Shown here: piece by piece, positions 1-64,000 of the stretch | How positions within the stretch are numbered: position 1 is the stretch's first letter | Layout: each line of letters begins with the position of its first letter | Source: Roseobacter sp. HKCCD6576-2 | GTDB taxonomy: Bacteria > Pseudomonadota > Alphaproteobacteria > Rhodobacterales > Rhodobacteraceae | Assembly (NCBI RefSeq): GCF_013179285.1 | Contig: NZ_WVNW01000003.1 | Span: 1-64,000, forward strand | Direction: 5' to 3' | Length of the DNA: 64,000 nt | The notes under the pieces: model-generated | The model's database searches: none | Told to the model about the DNA's origin: nothing | What the model saw: the letters and a program-made list of their open reading frames with translations, nothing else | Translations under genes and position numbers: made by a program

Positions 1-21
1 CTCCCCCCAAATGCCCAAACA

Positions 22-58
22 AAAGCCCCCCTTGCAAATCAGCAAGGGGGGCTTTCTT
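22..58. terminator. Perfect-stem terminator at window edge
   Basis: A 13-bp perfect inverted repeat (22-34 with 43-55, arm AAAGCCCCCCTTG) surrounds an 8-base loop. T-tracts or A-tracts flank both sides, so it can act in either direction. It probably ends a gene lying left of the window. Confidence 0.85.
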
Positions 59-104
59 GTGACTGGACGCTGATCTAACACCGCGTCCGAGCAGGGAGGC
101 GACT

Positions 105-1070
105 ATGACAAATCACATCCGTTGGGGCGTTCTGGGTGCGTCGAATTTCGCGAAAACCACGATGGCGCCAGCAATCAACGAGGCGCGGCGCGGTGTCTTG
201 GCGACTGTCGCGAGCCGTCATACGGAAAAAGCGGCGCCTTTTGCCGAACTGGCCCCAGGGCTCCGTGTTCATAACAGCTATGAAGCGCTCTTGGCGGACC
301 CCAAGATTGATGCCATTTACATCCCGCTGCCCAATGCCTTGCACGTGGAGTGGTCGCTCAAAGCCGCCGAGGCGGGTAAAGCGGTTCTTTGCGAAAAGCC
401 CATCGCGCTCACCGAGGCGGATTTTGATCGGCTGATCGCGGCGCGGGATCGTCATGGCCATCTGATCGCCGAAGCCTTCATGCCGGTCCACCATCCGCAA
501 TGGACCAAAACCCGCGATTTGATTGCCGAGGGCGCAATTGGCGATCTGCATCACGTCACCGGTGTCTTTACCTATGGCTTGAGCGACCCGGCCAATGTGC
601 GCAACAGCGCCGATCTGGCCGGCGGCGCATTACGCGATGTAGGTGTCTATCCGATCGGCACATTTCGGTTCGCGACCGGGCTGGAGCCCGAGGTCACTGA
701 TGCCGAGATGATCCGGGAGGCGGGCGTCGATGCCTCGACCTGGATTTCGGCACAAGTCGGCGCGGTGCGGTTGAGATTTCATGTCTCGATGCGGGCTTCG
801 CGACGACAAGAGATGGTGTTTGAAGGCACCCAAGGCCATATCCGCCTGCCCGCGCCGTTCAATGCTGGCAATCATGCCGAGGCCCAGGTGCAGCTGTGGC
901 GAGATGGCCGGGAAGACCGCATCTTCCGCTTTCCGAAAGACCGGCAATATGTGGCTCAGGTGGAGGCGTTTAACGCTACCCTTCTTGATGGCGCGCCCTA
1001 TGCCTGCCCGCTTGAGTTTTCGCGTGGCACGCAGGCCATGATCGATGCGGTGTTTGAGGTGGTGTCTTGA
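105..1070 (+). CDS. Gfo/Idh/MocA family NAD(P)-dependent oxidoreductase
   Basis: This 321-residue protein has the two-domain layout of the Gfo/Idh/MocA dehydrogenases. An N-terminal Rossmann fold opens with WGVLGASNFAK (about residues 7-17). The CEKPIALT motif, whose Lys is the family catalytic lysine, lies near residues 96-103. A C-terminal substrate domain contains GGALRDVGVYPIG. The family oxidises or reduces sugars and related polyols; the substrate here cannot be read. The start is supported by a GGGAGG ribosome site 5 bases upstream. It stands alone after a strong terminator, with a DUF4389 gene following at 51 bases. Confidence 0.9.
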   Translation: MTNHIRWGVLGASNFAKTTMAPAINEARRGVLATVASRHTEKAAPFAELAPGLRVHNSYEALLADPKIDAIYIPLPNALHVEWSLKAAEAGKAVLCEKPIALTEADFDRLIAARDRHGHLIAEAFMPVHHPQWTKTRDLIAEGAIGDLHHVTGVFTYGLSDPANVRNSADLAGGALRDVGVYPIGTFRFATGLEPEVTDAEMIREAGVDASTWISAQVGAVRLRFHVSMRASRRQEMVFEGTQGHIRLPAPFNAGNHAEAQVQLWRDGREDRIFRFPKDRQYVAQVEAFNATLLDGAPYACPLEFSRGTQAMIDAVFEVVS

Positions 1071-1121
1071 GCTGCCCTTGGGGTAGTCTTACGCTGAGTC
1101 CCGTGACCCAGGAGAAATCAG

Positions 1122-1430
1122 ATGCCGCTCAGCGATGAAGAAAAGGTCGATGGCCGCCTGAATGGCGAGCAAGATGAACCCAGTGGTCGGGAAGGCCTGG
1201 TCATGCGGCTGATCTATATGATCATCATCGCCGTCATGATCAGCTTTGCGCAGACGGTTCTTGGCGTGCTGACGATTATCCAATTCGTCATCATGGTGAT
1301 TAATAATGGCGAGCCGAATGCACGCTTGGCCGAATTTGGCACCGATCTTGGCATTTGGATCGCCAAGGCCGCCCGGTTTCAGACCGCAGCGAGCGAAGTG
1401 AAACCCTGGCCCTGGACCGAGCTGGACTAG
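1122..1430 (+). CDS. DUF4389 domain membrane protein
   Basis: This is a small 102-residue protein. Its hydrophilic N-terminus is followed by a hydrophobic stretch (about residues 27-65) that could form one or two membrane helices, and it has a short polar tail ending PWPWTELD. Size and pattern match the uncharacterised DUF4389 family. An AGGAG ribosome site precedes the ATG. Its TAG stop shares the CTAG bases 1427-1430 with the stop of the convergent aldolase gene. Function is unknown. Confidence 0.75.
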   Translation: MPLSDEEKVDGRLNGEQDEPSGREGLVMRLIYMIIIAVMISFAQTVLGVLTIIQFVIMVINNGEPNARLAEFGTDLGIWIAKAARFQTAASEVKPWPWTELD

Positions 1431-2173
1431 TCTTTGTAGTCCGGCTGCTCCCGGTCGAGCATCCGTTTCAGATAGGCGAAATGCGCGAAGCTGGCACCGG
1501 CATAGTCGGCCCAACTGGCGGCCGTTTTGGCGGCAATTTCGTCTGACATGATGTTCAAGCGCTGGCCACTGGCATAGGCGCGCATCTGAATTTCGGCCGC
1601 CTTTTCAAAGAAATACACCTGTTCGAAGGCCTCGGCGACGGTATCGGCAATGACGCTCAGCCCGTGATTGCCCATCATCAGGACCGAATGGTTGCCAAAG
1701 GCATGCGCGATCCGATTGCCCTCTTCGGCGTCATCGGCCATGCCACCAAAACCCAGATCGACGCCCATATGGAAGAACCGCGCGGTATTCTGGTCAATCG
1801 GATAAAGCCGGGGATCTTTCAGGCTCGCAAGCGCGGTGGTGTGCGGTGGGTGCAGATGCAACATCACCCGGGCATTGGGCCGCAACCGATGGACGGTGCC
1901 ATGGATGCACCAGGCCGAGGCATCCGGGGCCTGATCGGCCGCCATAATGCTCTCATCATCGGCATCCAGGACTTGTAAATCACTCGCTCTGATCTCCGCG
2001 AAATGCCGCCATTTCGGGTTCATCAGGAAGCGTTTCCCATCGCTGGAGATCGCGGCGCTGAAATGATTGCCAACAGATTCGTGCCAGCCGAAATGAACCG
2101 CGAGGCGGAAGGCCGCGGCAAGGTCCACGCGGAGGGCCTGAACCTCGTCGGTGCTCAGATCCCGGGGGCTCAT
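1427..2173 (-). CDS. Class II aldolase/adducin family protein
   Basis: This 248-residue single-domain class II aldolase carries the metal-binding signature LHLHPPHT near the middle, and NHGLSVIADTVAEAFEQVY towards the C-terminus. Family members cleave or isomerise hydroxylated carbonyl compounds such as L-fuculose 1-phosphate using zinc; the substrate here is unknown. The chosen ATG at 2173 overlaps the stop of the upstream dioxygenase gene by 4 bases (ATGA), so the two are probably translationally coupled and act in one pathway. A longer frame upstream of this ATG only repeats dioxygenase sequence in another phase. Confidence 0.85.
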   Translation of the reverse strand: MSPRDLSTDEVQALRVDLAAAFRLAVHFGWHESVGNHFSAAISSDGKRFLMNPKWRHFAEIRASDLQVLDADDESIMAADQAPDASAWCIHGTVHRLRPNARVMLHLHPPHTTALASLKDPRLYPIDQNTARFFHMGVDLGFGGMADDAEEGNRIAHAFGNHSVLMMGNHGLSVIADTVAEAFEQVYFFEKAAEIQMRAYASGQRLNIMSDEIAAKTAASWADYAGASFAHFAYLKRMLDREQPDYKD

Positions 2174-3297
2174 GCCTGCCCCTGTGCGACCAGCGCGCGA
2201 TATGTGCTGCGCAACTCGCCCCGGTCGGTGTAGCAGCCGCGCAGATGACGCTCGCCAGAGGTCGCAGAATAGGCCTCGCGCCCATGGACGATGCGGTGAT
2301 TGTCGAAACAGATGCATTCGCCCGCGTTGAGCCGGAATCGCATCAAATATGTCGGGTCATGCATATGGCGGGCAAAGCGCCAATAGGCCGGGTAATATCG
2401 GTCGAGAAAGCGTTGGTCGTGATCAAACACGTCCTGCAAATGGCCGCTGATGGTCAGCCCGGTGACCTCACCCCGCGTGTTCAGTTCGATCACCCGCTGC
2501 CGGGCGCGCATGTCGAAGCTTTCATGTTCGCAGAAAAACGGGATGTCGGTCTCCGCGAGCAGTGCGAAATCCTCTGGGTTCGAGTTGCGGAAATCTTCGG
2601 CGACGGCGAGCCCGTCCAGAAACAGGCTGTCGCCACCTGCCACGCTGTTCGCAAGGCAATGCAGGTACTGAATGCCGGGCGGCAGATCCTCCGGTGGCAG
2701 ATCCGTGTGCATTTCCAAAGCCTTGGAGGTGAAGGCCAGGTTGGTCGGTTTAATATGGGTCTTGACCTCGAAGGATGGCCCAAAGAACGAAGCCCGGATA
2801 TGACCGAGGAGTCCGGCGGTGTCTTCCAACCCGGTTGGATTCTCCGGCATCTCGGTCACGAGCGCCACGCCATCGGTCAGAAGTGCCTTGGCCCAGGCGG
2901 CTCGCTCTGCAGGATTGGCGATCACCTCCGGCTGCGCGAAGCGCTGCATGTTGGGATAATGGTCGCTGAACCAGGGTTTTCGGGGCAGATCGGCGGGGTC
3001 GGGGCGCGGTGTGGCGCTGCTATTGGTTGCCAGGAACTCAAGATTGTGGCGGCTGATATGATCTTCCCCTTGCCACGAGATCACCAGATGGGTGTCCGTA
3101 ATGTCGGCTGTTGTTGCGCGGGGCGGGGCGGGCAAGGTCTGAAGATCGAAACTCCGCTCACGGGTTTGGGGATCGAAGGAACTGGGGCAGTTATCGCGCA
3201 GCCAGAAATAGTTGAAATAGGCGCGCGCGCCATCTGTCAGATGGAGTGTCAGGCCCTGATCCTGCAACGTGACAGCCGGTTTGGTCAGTGTGTTCAT
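2170..3297 (-). CDS. TauD/TfdA-type 2-oxoglutarate dioxygenase, gamma-butyrobetaine/trimethyllysine hydroxylase-like
   Basis: This 375-residue enzyme has the two-domain architecture of gamma-butyrobetaine and trimethyllysine hydroxylases. The N-terminal small domain contains FWLRDNC (residues 31-37) and TRERSFD. The catalytic jelly-roll has HTD at 197-199, distal His338 in NHRIVHGR and a 2-oxoglutarate Arg at about 353. In the zinc site of the small domain only Cys37 is present; the other cysteines known from human enzymes are replaced (CPSSFD). The reaction would be Fe(II)/2-oxoglutarate-dependent hydroxylation. It is first in an operon with the aldolase, and a LysR gene is divergent. The exact substrate is not established. 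Confidence 0.85.
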   Translation of the reverse strand: MNTLTKPAVTLQDQGLTLHLTDGARAYFNYFWLRDNCPSSFDPQTRERSFDLQTLPAPPRATTADITDTHLVISWQGEDHISRHNLEFLATNSSATPRPDPADLPRKPWFSDHYPNMQRFAQPEVIANPAERAAWAKALLTDGVALVTEMPENPTGLEDTAGLLGHIRASFFGPSFEVKTHIKPTNLAFTSKALEMHTDLPPEDLPPGIQYLHCLANSVAGGDSLFLDGLAVAEDFRNSNPEDFALLAETDIPFFCEHESFDMRARQRVIELNTRGEVTGLTISGHLQDVFDHDQRFLDRYYPAYWRFARHMHDPTYLMRFRLNAGECICFDNHRIVHGREAYSATSGERHLRGCYTDRGELRSTYRALVAQGQA

Positions 3298-3417
3298 TGC
3301 CGATGTCCTGATCTTATGTTGTGCGCCTGAGGCTTCCCATATTCATCAAGGTAAAATTGCCTTGTGTTTCCTGACAATGCGGAAAAAACTGATCATAGTA
3401 TAATTTGAAATGATCAT
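3298..3417. promoter_or_regulatory. Divergent dioxygenase/LysR promoter region
   Basis: It contains a symmetric TTGT-N8-ACAA element at 3362-3377, which fits the T-N11-A LysR-box pattern. A perfect TATAAT lies at 3399-3404 on the + strand. Two TGATCA hexamers lie at 3390-3395 and 3411-3416, 21 bases apart. No Shine-Dalgarno sequence precedes the LysR ATG at 3418, which lies only 14 bases beyond the -10 box. Confidence 0.55.
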
Positions 3418-4302
3418 ATGTCTGACCACATTCCGCTCCGCTTGCTCCAGGTTTTTGAAACGGTGATCCGCTCCGGTGGGTTTCGCCCGGCGAGCCGTAT
3501 GCTGAATGTGAGCCAGGCGGCGGTGAGCCAATCAATACGGCAGCTTGAGGATCACCTCGGCATTCGCTTGCTCGACCGAAGCACCCGACCCGCGACACTC
3601 ACCCGGGCCGGGCAGATCCTGCATGGCGCAACCAGTGAGGGCCTGGCGCGGATCGACGCGGCTTTGGAAGAGGTCCGCGCGCTTCAGCAAGAGGAAGACC
3701 CCGACACCATCACGCTTGCCTGTTCGGTCGGCGTGGCGACCTATTGGCTGATGCCGCGCCTGGCGTTGGTGACGGCGGAGATGCCTGAGATTGCCGTGAA
3801 TGTGCTGACCACGCATCACGGCGCGCCCGAGTTGGCGCCGGGCGTCGATCTGGCGATCCGCTTTGGCGACGGTGCTTGGCAGGACGGGGCGGTCAGCCTT
3901 TTGTTTGAGGAATGCATCCGCCCGGTCTGTCACCCCAATCTCGCGGGGGTGAAATGGCAGCAGAGCCCGGCCCTACATGTCACGACCGACGATCCACGAT
4001 GGGTGAGCTGGGCGGAATATCGGCGTCGCGCGGGCTTGTCGCCAAGCCAAGGGCGGGCGGTGCAATTCACCAACTACGTCCAAGCGACGCAGGCGGCGTT
4101 GAACGGGCAGGGGGTGATGTTGGGCTGGCGCTCGATCACCGGCGATTTGGAGGCGACGGGGCAGCTTGTGCCGGTCGGCCCCGCAGTTGCCCCAGCCGAC
4201 GATTTCTACCTTGTCGCGGCGCGCGGCCCGGCCAAAGCCGAGACACGGGCGACCGTGGCTCAAGCCTTGCAACGAGCCGTGGGCGTTGTTGCAAAAGGGT
4301 AA
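3418..4302 (+). CDS. LysR family transcriptional regulator (GcvA-like)
   Basis: This 294-residue LysR-type regulator has an N-terminal winged helix-turn-helix (about residues 6-65, with ASRMLNVSQAAVSQSIRQLE) and a periplasmic-binding-like effector domain. The typical HLGIRLLDRSTRP segment follows the recognition helix. It is transcribed divergently from the dioxygenase/aldolase operon, so it most likely controls that operon and itself. The start codon follows a perfect TATAAT box by 14 bases with no ribosome site, suggesting a nearly leaderless mRNA. Confidence 0.9.
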   Translation: MSDHIPLRLLQVFETVIRSGGFRPASRMLNVSQAAVSQSIRQLEDHLGIRLLDRSTRPATLTRAGQILHGATSEGLARIDAALEEVRALQQEEDPDTITLACSVGVATYWLMPRLALVTAEMPEIAVNVLTTHHGAPELAPGVDLAIRFGDGAWQDGAVSLLFEECIRPVCHPNLAGVKWQQSPALHVTTDDPRWVSWAEYRRRAGLSPSQGRAVQFTNYVQATQAALNGQGVMLGWRSITGDLEATGQLVPVGPAVAPADDFYLVAARGPAKAETRATVAQALQRAVGVVAKG

Positions 4303-4429
4303 GCAGACTGGTCAGGCGGTTTTTCGCCCGTTAGGCTAAGCCCAGAGTTCGATTTCCGACGCTGTATTATTTGATCACGCATTCAAAATGGGCCGCGGGT
4401 GTCCGGCGCCGCGGTGGACGGGGGACATC

Positions 4430-6085
4430 ATGGGCGCACCGATTACAGACGTTACCATTGTGGGCGGCGGCACGGCGGGGTGGCTGACCGCGACCTTGTT
4501 GCAAAGCATTCTGACGCGGCCAGGGCGGGCCAGCAAAGACGTCAAAATCACCCTGATTGAATCGCCGAACGTGCCGACCGTCGGCGTGGGTGAGGCCACC
4601 GTGCCCGGCATGCCGCGCACGCTCAGAAATGCCGGAATCCCAGAGCAGGAGTTTTTCAAGACCTGCAATGCGTCCTTCAAACTCGGCGTGCTGTTTCGCA
4701 ATTGGAATGTCGATAAAGACGGCCAGCAGATTGATTATGTGAACCCGTTCAACCCGGTGCCCTCGGTCGAAGGTATCGACGCCGGGTATTTTATGCTGCG
4801 TCACGGGGCCGGGGCGCTGGATTTCGTGCAGACTTATTCCGCTGCTGTCGATTTGGCCCGCGCGTTCAAAGGGCCGCGCGCGCTTGGGGCTAAAGAGTAT
4901 GATCGGCGGATCGGCTTCGCCTATCATCTGGATGCCGGCAAGTTCGCCCATATGTTGCGCGATATCTGCGTGGAACGGGGTGTCACCCATATCCTCGAAG
5001 ATGTGGTCGATGTGGAGCAGGATGAGCGGGGCTATATCGCGGCGGTGAACCTAGAGGAAAGCGGCCGCCATCCGGTGCAGTTGGTAATTGATTGCACCGG
5101 GTTCCGAGGGGTGATTATCAACCAGGTTTTGAAGGAACCCTTTGTTTCTTATTCAAAATACTTGGCCAACGACAAAGCGCTCGCGGTGCAGATCCCGCAT
5201 TCCGACCCCGCCAAACTGCCTTCGGTCACCCAATCGACGGCGCTTGGCGCTGGATGGGTCTGGCGCGTGCCGCTCTATCATCGGATCGGCACCGGTTACG
5301 TGTTTTCCAGCGCGCATCGAACGGATGAGCAGGCAATGGATGAATTCCTGGCCCATCTGGGGGATGAGGCCAAGGGGGCAGAACCGCGCGTCATCCCGAT
5401 GCGGGTTGGGCGGACGCGGAATGCCTGGGTCAAGAACTGCGTTGCGGTCGGTCTGTCGGGCGGCTTTATCGAGCCGCTGGAATCCACCGCGATCCACATG
5501 ATTGATACCGCCGTGCGCTGGCTGGCAACGTATTTCCCGGATCAGGATTTCCCCGAGCCGCTCCGGGCCCGCTACAACAAGCTGTCCAATGCGCTTTATG
5601 ACGAGGTGCGTGACTTCATCTGCCTGCATTACGCGCTTGGGAACCGGACCGATGACCCTTATTGGATCGACGCGCGGAATATGGAGGTGCCGGATAGCCT
5701 CGCCGAGAATCTCGAACTATGGAAACACACATTGCCAGGGCCATATGACCTTGAATTCGCGTCCCTTTTCTCGCCGGGTGTGTATCAGACCGTGCTTCTT
5801 GGCAAACGGGTCTATGAGACCGGGTATGGCAGCCCGACAATGACCGCGACCCTGCCTCTGCGGCAGGAGGTCTGGGGCCGCCATCTGCAAAATGCGCGCG
5901 CCGCGATCAAGCAATCGGTGGAGGCCGCCGCTGATCACCGGATGCTGCTCACCGAACTCAGGGGGGAGGCGACCCCCGCGCCGTTCCTGCCGCTCGCACA
6001 AGCAACCGTTGGGATGCCCGGTGCGGCTGCCCCCAAAGCTGCGGCCCTCGCGGTCCCCGAAAAGGAAGATGCCAGCCTCCTTTGA
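4430..6085 (+). CDS. Flavin-dependent tryptophan halogenase family protein
   Basis: This 551-residue protein carries the hallmarks of flavin-dependent halogenases. These are the FAD-binding VGGGTAGW (11-18), GVGEATVP (52-59), and Lys84 in CNASFKLGVLF at the place of the catalytic Lys79 of PrnA. WVWRVP (276-281) matches the W-x-W-x-I-P signature, and GGFIEPLEST lies at about 344-353. Such enzymes use FADH2, O2 and halide to make a lysine-bound hypohalous species that halogenates an aromatic ring. The ATG at 4430 has a GGGGGA site 4 bases upstream; an in-frame ATG at 4388 lacks one. No flavin reductase or biosynthetic cluster is adjacent, so substrate and partner are unknown. Confidence 0.88.
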   Translation: MGAPITDVTIVGGGTAGWLTATLLQSILTRPGRASKDVKITLIESPNVPTVGVGEATVPGMPRTLRNAGIPEQEFFKTCNASFKLGVLFRNWNVDKDGQQIDYVNPFNPVPSVEGIDAGYFMLRHGAGALDFVQTYSAAVDLARAFKGPRALGAKEYDRRIGFAYHLDAGKFAHMLRDICVERGVTHILEDVVDVEQDERGYIAAVNLEESGRHPVQLVIDCTGFRGVIINQVLKEPFVSYSKYLANDKALAVQIPHSDPAKLPSVTQSTALGAGWVWRVPLYHRIGTGYVFSSAHRTDEQAMDEFLAHLGDEAKGAEPRVIPMRVGRTRNAWVKNCVAVGLSGGFIEPLESTAIHMIDTAVRWLATYFPDQDFPEPLRARYNKLSNALYDEVRDFICLHYALGNRTDDPYWIDARNMEVPDSLAENLELWKHTLPGPYDLEFASLFSPGVYQTVLLGKRVYETGYGSPTMTATLPLRQEVWGRHLQNARAAIKQSVEAAADHRMLLTELRGEATPAPFLPLAQATVGMPGAAAPKAAALAVPEKEDASLL

Positions 6086-6274
6086 TCACGCGAACCTGCG
6101 GTGGGGGCGGCCTGAACGGCCAACCCTGACGCCTCGCAACAGCGCTGTCGAAATCCAAGCCAAGCGATGATGCGGTATTGAATCGAGGCACGGTCGGCGT
6201 CTTTCGCGTGCTTGGCAGAGACGCACAAGCCTTGTAGGCTGTGCCGACCCAATCAGGATGGCCAAAGACCAGCC

Positions 6275-7492
6275 ATGACGAGCAGATCCATCGGCGCCCC
6301 GGCGCCCCGTTTTACCCAACCGTCGCGGCAGATCGTGTTGATGCTGATCATCTGCGGTCTTGTCGGCTTTGGCGGGGTGATTGTCTATCCGCGTGTCGAG
6401 CCGGTGTTCCTGGCCAATCCGTTCCTGAATGGAACCATCGCGATTGTCTTTGTGGTCGGCGTGCTGGCCTGTTTCTGGCAGGTGCTACAGCTCTTTTCCT
6501 CGGTCAGTTGGATTGAGGGCGTCGCAACGGATCGTGACGGTCATGATATGGAGCGGGCGCCGCGCTTGCTGGCGCCGTTGTCGGGTGTGTTCCGGGGCAG
6601 GGGCGCGCGGATGCAGCTTACGTCTTCGTCTTCGCGCTCGATCCTCGACTCCGTGGGCGCGCGGATGGAAGAAAGCCGCGATATCACCCGATACATTGCC
6701 AACCTGTTGATTTTCTTAGGCCTTCTGGGCACGTTTTTCGGCCTCGCTACAACCGTTCCGGCCGTGGTTGAGACGATCCGCAGCTTGCAGCCAACCGAGG
6801 GCGAGGAGGGGATCGCCGTTTTTGGCCGCTTGATGGATGGGCTGGAGGATCAGTTGGGCGGCATGGGCACGGCCTTTGCTTCCTCGCTACTGGGCCTCGC
6901 GGGGTCTTTGGTTGTGGGGCTGCTGGAGCTTTTCGCGGGCCATGGGCAGAACCGGTTTTACCGCGAGATGGAGGAATGGCTGTCGACCATCACACGCGTC
7001 GGGTTTTCCTCCTCGGATGGCGACGGCGGCGGTGTCGACCGTGGCGCAATCGCCACCGTGCTTGATCACATGGTCGACCAGATCGACACGCTGCAAAGCC
7101 TCTTCGCTCAATCCGAGAGCCGCCGGGCTGAGACCGAAACCCGTATGATGGAACTCTCGGCCTCGGTCTCCGCGCTGACCGACCGTCTTGGCCCGGGCCC
7201 GGTTGAGGCGACCGAACGGTTGGCGGCGGCGCAAGACCGGCTTTCGGAGGTGCTGGCCGCGACGCAAGGTGAGGCAGGGATCGATGCCGAAAGCCGGATG
7301 CGACTCCGCTCGATTGACGTGCAGCTTTTGAAGATTTTCGAAGAAATGGGGGCAGGTCGAAACGACGAAATCGACGCCCTGAGAGGGGATTTGCAAGCCC
7401 TCACCGAGGCGTTGAAGCACCTGACCCAAGCCGCCGCCGAGCCCGCCCCGAGCCCCCGTCAACCTGCGCGTGCGCCTCGCGGCGGGGAGTGA
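6275..7492 (+). CDS. MotA/TolQ/ExbB-type ion channel subunit
   Basis: This 405-residue membrane protein has four hydrophobic segments (about 20-39, 52-76, 140-161, 196-222). The last two carry the MotA/TolQ/ExbB signatures LLGTFFGLATTVP and GMGTAFASSLLGLAGSLVVG. A cytoplasmic helical tail of about 165 residues follows. Such subunits form a pentamer around two MotB/ExbD-type partners and convert ion flow into rotation or force. The partner gene follows after 6 bases. The ATG at 6275 removes a poorly supported 21-residue extension (start at 6212). The layout resembles uncharacterised alphaproteobacterial motor pairs; what it drives is unknown. Confidence 0.8.
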   Translation: MTSRSIGAPAPRFTQPSRQIVLMLIICGLVGFGGVIVYPRVEPVFLANPFLNGTIAIVFVVGVLACFWQVLQLFSSVSWIEGVATDRDGHDMERAPRLLAPLSGVFRGRGARMQLTSSSSRSILDSVGARMEESRDITRYIANLLIFLGLLGTFFGLATTVPAVVETIRSLQPTEGEEGIAVFGRLMDGLEDQLGGMGTAFASSLLGLAGSLVVGLLELFAGHGQNRFYREMEEWLSTITRVGFSSSDGDGGGVDRGAIATVLDHMVDQIDTLQSLFAQSESRRAETETRMMELSASVSALTDRLGPGPVEATERLAAAQDRLSEVLAATQGEAGIDAESRMRLRSIDVQLLKIFEEMGAGRNDEIDALRGDLQALTEALKHLTQAAAEPAPSPRQPARAPRGGE

Positions 7493-7498
7493 CCGGCC

Positions 7499-9457
7499 AT
7501 GGCCTTTCACCGACGGGCAGGTACACGGTTCACCGCCTCGATCTGGCCGGGATTTGTGGATGCGATCACCGCGCTCTTGATGGTGATGATCTTCCTGCTG
7601 ACGATTTTCATGGTGGTGCAATATGTGCTTCGCGAAGAGATCAGCACCCAGGATGATGAGCTGAACCAGCTGAATGCGCAGCTCAACCAGCTCGCCGATG
7701 CGCTTGGCCTGGCGCAGGGTGCGAACGCGCGGTTGGAGGATCGGGTGGCGACCCTTGGCGCAAATCTGGCTGATGCGCAGGCTGAGGCCGAGTTGCAGGC
7801 GGCTCTGATCGCCTCTTTGAGTGCCGAGGGGGAGGCTCAGGCTGCGCGGCTCGCCAGCTTCGAAGAGCAGGTCGCGTCGCTTCTCGCGGCCAACACCGAA
7901 CTGACCGCAGATCGCGATGCGGCCCGCGCCGAGATCACTGAGCGGATCAGTCAGGCCGAGGCGTTGCAACTTGCGCTCGCGACGGCCCGGTCCGAAGTGG
8001 ATGCAGCGGCTGAAGCGGCGCGCTTGGCTGCAGCCGAACGCGAGGCGTTGGAAGCGCTGATTGCGGATTTGCAGAGTGATGCGGCAAGCACCGAGGCCAC
8101 TTTGGCTCAGACGCTAGCGGCCTTGCAGGTGGCGGAGGCGGACAGCGCCGCGCTCAATGCCGAGATTGCCGAATTGCAAGATGATCTGAGCGCTGAGGAG
8201 GCGGCGCGTTTGGCCGAGGTCGCGGCGGCGGAAGCGTTACGCGCCCGGCTGGCGGAGACCGAGACCGCCTTGAGTGCCGAGGAAACAGTGCGTTTGGCCG
8301 AAGCGGCCGCGGCCGAAGCGTTGCGCGCACGGCTCGAAAACGCGGATGCGGAGCTGACCGCCATGGCGCTTGCCTTGGAAGAACAGCGGCGCGCGGCGGA
8401 AGAGACGCTCACCCTTTTGGCCGCCGCCAATGCCGCCGAAGACGATCTCGCGGCACGGCTGGCCGCCGCCCTGGCCGACGGTGCCAGTGAGGCCGAGACG
8501 GCGGCGGCTCTTGAGGCCGCCTTGGCCGAGGCCGAAGCCCGCGCCGCTGCATTGCAGAGCGACGGGCAAGGTCAGGCCGAACGGCTTTCGGCGCTTGAAA
8601 CCGCGCTTGCCGAAGCATTGGCGGCGCAACGTTTGGCCGAAGCCGAACTCGACAACAATCTAACCGAAGCGGAGATCCGTGCGGCGCTCCTGGCGCAGGC
8701 CAATCTCGAATTGCAAGAGGCCGAGGCGCTGTCCGCAGAGAGCCAGCGTCAGGTCGCGGCGCTGAACGAGCAGGTGGCGGCGCTCAGGGCACAATTGGGC
8801 GGTCTGCAAACACTGCTTGATGCGTCGGCAGCGCGCGATGCGGAGGCCGAGGTTCAGATTGAAACGCTTGGGGCGCAGTTGAACACCGCCTTGGCGCAAC
8901 TGGCATCGGAGCAGAGCGCCCGTGCAACTTTGGAGGCGGCGGAGGCGGCACGGTTGGCCGAAGAAGCGGCCCGGCTTGCGAGCGAAGCCCAGGAGTTGGA
9001 ACGCTACCGCTCGGAGTTTTTCGGGCGACTGCGGGCCTTGTTGGAGGGGCGCGAGGGGGTTCGGATCGACGGGGACCGGTTCGTTTTTTCCTCCGAGGTG
9101 CTGTTTGAATCCGCATCCGCCGAATTGGCGCCCGAGGGCCGGGCACAGATTGCCAATGTCGCCGCGCTGCTCGCAGAGATCGCGGATGAGATCCCCGACA
9201 GCATCGATTGGATCATCCGAGTCGATGGGCATACCGACAACATTCCGCTCTCCGGCGGCGGGCGCTATGCCAATAACTGGGAGTTGAGCCAGGCGCGGGC
9301 GCTGTCGGTGGTGCTGTTCATGTCGGAAGATTTGGGCATTCCGCCCCGCCGGTTGGCGGCCACCGGGTTCGGCGAATACCGACCGATCAACCCGGAAAAC
9401 TCGTCTGAAGCGCGGGCGCAGAACCGTCGGATCGAGTTGAAACTGACCGAGCGTTAA
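7499..9457 (+). CDS. MotB-like protein: one TM helix, long coiled coil, C-terminal OmpA domain
   Basis: This 652-residue protein has a short cytoplasmic N-terminus and one membrane helix (about 18-42). Asp21 in PGFVDAITALLMV sits where MotB has its proton-binding Asp. An Ala/Glu/Leu-rich coiled coil spans about 50-505. The peptidoglycan-binding OmpA domain (about 515-652) has VDGHTDN, NWELSQARA and QNRRIEL. Residues 231-258 and 259-286 are tandem near-identical 28-residue copies, exactly four heptads each. With the channel gene just upstream it forms a predicted ion-driven motor anchored to the cell wall. The coil is far longer than in MotB or ExbD. Confidence 0.82.
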   Translation: MAFHRRAGTRFTASIWPGFVDAITALLMVMIFLLTIFMVVQYVLREEISTQDDELNQLNAQLNQLADALGLAQGANARLEDRVATLGANLADAQAEAELQAALIASLSAEGEAQAARLASFEEQVASLLAANTELTADRDAARAEITERISQAEALQLALATARSEVDAAAEAARLAAAEREALEALIADLQSDAASTEATLAQTLAALQVAEADSAALNAEIAELQDDLSAEEAARLAEVAAAEALRARLAETETALSAEETVRLAEAAAAEALRARLENADAELTAMALALEEQRRAAEETLTLLAAANAAEDDLAARLAAALADGASEAETAAALEAALAEAEARAAALQSDGQGQAERLSALETALAEALAAQRLAEAELDNNLTEAEIRAALLAQANLELQEAEALSAESQRQVAALNEQVAALRAQLGGLQTLLDASAARDAEAEVQIETLGAQLNTALAQLASEQSARATLEAAEAARLAEEAARLASEAQELERYRSEFFGRLRALLEGREGVRIDGDRFVFSSEVLFESASAELAPEGRAQIANVAALLAEIADEIPDSIDWIIRVDGHTDNIPLSGGGRYANNWELSQARALSVVLFMSEDLGIPPRRLAATGFGEYRPINPENSSEARAQNRRIELKLTER

Positions 9458-10428
9458 TTGAGCGTCACTTGGGTTTCGATCCGGTCGATGGTTTCGCCAC
9501 CTCGGGTGAGCGTGATTTCTCCGCTATAGAGGCCCGTCGGCCAGCCACCCGCCGGTGCACGGCGACCAGAGGCCCGGAAAAGCTGCGCTTGGGTCCGTTC
9601 CAAGGTCACGGTCTGGGAGTGGAAGAGGCTGCCATCAGGGGCCCTGATCCAGAGCGCAACCTCGTCGCCCGCTCGTCCACCGAACAGACTGCCCCAGATG
9701 ACCAGGGCGGGCGCGGCCCGTGCGGTCAGCGTTGCTGCATCCGCCGTGCCGGCCTTGATCGCGTCGAATTCAGGAATGGTGTCCGAGAACCCGGCGGAGA
9801 GAAACCCGCCCATTTGCAGGGGGATCGGGTCGGCCCAGAGCGCATCGTGACCGATGCCGCACTGGGCTGTCTCCGATGGATCGAACGGGTCCACCACCGT
9901 GCCATTATGGCGGAGGGTCATATGAACATGCGGAAACTCGGTGTTGCCGGAGAGGCCGATCAAACCAAGCGGCGTGCCGGCTTCAACGGCATCGCCCGTT
10001 GCGACCAAGACGCTGCCCATGCGCAGGTGGCAGTACTGCGTTTCCCAGCCATCCTCGTGGGTGATCGCAACGCCATTGCCGCAATCCTGGCCCACGGGCA
10101 TGCCAGCTTGGCCTGTGTCCGGCACACCACCCCGGATGCCGCGCACCACGCCAGGGGCGGCGGCGGTGACCATGACGCCCGCCGCCATCGCCTCCAGGTC
10201 AGGCAGGCGGATATCGGTGCCTTGGTGAGTGTCATAGCTGAGCGGGCCGCAGGTAAAATCCCGCGCCCCAGGCCCCGGATCCCGGTCGACAAATTGTTGC
10301 AGGAAACAGGTCTCGCCAAGGGTGCAGTCGACCGGAAAGGCCAAGTCCGGTGCGTCTGCCCAAGCGTTGGATGCAAAAACGGCGGCCCCGGTGAGGACCG
10401 CCGCTTTGAAGATGTTCCGTCGTATCAT
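9454..10428 (-). CDS. Exported M23 family metallopeptidase (LytM domain)
   Basis: This 324-residue protein begins with a Sec signal peptide (cleavage after ASNAWA, about residue 24). It then has an M23 domain with zinc ligands in THQGTDIRLPD (His and Asp) and HVHMTLRHNG (H-x-H). The family hydrolyses peptide cross-links in peptidoglycan in the periplasm. A C-terminal extension of about 120 residues contains no motif I recognise. The start overlaps the clpA stop by 4 bases, so it is the second gene of a clpA operon. Its TAA stop shares the palindromic TTAA with the stop of the convergent OmpA-domain gene. Confidence 0.85.
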   Translation of the reverse strand: MIRRNIFKAAVLTGAAVFASNAWADAPDLAFPVDCTLGETCFLQQFVDRDPGPGARDFTCGPLSYDTHQGTDIRLPDLEAMAAGVMVTAAAPGVVRGIRGGVPDTGQAGMPVGQDCGNGVAITHEDGWETQYCHLRMGSVLVATGDAVEAGTPLGLIGLSGNTEFPHVHMTLRHNGTVVDPFDPSETAQCGIGHDALWADPIPLQMGGFLSAGFSDTIPEFDAIKAGTADAATLTARAAPALVIWGSLFGGRAGDEVALWIRAPDGSLFHSQTVTLERTQAQLFRASGRRAPAGGWPTGLYSGEITLTRGGETIDRIETQVTLN

Positions 10429-12764
10429 TCCGCCGTCAGGAGCGGCGGCTTTTTCTTCGGCGAGAGCCGTGGGCTGCCCGGCTCTTCGATCCTGAGATCG
10501 ATCTCGCCATCTTTCACCCCGACCTTCACATTGCCGCCTTTGGCGAGTTTGCCAAACAACAGCTCTTCGGCAAGCGGCTTCTTGATATGCTCCTGGATCA
10601 CCCGGCCAAGCGGACGGGCGCCCATCTTGTCGTCATAGCCCTTATCGGCCAGCCATTCGGCGGCGGGCCGGGTCAGTTCGATGGTGACATTCCGGTCAAG
10701 CAACTGTGCCTCAAGCTGCAACACGAACTTCTCGACAACCTGCAAGATGATCTCTTTGCCAAGCGGCGCGAAGGAGATCACTGCATCCAGACGGTTGCGG
10801 AACTCGGGCGTGAAGGTGCGCTCAATCGCGGCGGTGTCTTCGCCCTCGCGACGGTCGCGGCCAAAGCCGATTGCGGCTTTCGCCTGTTCTGTCGCGCCCG
10901 CGTTCGAGGTCATGATCAGAACCACATTGCGGAAATCCACCGACCGGCCATTGTGATCGGTCAGCGTGCCGTGATCCATGACCTGAAGCAGGATGTTGAA
11001 CACATCCGGATGCGCTTTCTCGATTTCGTCGAGCAAGAGCACACAATGCGGGTGCTGATCCACGCCATCGGTCAGGAGGCCGCCCTGGTCAAAACCGACA
11101 TAGCCCGGAGGCGCGCCGATCAGGCGGGAAACCGCGTGTTTCTCCATATATTCCGACATGTCAAAGCGCAGCAGTTCCACGCCAAGCGTATCGGCGAGCT
11201 GTTTCGCAACCTCGGTTTTGCCGACGCCGGTGGGGCCCGCAAAGAGGTAGTTGCCGATCGGCTTCTCCGGTTCGCGCAGGCCCGCACGGGCCAGTTTGAT
11301 CGCAGAGGATAGCGCTGTGATCGCCTTGTCCTGCCCGAAGACCACGCGTTTCAGCGTCACTTCGAGATCTTTCAGCACCTCGGCATCGTCTTTCGAGACG
11401 TTTTTCGGCGGGATGCGGGCGATTTTGGCAACGACGGCCTCGATCTCTTTCGCGCCGATGGTTTTCCGGCGTTTGGATTCCGCCACCAGATGTTGCGCCG
11501 CACCGGCCTCGTCAATCACGTCGATGGCTTTGTCCGGCAGTTTCCGATCATTGATATAGCGCGCCGACAGCTCGACGGCGGTTTTGATCGCGTCATTGGT
11601 GTATTTGATGTCGTGATGATCCTCGAAATAGGGCTTGAGACCCCGCAGGATTTTCACCGCATCTTCCACCGACGGTTCATTCACGTCGATTTTCTGGAAT
11701 CGGCGGCTGAGCGCGCGGTCCTTCTCGAAATGCTGACGGAACTCTTTGTAGGTCGTCGACCCCATGCAGCGCAGCTTGCCGCCCTGAAGGGCAGGCTTCA
11801 GCAGGTTGGAGGCATCCATCGCGCCGCCAGAGGTCGCGCCCGCGCCGATCACGGTATGGATTTCGTCGATGAACAGCACCGCGTCCGGATGATCTTCCAG
11901 CTCCGTCACCACGGCCTTCAGGCGTTCTTCGAAATCACCGCGATAGCGGGTACCAGCCAGAAGGGCGCCCATATCCAGCGAATAGATCGTCGCGCCGGAC
12001 AGCACTTCAGGCGTCTCGCCTGAAACGATTTTCCGGGCAAGCCCTTCGGCAATCGCCGTTTTGCCCACGCCGGGGTCGCCCACGAGCAGCGGGTTGTTCT
12101 TGCGGCGGCGGCAGAGCACCTGGATGCAGCGTTCCACCTCGTGATCGCGCCCGATCAGCGGGTCCACGTCGCCTTTTTCGGATTTGGCATTCAGATCGAC
12201 GCAGTATTTCGCCAGCGCCGATTCCTTTTGCTCCCCTTCACCCTCGCTGCCTTGGGGATTCTGCGCGCTTTCATCCTCCATATCGGAGGCGCCAGACACG
12301 GGCCGCGCTTCGCCGTAAGACGGGTCTTTGGCGACGCCATGGGCGATGAAATTCACCGCGTCATAGCGGGTCATATCTTGCTCTTGCAGGAAATAGGCGG
12401 CGTTCGACTCGCGCTCGGCAAAGATCGCGACCAACACATTGGCCCCGGTCACTTCGGTGCGGCCCGAGGATTGCACATGGATCGCGGCGCGTTGAATCAC
12501 CCGTTGGAACGCGGCAGTGGGAACGGCTTCGGAGCCTTCCACATCGGTTTCCAGCGTCGAGAGATCCTCGTCGATGAAATTCACAAGCGTCTCGCGCAGC
12601 GCCTCGATATCGACGCTACAGGCTTTCATGACTTTCGTGGCGTCCGGCTCGTCAAGCAACGCCAGCAAAAGATGTTCCAGGGTCGCCAATTCATGGCGGC
12701 GCGCGTTGGCCTGCGCCAGCGCTGCGTGAATGGCCTGCTCAAGGGTGTTCGAAAACGACGGCAC
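10425..12764 (-). CDS. clpA: ATP-dependent Clp protease ATP-binding subunit ClpA
   Basis: This 779-residue AAA+ unfoldase is the length expected for ClpA. It has an N-terminal Clp-N domain (1-145). The first AAA module has [14 protein letters not shown] and [14 protein letters not shown]. The second has [14 protein letters not shown] and [13 protein letters not shown]. An IGFGRDRR segment sits at the position of the ClpP-contacting loop, and a D2-small domain follows. It unfolds N-degron and SsrA-tagged substrates for ClpP in the cytosol. An AAGGAG ribosome site lies 7 bases before the ATG. The adaptor gene clpS, commonly adjacent in relatives, is not present beside it. Confidence 0.97.
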
Positions 12765-12857
12765 GTGGGGTGCTCCTTTTCATATGCAGCGGGTTTTCGG
12801 GGAAGCTGCCCGCTGACGATGGCCTCATGTTATTAAGCTTCGGTTTTTGCGTCCGGG

Positions 12858-12864
12858 TTTCAAG
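12858..12864 (-). promoter_or_regulatory. Candidate heat-shock -35 box upstream of clpA
   Basis: On the minus strand these bases read CTTGAAA, the perfect sigma-32 -35 element, about 95 bases before the clpA ATG. The matching -10 (consensus CCCCATNT) is poor at the expected spacing (CCGAAGCT), so the assignment is tentative. Confidence 0.3.
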
Positions 12865-12972
12865 GCAAAACTGATCAAATAATTCGTAACATGGCTGTAA
12901 CCGGGTACCTCGGCCCCTTTTTTCTATGGCTGTTGTTGCCGTGCCCAGTTTTCGGGCGATTTGACATGTGTC

Positions 12973-13746
12973 TCAGAACCGATCCTTCCGCGCCCGGATT
13001 TCGGTGAAAACATCGACATCAGCGGCGCCGGATATGCCGATCGCGGTTTTCACCTCGTCGAGATGGGCGCGCAGAAACGGGTTGGTGGCCAGTTCATCGG
13101 CCAGGCTGCTTGGAACGGTTGGGGTGTTTGCCGCGCGGGCGGTCTCGATCTGCTGGACCCGAGAGATAAGGTCGGCGTTCTCAGGTTCAATGGTCAGCGC
13201 GAATTTCGCGTTGGCGGCAGTGTATTCATGGCCGGAGCAGACCAAGGTGTCTGGCGGCAGCGCGGCGAGCTTCTGCAAGCTTTCCCACATCTGCGCCGGG
13301 CTGCCCTCAAACAGCCGGCCGCAGCCAAGCGCCATCAGGCTATCGGCGGTAAACACCGCCTTGGCTGCGGGAAAGTGAAACGCGATATGGCCGATCGTAT
13401 GGCCGGAGACGTCGATCACGGTTCCCGTCAGATCGCCAATTATGACCCTATCGCCCTCCGCCACCTGGTGGTCCAGCGGCGGCAAGCGCTCAACATCCGC
13501 CGCTGCGCCCCAAACCTGCGCGCCGGTCGCCGTGCGCAACTCGGCCAACCCTTCGACATGATCCCAATGGTGATGGGTCAGGAGGATGTCGCTTAAGGCC
13601 CAACCGCGTGTTTGCAGTTCCGCGAGAATCGGCGCGGCTTCGGGCGCATCGATCAAAGCCGTTCGGCCACTGGCCGGATCATGCAACAAAAACGCATAAT
13701 TGTCGCTGAGACAGGGAATGGTCACGATCTGGGCGGTCTGGGCCAT
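12973..13746 (-). CDS. gloB: Hydroxyacylglutathione hydrolase (glyoxalase II)
   Basis: This 257-residue metallo-beta-lactamase-fold enzyme has the binuclear metal motif THHHWDH, followed by SGHTIGHIAFHF and CSGHEYTAANAKF. It also carries the C-terminal glyoxalase II domain (from about 175) with SLADELATNPFLR. It hydrolyses S-lactoylglutathione to lactate and glutathione, the second step of methylglyoxal detoxification. The ATG at 13746 (MAQTAQIVTIPCLSDNYAF) matches the family start; upstream in-frame sequence runs into the divergent methyltransferase and is not coding. The two genes are divergent, 63 bases apart. Confidence 0.95.
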   Translation of the reverse strand: MAQTAQIVTIPCLSDNYAFLLHDPASGRTALIDAPEAAPILAELQTRGWALSDILLTHHHWDHVEGLAELRTATGAQVWGAAADVERLPPLDHQVAEGDRVIIGDLTGTVIDVSGHTIGHIAFHFPAAKAVFTADSLMALGCGRLFEGSPAQMWESLQKLAALPPDTLVCSGHEYTAANAKFALTIEPENADLISRVQQIETARAANTPTVPSSLADELATNPFLRAHLDEVKTAIGISGAADVDVFTEIRARKDRF

Positions 13747-13809
13747 GGTAATCTCCGACGCTGCGGCTAAGGTGCCTGTGCAGCGTCGCCTACGGCCAAG
13801 GGGTTTGCA

Positions 13810-14586
13810 ATGCATCTCGATGTTCTGGACCTGCGCCAGTTCTACTACCGGACCCGTTTGGGTCGGATCGCGCAGAAAGCCGTGCGCGATCAGGTGGAGG
13901 CGCTTTGGCCCGAGGCCAAAGGGCAAACCGTGGTGGGGTTCGGTTTTGCCGTGCCGCTTTTGCGCCCGTATCTGGCCGATGCGCGCCGGGTGATCGGCTT
14001 GATGCCGGCGGAGCAGGGGGTGATGCCCTGGCCCGCCGGGCTCGATAACGTCTCCGTCCTTTGCCGCGAAGGGCGCTGGCCGATTGAAACCGGCTTTGCC
14101 GACCGGATTGTCTGTTTGCATGGGCTTGAGACCTCGGAACACCCGGCCTCCGTCTTGGAGGAATGCTCGCGTGTGTTGGGGCCTGGCGGGCGGGCGCTTT
14201 TCATCGTGCCGAACCGGTCCGGCATGTGGGCGCGGCGCGATGTGACCCCGTTTGGCTTTGGTCGCCCCTATTCGCTTGGCCAGTTAGAGGCGCAGTTGAA
14301 GCGCCATGATTTCGTGCCCGAGCGCCATGCCGCCGCGCTTTTCGCGCCGCCCAGCAATCGCCGTGCGTGGCTGAAGAGCGCCGAGATGGTCGAAAAGCTC
14401 GGTCGCAAACTCTCCTCCTATTACGCGGGCGGGGTGATCTTGGTCGAAGCCTCGAAGCAAGTCTATCAGCCGACGCGGCCCGGGCTGGCGGAACGGGTGC
14501 GGCGGCCGCTGCGGGTCTTGGATGGTGTGCCACAGCCCGCGGGCCTGTCGGGGCGCAGCGCATCAACGACCGTTCAGAATCGCTGA
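13810..14586 (+). CDS. Class I SAM-dependent methyltransferase
   Basis: This 258-residue protein has a Methyltransf_11-type core. The SAM-binding first strand is [15 protein letters not shown] (about residues 38-52), and the family segment [19 protein letters not shown] (about 118-136) is typical. The substrate is not identifiable. It is divergent from gloB. The C-terminal 40 residues are basic and proline-rich. It is followed by the promoter region of the ATP synthase operon. Confidence 0.82.
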
Positions 14587-14834
14587 TTTCGCGATAGAAA
14601 TTGCCTATCTTGGGAAGCTTCAAAGCGTCGCAGTTTTCCACCCCATGGTCAAAGCCTTGAAAACTAAGGAAATGGCTGCATTTTGCCGGTTTGTCGTGGC
14701 GGTTGCAGCAATCCAACCCCTCTGTTAGATCAGGCGCGATTTTTGGGGAAACGGCGGGGGCCCACCCTGCACGTATGCGAACTGCCCGGGCGCGACCCTC
14801 GCGCGGCCTGGGCCAAAATACTGAAAGGGTGGAC
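14587..14834 (+). promoter_or_regulatory. Leader and promoter region of the atpHAGDC operon
   Basis: No gene is visible in these 248 bases. The upstream half is relatively AT-rich (TTGAAAACTAAGG near 14655) and should contain the operon promoter. The last bases hold the atpH ribosome site GAAAGG. I cannot fix a -35/-10 pair with confidence. Confidence 0.35.
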
Positions 14835-15395
14835 GTGTCCGAACCTGCTTCGATTTCGACCGGCATTGCCGCGCGCTACGCGACCGCAATGTTTGAACTG
14901 GCCACCGAAGCGAAAGCGCTCGACGCGCTCGAGGCCGATGTTTTCGCCCTTGAAGCCGCCCTGGCCGATAGCGCCGATCTGAGCGACCTGATCACCTCTC
15001 CGATTTACAGCCGCGATGAGACCGAAGCCGCGATTGGCGCGGTCGCCGCTGCGATGGGCCTGAATGACATGACCGGCAACACGCTGCGCCTGATGGCTGC
15101 AAAGCGTCGCTTGTTTGTTGTCCCGGCGCTGCTCCGCGCTCTGCGCGCGCAGATTGCCGAGCATAAAGGCGAAGTGACCGCCGATGTGATCTCGGCCAAG
15201 GCCTTGACCAAAACCCAATCGGACAAGCTGGCCAAAGCGCTGAAAGCATCCGTTGGTAAAGATGTGAACCTGAATGCGACCGTCGATGAAAGCCTCATCG
15301 GCGGTCTTGTTATCAAAGTTGGCTCGAAAATGATCGACAGCTCGATCCGCTCGAAGCTCAACGCCCTCCAGAACACTATGAAAGAGGTCGGATAA
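14835..15395 (+). CDS. atpH: ATP synthase F1 subunit delta
   Basis: This 186-residue delta (OSCP-type) subunit links the F1 head to the peripheral stalk. The N-terminal helical domain begins [20 protein letters not shown]. The C-terminal part has the family pattern [22 protein letters not shown] chose the GTG at 14835 because it follows a GAAAGG ribosome site by about 8 bases and gives the usual family length; the frame stays open further upstream without homology. It is first in the F1 operon, and its stop is directly followed by the atpA ATG. Confidence 0.95.
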
Positions 15396-16934
15396 ATGGC
15401 GATCCAAGCAGCAGAGATTTCTGCGATCCTGAAAGAACAGATCAAGAGTTTCGGTCAGGACGCCGAAGTTGCCGAAGTCGGCCGCGTGTTGTCCGTCGGT
15501 GACGGGATCGCCCGGGTTTACGGCCTCGACAATGTGCAGGCCGGTGAGATGGTCGAATTCCCTGGTGGTATTCAGGGCATGGCGCTGAACCTCGAAGCGG
15601 ACAATGTCGGTGTCGTGATCTTCGGCTCCGACCGCGACATTAAAGAAGGTGACACCGTCAAGCGCACCAACTCCATCGTGGACGTGCCCGCAGGCGAGGG
15701 CCTTCTGGGCCGCGTTGTTGATGGCCTGGGCAACCCGCTCGACGGCAAAGGCGCTGTTGACGCCGCTGAGCGCCGTGTGGCGGATGTGAAAGCGCCGGGC
15801 ATCATCCCGCGTAAGTCGGTGCATGAGCCGATGGCCACCGGCCTAAAAGCCATCGATGCGATGATCCCGATCGGTCGTGGTCAACGGGAACTCATCATTG
15901 GTGACCGTCAGACCGGCAAAACCGCCGTCGCGCTCGACACGATCCTGAACCAGAAGGCCTATAACGACGCCGCGGGCGATGATGAGAGCAAGAAGCTCTA
16001 CTGCGTCTATGTCGCCGTGGGGCAGAAGCGTTCCACCGTGGCGCAGCTGGTGAAAAAGCTCGAAGAGACCGGCGCGATTGAATACTCGATTGTCGTCGCT
16101 GCCACCGCGTCGGACCCTGCGCCGATGCAGTTCCTGGCACCTTATGCTGCGACCGCCATGGCCGAATATTTCCGCGACAATGGCAAGCACGCGCTGATCA
16201 TCTATGATGACCTGTCGAAACAGGCTGTGTCGTATCGTCAGATGTCGCTCTTGCTGCGTCGTCCGCCGGGCCGGGAAGCTTATCCGGGCGACGTGTTCTA
16301 TCTGCACTCCCGCCTGCTGGAACGGTCGGCCAAGCTGAACGAAGATCACGGTGCTGGCTCGCTGACCGCGCTGCCGATCATCGAAACCCAAGGCGGCGAC
16401 GTGTCGGCCTTTATTCCGACCAACGTGATCTCGATCACCGATGGCCAGATCTTCCTGGAAACCGAGTTGTTCTTCCAAGGCATCCGCCCCGCTGTGAACA
16501 CCGGTCTGTCGGTGTCTCGCGTGGGCTCCTCGGCCCAAACCAATGCAATGAAATCGGTCGCGGGTCCGGTGAAACTGGAACTGGCGCAGTATCGCGAAAT
16601 GGCCGCCTTTGCGCAGTTCGGTTCCGATCTCGACGCCTCGACGCAGCGCTTGCTGAACCGCGGCGCGCGCCTGACCGAGCTGATGAAACAGCCGCAGTAT
16701 TCGCCGCTCACCAATGCCGAAATCGTCTGCGTGATCTTCGCGGGCACCCAAGGCTACCTGGACAATATCGGCACGCGCGATGTGGGCCGGTTTGAGCAAG
16801 GTCTGTTGACCCATCTGCGGTCCAAGCATGGCGATCTTTTGGATTACCTGACCAAGGAAGACCCGAAAATCAAAGGCGAAGCCGAGGATAAGATCCGCGC
16901 AGCGCTGGACGAATACGCCGCCGACTTCGCATAA
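15396..16934 (+). CDS. atpA: ATP synthase F1 subunit alpha
   Basis: This 512-residue alpha subunit is full length. It has an N-terminal beta-barrel, the Walker [15 protein letters not shown] (about 169-182), the nucleotide-domain segment [18 protein letters not shown], and the C-terminal helical domain. Alpha subunits carry the non-catalytic nucleotide sites of the F1 hexamer on the inner face of the cytoplasmic membrane. It starts on the base after the atpH stop and is followed by atpG after 12 bases. Confidence 0.98.
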
Positions 16935-16946
16935 GGGGACGGGTTC

Positions 16947-19267
<2,321 letters not shown>

Positions 19268-19279
19268 GGAGGGGCCACG

Positions 19280-19693
19280 ATGGCCGATATGATGCAATTC
19301 GATATGGTGTCGCCCGAGCGCCGTTTGGCCTCGGTTCAGGCCAAGTCCGTGCAAATCCCTGGCGTTGACGGGGATATGACGGCGATGCCCGATCATGCGC
19401 CGATGATCACCACCTTGCGCCCCGGCGTTCTGAGCGTGGAGACGGCAACCGGCGAGACGATGGATTACATCGTGGTTGGCGGTTTCGCCGATGTCTCCGG
19501 CGCTGCGACGACGGTCCTCGCGGAACGTGCGCTGCCGAAAGACGAGGTGACTGCAGAGATGCTCGACGGCTTTATTGCAGAGGCCCGGGAGGCCCACGCA
19601 AAGGCCAGCGACACCCAGGTGCATGGTGTGGCCGACGCCGCGGCCAAACTGCTGGCAGACATGGAAGCGCTCAAAGGGCACATCAACCTCTGA
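19280..19693 (+). CDS. atpC: ATP synthase F1 subunit epsilon
   Basis: This 137-residue protein has the N-terminal beta-sandwich of epsilon subunits ([22 protein letters not shown], where [12 protein letters not shown] follows) and a short alanine-rich helical C-terminal part. Epsilon binds gamma and the c-ring and can inhibit ATP hydrolysis. It is the last gene of atpHAGDC and is followed by a rho-independent terminator 20 bases past the stop. Confidence 0.95.
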
Positions 19694-19712
19694 GCCATAC
19701 GCATTAGAGACG

Positions 19713-19752
19713 AAACCGCCGTCAAGGTTCGTCCCTGTCGGCGGTTTTTTCA
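19713..19752 (+). terminator. Terminator of the atpHAGDC operon
   Basis: The 9-bp stem AAACCGCCG (19713-19721) pairs with CGGCGGTTT (19739-19747), and a run of Ts follows. It lies directly after atpC. Confidence 0.9.
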
Positions 19753-19840
19753 TGTCTTGGCCGAGCTCATCTTGATCAAGACCCCATCTATTCTGTCCCG
19801 CGCAGGGCGGGGCGATGACGTGTGCCCTGACCACATTGCC

Positions 19841-20404
19841 CTATCGAAAAGCGATTTCTACCGTCGTGGCCGTATTGAGTATTGCCGGAAGGGAGAAGAC
19901 TTTGAGTATGGCTGTTCCATTGCCATGCGCCACGCGCCATTCGTCGACGTATCCGTCATCCCCCCAGTCCTCGATCTGTTCCCTTGTCGGAGTGACGTTG
20001 GAGAACCTAAACCCTCGATCATCGGTGGCGGTGAGCGCGGCTGCGGCAACAGCCTCAGGCGGGATATTGTACACAGTCAATTGGCAGGGGCCGAAGCGGT
20101 TATCATCTGCTGGCCACAACTCGATATTGTGGTCGTATACGCGGTGCACGAAAAATGGCGTATATGGCGTATAGTTGTGACGGCGTAGGTCAGCCCGATC
20201 CGCGCTTTCTGCGGTCATTGTATGAATTGTCTCCGCAGCTCGGCTTTGGTTGGGTAGGTTCGCCAGGCAAGCACGATCAAAATCCGCAAACATCGCTTGC
20301 AATGCCATCGGTTGGTCTGCCGCAGAATAATGGCGGGGTATGTTGGCACAGGCGGACAGAGCCGTCAGTGCGGTGCATGCAAAAGCTATCTTTAAAGAAC
20401 GCAT
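19841..20404 (-). CDS. Putative exported lipoprotein of unknown function
   Basis: This 187-residue protein has a short N-terminal signal sequence and a lipobox LSAC (residues 16-19), predicting lipid attachment at Cys19. The mature part is polar with no domain I recognise; it contains HNYTPYTPFFVHRVYDH and FGPCQLTVYNIPPE. An AGAGG ribosome site lies 8 bases before the ATG. Its base composition is lower in GC than the flanking atp and prs genes, and it sits with the lectin gene in a small accessory stretch. Confidence 0.65.
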   Translation of the reverse strand: MRSLKIAFACTALTALSACANIPRHYSAADQPMALQAMFADFDRACLANLPNQSRAAETIHTMTAESADRADLRRHNYTPYTPFFVHRVYDHNIELWPADDNRFGPCQLTVYNIPPEAVAAAALTATDDRGFRFSNVTPTREQIEDWGDDGYVDEWRVAHGNGTAILKVFSLPAILNTATTVEIAFR

Positions 20405-20444
20405 AATCTAAGCCTCTTTCTTAAGCGTCGATCCTTTAAAAAAC

Positions 20445-20482
20445 GGCGCCGCCCGCGCTGTTGCAGCAAGCGGGCGCCTTTT
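20445..20482. terminator. Strong bidirectional hairpin between lipoprotein and lectin genes
   Basis: The stem GCCCGC/GCGGGC (20451-20456 with 20470-20475) encloses an inner GCTG-TTG-CAGC stem. TTTT follows on the + strand, and TTTTTT follows on the minus strand (20438-20443). No + gene ends before it. On the minus strand it would end transcripts coming from prs through the lectin region. Confidence 0.7.
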
Positions 20483-20649
20483 GCATGTCTGAAGGTGAAT
20501 CAGGCCGAGTTCTATGAGGCAAAAGTGGTCATTGACATTGCCATGGTCCGAAACGGCTGAGGGGCCGCAACAACTCGGCCGATCTCGCGAGGTCTTCCTT
20601 CTGCCGTGCCGGGTGATAAGCTGTGGCCATATTACGAGCGGCAGGCAAC

Positions 20650-21000
20650 ATGCGACGTCTTCACAGCCATACCATCGGGATCGACCAAGGCTCGGAGATC
20701 CTGTTTTCGGATTTCGAGAATGGCGGACTCATGTGGTCTGGCGATGGCCCTCGCGAGGTGCGCCTGGCCGTCGCCTTTGCTACCGCCTACAAGAGCGCGC
20801 CGACCGTTCAGGTCTCCATCGGCATGTGGGACACAGACGGGAAAACCAACCAGCGCGCTGATCTGAGCGCGGAGGATATCACCCCTTCGGGGTTCGATAT
20901 CGTGTTCCGCACTTGGGGAGACAGCCGCATTGCGCGGGTCCGCGCCGACTGGATGGCCATCGGTGAGCTTCGCGATGATGATGAGTGGGAACTCTACTAA
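20650..21000 (+). CDS. H-type lectin domain protein
   Basis: This is a single-domain protein of 116 residues matching the H-type lectin pattern known from snail agglutinins and discoidin-type proteins. It has the N-terminal FSDFENGGLMWSGDGPREVR, then VAFATAYKSAPTVQVSIGMWD, GFDIVFRTWGDSRIARVRADWMAIG, and an acidic tail. The family binds GalNAc-type glycans as trimers. No signal peptide is visible. The start at 20650 is preceded by GGCAGG; an in-frame GTG at 20623 would add 9 residues. It stands alone, tail to tail with prs. Confidence 0.75.
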   Translation: MRRLHSHTIGIDQGSEILFSDFENGGLMWSGDGPREVRLAVAFATAYKSAPTVQVSIGMWDTDGKTNQRADLSAEDITPSGFDIVFRTWGDSRIARVRADWMAIGELRDDDEWELY

Positions 21001-21068
21001 TCGACGGCGAAGAATTGAAGACGCGAGGTTTTCGCACGGAAGTCTAGAGCATCCCGCGCTCCGCCCTC

Positions 21069-22097
21069 TCAGCGGCCCCACATGCCTTTCGGATAAAGCC
21101 CCTCATAAATCGGAACCAGTGTATCGGTGTCGAAGAGGGAGGAAACGCTTGTCCCGTTCCAGATATTCAGAATCGCCTGGGCAAACATCGGCGCGGTCGG
21201 AATTACCCGGATGTTTTTGCAGGCTTGGACCGGGGCGACCGCTTCGATCGTGTCGGTGATCACCAGGCTTTTCATCACCGATTTGGTGATCCGCTCCACC
21301 GCCGGGCCGCTCAGAACCCCATGCGTGATATAGGAATGCACCTCGGTTGCGCCGTGCTCCATCAACACCTCTGCGGCTTTGCAAAGCGTGCCTGCCGTGT
21401 CGCAGATATCGTCAACAATCAGGCATTTCTTCCCCCTCACATCGCCGATCACCGTCATCTCGGCGATCTCACCCGGCTTCTCGCGCCGTTTGTCGACGAT
21501 GGAGAGCGGCGCGCCGATCCGTTGCGCCAACTCACGGGCGCGACCCACGCCGCCCACATCGGGCGAGACCACCATCACATCATCCACCTTGCCTTTGAAC
21601 TGGTGCAGAATATCCAGCGCGAAGATTGGCGAGGCATAAAGGTTGTCCACCGGGATATCGAAGAAGCCTTGAATCTGTGCCGCGTGCAAATCCATCGTCA
21701 ACACCCGTTCGATCCCACCTTCGGCGATCAAGTTCGAGACCAGCTTGGCCGAGATCGGCGTCCGCGCCTTGGTGCGACGATCCTGACGGGCATAACCGAA
21801 GTAAGGGATCACGGCGGTGATCCGCGCGGCGGAGGACCGGCGCAGCGCATCGGCCATGATCAAAAGCTCCATCAGGTTGTCATTCGCCGGTTTCGAGGTC
21901 GGCTGGATGATGAACATATCCTCGCCGCGAACGTTCTCGTAGACCTCGACGAAGATCTCCTGGTCATTGAAGCGCTCGACCCGTGCATCGACCAACCCGA
22001 TCTGCATACCGCGATGCATCGACATCCGGCGGGCGATGGCCTCGGCCAGGCTGCGATTTGCGTTTCCAGAGATGATCTTGGGGTCGGTGGCAGGCAT
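21069..22097 (-). CDS. prs: Ribose-phosphate pyrophosphokinase
   Basis: This 342-residue enzyme makes PRPP from ribose 5-phosphate and ATP. It has an N-terminal [13 protein letters not shown] region, [10 protein letters not shown], the catalytic [12 protein letters not shown] loop, [18 protein letters not shown], and the PRPP-binding [12 protein letters not shown] and [12 protein letters not shown]. The ATG at 22097 follows an AGGGAC ribosome site by about 9 bases; an in-frame ATG 54 bases upstream lacks support. No terminator is visible directly after the stop. Confidence 0.97.
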
Positions 22098-22203
22098 GTG
22101 AGCGATGTCCCTTGGTTCGGGCAGTTTCCCCGCCCGTTGATGCGTTGACACCCCCTAACATCGGTCTAGGCTCCGCGCAAAGCCTAAACCAGTGGAGAGA
22201 CAA

Positions 22204-22803
22204 ATGGCCCATATCGACTACTATTTCGCAACGATTTCGCCTTTCACCTACCTGTCCTCTGGCACTGTTGAGGAGATCGTCGCCAAACACGGCGCCACGA
22301 TCACTTACAAACCGCTCGACATCATGGGTCTCTTCGCCCGCACTGGGGGCGTGCCGCCGAAAGACCGTCATCCCTCGCGGCAGGCGTATCGCCTTGAGGA
22401 TATGGCGCGCCGGGCGAAGCGCTTGGGCCGTCCGCTGAACCCGCAACCGGCGTTTTGGCCGACCAACCCCGCGCCATCCTCCTATGCGTTGATCGCGGCG
22501 CAGAAGGCCGGCGGCGGCGATCTGGGGAAACTGATGTCGGAACTGACCAGTGCGGTTTGGGCGGGCGAAAAGAACATCGCCGAAGATGACGTGATCCGCG
22601 CCGCGCTCTCCGCCGCCGGGTTCGATCCGGCGCTGGCCGATAGCGGCATGCTGGAAGGGGCGGAGGAATACGCCCGCAACCTGGAAGATGCGGTGGCCAA
22701 CAATGTCTTCGGCGCGCCGTTTTTTGTCGTCGATGGCACGACACATTTCTGGGGCCAGGACCGGCTTGAGGATCTCGACCTCCATCTTGCCGGCGAACTG
22801 TGA
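22204..22803 (+). CDS. 2-hydroxychromene-2-carboxylate isomerase (DsbA-like/kappa GST family)
   Basis: This 199-residue thioredoxin-fold protein has the family N-terminus HIDYYFATISPFTYL; the Ser-Pro replaces the DsbA cysteines. The C-terminal NNVFGAPFFVVDGTTHFWGQDRL contains the cis-Pro motif. The family isomerises 2-hydroxychromene-2-carboxylate to a benzalpyruvate in aromatic degradation using glutathione, but many members have unknown substrates and no aromatic pathway is nearby. GGAGAG lies just upstream. Its stop overlaps the GTG of the next hydrolase gene by 4 bases. Confidence 0.88.
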   Translation: MAHIDYYFATISPFTYLSSGTVEEIVAKHGATITYKPLDIMGLFARTGGVPPKDRHPSRQAYRLEDMARRAKRLGRPLNPQPAFWPTNPAPSSYALIAAQKAGGGDLGKLMSELTSAVWAGEKNIAEDDVIRAALSAAGFDPALADSGMLEGAEEYARNLEDAVANNVFGAPFFVVDGTTHFWGQDRLEDLDLHLAGEL

Positions 22804-23573
22804 CGCCCGGCCTTCGCACCTGGGGGCAGGGGGCGGAACCTGCCCTTCTACTGCATTGCTCCTTGGCCCATTCCGGGGCTTGGGATGGTGTGGCCAAGGC
22901 ACTTTCCGACATCCTGACCATGACCGCCCCCGACCTGGCCGGTCATGGCCGGGGGCCGGATTGGGACCGGGATCAAGACTTCCATGATCAGAACACCGAT
23001 CTCGCGCAGAGCCTCCTGCCTGATCAGCCGTGCCATCTGATCGGTCATAGTTTTGGGGCCACGGTTGCTTTGCGCCTCGCCGAGAGGCAGCCTGACCGAG
23101 TGAAAACGCTGACGTTGATCGAGCCGGTGTTGTTTGCCGCGGCGCCGGACGCCTACAGGCGGAACATAAGCCCCTCGGCCAATGCCGAGCGTGCGGCGCT
23201 TCGGGAGGGCGGTGATCTGGCGGAAGCCGCCCGGGCGTTTCTGGCCAATTGGGGCAACGGCACGCCCTATGGCGCGCTCCCGCCCGCGCAGCAGTGCTAT
23301 ATGTCCGAGCGGATGCCGCTGATCGCGGCGAGCTATCCGGCCCTGCACGAGGATCGCGCCGGTTTGGTGCCCGGGCTGTCGCGGGTGACGATGCCCACGC
23401 TCCTGATATCTGGCGGCGCCTCACCGCCGGTGGTGGGGGCCATCCTCGACCGTCTGGAAGACGGCATTGCCCAAACCCACCGGGCGGAAATTGCGGGGGC
23501 GGCGCATATGTTGCCGATCACCCATCCAACAGAGGTCGCCGCCGACATCCGCACCTTTATCGAAGCCGTCTAA
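22800..23573 (+). CDS. Alpha/beta fold hydrolase
   Basis: This 257-residue hydrolase has the nucleophile elbow HLIGHSFGATVAL (Ser at about residue 84), a HCSLAHSGAWDGVA oxyanion segment and a C-terminal histidine in GAAHMLPITHP. The family hydrolyses esters, amides or C-C bonds; the substrate is unknown. It starts with GTG overlapping the preceding isomerase stop (GTGA), so the two are coupled. It ends tail to tail with the aldolase gene, sharing 4 bases. Confidence 0.88.
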   Translation: MTPGLRTWGQGAEPALLLHCSLAHSGAWDGVAKALSDILTMTAPDLAGHGRGPDWDRDQDFHDQNTDLAQSLLPDQPCHLIGHSFGATVALRLAERQPDRVKTLTLIEPVLFAAAPDAYRRNISPSANAERAALREGGDLAEAARAFLANWGNGTPYGALPPAQQCYMSERMPLIAASYPALHEDRAGLVPGLSRVTMPTLLISGGASPPVVGAILDRLEDGIAQTHRAEIAGAAHMLPITHPTEVAADIRTFIEAV

Positions 23574-24625
23574 GCGCCTCGAAGCAACTCCAAAAGCGCT
23601 TGGACTCTCTCGGAACTGCAGGACCAGTCACACACCAGACGGCAGCGGATCAATGTGTCATCCGGCCCCTCAAGCGCGGTGTCCTCGCCAAAGAGATAAT
23701 ACTCTGCACCGGCTGCCTTTGCGCGCCGATGGGCGGCGCGGGGCAGGTCGGCGAAGACGATATTGGCCTCCGGTGGATAGGCGAGTTCCGCGCCCGGAAC
23801 CTCCCGCAATCCCTCGGCCAGATCCGCACAGGCGCGATTGGCGGCCTCGGCCAACCGACACCAGAGGCCGTCCTCGACATACGCCGCCATTTGCGCCGAG
23901 AGATACCGGTGTTTCGAGGACAGATGCCCGCCGCGCTTCCGGCGCAACTCGAACTCCCAAGCCTGGGCCGGGTCGAAGAAAATCACCGCCTCCACCCCTG
24001 GGCAGCCGTTCTTGGTGCCGCCAAAACTCACCGCATCAATGCCCGCTTTCCAGGTCATCTCCGCCGGGCTACAGCCAAGGGCCGCGCAGGCATTGGCAAA
24101 CCGGGCCCCGTCGAGATGGGTTGGCAATCCAAAGGCCTTGGCCACATCCGTCAAGGCTTTGATCTCGCTGAGAGAATAGACGGTTCCGGCTTCGGTTGCC
24201 TGGGTCAGGGACACCGGTCCGCGCTGTGCCGAATGGACGTCCTCCTGCGCCGTTCCGGCGATCGCTTGCCGCAGGGTTTCGGGCGTCATCCTGCCATGCG
24301 CGCCGGGGACGAGGGATAGTTTTGCCCCGTTTGAGAAAAACTCCGGCGCGCCGCATTCATCGACCGCGATATGAGCCTCTTCGTGGCAGTAGATCGCCTG
24401 CCAAGGCTTCGTCATCAGCGCCAGGGCCAGCGCATTGGCCGCCGTTCCGGTGCCGACCAGATGCACCGAAGCCTCCGGGGCCTCGAACAGCGCGCGAACC
24501 GCCTCAACCGCACGCGCTGTAATCGGGTCATTGCCATAGGGCATCGCATAACCCTCATTGGCGGCAATCAGGGCGGCCATTATCTCCGGCGCGGCAGGTC
24601 CGGCATTGTCAGAGGCGAAATTCAT
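23570..24625 (-). CDS. ltaE: Low-specificity L-threonine aldolase family protein
   Basis: This 351-residue fold-type I PLP enzyme has an N-terminal NFASDNAGPAAPEIM and YGNDPITARA, the substrate-side HEEAHIAVDECGAPEFF, and the PLP-lysine segment AVSFGGTKNG. Family enzymes cleave L-threonine or other beta-hydroxy amino acids to glycine and an aldehyde. It is last of three minus-strand genes (ribF, YcgN-type, this) joined by 4-base ATGA overlaps. Confidence 0.9.
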   Translation of the reverse strand: MNFASDNAGPAAPEIMAALIAANEGYAMPYGNDPITARAVEAVRALFEAPEASVHLVGTGTAANALALALMTKPWQAIYCHEEAHIAVDECGAPEFFSNGAKLSLVPGAHGRMTPETLRQAIAGTAQEDVHSAQRGPVSLTQATEAGTVYSLSEIKALTDVAKAFGLPTHLDGARFANACAALGCSPAEMTWKAGIDAVSFGGTKNGCPGVEAVIFFDPAQAWEFELRRKRGGHLSSKHRYLSAQMAAYVEDGLWCRLAEAANRACADLAEGLREVPGAELAYPPEANIVFADLPRAAHRRAKAAGAEYYLFGEDTALEGPDDTLIRCRLVCDWSCSSERVQALLELLRGA

Positions 24626-25068
24626 GCGCCTGGCTCCTCGATAATATACTCTTCCCACTCGTCTTCGGGGATTTCGAATTCCGGCACCGTGAGCCCGCGC
24701 ATCGAGACGCCCGCCTCATGCACGGTCTCGGGACTGCCAGAGATCAGATGATGCCACCAAAACAACGGCTTACCCTCGTGCAGCAAGCGATAGGCGCAGG
24801 TCTCGGGCATGAAATAGGCCACATCGCCCATGGTCTCCGGCGTCAGTTGGATGCACTCCGGCACCAAGGTTTTGCGGATCCCGTATTGGCCGCAGCGGCA
24901 TGTGGAATCGTCCAAGAGCCGACACGCCACCCGGGTCAGCGCGACCTCGCCGGTATCCTCGTCTTCAAGCTTGTTCAGGCAGCATTTTCCGCAGCCGTCG
25001 CAAAGCGCCTCCCACTCTTCGGAGGTCATCTTGCGCATCTGCACCCGTTCCCAGAACCGTTCTCTCAT
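24622..25068 (-). CDS. YcgN family cysteine cluster protein
   Basis: This 148-residue protein of the UPF0260/YcgN family has the cysteine cluster CDGCGKCCLNKLEDEDTG near residues 23-40 and further Cys in ACRLLDDSTCRCGQY, VPECIQL and ETCAYRLL. The arrangement suggests a metal or Fe-S site, although the family function is unknown. It overlaps ribF upstream and the threonine aldolase gene downstream by 4 bases each. Confidence 0.92.
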   Translation of the reverse strand: MRERFWERVQMRKMTSEEWEALCDGCGKCCLNKLEDEDTGEVALTRVACRLLDDSTCRCGQYGIRKTLVPECIQLTPETMGDVAYFMPETCAYRLLHEGKPLFWWHHLISGSPETVHEAGVSMRGLTVPEFEIPEDEWEEYIIEEPGA

Positions 25069-25991
25069 AGGGCGGCCAAAATGGCGCGGGCTTGGGCGCT
25101 GTCGGCATCCATTTGGGTGATCAACTTGTCAATTCCGTCGAATTTCACCTCGGGGCGGAGATAGTCGATCAGCCCAACCGACAGATCAGCGCCATAGAGA
25201 TCGCCAGTGAAATCAAAGAGATAGGTCTCCAGGTTTGGCTCTTGCCCGCCAAACATTGGGCGTACGCCAAGCGAGGCGACGCCGTGATAGGTGCCTTGAT
25301 GCGCCCCGGTCAGCACATCGACCAGCACCGCATAGACGCCCAGCTTGGGCACATGCAGATTGGCGAGCGACATGTTCGCCGTGGGGTAGCCCAATTCGCG
25401 GCCCCGTTTTTCGCCATGCAGAACCGGGCCTTCGATCCGGTGCCAATGGCCCAACATCGCGGCGGCATCGCGCGGGCGCCCCTCGCTCAGCGCGTTGCGG
25501 ATATTGGTGGAGGAGACCGCGCCGAGATCGCCTTGCATGATCTCCGCGATGGTCACCTCGAACCCATACCGTGCGCCGAAATCCAGCAATGATTGGGTCG
25601 TTCCCTTGCGCCCTCTGCCAAAACAGAAATCCGCACCCACCACCACATGCGCCAGGCCCAAGCCTTCGGCCAGCACGTCGCGGGCAAACTCTTCCGCCTC
25701 CAGGCCTGACAGCGCATGGTTGAACGCCAGTTCATAAAGAAGGTCAACGCCGAGCTTTTCCAGCCGATGCGCACGGGCTTCGGCATTCATCAGACGGAAG
25801 GAGGGGCCGTTGCTTGCGAAGAACTCGCGCGGGTGTGGCTCAAAGGTCAGGATGCCCAGAGGGGCGTCATGGGCGCGCGCGATGTCGATCACATGTTGAT
25901 GGCCCAGATGCACACCGTCGAAATTGCCGATGGCGACGCTGGCACCCCGATCTTCGGCAGAGACATATTGATAATCGCGCACGGTCCGCAT
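25065..25991 (-). CDS. ribF: Bifunctional riboflavin kinase/FAD synthetase
   Basis: This 308-residue protein has an N-terminal nucleotidyltransferase domain with VAIGNFDGVHLGHQHVI (about 18-34) and VVGADFCFGRGRKG, and a C-terminal riboflavin kinase domain with GREPLGYPTAN-like GRELGYPTANMS. It phosphorylates riboflavin to FMN and adenylates FMN to FAD. The ATG at 25991 gives the family start MRTVRDYQ; 12 additional in-frame residues upstream are unlikely. It is first gene of the ribF/ycgN/ltaE operon. Confidence 0.96.
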   Translation of the reverse strand: MRTVRDYQYVSAEDRGASVAIGNFDGVHLGHQHVIDIARAHDAPLGILTFEPHPREFFASNGPSFRLMNAEARAHRLEKLGVDLLYELAFNHALSGLEAEEFARDVLAEGLGLAHVVVGADFCFGRGRKGTTQSLLDFGARYGFEVTIAEIMQGDLGAVSSTNIRNALSEGRPRDAAAMLGHWHRIEGPVLHGEKRGRELGYPTANMSLANLHVPKLGVYAVLVDVLTGAHQGTYHGVASLGVRPMFGGQEPNLETYLFDFTGDLYGADLSVGLIDYLRPEVKFDGIDKLITQMDADSAQARAILAAL

Positions 25992-26056
25992 GGGGACCGA
26001 ATTAGCCGGGCCGCGCGGGAAGGGCAAGCCGGGCTGGTTAACCGGAAATGAATTAC

Positions 26057-26082
26057 AAAAAACTCCGGATCGCCGGATTTTT
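26057..26082 (-). terminator. Terminator after the MaoC gene
   Basis: The short stem TCCGG/CCGGA (26064-26068 with 26073-26077) has a 4-base loop, with A-tracts on the left and T-tracts on the right. On the minus strand it reads into six Ts, 11 bases past the MaoC stop. Confidence 0.75.
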
Positions 26083-26093
26083 GTAACCTATCC

Positions 26094-26537
26094 TCAGTCG
26101 AATTTCCGCGAGGGGGCCAGCACCACGGCCTCGCCTTTCAGCACCACCCGGCCATCGACGGCGCAATGGGTGTCCATCGTCACTCGGCGCTTGCCGAAAT
26201 CGATATCGGTGACCTGCACTTCGGCGCGCACCATGTCGCCGGGGCGGACGGGGGCCACAAACTTCAGGCTCTGGCCGAGATAGACCGTGCCATGGCCGGG
26301 CAATTGCTCGCCAATCACCGCCGAGATCAGGCCCGCGGTCAGCATGCCATGGGCGATCCGGCCTTCGAAGATCGTATCTTGGGCGTAGTCGTCATCCAGA
26401 TGCACGGGGTTATGATCGGTGGAGACTTCGGCAAACAGCTCGATATCGCGATCCGTCACCTGTTTCGTCAGATGCCGGGTCATCCCGATCTCGATATCTT
26501 CTATACAAATCGTTCCGCGTGGCATGTTGTCGAGCAT
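26094..26537 (-). CDS. MaoC family dehydratase
   Basis: This 147-residue hot-dog-fold protein has the R-hydratase signature DHNPVHLDDDYAQ followed by GRIAHGMLTAGLISAVIG. The Asp and His are the catalytic pair of (R)-specific enoyl-CoA hydratases. The likely role is hydration of an enoyl-CoA. The ATG at 26537 has GGGA about 7 bases upstream; ATGs at 26558 and 26525 are alternatives. Upstream lies a cluster of short inverted repeats that may be its operator region. Confidence 0.88.
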   Translation of the reverse strand: MLDNMPRGTICIEDIEIGMTRHLTKQVTDRDIELFAEVSTDHNPVHLDDDYAQDTIFEGRIAHGMLTAGLISAVIGEQLPGHGTVYLGQSLKFVAPVRPGDMVRAEVQVTDIDFGKRRVTMDTHCAVDGRVVLKGEAVVLAPSRKFD

Positions 26538-26587
26538 GGCGTCATTCCCATCTTCCATGCGGGCTGCATAGCGCAAAGATCAGAATG

Positions 26588-26646
26588 CTGCAATGCAGAA
26601 GTAACAAAATGCCAATACAGCCGCTGTATATCGCAACTATATTGCG
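26588..26646. promoter_or_regulatory. Cluster of inverted repeats upstream of the MaoC gene
   Basis: Three perfect inverted repeats occur within 59 bases: CTGCA-A-TGCAG (26588-26598), ATACAGC-C-GCTGTAT (26615-26629) and CGCAA-CTATA-TTGCG (26632-26646). They lie 50-110 bases before the MaoC start, where a promoter and operator are expected. Confidence 0.45.
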
Positions 26647-26652
26647 TATAGA

Positions 26653-27525
26653 TCAGCGAAGATAACCAATGGAATAGGTGCTGCCAATCTGCGCCTCGGC
26701 CAAGAAAGCCTCAAGTTTCTCGGGGGTTGGCTGGCGATCCGTGCCGGTTTCCACCCGCGCCAACCCGCCGGTGATGAACAGCGTGTCGATATTCTCCCCC
26801 ATCCCGCCAAGGATGTCGGTGCGGATGCCATCGCCGATCGCCAGGATGCGTTCATCGGGGGTGGCTTTGCCGATCTGCTCCAACCGGCGGCGGGCAAGGT
26901 CGTAGATCGGCGGATGCGGTTTGCCGAAATAGAGGCTCTCGCCCCCCATCTCGGTATAAAGCTGCGCCAAGGCACCGGCGCACCATTCACGGGTCTCGCC
27001 GCGATCCACAACGATATCGGGATTGGCGCAGAGCAGTTTCAGCCCTTTGGTCTTGGCATAGAGGAAATCGGGCCGGTTCACGTCGGGGTCGGCCTGGGCA
27101 TCAAACGGACCGGTGCAGACGATCCCCTCAGCCTCGGCCAGCGGGACTTGCGTGATACTCACCGCGTTTTCGATCAACTCCATCGGTGCGAAAAACGTCT
27201 GATCGCGATCTTCGCCAATGAAATAGACCTTTTCGCCCACGGCACCGCGCCACATCGCGGCGCGGGCACTGTCGCCGGAGGTGGCAATCACGTCCCAGGC
27301 GTCCTGGGGCACGCCCAGCTTTTCGACCTGTTTTTCCACCCCGGCGCGCGGGCGCGGCGCGTTGGTCAGCAGCACGACGGTGCCACCTTGGGCGCGATAG
27401 GCCTGCAGCGCGGCGACGGCGGCGGGGAAGGCCTGGATGCCGTCATGGACACAGCCCCAGAGATCGCAAAACAGCGCATCATAGCGGGGGGAAATCTCGG
27501 AAAGCTGCTCGATAATCTGGGTCAT
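26653..27525 (-). CDS. HAD superfamily hydrolase, TIGR01459 type
   Basis: This 290-residue HAD-IIA phosphatase-like protein has motif I FCDLWGCVHDG (about 19-29), motif II LLTNAPRP, the lysine region YFGKPHPPIYDLA and motif IV ILAIGDGIRTD. The W in place of the second Asp of motif I is normal for the TIGR01459 group. It resembles NagD-type sugar-phosphate phosphatases; the substrate is unknown. It is divergent from the methyltransferase-family gene at 27701, with a 22-bp palindrome between them. Confidence 0.9.
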   Translation of the reverse strand: MTQIIEQLSEISPRYDALFCDLWGCVHDGIQAFPAAVAALQAYRAQGGTVVLLTNAPRPRAGVEKQVEKLGVPQDAWDVIATSGDSARAAMWRGAVGEKVYFIGEDRDQTFFAPMELIENAVSITQVPLAEAEGIVCTGPFDAQADPDVNRPDFLYAKTKGLKLLCANPDIVVDRGETREWCAGALAQLYTEMGGESLYFGKPHPPIYDLARRRLEQIGKATPDERILAIGDGIRTDILGGMGENIDTLFITGGLARVETGTDRQPTPEKLEAFLAEAQIGSTYSIGYLR

Positions 27526-27605
27526 GGGGGCCTCTTGCGCGGGTTGGCCCTCCTTAGGATGGATTGTCGAACGGGGCCAGCCCCACCCATTGCCATGCGA
27601 CGAAA

Positions 27606-27627
27606 GATGTTTTCATATGAAAACATC
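27606..27627. promoter_or_regulatory. Perfect 22-bp palindrome in divergent promoter
   Basis: The half-site GATGTTTTCAT is followed directly by its exact reverse complement, giving a 22-bp dyad centred in the 175-base region between the HAD gene (minus) and the methyltransferase-family gene (plus). There is no T-run or coding frame, so an operator for a dimeric regulator fits better than a terminator. Confidence 0.6.
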
Positions 27628-27700
27628 CAGAAGAGTGTTGCGCCCTTGTCATGTGGGTTTGCGACGGTGGCGGCCAATGTGAGATTGGGGAACTGAGACC

Positions 27701-28300
27701 ATGTATCTGGTGGAGTTTGGAGCCTTGGTTGTGGCGGCACTGGCCGGGGCGGCGCTGTGCTTGTTGTTGCTGCGCAATCTGGTCCGACCGGAGATTGGGT
27801 TCTGGCCCGCCGCGAGTGATCGGCAGAAGGCCCTTGCGCTCGTGCTCTTCCGGGTGTTTTGCGCGGCCATGGTGGTGGAGGCGGGGCTGATGCTTTGGCT
27901 GCATGGATTTGGCAACTGGTCGCGCTATGCCATTGGCGTGCCGATTATGGTCGGTGCCTATGCCATGTCGCTCTGGGCCTACAAACATCTGGGCAAAGAA
28001 AACACCTATTTCGCGACGGGCGGATTGGTGACCGGCGGGGTCTATGCGTATTCGCGGAACCCTGGCTATGTCGCGTCGCTGGCGGCGGCGCTTGGGCTGG
28101 CGGTGGTTGCCGGGTCTTGGAGCGTGTTGGCTTTGGCGGGTGGTTTGTTCTTGATCTATTTTCTCTTCGCGCTGAACGAAGAGCGATGGCTCCGGCAAGG
28201 CTATGGCCACGCCTTTATCGAATATATGCGACAGACGCCGCGTTTTTTGGATTTGCGGAGCTTGGAGCGGGCGCGAGAGGAGCTCTTGGCGCGCCTCTGA
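27701..28300 (+). CDS. Isoprenylcysteine methyltransferase/phospholipid methyltransferase family membrane protein
   Basis: This 199-residue integral membrane protein has about five hydrophobic segments. Near the C-terminus it has TGGVYAYSRNPGYVASL and LNEERWLRQGYGHAFIEYM, the SAM-binding signature region of ICMT/PEMT-like enzymes. It probably methylates a lipid or lipid-like substrate in the inner membrane; the exact substrate is unknown. It ends convergent with the nucleotidase gene, with a GC-rich hairpin between. Confidence 0.82.
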   Translation: MYLVEFGALVVAALAGAALCLLLLRNLVRPEIGFWPAASDRQKALALVLFRVFCAAMVVEAGLMLWLHGFGNWSRYAIGVPIMVGAYAMSLWAYKHLGKENTYFATGGLVTGGVYAYSRNPGYVASLAAALGLAVVAGSWSVLALAGGLFLIYFLFALNEERWLRQGYGHAFIEYMRQTPRFLDLRSLERAREELLARL

Positions 28301-28330
28301 GCGGCGTTACCGGATGCGCGGGTGGTCAGA

Positions 28331-28356
28331 CGGCGGCCCCCATTGCTGAGCCGCCG
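28331..28356. terminator. Hairpin between convergent genes
   Basis: A CGGCGGC/GCCGCCG inverted repeat (28331-28337 with 28350-28356) lies between two convergent stops. There is no T-run, so its terminator role is only suggested by position. Confidence 0.4.
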
Positions 28357-28366
28357 CCCCGACTGA

Positions 28367-30325
28367 TCAGAGCGAAATGCGGAACCGCGCGAACCCATCC
28401 GGCCCGTCGCCCGCCGGTTCGATTGTCACACCTTCCACCGCATCGGAATAGGCGCTGGCCGCTGGCCCGGTGTCGAAGAGCACGGTGGTGCCGGGCATCG
28501 GCGCGAAGGACCAGTTGGCATCCGCCGCCGGATTGATCGTGCCCTGTTCGACGATATAGCGGACGATCACATCGCGGTTGGTGTCAGGCCCTTCAAAGAC
28601 CGTGGTTTCCGGTGACGCGCCGGGGAAGTTGCCGCCGCCACCCGCGCGGTAATTGTTGGTGGCGATAATGAACTGCTGATCCGGGTCGAGCGGCGCACCG
28701 TTATAGGTCAAGTTCACGATCCGCTCCGCGCCTTCGGCCACCACATTGCCATCGCGGTCATAGCGCGACGGCTGGCTGAGATCGATCTGATACTCCACCC
28801 CGTCGATCACGTCGAAATTGTAAGACGGGAAATCGGGGTTCAGAAGCACCTGATCGGCGCTGCCCGGCTCGATCTGGTTGAACATACCCGCTGAGCGTTC
28901 GAGCCAATCCTGCACCTCGGCCCCGGTCACCAGAACGGCGCGTACCGTATTGGGATAGAGGTAGAGATCGGCGACGTTTTTGATCGCCACCGCGCCCACG
29001 GCCACATCGGTATAGTATTCCGGGCCACCGCGACCGCCGGCCTTGAAGGGCGCCGCCGCCGAGAGGATCGGCAGGCCCTCATATTCTGTGCCCGCCATCA
29101 TCTGTTCGATATACCAAGTCTGCGCGTTTGAGACGACCTGAACCGAGGGGTCATCGGCCACCAGCGCGAAATAGGAATGCAGCGGCGCGGCGGTCTCCCC
29201 CACGGCACGGCGGACATAATCGAGCGTGGCATCATGTTCGGTCTGCGCTGAGGCCAGGACGGCGGGCGCGCTTTCGACGAGCGCGGTGACGGAGCGGTCT
29301 TCCTCCCGGCGCGAAATCGGCCTTGCTTCGGAGGTATGGCCGACGATGCGCCAGCCGTTGCCGTCGCGTTCCAGCATCAGGTCGACCAGACCCATATGGC
29401 TGCCCCAGAACCCGCCCATTGTGGCCGGTTTGCCCATGATCGTGCCAGCCTCGGCATCGACGCCGGGCGTGTCGGCATAGTCGGGGCCGGGGAAGACCCG
29501 GTGATGGTGCCCGGTCAGGATCGCGTCAATCCCGTCGATGGCGGCCAGCGGGATGGAGGCGTTTTCCATGCCGTCCGTATGATCTGCCGCGCCTATGCCG
29601 GAATGGCTGAGCGCGATGATCAGGTCCGCGCCTTCTTCCTTCATCTGCGGGATATAGGCGCGTGCGGTATCGACGATATCGCGGGCCATGACATTGCCTT
29701 CCAGATGGCGGCGGTCCCAGGTCATGATCTGCGGCGGAACGAAGCCGATCAGGCCGATGCGGATCGGGTGGCTCTCGCCCGCGCCATCGGTGAGCGTTTG
29801 GTCAAGGATGACATAAGGCGGCACCAGCGTGGTGTCCTCGGTTGGGCTGGCCCCCATTTCGGTCGCGACATTGGCGCAAACCATGGGGAAATCGGCCCCG
29901 GCCAGCGAGTTCATCAGGAAATTGAGGCCGTAGTTGAACTCGTGATTGCCGAGGGTTGAGCCGTCAAAGCCAAGCGTGTTCATCGCCGCGATAATCGGAT
30001 GCATGTCGCCCTCGGACATGCCGCGCTCATAGGCAATGTAATCGCCCATCGGATTGCCCTGAAGGAAGTCGCCATTGTCGAGCAAGAGCGAGTTGGTGGA
30101 TTCGTCGCGCACCGCTTGGATCAGCGAGGCGGTGCGGGCCAGCCCGACCGTATCGACGGGCCGGTCGCCGTAATAATCATAGGGGAAGACATGCACATGG
30201 ACATCCGTGGTCTCCATGATCCGGAGATGGGCTTGGTTGGCCTGCGCATTGGCAGAGAAGGGATGCAGCGCGATGAAGCTGGCGGTGGTGCCAAGGAAGG
30301 TGCGGCGGTCGAGTAGAAGTGGCAT
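28367..30325 (-). CDS. cpdB: Tat-exported 2',3'-cyclic-nucleotide 2'-phosphodiesterase/3'-nucleotidase
   Basis: This 652-residue periplasmic enzyme has a twin-arginine signal (DRRTFLGTTASFIAL, cleavage near ANAQA). The metallophosphatase domain contains TTDVHVHVFP, LLDNGDFLQGNP, LGNHEFNYG and ILTGHHHRVFPG. The C-terminal 5'-nucleotidase domain has ATNNYRAGGGGNFPG. It degrades cyclic nucleotides and 3'-nucleotides for salvage of nucleosides and phosphate. Length and domain order agree with CpdB. It is monocistronic. Confidence 0.92.
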   Translation of the reverse strand: MPLLLDRRTFLGTTASFIALHPFSANAQANQAHLRIMETTDVHVHVFPYDYYGDRPVDTVGLARTASLIQAVRDESTNSLLLDNGDFLQGNPMGDYIAYERGMSEGDMHPIIAAMNTLGFDGSTLGNHEFNYGLNFLMNSLAGADFPMVCANVATEMGASPTEDTTLVPPYVILDQTLTDGAGESHPIRIGLIGFVPPQIMTWDRRHLEGNVMARDIVDTARAYIPQMKEEGADLIIALSHSGIGAADHTDGMENASIPLAAIDGIDAILTGHHHRVFPGPDYADTPGVDAEAGTIMGKPATMGGFWGSHMGLVDLMLERDGNGWRIVGHTSEARPISRREEDRSVTALVESAPAVLASAQTEHDATLDYVRRAVGETAAPLHSYFALVADDPSVQVVSNAQTWYIEQMMAGTEYEGLPILSAAAPFKAGGRGGPEYYTDVAVGAVAIKNVADLYLYPNTVRAVLVTGAEVQDWLERSAGMFNQIEPGSADQVLLNPDFPSYNFDVIDGVEYQIDLSQPSRYDRDGNVVAEGAERIVNLTYNGAPLDPDQQFIIATNNYRAGGGGNFPGASPETTVFEGPDTNRDVIVRYIVEQGTINPAADANWSFAPMPGTTVLFDTGPAASAYSDAVEGVTIEPAGDGPDGFARFRISL

Positions 30326-30437
30326 GACGTGAGTCCCCGTTTGTCTGATGCTTTACCCTAACACCGTGCTGCGACATGGCGATTATCATCAAGCAACGGA
30401 TTGATGACATGCGCCATTTCCCGCCGATCGCGCATGC

Positions 30438-30466
30438 AAAAGGCGGCCCGCGAAGAGCCGCCTTTT
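30438..30466. terminator. Terminator of the pyrophosphatase gene
   Basis: The 10-bp stem AAAAGGCGGC/GCCGCCTTTT (30438-30447 with 30457-30466) lies 22 bases past the minus-strand pyrophosphatase stop and is symmetrical enough to act both ways. Confidence 0.85.
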
Positions 30467-30487
30467 CAAACTGTTACACGCGGTTGG

Positions 30488-31411
30488 TCAGAGCGTCAGA
30501 TTCGGAATGATCTGCTTTTTGCGGCTGACAACGCCGGGCAGGACGACCGTGTCGCCGTCACCGCAGACCGTGGCGAAGCTCTTTTCAGCCAGTTCTTTGG
30601 TCAGTTCATTGGGGATCAGCATGGTGGATTCCTCGTTGAGAATATCCACAATGAAGAGCAGCACCTGATCAACGCTATCCTCGAGCGCGACGGTCGGCAT
30701 CGTCTCCATCAGGCTGGCTTTGCGAGCCAGAACGGTCTCGGGCGAGGTCGTCTCAAGCACAGAGACGCGGAAGCTTTTGCCGCCCACTTCGTATTCCTTA
30801 CTGTCCATACGCAGCAGCTCGGAATCGGAGAATTCAGAGACATCGGATTTGGCCGCGAACATCTCGGCGGCATAGCTAGGGATGTCGATGCCGAGGTCTT
30901 TGGCCAGCGCTTCGGCCACTTCACGATCCACATCCGTGGTCGTGGGCGAGCGGAATTCCAGTGTGTCCGACAGAATGCAGGACAGCATCGCGCCCTTGAT
31001 GCTTTCCGGCATCTTCGCGGCGTCCTCGCCCATCAGGTCATGCATGATCGTGGCGGTGCAGGCGACGGGGCGGATGGTGATGTCGATCGGGCCTTTGGTT
31101 TCCAGCCCGCCGACCAGCTTGTGGTGGTCGATGATGGCCAGGATATCGGCGCTGTTGATCGCCTCGGGCAGCTCAGCGGGGTTGTTTGTGTCGACGATCA
31201 CGACAGGCGTGTCTTCGGCGACCTCGGAAATGATCTCGGGCTTGGCGAGCGACCAGCGCTCGAGCACGAAGGCGGCTTCGGTATTGGGTTCCCCCAAAAG
31301 CCGCGCCTCCGCAGCTTGGCCTTTCACTTCGGAGAGGTACCAGGCCCAGATGACCGGCGAGCCGGTGGAATCAGTGTCTGGCGATTTATGGCCGAATACG
31401 AGCGTGGTCAT
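30488..31411 (-). CDS. ppaC: Manganese-dependent inorganic pyrophosphatase (family II)
   Basis: This 307-residue DHH-family protein has the N-terminal VFGHKSPDTDSTGSP, the IDHHKL motif, LSCILSDTLEF and the C-terminal SRKKQIIPN motif. All are diagnostic of family II pyrophosphatases, which use Mn2+ or Co2+ and are faster than family I. It hydrolyses pyrophosphate from biosynthetic reactions in the cytosol. It is monocistronic, with a terminator downstream. Confidence 0.95.
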   Translation of the reverse strand: MTTLVFGHKSPDTDSTGSPVIWAWYLSEVKGQAAEARLLGEPNTEAAFVLERWSLAKPEIISEVAEDTPVVIVDTNNPAELPEAINSADILAIIDHHKLVGGLETKGPIDITIRPVACTATIMHDLMGEDAAKMPESIKGAMLSCILSDTLEFRSPTTTDVDREVAEALAKDLGIDIPSYAAEMFAAKSDVSEFSDSELLRMDSKEYEVGGKSFRVSVLETTSPETVLARKASLMETMPTVALEDSVDQVLLFIVDILNEESTMLIPNELTKELAEKSFATVCGDGDTVVLPGVVSRKKQIIPNLTL

Positions 31412-31509
31412 GGGGCGGATCCCGTCATGTTGTCTGATGTCGGGGGCCTCTTACCCCTAAGGCCGCGGCTTGTCAGGTGCAAAGACTGACGCAGCTTCGG
31501 CTTTCGATG

Positions 31510-32019
31510 CTATTGACCAGGCGCGGGGCTGATGGGAACAAGCTCGTCCGCCAGAAGGTCGTCCAAGAAAAGGCTCAACAGTTCCAGTCGGCCGGACACC
31601 TTGGCCTTGCGATAGACAGCGGCACATTGGGCTTTGACCGTGCCCAGTTTCGTGGCGCGAAGCTCGGCCATATCGGCGATTGCAAAGCCCTTCAGTGCCA
31701 AGATCGCCACTTCGCGTTCCGCCGCCGTCAGCGACCATTCAGCAAAGCGGGTTTCCAGAAGATCGGTGAAGGCGCCCGAGGCGACTTTCAACTGATCCGA
31801 CAGGCGGCGCTGTTGGCTCATCATCTGGCGCAGTTCGGAGGCCGTGAAGGCGAGGCTGACAAAGAGCGCGATGGTCACGACCGCTTCGGCCAGGTCGCTT
31901 TCGACCAGCAACAGCCCCATACCGGGGCTGATGAAATCGAGCGTGATGTCGAGCAGAAAATAGGCGCAGCAGATAGCTTGGAGCGCGAACAGCCCCCAAA
32001 GAACAGTATTCCGCGACAT
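31510..32019 (-). CDS. Membrane-anchored LuxR-type helix-turn-helix protein
   Basis: This 169-residue protein has two hydrophobic segments near the N-terminus (about 7-25 and 44-60). A short coil follows, then a LuxR/GerE-type helix-turn-helix (about 95-155, with LTAAEREVAILALKGFAIAD and LGTVKAQCAAVYRKAKVSGR). This suggests a transcription factor tethered to the inner membrane. No sensor domain beyond the membrane segments is seen. Its target is unknown; the next gene downstream in the opposite direction of reading is the pyrophosphatase. Confidence 0.75.
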   Translation of the reverse strand: MSRNTVLWGLFALQAICCAYFLLDITLDFISPGMGLLLVESDLAEAVVTIALFVSLAFTASELRQMMSQQRRLSDQLKVASGAFTDLLETRFAEWSLTAAEREVAILALKGFAIADMAELRATKLGTVKAQCAAVYRKAKVSGRLELLSLFLDDLLADELVPISPAPGQ

Positions 32020-32038
32020 CCGTCATCCCCTTTGGCTG

Positions 32039-32063
32039 CGTCCCCCGGGAACCCCGAGGGACG
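32039..32063. other. GC-rich hairpin between LuxR-type and PepSY genes
   Basis: CGTCCC (32039-32044) pairs with GGGACG (32058-32063), with inner CCGGG/CCCCG pairing. It lies between two minus-strand genes; there is no T-run. It may be a weak terminator or mRNA-stabilising hairpin after the PepSY gene. Confidence 0.35.
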
Positions 32064-32077
32064 TGGCTTTGGCCTGC

Positions 32078-32338
32078 TTAGTCCTCAAGCTCAATCTCGG
32101 TCACCATACCGGTTTCAAGCGAGACCTCAATTTCATAGGTCTGCCCATCCATCATGGCATAGGCTTCGAACTCGTCATCTTCGATTTCGGTTTCGGTGAT
32201 CTCATAGCCTTGCGCGGCCAAGAAGGCGGTGATTTCGGCCTCTGTTGTGCCGGCTCTGTCTCCCTCATTCATCTGCGCGAAGGCGATACCGGGGATCAGG
32301 AGCGCGGCGAGGGCGGTGGCTTTGGTCAGGTTCAACAT
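32078..32338 (-). CDS. Small exported PepSY-like domain protein
   Basis: This 86-residue protein has a Sec signal peptide (MLNLTKATALAALLIPGIAFAQ). The acidic mature part of about 64 residues resembles a single PepSY-type unit: AEITAFLAAQGYEITETEIE followed by YEIEVSLETGMVTEIELED. The start is fixed by AGGAC 5 bases before the ATG. It is probably periplasmic; such domains bind ligands or inhibit peptidases, but nothing specific can be said here. Confidence 0.75.
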   Translation of the reverse strand: MLNLTKATALAALLIPGIAFAQMNEGDRAGTTEAEITAFLAAQGYEITETEIEDDEFEAYAMMDGQTYEIEVSLETGMVTEIELED

Positions 32339-32686
32339 GAGATGTCCTTTCAAATCGTCTTGGGTGCCGCGGGATTGCGGCTTGGGTGGATCTGGGGGGC
32401 ATGCACCGCCGGACGGAATTGGACTTTCGGGGGAGGTATTGCGGACTAGGCCGAAGGTTTACGTCGATTTCCTTGGGTGATCTCGCCGTTTGACGCGGGC
32501 GGTGCAGACCTTTGATCTGCGATCCGGGGATTTGGCCAATGCAGCGCGCCGATGAGGGCTCAGGTTTTCTGCGAGCCGCCCGTTGACTCGGGTCCAGGCT
32601 TTGCCTATCTCCGCTCCGTTATCACTCAAGAGAGACGAGTGCTAACGCCATGGGAGAAACCAACGAACCGAAGGAGTGTTCGAGAG
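32339..32686 (+). promoter_or_regulatory. groESL upstream region
   Basis: This 348-base region contains no gene. It holds a weak GCAGA/TCTGC hairpin (32504-32520), then the groES promoter. TTGACT (32583-32588) and TATCTC (32606-32611) are separated by 17 bases, and a CIRCE operator follows at the predicted transcription start. Confidence 0.7.
32619..32645. promoter_or_regulatory. CIRCE element (HrcA operator)
   Basis: TTATCACTC (32619-32627), nine bases, then GAGTGCTAA (32637-32645). This is the CIRCE consensus TTAGCACTC-N9-GAGTGCTAA with one mismatch in the left arm. It overlaps the expected start of groES transcription, so HrcA would repress groESL without stress. Confidence 0.92.
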
Positions 32687-32974
32687 ATGGCTTTTACACC
32701 GCTGCATGACCGTGTGTTGGTCGAACGCGTCGAAAGCGACGAGAAAACCGCAGGCGGGCTGATCATCCCCGACAGCGCGAAAGAGAAACCCGCCGAGGGC
32801 CTGGTTGTGGCCGTGGGCGCAGGCGCCAAAGACGATGATGGCGACCGGATCGCCATGGACGTCAAAGAAGGCGACAAAATCCTGTTCGGCAAATGGTCGG
32901 GCACGGAAGTCACCGTTGACGGCAAAGAGCTGTTGATCATGAAGGAAAGCGACATCCTCGGCATCATCGCCTGA
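32687..32974 (+). CDS. groES: Co-chaperonin GroES
   Basis: This 95-residue Hsp10 has the mobile-loop region [20 protein letters not shown] and the C-terminal [10 protein letters not shown]. It caps the GroEL ring as a heptamer during protein folding in the cytosol. The ATG at 32687 follows AAGGAG by 10 bases; the frame is open further upstream across the promoter, but that part is not coding. It is followed by groEL after 42 bases. Confidence 0.98.
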
Positions 32975-33007
32975 GCACAACGCTTCCAATCCCAATCTAT
33001 TCAATAG

Positions 33008-34660
<1,653 letters not shown>

Positions 34661-34718
34661 GCACCGAATTCGCATCGCGAATTCGTGCATCGCCTGGCAG
34701 GCGCTTTCCAAAGGAAAG
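34661..34718 (+). other. Series of inverted repeats in the groEL 3' region
   Basis: Directly after the groEL stop lies a 12-bp hairpin with one bulge (34661-34688, arms GCAC-C-GAATTCGC and GCGAATTCGTGC). It is followed by GCCTG-G-CAGGC (34692-34702) and CTTTCC-AAA-GGAAAG (34704-34718). None has a T-run; they precede the real terminator and may protect the mRNA 3' end. Confidence 0.5.
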
Positions 34719-34749
34719 ATGCCAAACGGGCCAAGCCGATAGCATTGAG

Positions 34750-34778
34750 AGAGGCGCTGCATCTGCGGCGCCTCTTTT
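34750..34778 (+). terminator. groESL terminator
   Basis: The 8-bp stem AGAGGCGC/GCGCCTCT (34750-34757 with 34768-34775) is followed by TTTT, about 90 bases past the groEL stop. Confidence 0.88.
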
Positions 34779-34857
34779 CTTTGCCGCGGCCCGAGCGCCC
34801 CCTTTTCTTCTCCGCGCAACCCGTGCCATCGTCTGCCTGAAAGCGAAAGGACATGGG

Positions 34858-35703
34858 ATGGAGCGGATTGGTGTTGTCGGCCTTGGCCGGATGGGCGGTG
34901 CGATGGCCCAGAGATTTCAAGCTGAAGGGGTGCCGGTAACGGGCTGGACCCGCAGTGGGCGCGGTGTCGCGGGCATTGCATCGGCACCGGATCTCGCCGC
35001 GCTTGTGGCGGAGAGCGATGTTTTGGTGCTGTCACTTTATGATGACGCGGCAGTGACCGATATGCTTGACGCCCTCTTGGCGCTCGATCTGACAGGCAAG
35101 CTGATCGTCGAGACCAGCACGGTCGCGCCGTCCTGCCTCACCGACCGGATTGAGGCCTTTGCCGCCAAAGGCGCGGGTGCGGTGGATGCGCCGATTGCGG
35201 GCGGGCCGGAGCTGGTTCTGGCCGGGCAATGCGGCATTTTCGTGGGCGGTGAGGATGTCGCGGCCAAACGTGCGCTTACGGTGCTTGCGGCGCTGACCGA
35301 GCGGGTCTTTCATGTGGGCCCGCTTGGCACCGGTATGGTCATGAAAGTCATCAATAATTCGATGTTGCAGACTTATGTCACCGGCCTTGTGGAGATGATG
35401 CGGCTGGCCAAACGCGCGGGTCTGCCGCTGGAGACGGCGATCAAGATCGTCAGCCATGGCCCTGCGGGGGTGCCGATGGTGGCGGCCCGTATTCCGAAAA
35501 TCCTAGGCGAGGATAAAGAGGTTGGGTTTACCGTCGCGGGTATCCTGAAGGACAATGAAGTGTTTCAGCGGGTCGCGCGGGATTTTGGTGTCGAAGCTCC
35601 GTCTCTTGCGGCGGCTGAGTTGATGCAGAACGAAGGCATCGCTTTGGGCCTTGCCGATCAGGACCCTGCTGCGTTGATTGCCGAGGCCTATGCCCGCGCC
35701 TGA
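34858..35703 (+). CDS. NAD(P)-dependent 3-hydroxyisobutyrate dehydrogenase family oxidoreductase
   Basis: This 281-residue beta-hydroxyacid dehydrogenase has the N-terminal dinucleotide-binding IGVVGLGRMGGAMAQRF, the substrate-binding VDAPIAGGPELVLAGQ, and the catalytic-lysine region GTGMVMKVINNSM. Members oxidise 3-hydroxyisobutyrate, tartronate semialdehyde or related acids, or reduce succinic semialdehyde; the actual substrate is unknown. Its end overlaps the following PhnM start by 14 bases. Confidence 0.87.
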   Translation: MERIGVVGLGRMGGAMAQRFQAEGVPVTGWTRSGRGVAGIASAPDLAALVAESDVLVLSLYDDAAVTDMLDALLALDLTGKLIVETSTVAPSCLTDRIEAFAAKGAGAVDAPIAGGPELVLAGQCGIFVGGEDVAAKRALTVLAALTERVFHVGPLGTGMVMKVINNSMLQTYVTGLVEMMRLAKRAGLPLETAIKIVSHGPAGVPMVAARIPKILGEDKEVGFTVAGILKDNEVFQRVARDFGVEAPSLAAAELMQNEGIALGLADQDPAALIAEAYARA

Positions 35704-36844
35704 CCCCGCCCATTTGCCACCGCTGACCTTCCGAGGCGCAGAGGTTTTGCGTCCCGATGGTGTGGTGCGCGATGATCTGTGCTTGGCAGACGGAGCCGTG
35801 ACGGAGGCGCAAGGCCGGGTTGTGGACCTGAGCGGTTTCCTGGTTCTCCCTGGCATTGTCGACGTGCATGGCGACGCCTTTGAGCGGCATCTGGCGCCCC
35901 GGCGCGGGGCGGTGACTGATCTGTCCCTCGGGCTTCGCGCGGTTGAGACGGAACTTGCGGCCAATGGCATCACGACCGCCTGGTTGGCGCAGTTCTGGAG
36001 CTGGGAAGGTGGGATGCGCGGCCCGGAATTCGCAGTGTCTTTGGCGGAGGCGCTGGCGGCTTATGAGGCGCAGCTTGACCTGCGGATGCAGTTGCGGCTG
36101 GAGATCGGCTGTCACGCGGATTTTGATGCGGTGTGTGCCCTGATCAAACGGCATCGGATTGGGTATGTGGTGGTGAACGACCACCTGCCGCATCGCGCGC
36201 TGTCGCAAGGAAAACGCCCCCCGCGCCTGGAGGGCCAAGCGCTGAAATCGCGCCGCTCCCCTGCGGATCACCTGGCGCTGTTGCAGCGTTTACACGACGG
36301 AATGCCGGAGGCCCGCGCGGCCCTACCCGATCTGGCGGCGGCACTCAGGGCGGATGGGGTGATTTTGGGCAGCCATGACGATGAGGCAGCTGAGGCGCGG
36401 GCCCTGTTCCGGGCGCTTGGCGTCGGTATTTCGGAATTCCCGACTACGAAAGCCGCGGCGCAGGGAGCAAAGGCGGCGGGGGATCCGGTTGTGATGGGCG
36501 CGCCCAATGTGCTTCGGGGCGGGAGCCATGACGGACGGCTCTCCGCCGAAGAGGTGATTGCCGAGGGCGCGGTGACGGCGCTGGCGTCGGATTATCATTA
36601 CCCGACGCCGCTTCAGGCAGCGTTCAAATTGGCCGATACCGGGATGCCGCTGGCCACAGCCTGGGGATTGGTCTCGACAGGTCCGGCGCGGATGATGGGC
36701 CTGACGGATCGCGGCGCACTCGCGCCCGGACAGCGGGCCGATCTGGTGATCGTCGAGGCGGGCACACGCCGCGTGGCCGGAACCATCGCCGGCGGGCGGA
36801 TGGCGTATTTGGCCGGGGAGCTGGCGTTGAGGATGATCCAATGA
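35690..36844 (+). CDS. phnM: Alpha-D-ribose 1-methylphosphonate 5-triphosphate diphosphatase (PhnM-like)
   Basis: This 384-residue amidohydrolase-fold protein has VLPGIVDVHGDAFERHLAPR (metal region), VVNDHLPHRAL, VILGSHDDEA, FPTTKAAAQGAKAAGDPVVMG and ALASDYHYPTP. This is the PhnM pattern. PhnM releases pyrophosphate from a ribose phosphonate intermediate of the C-P lyase pathway, but the other phn genes are not in this window. It overlaps the preceding dehydrogenase and the following transporter (ATGA), suggesting an operon with a different or extra role. An ATG at 35678 is an alternative start. Confidence 0.82.
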   Translation: MPAPDPAHLPPLTFRGAEVLRPDGVVRDDLCLADGAVTEAQGRVVDLSGFLVLPGIVDVHGDAFERHLAPRRGAVTDLSLGLRAVETELAANGITTAWLAQFWSWEGGMRGPEFAVSLAEALAAYEAQLDLRMQLRLEIGCHADFDAVCALIKRHRIGYVVVNDHLPHRALSQGKRPPRLEGQALKSRRSPADHLALLQRLHDGMPEARAALPDLAAALRADGVILGSHDDEAAEARALFRALGVGISEFPTTKAAAQGAKAAGDPVVMGAPNVLRGGSHDGRLSAEEVIAEGAVTALASDYHYPTPLQAAFKLADTGMPLATAWGLVSTGPARMMGLTDRGALAPGQRADLVIVEAGTRRVAGTIAGGRMAYLAGELALRMIQ

Positions 36845-37707
36845 TGCGCCTGATCCTGCTCACCTGCCTGACCATGGTGGCCTTTGCCGCCAACTCGATC
36901 CTCAATCGGATGGCGGTTGGCGCGGGCCATATCGGAGCGCTGGAATTCTCGCTCATTCGGGTCATTGCCGGTGCCGTAATGCTGGCAGCTTTGGTGGTGC
37001 TGAGCCGAAAAAGCTTGCCGATCTTCCAAGCGAGACGGCTTTGGGGGGCATTCGTGCTTAGCCTCTATCTCCTCGGGTTCTCGGTTGCCTATCTGCAGCT
37101 TGATGCGGGGCTTGGCGCGTTGATCCTCTTCGGCGTTGTGCAGGTGACGATGTTTGGCGGTGCCCTTGTCGCGGGTGATGCGGTGCCACGCCGCCGATGG
37201 ATCGGCGCAGGTTTGGCGCTTGCCGGGCTGATCTGGCTGATGTGGCCGGGGGAGGCCTTTGCGGTTCCACTGATCGCGAGCGGGATGATGGTGCTCGCGG
37301 GTGTCGGGTGGGGCCTCTATTCCTTGGCGGGGCGTGGCGCCAAGGAGCCCTTGGCGGATACGGCGGCGAATTTCATCCTGGCGGTGCCGATGTTTTGGCT
37401 GCCGATGCTGTTTTTGCCGGTGCAGTTGGATGCGGTCGCGACCACCCAGATCGGCGTTATCCTGGCGGTGATCTGCGGCGCGGTGACGTCGGGCCTAGGA
37501 TATGCGCTTTGGTATACGGTTCTCCCGCGTTTGGGTGCGTCAGCCGGTGGATTGGTGCAATTGACCGTCCCAGTGATCGCCATCCTGGGCGGGGTGGCTT
37601 TGTTGGGTGAGGCGGTAAGCTGGCGGCTTGTGGGGGCCAGTGCTCTGGTTTTGGGCGGGATTGCCTATGGATTGGTTCAGCGCAAGATCGGCTCCAACGG
37701 ATCATAA
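36841..37707 (+). CDS. EamA/DMT family transporter
   Basis: This 288-residue inner-membrane protein has about ten hydrophobic helices in two EamA repeats, the first beginning ILLTCLTMVAFAANSILNRM and the second GMMVLAGVGWGLYSLAGRG. DMT proteins export metabolites or amino acids; the substrate cannot be predicted. Its ATG overlaps the PhnM stop by 4 bases. Its 3' end overlaps the end of the convergent Nudix gene by 31 bases. Confidence 0.88.
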   Translation: MMRLILLTCLTMVAFAANSILNRMAVGAGHIGALEFSLIRVIAGAVMLAALVVLSRKSLPIFQARRLWGAFVLSLYLLGFSVAYLQLDAGLGALILFGVVQVTMFGGALVAGDAVPRRRWIGAGLALAGLIWLMWPGEAFAVPLIASGMMVLAGVGWGLYSLAGRGAKEPLADTAANFILAVPMFWLPMLFLPVQLDAVATTQIGVILAVICGAVTSGLGYALWYTVLPRLGASAGGLVQLTVPVIAILGGVALLGEAVSWRLVGASALVLGGIAYGLVQRKIGSNGS

Positions 37708-38120
37708 ATCAGACCATCGCCCCAGGCAGCTTCGGCCAAGCTGTCGGGTTTCACGCGCAGGGTTTCGAGGTCATCACGTGTGACGAGGCGGCGATGGCTG
37801 ACGACGCCTTCGGGATCGGTCCAATGGTCCGAAATCTGACCCGCCTCATGGGTCACGCGGAAATAGATGTCGACCTGGTGGAAACTGCCTTTGGGATCAT
37901 GGAATTCATTGACCAGACAGGGCGCATCGACGGAGATCGTCAGCCCGGTTTCCTCATGAAACTCGCGGATCAGATTATCGGGCAGTGAGCTGCCCCGATC
38001 CACGCCGCCGCCCGGGGCGCACCAAAGGTCGGTGCGACCGGGCCAGGCATTGACCAGAAGCAAGCGGTTTTCGATGAGAAGCAGGCCGCGGACGGAGAGC
38101 CGGGGATTGGGGTTCGACAT
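37677..38120 (-). CDS. NUDIX hydrolase
   Basis: This 147-residue Nudix protein has the box GGGVDRGSSLPDNLI followed by REFHEETGL. The REFHEE metal-binding part is intact, but the upstream Glu of the GX5E pattern is a Ser. The family hydrolyses nucleoside diphosphate-linked compounds. The ATG at 38120 (MSNPNPRLSVRGLLLI) fits the fold start; upstream in-frame residues are not supported. It overlaps the EamA gene tail to tail. Confidence 0.85.
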   Translation of the reverse strand: MSNPNPRLSVRGLLLIENRLLLVNAWPGRTDLWCAPGGGVDRGSSLPDNLIREFHEETGLTISVDAPCLVNEFHDPKGSFHQVDIYFRVTHEAGQISDHWTDPEGVVSHRRLVTRDDLETLRVKPDSLAEAAWGDGLIYDPLEPILR

Positions 38121-38208
38121 GGACCCGATGCTGCCCCGAGCCGCGCAGAGGCGCAACTGGAGGATTTCCCCCCTCGCAGGGGGCGCTTTGCGGCCTTAGA
38201 TAGGGGAT

Positions 38209-38937
38209 ATGCGTTTTGTCTTGGCCCTGTTGCTGCTTACGATCCTTCCCGTCGCCCCGGCGCGGGCGGATTGTGTGGTGCTGTTGCATGGGTTGGCGCG
38301 AAGCGCGGGCTCTTTGGCGGTGATGGAAGAGGCGTTGGAGGCGGCAGGCTATCAGGTGGTGAACCGCAGTTACCCCTCGACCCGGGCTTCGATTGCGGAA
38401 CTGGCCTCGACGACGATTTTCCCAGCCATGGCACGCTGCGGGGCTGAAGAGGTGCATTTTGTGACGCACTCCATGGGCGGCATCTTGGTGCGCCACTGGT
38501 TGTCACAGCATCGACCGGTGCGGTTGGGACGGGTGGTGATGCTGGCGCCGCCCAATAGCGGCTCGGAACTGGTGGATGTGTTTGGGCCGTTGGAGCCGTT
38601 TGAATGGCTGAACGGCCCGGCCGGGCAGGAACTCGGGACCGGCGCGCAGGATTTGCCGAACCGCTTGCCCGAGGTCGATTTTCCCCTTGGTGTCATTGCC
38701 GGGGATCGGACATTGAACCCGATCTATTCGGCTCTGATCGAGGGGGCGGATGACGGGAAAGTGGCGGTGGAAAGCACGCGTGTAGCAGGTATGGCGGACC
38801 ATATCGTGTTGCCGGTGACCCATACATTCATGATGAACAACCCGCTGGTGATTGCGGAGGTTTTGGCCTTCTTGGACAGCGGCGCGTTTGATCATGAGAT
38901 GGATTTGTTCGGCGCGATCGAGATCTTGGCGGACTAG
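38209..38937 (+). CDS. Exported alpha/beta hydrolase (lipase-like)
   Basis: This 242-residue protein has a Sec signal peptide ([20 protein letters not shown]), then [19 protein letters not shown], the nucleophile motif [14 protein letters not shown] (Ser at about residue 86) and a C-terminal [11 protein letters not shown] with the likely catalytic His. It resembles bacterial triacylglycerol lipases and palmitoyl-thioesterase-like hydrolases acting in the periplasm. It is monocistronic. Confidence 0.85.
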
Positions 38938-39042
38938 GACTGCGCCAGGGCGAGGCCCGTGGCGCGGGCGGCGCCCTTCCTTACGCCCCTATCGGGGCCC
39001 TCGTCAGGGCGCGCTGCCGCGGGTTTGTGGCGGCGGGTTGGC

Positions 39043-40116
39043 CTAGGTCGCGGGGCCGGTGACGCGGTTGATATGGCCCATTTTGCGCCCCGGGCGAGTG
39101 TCGGCTTTGCCGTAGAGGTGGATTTGCGTGCCCGAGGTTGCGGCGTGGGCCGATGCGCTGTCGATCTGATCGCCGATCAGGTTTTCCATCACCACATTGG
39201 CGTGTCGCGTACCGTCGCCGAGCGGCCAGCCGGTGATGGCGCGGATATGCTGCTCGAACTGCTCGACGGCGCAGCCCGCTTGGGTCCAATGGCCGGAGTT
39301 ATGCACGCGGGGGGCGATTTCATTGACCACCAGACCTTGCGGCGTGGCGAAAAGCTCGACGCCGAGGACGCCGACATACTCGAGCGCGTTTAGGATGCGA
39401 GAGGCGATTAGCACCGCGTCGGTTTTCAGGCTTGCTGATATGGCGGCGGGGACAGTTGTCGTGGCCAAGATGCCATTGTCATGAACGTTTTCGCCCGGAT
39501 CATAGGCGGCGATGGTGCCGTCTGTGCCGCGGGCGGCGATGACGGAGATTTCGGCGGTGAACTCTACGAAACCTTCGGCAATAGCGGGGGCACCTTTAAG
39601 GCTGGCCAGCGCGGCTTCGGCTTCATCCGGCACCATGATCCGTGCCTGGCCTTTGCCGTCATAGCCGAAACGGCGGGTCTTTAGGATTGCGGGTGTGCCG
39701 GTTTGCGCGAGCGCTTGCGATAGTTCGGTTTGTGTGTCGATGGCGGCAAAGGGCGCGGTTGTCAGGCCCAGACCGGTGAGGAAACTCTTTTCGATCAGAC
39801 GGTCCTGGCTTGTCTCAAGCGCGCGGCGGTCGGGGTAGAGCGGCGTTCCGGCGGCCAGGATGTCGAGCGCCGGGGCGGGGATGTTTTCGAACTCGAAGGT
39901 GATCACGTCGCAAGCGGCAGCGAACGCGCGCAGGGCGCCCAAATCATCGTAAGCCGCTTGCGTCCACGCATGCGCAACGTCGGCGGCAGGCGCCGCGCCG
40001 GGCTCATAGATATGGGTCTTATAGCCCAAACGCGCGGCGGCCATGGCCAGCATGCGGCCCAATTGACCGCCGCCGAGAATGCCGATGGTACTGCCTTGGG
40101 GGAGCGGCTCAGTCAT
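39043..40116 (-). CDS. purK: N5-carboxyaminoimidazole ribonucleotide synthase
   Basis: This 357-residue ATP-grasp enzyme has an N-terminal [33 protein letters not shown], the central [18 protein letters not shown] and C-terminal [15 protein letters not shown]. It carboxylates AIR with ATP and bicarbonate in purine synthesis. Its start overlaps the end of purE by 8 bases, so the two consecutive pathway steps are made from one mRNA. Confidence 0.96.
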
Positions 40117-40597
40117 CTTGCGGCGTCTCGGCGATCGAGGCGGAGAGATCGGTGCGCCAAGCGTCGAGACGCGCGGCCAAGGCCGGATCCGAGGTGGCCA
40201 GAATGGCCGCCGCCATCAGCCCGGCATTGGCGGCACCCGCCGCGCCGATGGCCATGGTGGCGACGGGGAAGCCGCGCGGCATTTGCAGGATCGAGTAGAG
40301 GCTGTCGACGCCGGAGAGTGCTTTGGTTTGCACCGGGACGCCAATCACCGGCACCCGGGTTTTCGAGGCCATCATGCCGGGCAGATGCGCCGCGCCGCCC
40401 GCGCCCGCAATGATCGCTTTCAACCCACGATCCACAGCGGTCTTGCCATAGTCCCAGAGCCGATCGGGCGTCCTGTGCGCCGAAACAATCCGGGTCTCAT
40501 ACGGCACGCCAAGCGCATCCAGCATCTCGGCGGCTTCGCGCATCGTAGACCAGTCGGATTGGCTACCCATGATGATGCCGATCTCGGCGTTTTCCAT
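40109..40597 (-). CDS. purE: N5-carboxyaminoimidazole ribonucleotide mutase
   Basis: This 162-residue class I PurE has [14 protein letters not shown] (about 7-20), [14 protein letters not shown] with the catalytic His, and [13 protein letters not shown]. It moves the carboxylate from N5 to C4 of the imidazole ring, giving CAIR. It is the first gene of purEK. Confidence 0.97.
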
Positions 40598-40650
40598 GAT
40601 ATTCGGCCCCTTTGGCGGATCAGAGCGCGCACTATAGCCAGACCATCGGT

Positions 40651-40869
40651 CTAGGCAATGATATCGGGGGTCAGTTCATCTTCGATCCGGGTGATCTGAT
40701 CCTTCAGAGCCAGCTTTTGCTTTTTCAACCGCCGAAGGGTCAGCTGATCGGGCCGGGTACGCTCGGAAAGGGCAGAGATGGCCTCATCCAGATCACGATG
40801 CTCACGCCGAAGCACCTCCAACTTCACGCGGAGCACCTCTTCATGGCTCATTTCGGTGGGGGCGTTCAT
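40651..40869 (-). CDS. DUF465 (YdcH-type) protein
   Basis: This is a 72-residue all-helical protein with the DUF465 pattern [20 protein letters not shown] followed by [20 protein letters not shown]. These small proteins form coiled coils; function is unknown. The ATG at 40869 is preceded by AAGG at about 7 bases; an ATG at 40851 is an alternative. It is divergent from hsp20. Confidence 0.82.
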
Positions 40870-40945
40870 CTCAAAGCCTTGCAGGATTCGCCTTAACAGC
40901 GGTTCAAGATAGCGAGAAATGCCCGTGAGGCAAAGTGTTGCCGCC

Positions 40946-40974
40946 CTTGCAGGGACCAAATGCCCGCCCCATAT
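40946..40974 (+). promoter_or_regulatory. Sigma-32 type promoter of hsp20
   Basis: CTTGCAG (40946-40952), 14 bases, then CCCCATAT (40967-40974). This matches the sigma-32 consensus CTTGAAA-N11-16-CCCCATNT at all but two bases. It lies about 70 bases upstream of the hsp20 start. Confidence 0.75.
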
Positions 40975-41020
40975 TATGTCTTAACCGGGCTGCCGAATGC
41001 GGGGCCCAGATAGCAGATCG

Positions 41021-41034
41021 CTTAGCGCTAAGGA
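41021..41034 (+). promoter_or_regulatory. Palindrome overlapping the hsp20 ribosome site
   Basis: The perfect 12-bp palindrome CTTAGCGCTAAG (41021-41032) includes the AAG of the ribosome site AAGGA (41030-41034). As RNA, CTTA can pair with TAAG and partly hide the site, which is the logic of a simple RNA thermometer. This is inference; the stem is short. Confidence 0.35.
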
Positions 41035-41042
41035 TGTGCCCG

Positions 41043-41471
41043 ATGACCAAATTGACCCTTGGATCGCACCCGTTTCTACTGGGGTTCGACCAACTGGAAC
41101 GCCTGGTGGAACGCACCGCGAAATCGGGCAATGACGGCTACCCGCCCTATAACATCGAGCAAAAGGGCGAAAACGCCTATCGGATCACGCTCGCGGTGGC
41201 GGGCTTTGCCGAAGAGGATTTGTCGATCACTGTCGAAGATCGGCAGTTGGTGATCGGCGGGCGGCAGGCCGATGACGACAATGGGCGGATGTTTCTGCAT
41301 CGCGGCATCGCGGCCAGGCAGTTTCAGCGCAGCTTCGTTCTGGCCGAAGGGGTCGATGTCGCGGGCGCGATGATGGAACACGGGCTTCTGCATGTCGATC
41401 TGGCCCGTGTGGTGCCTGACAGCGTGGTGCAAACGATAGAAATCAAAACCGGAGGTAAGAGCAATGTTTGA
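41043..41471 (+). CDS. Hsp20 family small heat-shock protein
   Basis: This 142-residue alpha-crystallin protein has YPPYNIEQKGENAYRITLAV, GFAEEDLSITVEDRQLVIGG, FLHRGIAARQFQRSFVLAEG and HGLLHVDLAR. Small heat-shock proteins hold unfolding proteins as oligomers. The ATG at 41043 follows AAGGAT. The gene has a sigma-32 type promoter and is followed by an overlapping DUF1150 gene, a common pairing in this bacterial group. Confidence 0.95.
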   Translation: MTKLTLGSHPFLLGFDQLERLVERTAKSGNDGYPPYNIEQKGENAYRITLAVAGFAEEDLSITVEDRQLVIGGRQADDDNGRMFLHRGIAARQFQRSFVLAEGVDVAGAMMEHGLLHVDLARVVPDSVVQTIEIKTGGKSNV

Positions 41472-41691
41472 ACAAAATGACGCCGCCCGGACCGAGGGCC
41501 AACCGATCGTTTATATCCGCAAAGTGGCGGTCGCGGACCTGCCGCGCGAAGTGAGGCAGCAAGCCGAGGGCTTGGACGAGCTTTATGCGATTGGCAGCGA
41601 GACCGGGGAGCAACTGGCGCTTGTCAGAGATCGCAAACTCGCCTTCATCGTGGCGCGCCAAAACGACATGACGCCGGTCAGCGTGCACTAA
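41464..41691 (+). CDS. DUF1150 family protein
   Basis: This is a 75-residue protein with the DUF1150 pattern PIVYIRKVAVADLPREVRQQ and LYAIGSETGEQLALVRDRKL ending FIVARQNDMTPVSVH. Its ATG overlaps the last 8 bases of hsp20 and has GGAGG just upstream, so it is made together with Hsp20. Function is unknown; the pairing suggests a stress-related role. Confidence 0.9.
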   Translation: MFEQNDAARTEGQPIVYIRKVAVADLPREVRQQAEGLDELYAIGSETGEQLALVRDRKLAFIVARQNDMTPVSVH

Positions 41692-41719
41692 CGACCGGCG
41701 CACACCAGGTGTGTGTGGG

Positions 41720-41755
41720 GAAGGGGGCGCCTGTCATGGGCGTCCCCTTTCTTTG
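41720..41755 (+). terminator. Terminator of the hsp20 operon
   Basis: The stem AAGGGGGCGCC (41721-41731) pairs with GGGCGTCCCCTTT (41738-41750) and is followed by a T-rich stretch, 30 bases past the DUF1150 stop. Confidence 0.85.
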
Positions 41756-41923
41756 AGGGGTGTGCGTTTTGTCGGCGGATCTTCTTGGAGCTGAAGCCCG
41801 GAAGTTTTGGGAGTCTCCGAGATCACCAATCAAGGTGGACGTCGAGATGGCTCAATTCCTCCTCCATTGACCAATTTGCTTTGGGCATATTGCGCGGGGA
41901 TTGGGCCCTCATTTGAGACGAGG

Positions 41924-42859
41924 TTATCGGTGTCGGCCCATCGCCGAGATACCGACGGCCGCTAGAATGATCAGGCCCATTGTTAGGTCACGGAAAAACG
42001 GGTCGATGCTGAGGATGTTGAAGCCGTTATTGACGAGCGCGAGCAAGAAGACACCGGCGAGCGAGCGCCAGACCGCGCCTTGGCCGCCATAGATGCTTGT
42101 GCCGCCGAGAATGACAGCAGCGATGGCTTGTAGCTCCATGCCCGATCCGGCAGTGGCCTGTCCAAGCGCCACGCGGGAGGTCGTGATGATCGATGCCAGC
42201 CCGGCGGCAAAACCGGCGATGGCGAAGGTTGCGATCTTGATCCGGTTTGTACGGATGCCCGACAGGATCGCGGCTTCCTCATTCCCGCCAACCGAAAAGA
42301 CGCGGCGCCCGAACGTGGTGTGATTAAGAAAGAAGGTCAGGACGATCGCGAAAATCGCCATAAGCCAAACGGCGTTGAAGACACCCAAGAACCGTCCACG
42401 CCCGAGCCAAGTGAACTCATCAAGGCGAACAGAGATGAGCCGCCCATCCGACAGAGCCACGGCGATGCCGCTGAAGATGAGCGCGGTGGCGATGGTTGCG
42501 AGAAAGGAATGAACACGCAGTGTGGTGATGGCGAGCCCGTTGACAAACCCCAGAGCCAACCCGACGAAAGGCGCGAGCAACAGGCCCAGATAGGGGTTCA
42601 CGTTCAACGCGAGCCATGCTGACGCGACAGATCCCATCGCAAAGATCGCCCCGACCGATAGATCAAAGCCTCCGACGATGATCACGAGCGTCATTGCCGA
42701 GGCCATGATCGCCAGTGGCGCGTTCTGGTTCAGGATGTTCAGGAGGTTGCGCCCCGTCAGAAAGCTGTCGGAGGACAGTGACAACACGATCATCAGGGCC
42801 GCGATTAGGATCAGAACCGCGTAAGATTGCATGAAATGGATGAGTTGCGCGCGGGTCAT
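41924..42859 (-). CDS. Ribose-type ABC transporter permease (RbsC family)
   Basis: This 311-residue membrane protein has about nine hydrophobic helices. It also carries the family segments GGFDLSVGAIFAMGSVA and GFAAGLASIITTSRVALGQ, then AIAAVILGGTSIYGGQGAVW. It is the membrane channel of a class II sugar-type importer. Its start overlaps the ATPase stop by 4 bases. It is last in a five-gene minus-strand operon with hydantoinase subunits, so the imported compound is probably the substrate of those enzymes rather than ribose. Confidence 0.9.
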   Translation of the reverse strand: MTRAQLIHFMQSYAVLILIAALMIVLSLSSDSFLTGRNLLNILNQNAPLAIMASAMTLVIIVGGFDLSVGAIFAMGSVASAWLALNVNPYLGLLLAPFVGLALGFVNGLAITTLRVHSFLATIATALIFSGIAVALSDGRLISVRLDEFTWLGRGRFLGVFNAVWLMAIFAIVLTFFLNHTTFGRRVFSVGGNEEAAILSGIRTNRIKIATFAIAGFAAGLASIITTSRVALGQATAGSGMELQAIAAVILGGTSIYGGQGAVWRSLAGVFLLALVNNGFNILSIDPFFRDLTMGLIILAAVGISAMGRHR

Positions 42860-44364
42860 GCCACGTCGTCCTCCGTGCCTTGATGGGTGAAGAGGGCGGC
42901 GAGCACATCGGCCTCGCTCACCACGTCGGGATCGATCTCGTCGACCAGTTGGCCGCGATCGACAAGATGGACACGCGTCGCCAGGCCAAGCACCTCGTCA
43001 ATCTCGCTGGAGATGATCAGGATCGCTGCGCCCTCCCGGGCCAGCCGTCCAATTTCGTTGTGAATGGCCTCGCGGGCGCCAACGTCGACCCCGCGCGACG
43101 GTTCGTCGAGGATGATCACTTTCGGATTGCCCGCGATCCATTTGCCGATCAGCACTTTTTGCTGATTGCCGCCGGAGTAATTCGAGATGTCACCATCAAC
43201 CAGCGACGGTCGGATTTGGAACCGGTCGATGAGCCGTTGCGCCAGGCCGCGCTCTTCGGCTTCGGCCAGAATGCCAGCCTTGGACATGTGTGTGAGATGC
43301 GGCAGAGAGATATTGGCCCGCACCGGGAGGGTCATGACCAATCCCTGGCCGCGCCGATCCTCAGGCACAAGGACGAGTCCCGCCTCGGTTGCCGCGCGGA
43401 TGTTGTGTGGGGGAAGGCGGCGGCCAGCAACTTCAACTTGGCCCGTGGCGGGGTCTGCGCCGATGATCGCGCGTGCAATCTCGGACCGGCCTGCGCCCAC
43501 AAGGCCAGCAAAGCCGACGATCTCTCCGGCGCGAATATCCAGCCGCGCGACCTGAGCCCCATTGGGTGACGAGAGATTGCGCACCGAAAGCATGACATCG
43601 CCATGATCACGGCATTTTTCGGGGTAAAGCGTTTCGGATTTCACGCCGCCCAACATCGCGCTGACCAGCGACTCCTTGGTTTCCTCGCGTGTTTCACCGC
43701 TTTGGACGGTTTCCCCGTTCCGCAGAACCGTCACACGATCGGTCACCTCAAGGATGTCTTGCAAAAAGTGGGTCACATAGATCACCGAGCGACCCTCGTC
43801 GCGCAGTCTTCGCATGATGCGGTGGAGTTGATCGACTTCGGTCTTCGAGAGCGACGCGGTCGGCTCGTCCATCACGATCACACGCGATTGGCGGGCGAGG
43901 GCGCGCAAGATTTCTATTTTCTGTTGTTCGGCAATGGTCAGACTTGCCGCGGCCGCATCCGGGTCGAGATGTAGGCCGCTTGTCTCCATCAGCGCCCGAA
44001 GCCGTTTGGCTTCGGTGCCCTTCAGCACGCCGTGGCGATGCTCCTCTAGGCCAAGAAAGACATTCTGCGCCACCGTCAGTGCCGGAACGAGTTGCAGTTC
44101 CTGATGCATGATCGCGACACCGTTTTCCAACGCCGTCGGGGTGTCCCACCGATCCTCGATACGGCCATCCACCTCGATTTGCCCCTGCGAGGCGCGGTAG
44201 TAGCCCCCCAGAACTTTGCCCAAGGTGGACTTGCCGGCGCCGTTCTCGCCGATCAGACCGTGGATTTCGCCGGGGTGGATGTCGATATCCACCCCGGTGA
44301 GCACCTGAATGTCGCCGAAGCGCACCCCGATGCCACGAGCCGAGAGAAGCGCGCCCGTGCTCAC
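42856..44364 (-). CDS. Ribose-type ABC transporter ATPase (RbsA family, two cassettes)
   Basis: This 502-residue tandem ATPase has a first cassette with GENGAGKSTLGKVLGG, LTIAEQQKIEILRALA and VIVMDEPTASL. The second cassette has a degenerate Walker A GLVGAGRSEIARAIIG but an intact signature SGGNQQKVLIGKW and VIILDEPSRGVDVG. This asymmetry is normal for RbsA/MglA. It powers the importer with the adjacent permease and binding protein. It overlaps hyuB and the permease gene by 4 bases each. Confidence 0.93.
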   Translation of the reverse strand: MSTGALLSARGIGVRFGDIQVLTGVDIDIHPGEIHGLIGENGAGKSTLGKVLGGYYRASQGQIEVDGRIEDRWDTPTALENGVAIMHQELQLVPALTVAQNVFLGLEEHRHGVLKGTEAKRLRALMETSGLHLDPDAAAASLTIAEQQKIEILRALARQSRVIVMDEPTASLSKTEVDQLHRIMRRLRDEGRSVIYVTHFLQDILEVTDRVTVLRNGETVQSGETREETKESLVSAMLGGVKSETLYPEKCRDHGDVMLSVRNLSSPNGAQVARLDIRAGEIVGFAGLVGAGRSEIARAIIGADPATGQVEVAGRRLPPHNIRAATEAGLVLVPEDRRGQGLVMTLPVRANISLPHLTHMSKAGILAEAEERGLAQRLIDRFQIRPSLVDGDISNYSGGNQQKVLIGKWIAGNPKVIILDEPSRGVDVGAREAIHNEIGRLAREGAAILIISSEIDEVLGLATRVHLVDRGQLVDEIDPDVVSEADVLAALFTHQGTEDDVA

Positions 44365-46061
44365 CGCGGCACCGATGCCTCGGTATCGACGCTGCCGTCA
44401 TCCGCGATGACAACGCCGTAGTCGCGCTGCGCCGCGGTAGGGCTGACCAGTCCGCGGGCGACATCGCGGGCCACCGCGTCAAAGTCGCGTTCCATGGGGT
44501 CACCATTGCCGCCGCCGCCGCCGGTCTTGCATTCCACAACCGTGCCCGCAGGCAAGGCGCGGGCGCGCATCTTAAGGGCGTGCTCGACTGTGCCATCGGG
44601 GAAGGCAACGGTGATTTCGGGACCAAGCCCGTCCTTGCCGCCATTCAGGCCCCAAGCCGGGGTCTTGGACCGCTCGAACCAGATGGCACCGAAGTTGTCC
44701 TCCAGCATCGTATACCGCCGGGTGACGCCGAAGCCGCCGCGGTTTTTGCCCGGGCCAGCACTGTCGGCTCGCATGGAGAACTCTTCAAGCCGCACCGGAA
44801 ACTTGGTCTCCATCACCTCGGCAGGGATGTTTCGGAAGCCGCCATTGACCAGGTTGATCAAGGCGCTTTCGCCATCACTATCGGCGCGACCGCCCCAACC
44901 GCCAGCCGTGGGCTCGATCGAGATCCACTGGCCGCGTTTGGGATCGACCGAGAAGAACCCAACGACCATCGAGTCGCCGTAGTGGGCGGCGGTAGAGCGT
45001 TCCGGCATGGCTTTGGACAGGCAGGAGATGAAGAGGTCCGCCAAAAGACCCAGCCCGGTGAAATACCATTCGCAGGCCGCAGGCTCTCCGGCGTTGAACA
45101 TGCATTCCTCCGGCAAGACCACCGACATGGTTTCGAAGGAGCCACCAGTGATCGCCCGGTCAGGCGAGATCATTGTCTTGTAAGCAAGGCGCAAGAGCGA
45201 CTCGGTCTGGCTTGCGCCGCAATTGACCGACCCGGCCACGGGGCCGGAGGTCCCCGTCAGATCGACGATCAGTTCTTCGCCCTTTACTGTCAGCGTGAGC
45301 GCAACCTTGACCGGTGCGTCGCCGACGCCGTCATTGTCGAGATAACCTTCGCGGCTCCAACTGCCATCTTGGATCGCTGCGATGGCTTCACGATCCAATT
45401 GGCGCGCCTGCCCAAAGATGTTCTGGCAGGCGGCGCGATAGGTGTCGGCGCCAATTTTGCCCAGCAACTGACCCAAACGGCGCTCCCCCGTCCGGATCGC
45501 CGCAATTTGTGCGCCGAGGTCGCCAATCGTAGCGCCTTTCAACCGGGTGTTGAGCTTCAAATGGTCATACCATTCGCGGATCGGCTTGCCTTGGCTGACA
45601 ATCCGGGTCGGCCCGAGGCGCAGACCCTCTTGATAGATATTGGTCGAAGACATGGTCGAGCCGGGATCCATTGCGCCGATATCGTTCCAATGCGCCCGCG
45701 CCGCGCCGAACCCGACCAAGTCGCCGTGGTGGAAGATCGGACCGATGGCGGTGACATCATGCAGGTGCGTGCCCTGCATATAGCTATCATTCATGATGAA
45801 GATGTCGCCTTCGCGGATGTCGTCGCCGTAGTAGTCTTTCACGTGGCGGACACAGACATCGATGGCTCCGATGAAGAGCGGGACGCCGGTGGATTGACCG
45901 AGCATGTTGCCGTGCTCGTCCATCAAGGCGACGGCACTGTCTTTGCCTTCATAGATGATCGCCGAATGGGCGGAGCGCCACAGCGAGGCATTCATATCCT
46001 CGGCGCAGGAGATGACGAAGTTACGGACGACTTCGGTGGTAATCGGATCGGCGGTGCTCAT
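44361..46061 (-). CDS. Hydantoinase B/oxoprolinase family protein
   Basis: This 566-residue HyuB-type subunit has SAHSAIIYEGKDSAVALMD, DIFIMNDSYMQGTHLHDVTA, the conserved GTSGPVAGSVNCGASQTESL, and GGKDGLGPE near the C-terminus. With the A subunit it forms an ATP-dependent amidohydrolase that opens cyclic amides such as 5-oxoproline, N-methylhydantoin or hydantoin. Its start overlaps the hyuA stop by 4 bases. The exact ring substrate is unknown. Confidence 0.92.
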   Translation of the reverse strand: MSTADPITTEVVRNFVISCAEDMNASLWRSAHSAIIYEGKDSAVALMDEHGNMLGQSTGVPLFIGAIDVCVRHVKDYYGDDIREGDIFIMNDSYMQGTHLHDVTAIGPIFHHGDLVGFGAARAHWNDIGAMDPGSTMSSTNIYQEGLRLGPTRIVSQGKPIREWYDHLKLNTRLKGATIGDLGAQIAAIRTGERRLGQLLGKIGADTYRAACQNIFGQARQLDREAIAAIQDGSWSREGYLDNDGVGDAPVKVALTLTVKGEELIVDLTGTSGPVAGSVNCGASQTESLLRLAYKTMISPDRAITGGSFETMSVVLPEECMFNAGEPAACEWYFTGLGLLADLFISCLSKAMPERSTAAHYGDSMVVGFFSVDPKRGQWISIEPTAGGWGGRADSDGESALINLVNGGFRNIPAEVMETKFPVRLEEFSMRADSAGPGKNRGGFGVTRRYTMLEDNFGAIWFERSKTPAWGLNGGKDGLGPEITVAFPDGTVEHALKMRARALPAGTVVECKTGGGGGNGDPMERDFDAVARDVARGLVSPTAAQRDYGVVIADDGSVDTEASVPR

Positions 46062-48085
46062 GCGGCGTCCTCCTTCACAAGGCTCATATGGCCGCCATCA
46101 ATCAACTGGGCGGTCCAGCCCGGGGGCAGCAACGTGGTCGATGTGACTTCTTCGATGATGGCGGGGCCAGAGACGGCATCGCCCTCGCCGATGCTGTTGC
46201 GGTCGATGATGGCGGTCGATGCAGGGCTGCCGCCGAACCAGACATCGCGCTCGCGCGCGGGACGTGGCTCTGCCCGCTCGGGCGGTGCATTTTCGGGGCG
46301 ATCCAGACGGCCGAGCGCCGCGAGCCGGATATTAGCCATCTCGACCCGGTTCTCCGGCGAGTTGTGACCATATTGCCGTTCATATGCGGCGTCGAAATCG
46401 GCCCGGATCTTGTCCATGTCGATCGGGCCATCATCGAGTTGGATCGTGAGCACGTATTCTTGGCCGTAATAGCGGAAGTCGATCGCCCGCTCGATGCCGA
46501 CACGGTCCTTATCGATCCCCTCTTCTGCCAGGAAGGTGAGGCCTTTTTCTGCGAGGCCGTCGAAGGCATCTTCAATGCTCTTGGCCTCAATCTGATCCCA
46601 GAAGCTGTAGAGCGTTTCCTTGAAATCGTGCCGCACATCCGTTTGCAACATGCCCCACGCGGAGAAGGCCCCGGGGTGGACGGGAATAATGACTTCGCTG
46701 ATTTCCAGCTCTTCGGCTAGGGCAGCCGCCTGCGCGGGGCCGGCCCCACCAAACGCGACCAAGGAAAACTCGCGCGGGTCGATGCCGCGCTGAATGGTGA
46801 TGGTGCGGATCGCGTCGGCCATCTTGGCGTTGACGATATCGATCACCCCTTGCGCCATCTCTTCGGCATTCATGCCGAAATCGGCGCCGAGTTTGGCGAG
46901 AGCGTCTGCCGCGGCGTCGCGGTTGAGGGCCATCTCACCGCCCGAGAAATTGGCGCCATCAAGCCGACCAAGGACGAGGTTGGCATCGGAGACGACGGGT
47001 TCTGTTCCGCCCAGCCCATAACATACCGGCCCTGGTTTAGATCCTGCCGATTGCGGGCCGACACGCAACGCGCCCGCCTCTTTCCAGGCGATGGAGCCGC
47101 CGCCCGCACCGATGACGTGGATATCAACCACGGACATCTGGATTGGCAGGCCTTCGAGCATCGCTTCATTCGAAGTTGAGGGTAGCCCGTCGATGACCAA
47201 CGAGGCATCGAAAGACGTGCCGCCCATGTCGACGCAGATCAGGTTCGGTCGCCCGGTCGCCGCCGACAGCGCTTTACCGCCAATGGCACCGCCAACCGGC
47301 CCAGACAACAGCGTCTGAAGCGGGGTTTCGGAGGCGGTGGTCGCCGTCATGACGCCGCCATTGGACTCCATCACGTGCAGCGCGCCGCCCGCGGGGAGCC
47401 GGTCGCCCATCTCGGCCTGAAGTGTCGAGATGTATTTGCGGACAACTGGCGCGAGATAGGCGTCGGTGACCGTTGTCGAGGTGCGTTCAAACTCCCGCCA
47501 TTCTGGCGAGACGTGATGCGACAGGACGATCTGTACGCCCGGCAAGCGTTCCTGCAGATAGTCGCGAGCGGCCAATTCATGCGCTGAGTTGTTAAAGGAA
47601 AAGAGCAGGGAGACGGCGATCGCCTCATAGTTCTCCGTTGCGCACGCTTCGACCACCTTGTCGAGATCCGACAGGCGCAGCGGTTCCAACTCATCCCCAT
47701 TTGCGGCGATGCGCCCGGCAACCGTGTAGGTGTGCTCAAGGGAGGCGAGCGGTTCGGGCTTGTTCCATTGGATCGAGAAGATCTCGCCCCGATCATTGCC
47801 CTGGATCGTATAGATGTCGCGGAAGTTTTCGTTGGTCACCAGGGCGACCTTGGACCCCCGCCGCGTCAGCAACGCGTTGAGGCCAACCGTCGTGCCGTGA
47901 ACAAAGAAGCCCATCGCGCCATCGTTGCCCAATATCTGATCGATGCCTTTGAGAACGGCCAGCGCGGGGTTGTCAGGGGTCGACAAAATCTTCGTCGCCC
48001 CGCAGCGCCCCGTTTCGACGTCTTGGTAGACAATATCTGTGAATGTGCCGCCAATATCGGCGGACACGCGATAGCTTTTACTCAT
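46058..48085 (-). CDS. Hydantoinase A/oxoprolinase family protein
   Basis: This 675-residue HyuA-type subunit has N-terminal SADIGGTFTDIVYQD and FFVHGTTVGLNALLTRRG, central ICVDMGGTSFDASLV and GGSIAWKEAGALRVGPQSAG, then FSLVAFGGAGPAQAAALAEE. These form an actin-like ATP-binding fold. The subunit is proposed to phosphorylate the amide during ring opening. An AAAGGCAG ribosome site lies upstream. It follows the binding-protein gene after a 60-base spacer with a hairpin. Confidence 0.93.
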   Translation of the reverse strand: MSKSYRVSADIGGTFTDIVYQDVETGRCGATKILSTPDNPALAVLKGIDQILGNDGAMGFFVHGTTVGLNALLTRRGSKVALVTNENFRDIYTIQGNDRGEIFSIQWNKPEPLASLEHTYTVAGRIAANGDELEPLRLSDLDKVVEACATENYEAIAVSLLFSFNNSAHELAARDYLQERLPGVQIVLSHHVSPEWREFERTSTTVTDAYLAPVVRKYISTLQAEMGDRLPAGGALHVMESNGGVMTATTASETPLQTLLSGPVGGAIGGKALSAATGRPNLICVDMGGTSFDASLVIDGLPSTSNEAMLEGLPIQMSVVDIHVIGAGGGSIAWKEAGALRVGPQSAGSKPGPVCYGLGGTEPVVSDANLVLGRLDGANFSGGEMALNRDAAADALAKLGADFGMNAEEMAQGVIDIVNAKMADAIRTITIQRGIDPREFSLVAFGGAGPAQAAALAEELEISEVIIPVHPGAFSAWGMLQTDVRHDFKETLYSFWDQIEAKSIEDAFDGLAEKGLTFLAEEGIDKDRVGIERAIDFRYYGQEYVLTIQLDDGPIDMDKIRADFDAAYERQYGHNSPENRVEMANIRLAALGRLDRPENAPPERAEPRPARERDVWFGGSPASTAIIDRNSIGEGDAVSGPAIIEEVTSTTLLPPGWTAQLIDGGHMSLVKEDAA

Positions 48086-48108
48086 GATTGCTGCCTTTCG
48101 GATGACCT

Positions 48109-48133
48109 GGCGGGGCGTGGACCGACGCCCGCC
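48109..48133 (-). other. Intercistronic hairpin between binding-protein gene and hyuA
   Basis: GGCGGGGCGT (48109-48118) pairs with ACGCCCGCC (48125-48133), nine pairs with one bulge, in the 60-base spacer. There is no T-run. Such hairpins after binding-protein genes often stabilise the upstream message and reduce expression downstream. Confidence 0.55.
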
Positions 48134-48145
48134 GTAAAGTGACGA

Positions 48146-49129
48146 TCACTGTTCCCATTCACCGGTGAATTCTGGATTGGCATCGAGAACTTCGATGTCG
48201 ATCATCGCTTGAACGGGCCCTTCCTCATCCATGTTGATGGCTTGAGTGACGGGGGCGCCTTCGATTGCATTGGCGATCTGCTCCATCGCTAGGGCCCCCA
48301 TCGTCTTAGGGAAATAGGCCAGCGTGGAATCCCACCGACCTTCACGGATCGCGTCAATTGCGATAGCGGCCGCGCCGCCGCCCGACAAATACAAGTCCGC
48401 CGGGTTTATGCCGGCTGCTTCCAGCGCAATCTCGACACCGACAAGATGCTGATCGGCATTTGAGAGGACCACATTGACATCGGGATGGACCTGTAGAATG
48501 TCGGTCATTGCTTGGAGGCTTGGGTCGGGGGCGTAGTAACCTTCGCCGACTGCGACGATCTCGATATTGTCATGTGCGGCAAGGACAGTTTCGAAGGTTT
48601 CGAGCCGCAGATTGTCGAACGGAAAAATTCGCGCGCCGATCATGACCACGACATTGCAAGGGTCGTGATCGGCGCAGTATTCCACGACTTCTTCGGCCTG
48701 GGTTGTGGCGCCCGCCACGGGGGGAGAGGCGGCGGTCACGGTGATGCCGTCGACCTGCGGCTCGAGAGAGTTCAGATCAGGGCCCACTGGGAACAGGACA
48801 GTGCCAATAGGCACCCCGTCTGCGATGGCTTGCTCGAAGGCGCCCGCGATTCCCACCGAATCGTTGGGCGAAACGATCATGCCGACGAAACGACCGGATG
48901 CCAGCGCGTCCTCAATTTGACTGTACTGCAGCGCCGCATCGAATTGCCCGTCGAGAATCTCAGTCTCATAGCCCCGCTCGGCGGCCACGGCCTGAACGCC
49001 TTCATACGTTGCTTGATTGAAGCCGTTTTGCGAGGTGCCGGCGAAATACGCGATTGTGCCTTCTGCCGTCGCCGCGCCCGCCATCACGGTCAGGGCCGCC
49101 CCAGTCATCAGAGTTGTTTTGAGTGTCAT
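48146..49129 (-). CDS. Periplasmic substrate-binding protein of ribose-type ABC importer
   Basis: This 327-residue protein has a Sec signal peptide (MTLKTTLMTGAALTVMAGAATA), then the type I periplasmic fold with TIAYFAGTSQNGFNQATYEG, GMIVSPNDSVGIAGAFEQAI and VVLSNADQHLVGVEIALEAAG. It captures the ligand for the permease and ATPase encoded downstream. The ATG at 49129 has AGGAGCG just upstream. It is first in the operon and divergent from the GntR regulator. Confidence 0.92.
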   Translation of the reverse strand: MTLKTTLMTGAALTVMAGAATAEGTIAYFAGTSQNGFNQATYEGVQAVAAERGYETEILDGQFDAALQYSQIEDALASGRFVGMIVSPNDSVGIAGAFEQAIADGVPIGTVLFPVGPDLNSLEPQVDGITVTAASPPVAGATTQAEEVVEYCADHDPCNVVVMIGARIFPFDNLRLETFETVLAAHDNIEIVAVGEGYYAPDPSLQAMTDILQVHPDVNVVLSNADQHLVGVEIALEAAGINPADLYLSGGGAAAIAIDAIREGRWDSTLAYFPKTMGALAMEQIANAIEGAPVTQAINMDEEGPVQAMIDIEVLDANPEFTGEWEQ

Positions 49130-49176
49130 CGTATCGCTCCTCCCCAAGAGAATTTCCGGCTGTATCACATTTAGCG

Positions 49177-49202
49177 TTGCACATAATCCAAACTTTATGC
49201 AA
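49177..49202. promoter_or_regulatory. Candidate GntR operator
   Basis: TTGCACATAA and TTTATGCAA (49177-49202) form an inverted repeat with one extra base in the left arm, centred in the 83-base gap between the divergent binding-protein and GntR genes. FCD-type GntR proteins bind short AT-rich dyads of this kind. Confidence 0.5.
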
Positions 49203-49212
49203 GATTAATTTT

Positions 49213-49953
49213 ATGAAGCCAAAAAACCCAAAAACCCCGCCCGCCGATCCGCCGCCGCGCAAGAAACGCGGCGCATTGATGGTTTATGAGAAGCTTCGCG
49301 ACGACATTCAGTGGATGCGCATCGCGCCCGGATCCGCGCTGGATGAGGTCGCGCTGGCGCAAGCTTATGAGGTCTCGCGCACGCCGATCCGTGAGGCGCT
49401 TTTATTGCTTGTAAATGAAGGGTTTGTGCAGTTTCTGCAGAATCGGACAACCATTGTTGCGCCGCTTTCGATGCACAACCAGAATGCGTTTCTCGACACA
49501 TTCATCTTGCTGTCGCGCGGGTTGATACGGGCAACAACGATGCATGGTCCTGTGGATCGCGACGCCCTTGCGCCGTATCTTGACGACTACTCCGAAGGGT
49601 TGGCTGAAAACGATGTCGAGCGGGCGTTTCGTGCTCAACTTGGCCTCTTTCGACACCTGACAGAACTCGCGAAAAATCGGTTCCTCGCCAAATATTTTCT
49701 TGAGGCGCAGGATGCCTCTGTTCGGATGAAGTTGCTCTACTTTTTCCCGCATCTTTCTGCCGATGACATCGCGACCGCACGTATAAAGCTAGAAGCGGTG
49801 ATTGATGCGGTTGCGGCGGGCGATCCAGAGGCCGGGGACCGGGCCGTAAGCGATGTCATTCTATTCGAAACCCAAGTCATTCAACGCGGCATCGAACCGC
49901 GTTTCGGCCACCAGATGACGCTTGAGTCGCCTGGAACAGGAGGGACATCGTGA
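49213..49953 (+). CDS. GntR family transcriptional regulator (FCD type)
   Basis: This 246-residue regulator has an N-terminal winged helix (about 20-90, with YEKLRDDIQWMRIAPGSALD, YEVSRTPIREALLLLVNEG) and a helical FCD-type ligand domain. A proline/lysine-rich tail precedes the DNA-binding domain. It is divergent from the ABC/hydantoinase operon and coupled to the M24 gene (GTGA overlap), so it probably controls both transcripts. Confidence 0.9.
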   Translation: MKPKNPKTPPADPPPRKKRGALMVYEKLRDDIQWMRIAPGSALDEVALAQAYEVSRTPIREALLLLVNEGFVQFLQNRTTIVAPLSMHNQNAFLDTFILLSRGLIRATTMHGPVDRDALAPYLDDYSEGLAENDVERAFRAQLGLFRHLTELAKNRFLAKYFLEAQDASVRMKLLYFFPHLSADDIATARIKLEAVIDAVAAGDPEAGDRAVSDVILFETQVIQRGIEPRFGHQMTLESPGTGGTS

Positions 49954-51053
49954 GCATTTTGGTGGATCGGCGCAGCCGTGCCACCGACATTATGCGGGCG
50001 GGCGGTCTTGGGGCCGTCGCCTTTGTGCCGGGTCCAAACCTTGCCTATCTGACTGGCGTCCATTTGCATTTGATGGAGCGGCCAACGCTTTATGCGCTCA
50101 CAGCCGAAGGGCGGAGCGTCGCGATGATGCCCAGTCTTGAGCGGCAGAAATGGGACGCGGCCATGCCGGACGCAGAGACGATCTTCTGGGACGATTCGGA
50201 TGGACCGGATGGGGCGTTCAGAGCTCTTGTGGACATGTTGGCGGCAGAACACCCACTTGGTGTTGAAGGGCTCAGAATGCGCGCGGCTGAGTATAGAGCC
50301 TTGGCGCAAAGCTTCGGGCCAGAGAGGCTGGTCGATGCCGATCCGGCCATGGCTGCCCTGCGGCTCATCAAGAGTTCAGACGAGATTGGCGCACTCCGCC
50401 GCGCCGTCGCTATCAGCGAAGCCGCGCTTTATGAAACGCTGGATGCTGGCATCGCGGGCCGGAGTGGCCATCAAATCGCGGCCCGGCTGAAGGCGGCAAT
50501 GCTGGCGCATGGCGCAACGGGGTTTGCTTTTGATCCTATTGTCCTAAGCGGCGAGGAATCGGCCGACCCCCATGGCGATGTCAGTGCGCGAGTCCTGAGC
50601 CCGGGTGACCCGCTTCTGATCGACTTTGGCGCAAGCTGGGGCGATATGCATGCCGACATCACGCGCACTGTTTTCTGCCGTCATGCGACGGACGCCCATG
50701 CCCAGATTTACGAAACCGTACGTGTCGCCAATGAGGCGGGTCGCGCCGCCGTCTGCGCGGGCAGAACGATTGGCGATGTTGATCACCAGGCGACGACTGT
50801 TCTGGAAAAATCGCGGTTCGCGGATCTGATCCTTCACAAAACCGGCCATGGACTGGGTCGCGAAGTCCATGAAGCACCAGCCGTGACGCGCGCCAATCGC
50901 GATCCGCAACAGGCAGGTATGGTCTTCACAATTGAGCCTGGGCTTTACCGGTCGGGGGATATTGGCGTGCGGATCGAGGACGATGTCGTGGTGGCCGACA
51001 CCGGGCATGAGTGTTTAACCAGTTTTACCAAGGAGTTAATGGTCTATGCTTGA
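49950..51053 (+). CDS. M24 family metallopeptidase (Xaa-Pro peptidase-like)
   Basis: This 367-residue protein has a creatinase-N domain and a pita-bread catalytic domain. All five dinuclear metal ligands are visible: Asp in LIDFGASW, Asp in HADITRT, His in KTGHGLG, Glu in TIEPGL and Glu in RIEDDV. Creatinases of the same fold lack this set, so peptidase activity is more likely. It begins with GTG overlapping the GntR stop, and its own end overlaps the GAF gene by 8 bases. Confidence 0.9.
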   Translation: MSILVDRRSRATDIMRAGGLGAVAFVPGPNLAYLTGVHLHLMERPTLYALTAEGRSVAMMPSLERQKWDAAMPDAETIFWDDSDGPDGAFRALVDMLAAEHPLGVEGLRMRAAEYRALAQSFGPERLVDADPAMAALRLIKSSDEIGALRRAVAISEAALYETLDAGIAGRSGHQIAARLKAAMLAHGATGFAFDPIVLSGEESADPHGDVSARVLSPGDPLLIDFGASWGDMHADITRTVFCRHATDAHAQIYETVRVANEAGRAAVCAGRTIGDVDHQATTVLEKSRFADLILHKTGHGLGREVHEAPAVTRANRDPQQAGMVFTIEPGLYRSGDIGVRIEDDVVVADTGHECLTSFTKELMVYA

Positions 51054-51549
51054 TGACATTCATGCCCTGCGCCGGTTTGGAAAAACCCTCTCCTGTGACA
51101 AGTGGATCAGCCCTTTCCCAGCACTTGAAGAGCTGTGCCAGGTGATGATGGGCCACAAGCTTTTTTCTTGTTCCATCTTTCGCATGAGCGGTCCGCAGCA
51201 GGGCGTGGCGGCACGTGTCTATTCTAATGACGCCGGAAGTTATCCGATCTCCGGACTGAAGGAGATCGTTCCGAACCGTTGGACCGAACATGTCATCCTG
51301 CGCCGCCAAACCTTTGTTGCGAATTCTGTTGATGGCTTCATGGATGTGTTTCCGGATCACGCGCTCATCGCATCGCTCGGCCTCGGTTCGGTTGTCAATC
51401 TGCCGGTGATCTTGCGCGGTGAGTTTATCGGTACGGTGAATATGCTCCATACGGCGGGCCATTATACGGATGCGCGGCTCCGGGCGATGGAGGATTTGGT
51501 CGTGCCGTCGCTTTTGGCCTTCGAGGCTTCGCCAGAGGCGGCGAAATAG
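51046..51549 (+). CDS. GAF domain protein
   Basis: This 167-residue single-domain protein has a GAF-like core: FPALEELCQVMMGHKLFSCS, a middle sheet and LGLGSVVNLPVILRGEFIG followed by GTVNMLHT. No output domain is attached, so it may bind the pathway substrate or modulate a partner. It is the third gene in a coupled GntR/M24/GAF transcript. The function is unknown. Confidence 0.78.
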   Translation: MLDDIHALRRFGKTLSCDKWISPFPALEELCQVMMGHKLFSCSIFRMSGPQQGVAARVYSNDAGSYPISGLKEIVPNRWTEHVILRRQTFVANSVDGFMDVFPDHALIASLGLGSVVNLPVILRGEFIGTVNMLHTAGHYTDARLRAMEDLVVPSLLAFEASPEAAK

Positions 51550-51597
51550 ACACCCTTTGCTGGCCTTCATCAGTCGGCGAGTTCGTTGGCGCGGAGC

Positions 51598-53271
51598 TTA
51601 CCCCTGCGAGTTGTCGCGCCAGCGGTTCACGATCGGATAACGCCGGTCCAGCCAGAAGGCGCGTTCGGTGAGCCGTGCGCCGGGGGCGGATTGGAAGCGC
51701 TTGTATTCGCTGATGTAAATCAGATGCTCGACCTTCTTTACGGTCTCCCGATCATGGCCCTTCGCGACGCAATCGGCCACCGATGCCTCTTTGTCGATCA
51801 GTAGGTCCAGGATATCGTCCAGCACGTCATACGGCGGCAGGCTGTCCTCATCCTTCTGGTTCTCGCGCAACTCCGCCGTCGGCGGCTTTTCGATCACGCG
51901 GGGCGGAATCACTTCGCCGGCCGGGGCTTTCATCCAGGGCCGATGATTGGCGTTGCGCCAGCGGCAGGTCTCGAAGACGCGGGTTTTATAGAGGTCTTTG
52001 ATCGGGTTATAGCCGCCCGCCATGTCGCCATAGATCGTGGCATAGCCTACCGCGACCTCGGATTTGTTGCCGGTGGTCAGCAGCATTTCCCCGAATTTGT
52101 TGCTGAGCGCCATAAGGGCAACGCCGCGCAGGCGGGATTGGATGTTCTCCTCCGCCACGCCCGGTGCCGTACCGTTGAAAAGCGGCGCCAGCGCCTCGGT
52201 GACAGCGGCGCGGGGGCCGGAGATCGGCACTGTGTCGAGCCGTGTGCCAAGCCGCTTGGCCACATCGGCGGCATCTTCCAGCGAGGTCTCGGATGTGTAT
52301 TCCGAGGGCAGCATCACGCAGCGGACGTTTTCGGGCCCAAGCGCGTCCGCGGCAATGGTCGCCACAATCGCGCTGTCGATACCGCCAGAGAGGCCAAGCA
52401 CGACCTTGGAAAACCCGGCCTTTTCAACATATTCGCGGGTGGCCTCGACCATCACGCGATAATCGGCTTCCCATTCATCGGGCAGCTTGTCTTTCTCACC
52501 ATCCACCGCGCGCCATCCCTCGGGCGTGTTTTCGAAATCGACATGGAACAGGCCCTGCTCGAATGCCGGCATTTGATGGGTCAACGCCCCGCCGGGGTTC
52601 AGCACAAAGCTGGCACCGTCGAAAATCTGATCGTCCTGGCCGCCAAGCAGGTTCAGATAGACCAGCGGCAAGCCCGTTTCGACCACGCGGGAAACCATCA
52701 ACATCTGGCGCAGCGCGAATTTGCCCCGATGATACGGCGACCCGTTGGGCACCAGCAGAATCTCGGCCCCAGTTTCAGCCAGGGTCTCGGTCACATCCTC
52801 GAACCAAGCATCCTCGCAGATCGGCACCCCGATCCGCAAAGGGCCGACCCGTACCGGGCCCGCCGGATTTCCGGCGTGGTAATAGCGTTTCTCGTCAAAC
52901 ACTTCGGAATTGGGCAGGTGATGTTTCAACACCTCGGCGCTGATCTGGCCGTTTTGCAGGATGAAATAGGCGTTGAACGGCTTGCCCGCGCCGGGCAGTG
53001 GCCCGCCAATGCCAATTGCCGGCCCGTCGGCGCAATCGCTGGCCAATTGGGTCAGCACGCGCTGCACATCGGCGGCGAAGGCCGGTTTGCGCACCAGATC
53101 CTGCAACTGATAGCCGGTGATGAACATCTCAGGGAAGGCGATCATATCGGCCCCGGCGGCCTTCGCCTCGGCCCAAGCTGCGCGCGCCATTTCGGCATTG
53201 CCGGTCAGATCGCCCACAGTCGGGTTCAACTGCGCAAGAGTGAGGCGGAAGGTCTCGGCCATATCGGTCAC
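51598..53271 (-). CDS. nadE: Glutamine-dependent NAD+ synthase
   Basis: This 557-residue two-domain enzyme has an N-terminal nitrilase-type glutaminase with the Glu-Lys-Cys triad (FPEMFITGYQ, EVLKHHLPN, VPICEDAWF). The C-terminal synthetase has the ATP pyrophosphatase loop LGLSGGIDSAIVATIAADAL. It converts deamido-NAD to NAD with ammonia from glutamine. The GTG at 53271 follows AGGAAA; an ATG three codons later is an alternative. Confidence 0.95.
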   Translation of the reverse strand: MTDMAETFRLTLAQLNPTVGDLTGNAEMARAAWAEAKAAGADMIAFPEMFITGYQLQDLVRKPAFAADVQRVLTQLASDCADGPAIGIGGPLPGAGKPFNAYFILQNGQISAEVLKHHLPNSEVFDEKRYYHAGNPAGPVRVGPLRIGVPICEDAWFEDVTETLAETGAEILLVPNGSPYHRGKFALRQMLMVSRVVETGLPLVYLNLLGGQDDQIFDGASFVLNPGGALTHQMPAFEQGLFHVDFENTPEGWRAVDGEKDKLPDEWEADYRVMVEATREYVEKAGFSKVVLGLSGGIDSAIVATIAADALGPENVRCVMLPSEYTSETSLEDAADVAKRLGTRLDTVPISGPRAAVTEALAPLFNGTAPGVAEENIQSRLRGVALMALSNKFGEMLLTTGNKSEVAVGYATIYGDMAGGYNPIKDLYKTRVFETCRWRNANHRPWMKAPAGEVIPPRVIEKPPTAELRENQKDEDSLPPYDVLDDILDLLIDKEASVADCVAKGHDRETVKKVEHLIYISEYKRFQSAPGARLTERAFWLDRRYPIVNRWRDNSQG

Positions 53272-53425
53272 GCTTTTCCTGTTTGTCCGGGCAGAGGTTT
53301 AGCAGATCGGTCAGCGCCGCCAAGCCATACCGGCGCTCTCACGGCGAAATGCGTTGCGAGGCCCCCAGTCCTCACCTAGGTTTGGATGGGATCGGGATAA
53401 GACAGACGAATGGGGAGAGCGGGAC

Positions 53426-54964
53426 GTGCAAAAGCCAGGGTGGGGCATGATCCGACAATTGGCCGGGGCCGGTGCACTTGGTCTGGCGTTGAGCGGCGCG
53501 GCGCTGGCGCAGGTCGATATCCAGCAATACGACAATGGTGGGATCTACGAAGGCGAGTTCCGCAACGGGGTTCAGCATGGGCAGGGGACCTATCGCCTAC
53601 CCAACGGGTATGAATATACCGGCGAATGGGTCGATGGCGAAATTCGCGGCCAGGGGCGCGCGGTCTTTCCCGACGGCTCGATCTATGAGGGCGCGTTTAT
53701 TGCCGGGCGGCCCGAGGGGTTCGGCAACATCACCTTCGCCGACGGCTCTACCTATGAAGGCGAATGGGCCGATGGTCGGATCAATGGCCAAGGCATGGCG
53801 CTATATGCCAATGGCGTGAGCTACGAGGGCGGCTTCGTCAACGCGCTGCACCATGGCACCGGCGTGATGGAGAGCCCGAATGGCTATCGCTATGAAGGCC
53901 AATGGGAAAACGGGCTGAAAGAAGGCCGGGGGGTGATCACCTATCCAGATGGCGCGGTCTATGACGGAGAGTTTGAGGCCGGACAACGCGCCGGGACCGG
54001 GCGGCTCGAAATGGCCGATGGCGTGGTCTATGTCGGGGCTTGGGCAGGTGGGCAGATCAATGGCGACGGCATTCTAACCCAACCCAATGGCGATATCTAT
54101 GAGGGCACGTTGGTCAATGGCCAGCGCCAGGGGCGCGGCGTGGTTCGCTATGCCAATGGCGATGTGTATGAGGGCGATTTTGCCGATGATCGTCGCCAAG
54201 GCCGGGGTACGTTCACGGGCGCGGATGGCTATCTCTATGTCGGCGAGTGGACAGAAGGCCGGATCGAAGGCGAAGGGCGGGTGACCTATCCCGACGGCTC
54301 GATTTACGAAGGTATGTTCCGCAACGATTTGGCCCATGGGCGGGGCACGATCACCTATGATGACGGCTCCAGTTATGAGGGTGATTGGGTTGATGGAGTC
54401 ATCCAAGGCTTCGGCGTGGCGCGCTATGCCAACGGGCTGGTCTATGAGGGGCAATTTCTCAATGCGCGGCAGCATGGGCAGGGGGTGATGACCCAACCCA
54501 ACCTGGAATATGACGCCGAGGCGGCAGAAGCGGCAGGCGATGCCTACGATGTGCCGGAGTTGCTCTATCGCTATGAAGGTGCTTGGGAGAACGGCCTCCG
54601 CCATGGCGAGGGGATCGCCACCTATGCCGATGGTACGGTGTATGAAGGGGGCTTTGCAGAGGGCCAGCGCGCTGGCGCGGGGCGGCTGAGCATGCCCGAT
54701 GGCTTCACGTATCAAGGCGCGTGGGCCGAGGGTGAGATCAATGGCGCAGGTGTGGCCACCTATGCCAATGGCGACGTCTATGACGGATTCTTCGTCAACG
54801 GTCGCCGCCAGGGGCAAGGGATGATGACCTACGCGACCGGCCAAGTTGCAGAAGGCGAATGGGAAGATGGCCGGTTGACCGATGCCACGGAGAGCAGCGG
54901 TAACGATGAAACCGCACCCGAGGACCCGGATACGTCAGAGGCGGCACCGGCGACTGATCAATAG
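53426..54964 (+). CDS. Exported MORN-repeat protein
   Basis: This protein of about 512 residues has a signal peptide (h-region LAGAGALGLALSGAALAQ) followed by some 19 MORN repeats (YEGEF/YxGxW units, about 23 residues apart). They are broken once, after the fourteenth, by an acidic insert of about 20 residues containing EAAEAAGDAYDVPE. It ends in an acidic low-complexity tail. MORN repeats form extended beta-sheets that bind lipids or proteins. The GTG at 53426 follows GGGAGAG; the ATG at 53447 is an alternative that keeps the signal peptide. Periplasmic or outer location is inferred. Confidence 0.82.
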   Translation: MQKPGWGMIRQLAGAGALGLALSGAALAQVDIQQYDNGGIYEGEFRNGVQHGQGTYRLPNGYEYTGEWVDGEIRGQGRAVFPDGSIYEGAFIAGRPEGFGNITFADGSTYEGEWADGRINGQGMALYANGVSYEGGFVNALHHGTGVMESPNGYRYEGQWENGLKEGRGVITYPDGAVYDGEFEAGQRAGTGRLEMADGVVYVGAWAGGQINGDGILTQPNGDIYEGTLVNGQRQGRGVVRYANGDVYEGDFADDRRQGRGTFTGADGYLYVGEWTEGRIEGEGRVTYPDGSIYEGMFRNDLAHGRGTITYDDGSSYEGDWVDGVIQGFGVARYANGLVYEGQFLNARQHGQGVMTQPNLEYDAEAAEAAGDAYDVPELLYRYEGAWENGLRHGEGIATYADGTVYEGGFAEGQRAGAGRLSMPDGFTYQGAWAEGEINGAGVATYANGDVYDGFFVNGRRQGQGMMTYATGQVAEGEWEDGRLTDATESSGNDETAPEDPDTSEAAPATDQ

Positions 54965-55004
54965 CGGCGACCAAAGACACCCGGCACATCGCTAGGCAGA
55001 GATA

Positions 55005-55042
55005 CGAAAAGGCCGGAGATGCATCCCCCGGCCTTTCGTTTT
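55005..55042. terminator. Bidirectional terminator between MORN and ATP sulfurylase genes
   Basis: CGAAAAGGCCGG (55005-55016) pairs with CCGGCCTTTCG (55028-55038), followed by TTTT on the + strand. It lies between the convergent stops at 54964 and 55061. Confidence 0.88.
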
Positions 55043-55060
55043 GACTTGGTTGTGCCGACC

Positions 55061-57130
55061 TTAGACGGCGATCAGGCCCATGCTTTCGAGTTTCAACAGA
55101 ACCTGCTGCGCACAGTAATCGACCTCCATCCCTTCGGTGTCGACTACGAGTTCGGCGGTTTCGGGGGCCTCATAAGGGTCTGAAATCCCGGTGAACTCTT
55201 TGAGCTTGCCTTCGCGCGCAAGCTTGTAGAGACCTTTGCGGTCGCGGCGCTCACATTCTTCCAGCGACGTTGCGACATGCACCTCCACGAAAGCGCCGAA
55301 ATCCTCGATCATCTCGCGGACGGCGCGACGGGTCGCGGTATAGGGCGCAATTGGCGCACAGATCGCGATGCCGCCGTTTTTGGTGATCTCAGAGGCGACA
55401 TAGCCGATCCGGCGGATGTTGATATCGCGGTGCTCTTTCGAGAAGCCAAGCTCGGAGGACAGGTGTTTCCGAACCACATCGCCGTCAAGCAACGTGACCG
55501 GGCGGCCGCCCATCTCCATCAGTTTGACCATCATCGCATTTGCGATGGTGGATTTGCCCGAGCCGGAGAGGCCGGTGAAAAACACAGTGAAGCCCTGCTT
55601 TGAGCGCGGTGGGCGCGTGCGGCGCAATTCGGCAACCACATCGGGGAAGGAGAACCAGTCCGGAATCTCCAGCCCTTCGGCCAGACGGCGGCGCAGTTCG
55701 GTGCCCGAGATGTTCAGAACCGTCGCGCCTTCGGCCACCTCATCAGCGGGTTGATATTCGGCACGCTCCTGCACGAAGACCATATGTTTGAAGGGCACCA
55801 TCTCGATGCCGATCTCGTCTTCATGCTGTTTGAACAGGTCTTGCGCGTCGTAAGGCCCATAGAAGTCCTCGCCTTGGCTGTTTTTGCCCGGGCCCGCGTG
55901 GTCGCGGCCAACGATGAAATGGGTGCAGCCATGGTTTTTGCGGATCAGCCCGTGCCAGACCGCCTCGCGTGGCCCGGCCATCCGCATGGCCAGGTTCAGC
56001 AGGCTCATCGTGGTGGTGGCCGAGGGGTATTGATCCAGCACCGCCTCATAGCAGCGGACGCGCGTGAAGTGATCGATATCGCCGGGTTTGGTCATGCCGA
56101 CGACCGGGTGGATGATCAGGTTGGCCTGCGCCTCTTTCGCGGCGCGGAAGGTCAACTCCTGATGCGCGCGGTGGAGCGGGTTGCGAGTTTGGAAAGCCAC
56201 GACCCGGCGCCAGCCAAGTTTGCGGAAATAGGCACGGAGCTCATTCGGCGTGTCCCGGCGGGCGCGGAAATCGTAATGCACCGGCTGTTGGATGCCAGTG
56301 ATTGCGCCGCCCAGATAGACCGGCCCCGCGATGTTGTGCAGGTAGTTCACCGCAGGATGCGCGATATCATCGGCCCCAAAGACCATCTCCGCCTCGCGGG
56401 CCTTATTCGGTAGGTATTTATCGCCAATCGAGAGGATGGCGAGGATCACGCCTTCCTGATCACGGAGAGCGATGTCCTGGCCGGGCTCGACGCTATCGGC
56501 AAATTCCTGGCTGACATCGAGCGTGATCGGCATCGGCCAGAGTGTGCCATCGGCCAACCGCATGTTTTCGACGACAGAGGTGTAATCCTCTTCGCTCAGG
56601 AACCCTTTCAGCGGGTTGAAGCCGCCATTCATTAGAAGTTCCAGGTCGCAGATCTGGCGTGGGGTCAAATCCCAGCTTGGCAGTTCGGCGGCTTCGGCTT
56701 TGAGTTTCTGTGCTGAGTCATATGAGACATAAAGCTCAGGCACCGGGGCAAGGTTTGGTTGCATCGCTGTCGTCCTGTTTTTGGAAGGGAGAAGGCCGCT
56801 TGCCGCGCCGGTTAGCTCGGCATGCAGTGTGTCGTATTCCGCGAGCTTTCGGGCAAGGAACCGGTCGGCCAGGCGGGCCTTTTCGGCGGCTCCTCGCGGG
56901 GTCAGCGCGTAGGAAAATCTTTGGCGTCGATCTGGTCCGGCACGGTCGGAAATCGTGACCAGGCCTTGATCAGCCACAGCCCGTAATTGCGCATTGAGCC
57001 GCCCCAAGCTGATGCCAAGCGCTTCGGCCGTCGCCCGTTGCGACGCTTCTGGTGCGGTGTCCAGTTGCCGCAAGAGCCGAAAGAGCAGGTCTTCGTCTGG
57101 CTGTGGCGTATCAAGGGGTGGTGCGGGCAT
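55061..57130 (-). CDS. Winged-helix/ATP sulfurylase/APS kinase fusion
   Basis: One uninterrupted frame of 689 codons. Residues about 10-108 match the MarR-type EPS-associated winged-helix regulators (RATAEALGISLGRLNAQLRA, YALTPRGAAEKARLADRFL). Residues 123-689 are a full sulfate adenylyltransferase/adenylyl-sulfate kinase, with ATP sulfurylase motif QTRNPLHRAHQ and APS kinase loop GLSGSGKSTIANAMM. The enzyme makes APS and then PAPS from sulfate and ATP. The two parts are normally separate genes. An internal ATG at 56764 with its own AGGA site gives a normal 567-residue enzyme, so both forms may be made. A sequencing frameshift that removed a stop cannot be excluded. Confidence 0.85.
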   Translation of the reverse strand: MPAPPLDTPQPDEDLLFRLLRQLDTAPEASQRATAEALGISLGRLNAQLRAVADQGLVTISDRAGPDRRQRFSYALTPRGAAEKARLADRFLARKLAEYDTLHAELTGAASGLLPSKNRTTAMQPNLAPVPELYVSYDSAQKLKAEAAELPSWDLTPRQICDLELLMNGGFNPLKGFLSEEDYTSVVENMRLADGTLWPMPITLDVSQEFADSVEPGQDIALRDQEGVILAILSIGDKYLPNKAREAEMVFGADDIAHPAVNYLHNIAGPVYLGGAITGIQQPVHYDFRARRDTPNELRAYFRKLGWRRVVAFQTRNPLHRAHQELTFRAAKEAQANLIIHPVVGMTKPGDIDHFTRVRCYEAVLDQYPSATTTMSLLNLAMRMAGPREAVWHGLIRKNHGCTHFIVGRDHAGPGKNSQGEDFYGPYDAQDLFKQHEDEIGIEMVPFKHMVFVQERAEYQPADEVAEGATVLNISGTELRRRLAEGLEIPDWFSFPDVVAELRRTRPPRSKQGFTVFFTGLSGSGKSTIANAMMVKLMEMGGRPVTLLDGDVVRKHLSSELGFSKEHRDINIRRIGYVASEITKNGGIAICAPIAPYTATRRAVREMIEDFGAFVEVHVATSLEECERRDRKGLYKLAREGKLKEFTGISDPYEAPETAELVVDTEGMEVDYCAQQVLLKLESMGLIAV
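56762..56776 (-). promoter_or_regulatory. Internal start of the ATP sulfurylase/APS kinase part
   Basis: On the minus strand AGGA lies 8 bases before the ATG ending at 56764, which begins MQPNLAPVPELYVSYDS, the usual start of the bifunctional enzyme. Initiation here would give the 567-residue enzyme without the winged helix. Confidence 0.6.
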
Positions 57131-57277
57131 GCGAGGCTCAGGTTAAAAGTGTGTTCACGAATGAACGCATTTCACAAACCTGAGCTTAGGGGAAGAGAAA
57201 ATCTGCCCGGCAACAGATTGTTTCAGCGCCGTGGCCGGTGGGCCACGCGCTTCTTAGACGTCACTGAAAAGGGGACC

Positions 57278-58996
<1,719 letters not shown>

Positions 58997-59000
<4 letters not shown>

Positions 59001-60640
59001 CCGGCACGGGTCCGTCTTCGATCACGGCAGCTTATCAGGCGGCGCTGACGGCGCAAAAAGCCAAGCGTTTCGATGATGCGCGGCGGCTCTATCGACAGAT
59101 TCTCGATCAACGACCATTGGCGGAGCCGATGTTCCAGCTCGGTCAGATCGCGGCGGAGACCGGGGATCGGGCCGGGGCCGCGAAATGGTATCGCAAAGCC
59201 CTGAAGCTGAAACCGAAAGAACCAGCACTGTGGCACGCTCTGATAGCGGTTAGCCGTGGCGGAGAACGGGAAAAGGCGCGGCGGCAGGCCAAAACGGCGG
59301 GGGTCAGTTTGCCTGCGCCCGGGCAAGACCTTGTTGAAAGCGCCGATATGCTCCTGGCGACGGGCCGCCTTGACGCGGCGAAGGACCGTTATCGAGAGGC
59401 GATAAAGGCCGGGGCACCCGCAACAGCAGTCCTGACCCATATGGGTGCGCGGCTCAGCCATGCGGATGATCACCAGGGGGCATTGGCGGCCTTGAACGAG
59501 GCGATAGACCTTGCCCCCAGGGCTCCGTCCGCGCGCGTGCTCAGGGCAACGCTGTATCAGACCATGGGTGAACTTGATCTGGCAGAGGCGGAGCTGCGCC
59601 AAGTCTTGGACGTCGCGCCGTTTCATGGATCGGCTTGGTTGGCCCTGATGCGGGGCCGGAAACAGCCGGTTGATTCCACCGATGTGGCGGCGTTGGAGGC
59701 CAGGCTGGCAGATGGGGTCAGCGATGCCGACGCAAGGCGGCTGATGTCTTTCGCATTGGCGAAGGCGCTGGAAGATCAGGGGCGGTATGGAGAGGTCTTC
59801 GCCCCCCTTACCGTCGCCAATCAGATCACCGCACGTCGGTTCCCCTATGGGTTTGACAGCGATCTGAAGTCGATCCGGGCGCGGCTCCGCCATTATGAGC
59901 CGGACGTATTTGATGGGTTCGCCGACGCGGCGCCGATTTTCGTAACCGGCTTGCCGCGCTCTGGCACGACTTTGGTCGAGACGATCCTCAGCGCACATCC
60001 CGATGTGGCCGCTGGCGGTGAAATGGCGCTTTTCGACGATACCATTCGCCCGTTGGTCGAGGCGGCCAGTGCCGGGCAGATGCCGCCATCTGAGGATTGG
60101 CTCCGCGCGGGGCAGGCTTGGGCTGAAAAGGCGCAGGTCAAGGCGGGTAGTGGGCGGGTGACCGACAAATCCATTTCGACATTCTCGATGATGGGATATG
60201 TGGCGCGCGCCTTGCCGGGCGCCAAGTTTGTGCTCTTGAACCGAGACCCGCGCGATGTCGGCCTGTCGCTTTACAAAAACCAATTCGCGGATGGACAACA
60301 CCGCTATTCCAACAGCTTGCGAGAGATCGGGCGCTATATCCGCCTGTTCGAGGCGGTGACGGCAGAGTGGCGGCGGATGATGCCGGATCGGGTGCATGTC
60401 ATTGATTATGACGCGCTTACATCGGACCCAGAGCCAGAAATCCGGCGGCTCTTGGCGTTCTGCGATTTGGACTGGAACCCGGCCTGCCTGAACCCGGAGC
60501 AGACGGGCCGTGCGGTAAAAACGCTGAGCGTCGCTCAGGTGCGCCAGCCGATCAATCGCGGGTCTGTTGGGGCGTGGCGACGGTTTGAAGCCGAGTTACA
60601 GCCTTTGATTGAGGCGCTTGATACCGAAATTACGCTTTAA
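58997..60640 (+). CDS. TPR-containing sulfotransferase family protein
   Basis: This 547-residue protein has several tetratricopeptide-like repeats in the first half (FDDARRLYRQILDQRPLAEP, DRAGAAKWYRKALKLKP, HQGALAALNEAIDLAP). A PAPS-dependent sulfotransferase domain follows, with the 5'-phosphosulfate loop FVTGLPRSGTTLVETILSAH and 3'-phosphate site FVLLNRDPRDVGLSLYKNQF. It would transfer sulfate from PAPS to an unknown acceptor, perhaps a peptide or glycan held by the repeats. It is translationally coupled to the Lrp gene. Confidence 0.9.
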
Positions 60641-60655
60641 GCTCTCAGAATATAA

Positions 60656-60680
60656 GAAAAGGCGGCCATTCTGGCCGCCC
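60656..60680 (-). terminator. Terminator of the small basic protein gene
   Basis: The 7-bp perfect stem GGCGGCC/GGCCGCC (60661-60667 with 60673-60679) has a 5-base loop. On the minus strand it is followed by TTTT, 29 bases past the stop at 60709. It may also help end the sulfotransferase transcript. Confidence 0.75.
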
Positions 60681-60708
60681 ATCTTGCAAGCATACCGCTC
60701 GATTGGTG

Positions 60709-60840
60709 TTAGCTGGCTTGTTTGAGAGTTCCCTCGACCGCCAACTGCCTTTTGGCCCGGACCTGTCGTGCCCAAGGCATCTCAATCTGGTCCTTCTTGC
60801 TTTCCGCAAGAACCGATTTCATCCAACGCCGCTTCATCAT
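60709..60840 (-). CDS. Conserved small basic protein (43 residues)
   Basis: This is a tiny gene encoding MMKRRWMKSVLAESKK at its N-terminus, then IEMPWARQVRAKRQLAV. The pattern KRRWMKS...MPW, then a basic stretch, recurs in small hypothetical proteins of roseobacters as I remember them; no function is known. The start is fixed by AAGGA 8 bases upstream; an ATG at 60864 would be an extension without a ribosome site. It has its own terminator. Confidence 0.68.
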   Translation of the reverse strand: MMKRRWMKSVLAESKKDQIEMPWARQVRAKRQLAVEGTLKQAS

Positions 60841-61132
60841 CTGCCTGTTCCTTCGACTTATCATCGTGTTGTTTTCCGGTCGTTTCCGGATTGAGGACAA
60901 TCTGCAGGCGCATTCAGGCAGTCTTGCGGCTTTCGTGCTAATTTTCCGTGAAAACTGGTGACAAAAATGTGGCCGAGATACCCCCTGATTTTCCCCTATT
61001 TTCCGCAAATCCTAAGCATTTGGTCGCCGTGATTTTGGCGGCGGCAGGGCGATACCTGCCTCGTCTTTGCCGCAAATGCGCCTCTCGCGCCGACAATCGG
61101 GGCAGATTGGCCGCATTCTGCGGCCTGGTTTC
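60841..61132. other. Intergenic region without visible gene
   Basis: These 292 bases hold the promoter region of the small basic protein gene on the minus strand and the 3' flank of pgeF. I see no convincing frame, hairpin with T-run or repeat in it. Confidence 0.4.
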
Positions 61133-61906
61133 TCAAAGACGAATTGCTGAGATCAGGCGGCCATAATCCGCCTCACCTTCGTGAACCGAGCGGCGGTAGG
61201 AGTAGAACCGCAGTGGATCGGAATAGGTGCAATGGCGGGTCCATTCCGCTTGGCCGATGCCCGCTGCGCGGAGTCGCATCAGACCATAGGCGGGCAGATC
61301 GAAGAGATATCGGTCACCAGCCCCGTTGATAAAGAACCGAGCATTTTCGGGGTCTTCATCAAGGAAACGTTCAATAAATTCGGGGCCCACCTCATAGGCG
61401 CGCTGGCTGATCGAGGGGCCGATTACGGCTTGAATCCGCGCGCGCTCCGCCCCGGCATCGACCATCACCTCGATTGTGCGCTCCAACACACCATCCAGCG
61501 CGCCACGCCATCCCGCATGGGCGGCGGCAATCACGCCACCGGCTCGATCCGCGAAGAGCACCGGCTGACAATCAGCGGTCAGAATCGCAATCGCGATGCC
61601 CGGCGTGGTCGTGACGATGGCATCGGCGCGCGGTTTCGGGTCTTGCGCCGTCTTGTCCAATATGACCGCCTCTGCGGAATGGACCTGATGCACGGTCGCA
61701 AGCCGATCTGGTCCCACGCCCATGGTTTGCGCCACGCGGTCACGGTTCAGGGCGACGATCTCGGCTTGATCCGACGAGCCGCCGCCGCAGTTCAGACCTT
61801 CAAAAATCCCCGAGGATGCGCCGCCGCGCCGGGTGAAGAACCCATGCGTCATGCCCTCCAAAAGATCGGAGGTCAGCGGTTCAAGACGTGTGGTCACTGG
61901 ACACAT
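61133..61906 (-). CDS. pgeF: Peptidoglycan editing factor PgeF (laccase-domain protein)
   Basis: This 257-residue protein has the family motifs GFFTRRGGASSGIFEGLN, TVHQVHSAEAV, AILTADCQPVLFADRAGGV and AAHAGWRGALDGVLE. The two His and the Cys are the zinc ligands. PgeF removes wrongly incorporated amino acids such as L-Ser from peptidoglycan precursors; related proteins act on purine nucleosides. The start at 61906 overlaps the methyltransferase end by 26 bases; GTG at 61897 is an alternative. Confidence 0.92.
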   Translation of the reverse strand: MCPVTTRLEPLTSDLLEGMTHGFFTRRGGASSGIFEGLNCGGGSSDQAEIVALNRDRVAQTMGVGPDRLATVHQVHSAEAVILDKTAQDPKPRADAIVTTTPGIAIAILTADCQPVLFADRAGGVIAAAHAGWRGALDGVLERTIEVMVDAGAERARIQAVIGPSISQRAYEVGPEFIERFLDEDPENARFFINGAGDRYLFDLPAYGLMRLRAAGIGQAEWTRHCTYSDPLRFYSYRRSVHEGEADYGRLISAIRL

Positions 61907-62978
61907 CGGGGGCGATCGGCTCCAAGGCTGGCAGGGGTGGGGCATCGGGCGGACGAAGCCCCATCACTTTGAACAAAGTTCCCATTTCGTCGGGGTGCGT
62001 CAACCGCTTGTGTGCGGCGATATGCTCGATGCGTGCCGGACCTGAGAGTTTCTCGGCGAGATGTTGCGCCCGGACCGTGATACCGAGCCGTTCGAGGAAC
62101 ACACCCTGTGGCACCAGCGCCGAGGCTTGTGCAGGCATCGCCGCCCGCGCCAGGGGGCTGAACGCCACCTGGGCGGTAAGGTCCGCCTTTCCGGGGTCCT
62201 GCAGCGGGTCGACAAAACGGTGTTTAAGGACCGCCTGCAAGGTTTCACCGATGCTGTCCCATTCGCCATAGTCGATGAAAAGTGCGGTGCCGCCCGCGTC
62301 GGAAACCCGCCGCCCAATCTCTTCGGAAATGGGGAGAGCCGGGGCATTTAGCTCAACCACTTGGCCGCGCACCGTATCGGCCAGCCGGTCTTCAAGCGCC
62401 GCGATTGCGCTCTCGGGACCGAGACCCCAGATCAACCGGCTGCCATCGGTTCCAATCTGGCGTTCGTGCCAGGCCGTCTCGGTCCGCAAGAATTGCCGGA
62501 TCGGTAGAGCGTCAAAAAACTCGTTGGCAATCAGGTAAAGCGGTCCGGGTGGAAGATCGCCCACGTGATCGACAAATTGCGGTTGATACCCGGCCAGCGC
62601 CGCCCTTTGCCGGGCGCGCAGCACAGGGGAGGCTTCGACCAAGACCACTTGCATGGCTTGATGGAACCCCTCGACCATCGCCGTTGCTCGCAGCAAATCA
62701 GCCATAAGGGTGCCCCGCCCGGGGCCAAGCTCGGCCAGGACAAACGGGCTTGGACGCCCCTGATCAAGCCAAACTTGTGCCAGCCAGAGCCCGATGATCT
62801 CGCCAAACATCTGGCTGATCTCAGGCGCGGTGGTGAAATCGCCCCCTGCGCCGAACGGGTCTTGCGTCACATAATAGCCGTCATGCGGGTTCAGCAGGCA
62901 TTCGGTCATATACTCGGAAACCGAAATCGGCCCGTTGCGCACGATGCGTGCGATTAGACGTTCGCCAAGCGGCGTCAC
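61881..62978 (-). CDS. NDUFAF7/DUF185-type SAM-dependent methyltransferase
   Basis: This 365-residue protein has N-terminal [39 protein letters not shown]-site [20 protein letters not shown], and [15 protein letters not shown]. This is the pattern of NDUFAF7, which methylates an arginine of a respiratory complex I subunit in mitochondria; the same role in bacteria is inferred. Its start overlaps the lgt stop by 4 bases and it precedes pgeF. Confidence 0.9.
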
Positions 62979-63889
62979 GCGGCGCGCCTGCGCGCGATGA
63001 CGATGATGGCGATGCCGATCACCAGCATCGGTAGCGAAAGAAGCTGCCCCATGGAGAGGCCGAGCGTTGGGGTGAGGGAGAGCACATGGCCAAGCGGGTT
63101 GTCCGGTGTGATGAATTGCGGGTCTGCTTGGCGGAAATATTCGACGATGAAACGTCCCAGCCCGTACCCGGCAAGAAACAGTCCCATGATCTGCCCCGGA
63201 ATTTTGAACCCGCCCCGGCGATAGACGAGCCAGAGGATGACCGCGCCCAGGATCAGCCCTTCGAGCGCCGCTTCGTAAAGCTGCGACGGATGGCGGGCGC
63301 AGAGCGTTTCCCAGGCTCGTTCGACCAAGCCTTCGGGGCCGGGGCAGGCCTGCGCCAGATCACCGGGAAAAATCACGCCCCAAGGCAGATCGGTTGGGCG
63401 GCCCCAGAGCTCGGCATTGATGAAATTGGCGATCCGGCCCAGGAACAACCCGACTGGCGCGGCCAAAGCCATCGCATCACCCACGCTGGCCATCGGCAGT
63501 TTGTGCACCCTACAAAACAAGATACCGGCGACGATGACCCCTAAGAGCCCGCCATGGAAGGCCATCCCGCCTTGCCAGATCATCAGGATTTCACCAGGAT
63601 TTTGGAGGTAATAGCCGGGTTGGTAAAACAAAACGAACCCAAGGCGCCCGCCAAGAATCACGCCGATAATTACCCAGGTGAGCAGGTTTTCGACATGGGT
63701 CGGTGTCATCGGCGGGGTGTCGGCGGGCCAAAGCGCCGGCCGTTTGACCGCCATTACCACCATACGCCAGCCGATCAGAAGCGCGGCGATATAGGCCAGC
63801 GCATACCACCGGAGCGCAAATTCGAAGCCGCCAATGGCAAAAGAGAAAAGCTCTGGCGAGATGTCGGGAAAGGGGATCGCGGCCTGCAT
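62975..63889 (-). CDS. lgt: Prolipoprotein diacylglyceryl transferase
   Basis: This 304-residue inner-membrane enzyme has several hydrophobic helices, [13 protein letters not shown], the signature [17 protein letters not shown] with essential residues, [12 protein letters not shown], and a C-terminal [12 protein letters not shown]. It transfers diacylglycerol from phosphatidylglycerol to the lipobox cysteine of prolipoproteins. The ATG at 63889 follows GGAGAC; extra in-frame sequence upstream is unsupported. It is first in the operon lgt/methyltransferase/pgeF. Confidence 0.96.
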
Positions 63890-64000
63890 TTGGTCTCCGT
63901 CACCTGTATCTTGGTTTTGGATGCGGCGCGCCTGCGGCGAAGTCAACCTTGATACCGCTCCGCCAGACCGCCATATCTGAGCCAAGCGATATGGAGGCTC

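Follow-up and report, generated by a model that had tools for sequence, protein, structure and literature searches.

Few jobs are known for the 5:2 ion motors, a small class. Among them, flagellar MotA has four membrane helices. ZorAB complexes also have the 5:2 composition; as described in PMC11890865, ZorA carries a very long cytoplasmic tail and the wall domain of ZorB starts at residue 115 or 165. Section 14 of a 2025 survey (PMC12505986) states that B subunits outside flagella lack an OmpA domain, and a review of 5:2 motors speculates that anchoring coiled coils might limit torque (PMC9389320).

In this work, we analyzed a 64,000-nucleotide stretch of DNA from Roseobacter sp. HKCCD6576-2, in the following called the window. 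Its forward strand holds two open frames, A (6275–7492; 405 aa counted from the ATG at 6275, with a TTG at 6212 also open) and B (7499–9457; 652 aa), exactly where a sequence-only reading had placed them. That reading saw in them a pair resembling MotAB, TolQR, ExbBD and ZorAB, with a coil that would exceed the periplasm if straight. This much holds. One of its options for the coil, folding back on itself, found no support, and the lack of a neighboring partner is true of the window but not of most loci outside its family. We found no earlier description of the pair in the literature, as judged from titles and the openings of abstracts. New here are the length variation and heptad phasing of the coil, the upstream gene X outside the window's family and the frequent proximity to tolQ.

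The pair resembles ZorAB in that its A-type channel ends in a C-terminal tail, while B combines an Asp in the membrane helix with a peptidoglycan-binding domain. In contrast to ZorAB, the A tail comprises about 160 residues, and the long coil is found in B instead. As in MotAB, A has four membrane helices and B consists of an Asp helix and an OmpA domain; unlike MotAB, however, A and B show no tie to flagella, and a low-confidence model of B predicts that its helix continues past the membrane, without a separate plug helix. Likeness to TolQR and ExbBD lies in the top structural scores of A (Z about 10–12), but the alignment with TolQ begins at A residue 37 and leaves over an extra N-terminal helix, and B has the OmpA domain that, according to the survey, non-flagellar B subunits lack.

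Subunits A and B

Four hydrophobic stretches were found in A (residues 20–38, 55–73, 137–159 and 199–217, the third merged from two overlapping hydrophobicity windows), and AlphaFold2 predicted helices at 17–47, 49–84, 117–170 and 179–245 (mean pLDDT 79.8, pTM 0.56). Against the MotA_ExbB model PF01618, A of the window scored 16.8 bits (E 0.006), below the cut-off of 22.9, and 27 of the 40 rows of our class-wide alignment A5 matched at E ≤ 0.01, at best with 2.7e-5; by its sequences, the A family is borderline for this model. In Pfam and NCBIfam, no named family exceeded its cut-off for A. The TolQ, ExbB and MotA families were absent from its NCBIfam matches at E up to 1, including the TolQ equivalog TIGR02796, and ZorA models, whose cut-off is 500 bits, gave 16.8. 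When the 40 A5 rows were used as a profile against the PDB, helical and coiled-coil proteins alone were listed, and chains of MotA, TolQ, ExbB and ZorA were absent up to E 1. In the structure search with the A model, the top 24 rows were TolQ, ExbB, ZorA or, ranking after these, MotA, at Z scores of 9.7–11.8, which helical bundles can reach by chance, and none had a Foldseek E below 0.001.

The GLLGT motif of A (residues 149–153 in the third membrane helix; 6719–6733, forward strand) is invariant in A5. Together with the sub-threshold PF01618 match and the predicted fold, it forms the basis on which we keep the proposed MotA/TolQ/ExbB core of A as a putative assignment. A conserved C-terminal tail motif follows at about residues 337–372 (7283–7390, forward strand; alignment A3), in which D337, E339, R341, R343, L344, R345, S346, D348 and E356 are invariant in 39 rows. 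Most of 40 A proteins outside the window's family have a related tail; a few, e.g., those of loci L198, L209 and L214, lack it. From the four-helix topology, the tail is taken as cytoplasmic.

B is a clear member of NF006542 (PRK09039.1-1, 'peptidoglycan -binding protein'; 788.3 bits, cut-off 388), an annotated family whose name gives no function and does not point to the A partner, the heptad phasing or the upstream gene. The single hydrophobic stretch of B covers residues 22–40. Asp21, the presumed ion-binding residue (codon at 7559–7561, forward strand), sits in the membrane helix of the window's B exactly as described before, within a W-x-x-x-x-D motif that occurs in 133 of 134 B proteins; the remaining one, from locus L054, also has it when read from stop to stop, the miss being due to the chosen start codon. 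The predicted OmpA domain was confirmed at residues 535–643 (9101–9427, forward strand), where PF00691 scored 61.5 bits (cut-off 27.2, E 1e-16). Wall-binding-type residues are widely conserved: GHTD is present in 131 of the 134 proteins, LSxxRA in 129.

The coiled coil of B

Between the Asp helix and the OmpA domain, B contains a coil of about 460 residues (42–503; 7622–9007, forward strand), proline-free and with hydrophobicity dominated by a single period, 3.50 residues (power 35.4; best of 500 shuffles, 11.1). As a straight helix it would measure 68.6 nm, which bears out the earlier statement that a straight coil would be longer than a normal periplasm is wide. Across B proteins, 61,659 coil residues include only 4 prolines, compared with 1,024 in 20,162 C-terminal residues. 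The coil varies in length about tenfold, corresponding to 17–195 nm if straight and to more in one unfinished case. It contains conserved islands, and the AlphaFold2 model of B breaks at 256–262 and 386–389, with pLDDT below 50 at both sites. In the window, tandem repeats in the coil DNA were limited to weak 9-base repeats.

Length differences of the coil are phased. Pairwise gaps were multiples of seven in 40 of 53 cases at 75–85% identity and in 505 of 936 at 68–75%, counts in which shared indels recur among pairs. That this phasing might be an alignment artefact is answered by the alignment-free span from the Asp to the wall domain: outside the window's family, 24 of 36 spans fell into one class modulo 7 (χ2 89.6, 6 df), and inside it, the largest class held 34 of 99 (χ2 57.9). 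At moduli 5 and 8–11, spans were near chance both inside and outside the family. The span of the A tail served as a control and gave a modulo-7 χ2 of 15.9, below moduli 8 to 11, but this control is weak because of its narrow range (91–125) and because 28 of 141 loci were dropped. One coil segment, I2–I3, showed no phase lock. As the distance from Asp to wall domain mostly keeps its heptad phase despite the roughly tenfold length range, the coil of B is, by its sequence pattern, a true coiled coil.

A hairpin, as in the fold-back suggested before, gained no support, since the two main variable segments (I1–I2 and I2–I3) do not co-vary in length (ρ 0.13, p 0.29). Among the segment pairs tested, I2–I3 and I4–end were the sole one to co-vary (ρ 0.52, p 8e-6), perhaps as a result of kinship.

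Spread and gene neighborhood

Within the class, the A profile matched at least 187 of 289 genomes, in most of them once; here six candidates were scored per genome, and the weakest matches may not be orthologs. A B-type N-terminus lies at most 120 bases from the end of A in 140 of 141 loci (20 chosen by B and 120 by A, plus the window). In the window's family, NF006542 exceeded its cut-off in 93 of 100 genomes. The pair is dispensable, because 102 of the 289 genomes had no A match among their six scored candidates, and the complete genome G023 of the window's family had neither a B over the cut-off nor an A among its six. Nine A-bearing genomes measure about 1 Mb or less, and every one of them has B as well. 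The pair is spread through a whole bacterial class and persists in some of these small genomes, and the searched libraries give it no function.

The locus recurs in a shared gene neighborhood. Outside the window's family, the gene directly upstream encodes a secreted OmpA-like protein, X, in 36 of 40 loci; at the window locus X is absent. Hence the earlier view that no partner is encoded beside the pair applies to the window but not to most loci beyond its family. At a threshold of E 1e-10, at which some matches may be other OmpA proteins, X occurred with no detected A in 47 of 289 genomes and A with no X in 55, which rules out X as an obligate partner, yet X and A are associated (p 5e-5). Flanks of X inspected in 20 of the 47 X-only genomes contained a diverged A and B in one, and several of these 20 stretches end near X. 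X can keep its place without A and B, and the neighborhood is therefore not motor-specific.

A proposed tethered motor and its alternatives

We propose, with a probability of roughly 55%, that the pair works as a housekeeping ion motor of the 5:2 type, anchored in peptidoglycan, equipped with a flexible or twistable tether and separate from flagellar MotAB, TolQR, ExbBD and ZorAB. At the level of sequence, gene pairing, the conserved Asp, the channel-type motif, the coiled coil with its mostly kept heptad phase, the wall-binding-type residues, class-wide spread and independence from flagella speak for it, as do the ranking of the predicted A fold, the retention of B along with A in small genomes and the frequent proximity to tolQ. 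On the other side stand the sub-threshold channel-family scores of A, the PDB profile search that listed no such channel chain, the dispensability of the pair, the unphased segment I2–I3 and the breaks in the B model. Five A subunits would surround two B subunits, and ion flow past Asp21 would turn A against B, whose OmpA domains would tie it to the wall. Motion might then reach a cytoplasmic partner through the A tails; alternatively, twisting might shorten the B coil, which would pull on the wall. Since coil length is nearly free while phase is mostly kept, a compliant, twistable tether in or along the periplasm is more likely than a rigid axle or ruler. The task is likely envelope upkeep near that of Tol-Pal.

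A more specific version, tentative and on balance rather doubtful, is a torsion spring. Proton flow would turn the A ring and wind the phase-kept B coil, which would store twist, shorten and pull peptidoglycan; in a family without X, coil length, adjusted in whole-heptad units and reaching about 195 nm, would set the stiffness. If true, a winding envelope motor would work alongside Tol-Pal in Alphaproteobacteria. In any case, the natural series of tether lengths, from 17 to 195 nm if straight and mostly in heptad steps, offers a way to probe torque limiting or storage by an anchoring coil.

Rather doubtful, too, is a passive tether from inner membrane to wall, in which A would be a vestigial channel ring holding the B dimer while the coil does the work, e.g., spacing or scaffolding wall enzymes. 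Coil length and conserved islands are the pair's most striking feature, this analysis found no link to a driven partner, and OmpA-like X does occur without detected A; however, a passive holder would need neither the Asp nor GLLGT, which are among the most conserved residues. The pair might instead belong to the Tol-Pal pathway as an auxiliary division-site motor acting on Pal, wall enzymes or the outer membrane. In 58 genomes, tolQ and the pair share a contig; in 52 of these, a count that depends on this contig sharing, they lie 10.7–44 kb apart (limit 50 kb), and in 46 of the 52 they are divergent. In six small genomes (G202, G231, G254, G307, G332, G352) the only two OmpA-domain matches are one short protein and B, and in four of these (G202, G254, G307, G332) the only two MotA/ExbB matches are A and one also found by the TolQ model. 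Nevertheless, the pair lies outside the tol operon, its neighbor in the window's family is clpA at 16 of 20 loci, the neighborhood is not motor-specific as X shows, and tolQ is 0.85–2 Mb away in three of eight single-contig genomes, near in the other five. Proximity may thus be inherited gene order, and we consider a Tol-Pal role unlikely. As TolQ is a separate gene, matched in the window's own genome (G000) at E 3.8e-78, A and B are not plain Tol-Pal.

An anti-phage system related to Zorya draws on ZorA being the nearest named relatives of A, with weak NCBIfam matches (at most 23 of 40 rows), a PADLOC ZorA1 match at E 3.4e-10 and a tree that groups A with ZorA (support 81). Against it stand the ZorA scores far under the cut-off and a mostly single-copy pair kept in a shared neighborhood and in very small genomes, and zorC, zorD and zorE were not recognized among the neighbors inspected; this origin is very unlikely. 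A variant flagellar stator, suggested by a membrane Asp helix and an OmpA domain that follow each other as in MotB, is already contradicted and hardly tenable. A occurs without a FliG match in 73 of 187 A-bearing genomes and FliG without A in 56 (Fisher p 0.32, some genomes being incomplete), so that A and B are not a flagellar stator, and in the window's genome, FliG and five further MotA_ExbB matches exist besides the pair. Judged by sequence, the homologs are hence neither plain Tol-Pal nor stator subunits, either of which would have spoken against the sequence-only reading.

An M23 peptidase gene adjoins the pair on the opposite strand at 11 of 20 loci in the window's family; as a candidate partner, it is only a lead.

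The A/B pair and its channel-type subunit

In the window, the open frame of the channel-type subunit A (405 aa; 6275-7492, + strand) is followed after a gap of six bases by the adjacent open frame of B (652 aa; 7499-9457, + strand). Four hydrophobic stretches occur in A and one in B, and B carries a C-terminal OmpA domain (PF00691, 61.5 bits). B is a member of the peptidoglycan-binding protein family NF006542 with 788 bits, twice the cut-off; A stays under the curated cut-offs of PF01618 (16.8 vs 22.9 bits) and ZorA (16.8 vs 500 bits). The AF2 model of A (39 sequences) has a mean pLDDT of 79.8 and helices at residues 17-47, 49-84, 117-170 and 179-245. TolQ, ExbB and ZorA were the solved folds ranked highest for it (Z about 10-12), followed by MotA (Z 8-9.8), and in the Foldseek search with this model no solved fold reached E < 0.001. 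The GLLGT motif is invariant in the class-wide alignment of A. In a tree of 42 sequences, A forms one group (support 89) and ZorA another (100), and the two are joined (81); because the three MotA_ExbB rows from the window's own genome are long branches, this grouping is only suggestive. Loci L259-L261, in another group (f171), encode an additional MotA-like protein of roughly 333 aa, which the tree separates from both A and ZorA.

In 140 of 141 loci (20 picked by B, 120 by A, one the window; a few genomes counted twice, and B cut by a contig end in about seven), a B-type N-terminus lies on A's strand at most 120 bases from where A ends; the sole exception stops at A's end. All nine genomes with A that are no larger than about 1.0 Mb also contain B, adjacent to A in G380, G286 and G167 and not adjacent in G202, G307, G231, G332 and G352; in G254, A stops at the contig end. 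OmpA-domain matches number just two, a short protein and B, in each of G202, G231, G254, G307, G332 and G352. None of the nine has a FliG match. At L266 (5111-7636, + strand) the usual order is reversed, A being preceded by a short protein whose N-terminus is B-like.

Heptad phase and length of the B coil

The coil of the window's B (residues 42-503) has no proline and a single hydrophobic period of 3.50 (power 35.4 vs a maximum of 11.1 in 500 shuffles), and as a straight helix would measure 68.6 nm. Over 135 B proteins, only 4 of 61,659 coil residues are proline. Among pairs from the family Rhodobacteraceae, B-B gaps came in multiples of seven in 4/5 cases at 85-99.9% identity, 40/53 at 75-85%, 505/936 at 68-75% and 6,083/11,678 at 60-68%, against a chance expectation of one in seven, with the same indel counted many times in these pairwise counts.

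Since the aligner may favour heptads, we also used an alignment-free measure, the span between the membrane Asp of B and its YRSEFF motif. Outside the family (L175-L214), it was measurable in 36 of 40 loci and ranged from 136 to 462; modulo 7, 24 spans fell in one class and eight in another offset by 3 or 4. Here chi2 was 89.6 (6 df) for modulus 7 and 14.3 (5 df) for modulus 6, with moduli 5 and 8-11 near chance. Inside the family (L045-L064, L095-L174 and some extra loci), 99/104 spans of 293-1334 were measurable, with top classes of 34 and 26 (chi2 57.9; other tested moduli ≤12). As the rows are related, these chi2 values are descriptive.

Four conserved islands, I1-I4, could be mapped in 65 of the 99 family proteins. 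The heptad class is held from Asp to I1 in 58/65, from I1 to I2 (72-485 residues) in 64/65 and from I4 to the end in 65/65, and I3-I4 is constant at 36 residues. Only I2-I3 (52-460 residues) is not phase-locked (best class 24/65); the coil therefore consists of two phase-locked segments with a joint between them. The AF2 model of B (pLDDT 71.2, pTM 0.34) has helices at 20-255, 263-385 and 390-515, and both breaks have pLDDT < 50. The second falls within the unlocked segment; the first is at odds with the phase lock. Straight coil lengths are 17-66 nm (median 36) outside and 41-195 nm (median 72) inside the family. Left out of these figures is the longest B (L215, 1906-8997, + strand; 2,363 aa with undetermined residues), whose coil contains a 339-base (113-residue) tandem repeat of 16 heptads plus one residue, and so an inexact multiple of seven.

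A putative motor and its proposed compliant tether

The sequences show B to have a conserved Asp of the ion-binding type, a true coiled coil and a domain of the PG-binding type, and its partner A to be channel-like. A and B are inferred to assemble 5:2, five A around two B, and to rotate as a motor, with the B coil working as a tether. The periplasm is several times narrower than a long B coil is long, hence a straight strut across it is impossible. Nearly free length together with mostly kept phase would suit a compliant tether; kept phase by itself is expected of any coiled coil. A review gives a maximum torque near 40 pN nm for 5:2 motors, considers how much torque uncoils a coiled coil and offers the speculation that torque is limited by the anchoring coils (PMC9389320). 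Winding of the B coil by the putative motor is therefore plausible.

A flagellar role was rejected: among 289 class genomes, 170 with FliG, A and FliG were both present in 114, A alone in 73, FliG alone in 56 and neither in 46 (Fisher p 0.32). The TolQ model matched 282 of the 289 at E ≤ 0.001, 250 over cut-off. Among the matches listed, A and tolQ share a contig in 58 of 108 genomes with both, 52 of them within 50 kb (10.7-44 kb; 46 divergent). Sharing a contig biases towards near pairs in broken assemblies; of the eight single-contig genomes in this list, five have the two genes within 50 kb and three at 0.85-2 Mb.

Distribution and gene neighbourhood

NF006542 matched all 100 family genomes at E ≤ 0.001, 93 over cut-off, the weak matches possibly being other OmpA proteins. 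The complete family genome G023 had no match over cut-off (best 6.7e-14) and no A among the best six candidates scored. With the best six candidates per genome scored, the A profile matched at least 187/289 class genomes at E ≤ 1e-5, mostly in single copy, although the weakest matches (e.g. 2e-13) may not be orthologues. A phylum draw of 299 genomes gave 76 matches, 59 in the class Alphaproteobacteria and 17 outside. Strong outside matches (E under 1e-98) came from G445, G505, G539, G520 and G642; six of the remaining 12 were tested and all six are ZorA by PADLOC. Strong A and B relatives stand at L262-L265 (G520, G642, G445, G539), and these pairs were possibly transferred.

Outside the family, the recurring order is tkt, gap, pgk, fba, thiE, efp, suhB, X, A, B, where the names tkt to suhB are presumed from sequence features. 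In 36/40 of these loci, X immediately precedes A and shares its strand. Its N-terminus reads by eye as signal-peptide-like in a set of X proteins, its middle part is 23% proline and 20% alanine (19 proteins), and its C-terminus is OmpA-like (10/10 tested over the Pfam cut-off), with the GHTD motif absent from this domain in 22 aligned rows. X matched none of 101 family loci within the stretches examined, nor the window's own genome at E ≤ 1e-6; 47/61 in the family had weak matches only (best 4.4e-11), a level expected of other OmpA proteins. In the class, X matched 179/289 genomes at E ≤ 1e-10; 132 of these also matched A and 47 did not, and a further 55 matched A alone (p 5e-5). Among 20 inspected places with X only, one turned out to have a diverged A and B beside X; in the other 19 no A or B was seen, several stretches stopping close to X. 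X therefore often neighbours the pair but can be separated from it. At L317, L318, L321-L326, L328, L329, L331 and L335, X is present, in several beside a suhB-like gene, and no A/B was seen beside it. The longest coils occur in the family without X, an association that is observed only and not a test.

Inside the family, the pair stands beside clpA in 16/20 loci. Upstream of A, the window encodes a tryptophan-halogenase-type flavoprotein (4388-6085, + strand; PF04820, 437 bits), which matched nothing in the stretches examined from 20 other family loci. An M23 peptidase gene (9454-10428, - strand; PF01551, 60 bits) runs convergently to B and shares the final four bases of B; a peptidase of this type is also present in 11/20 other family loci.
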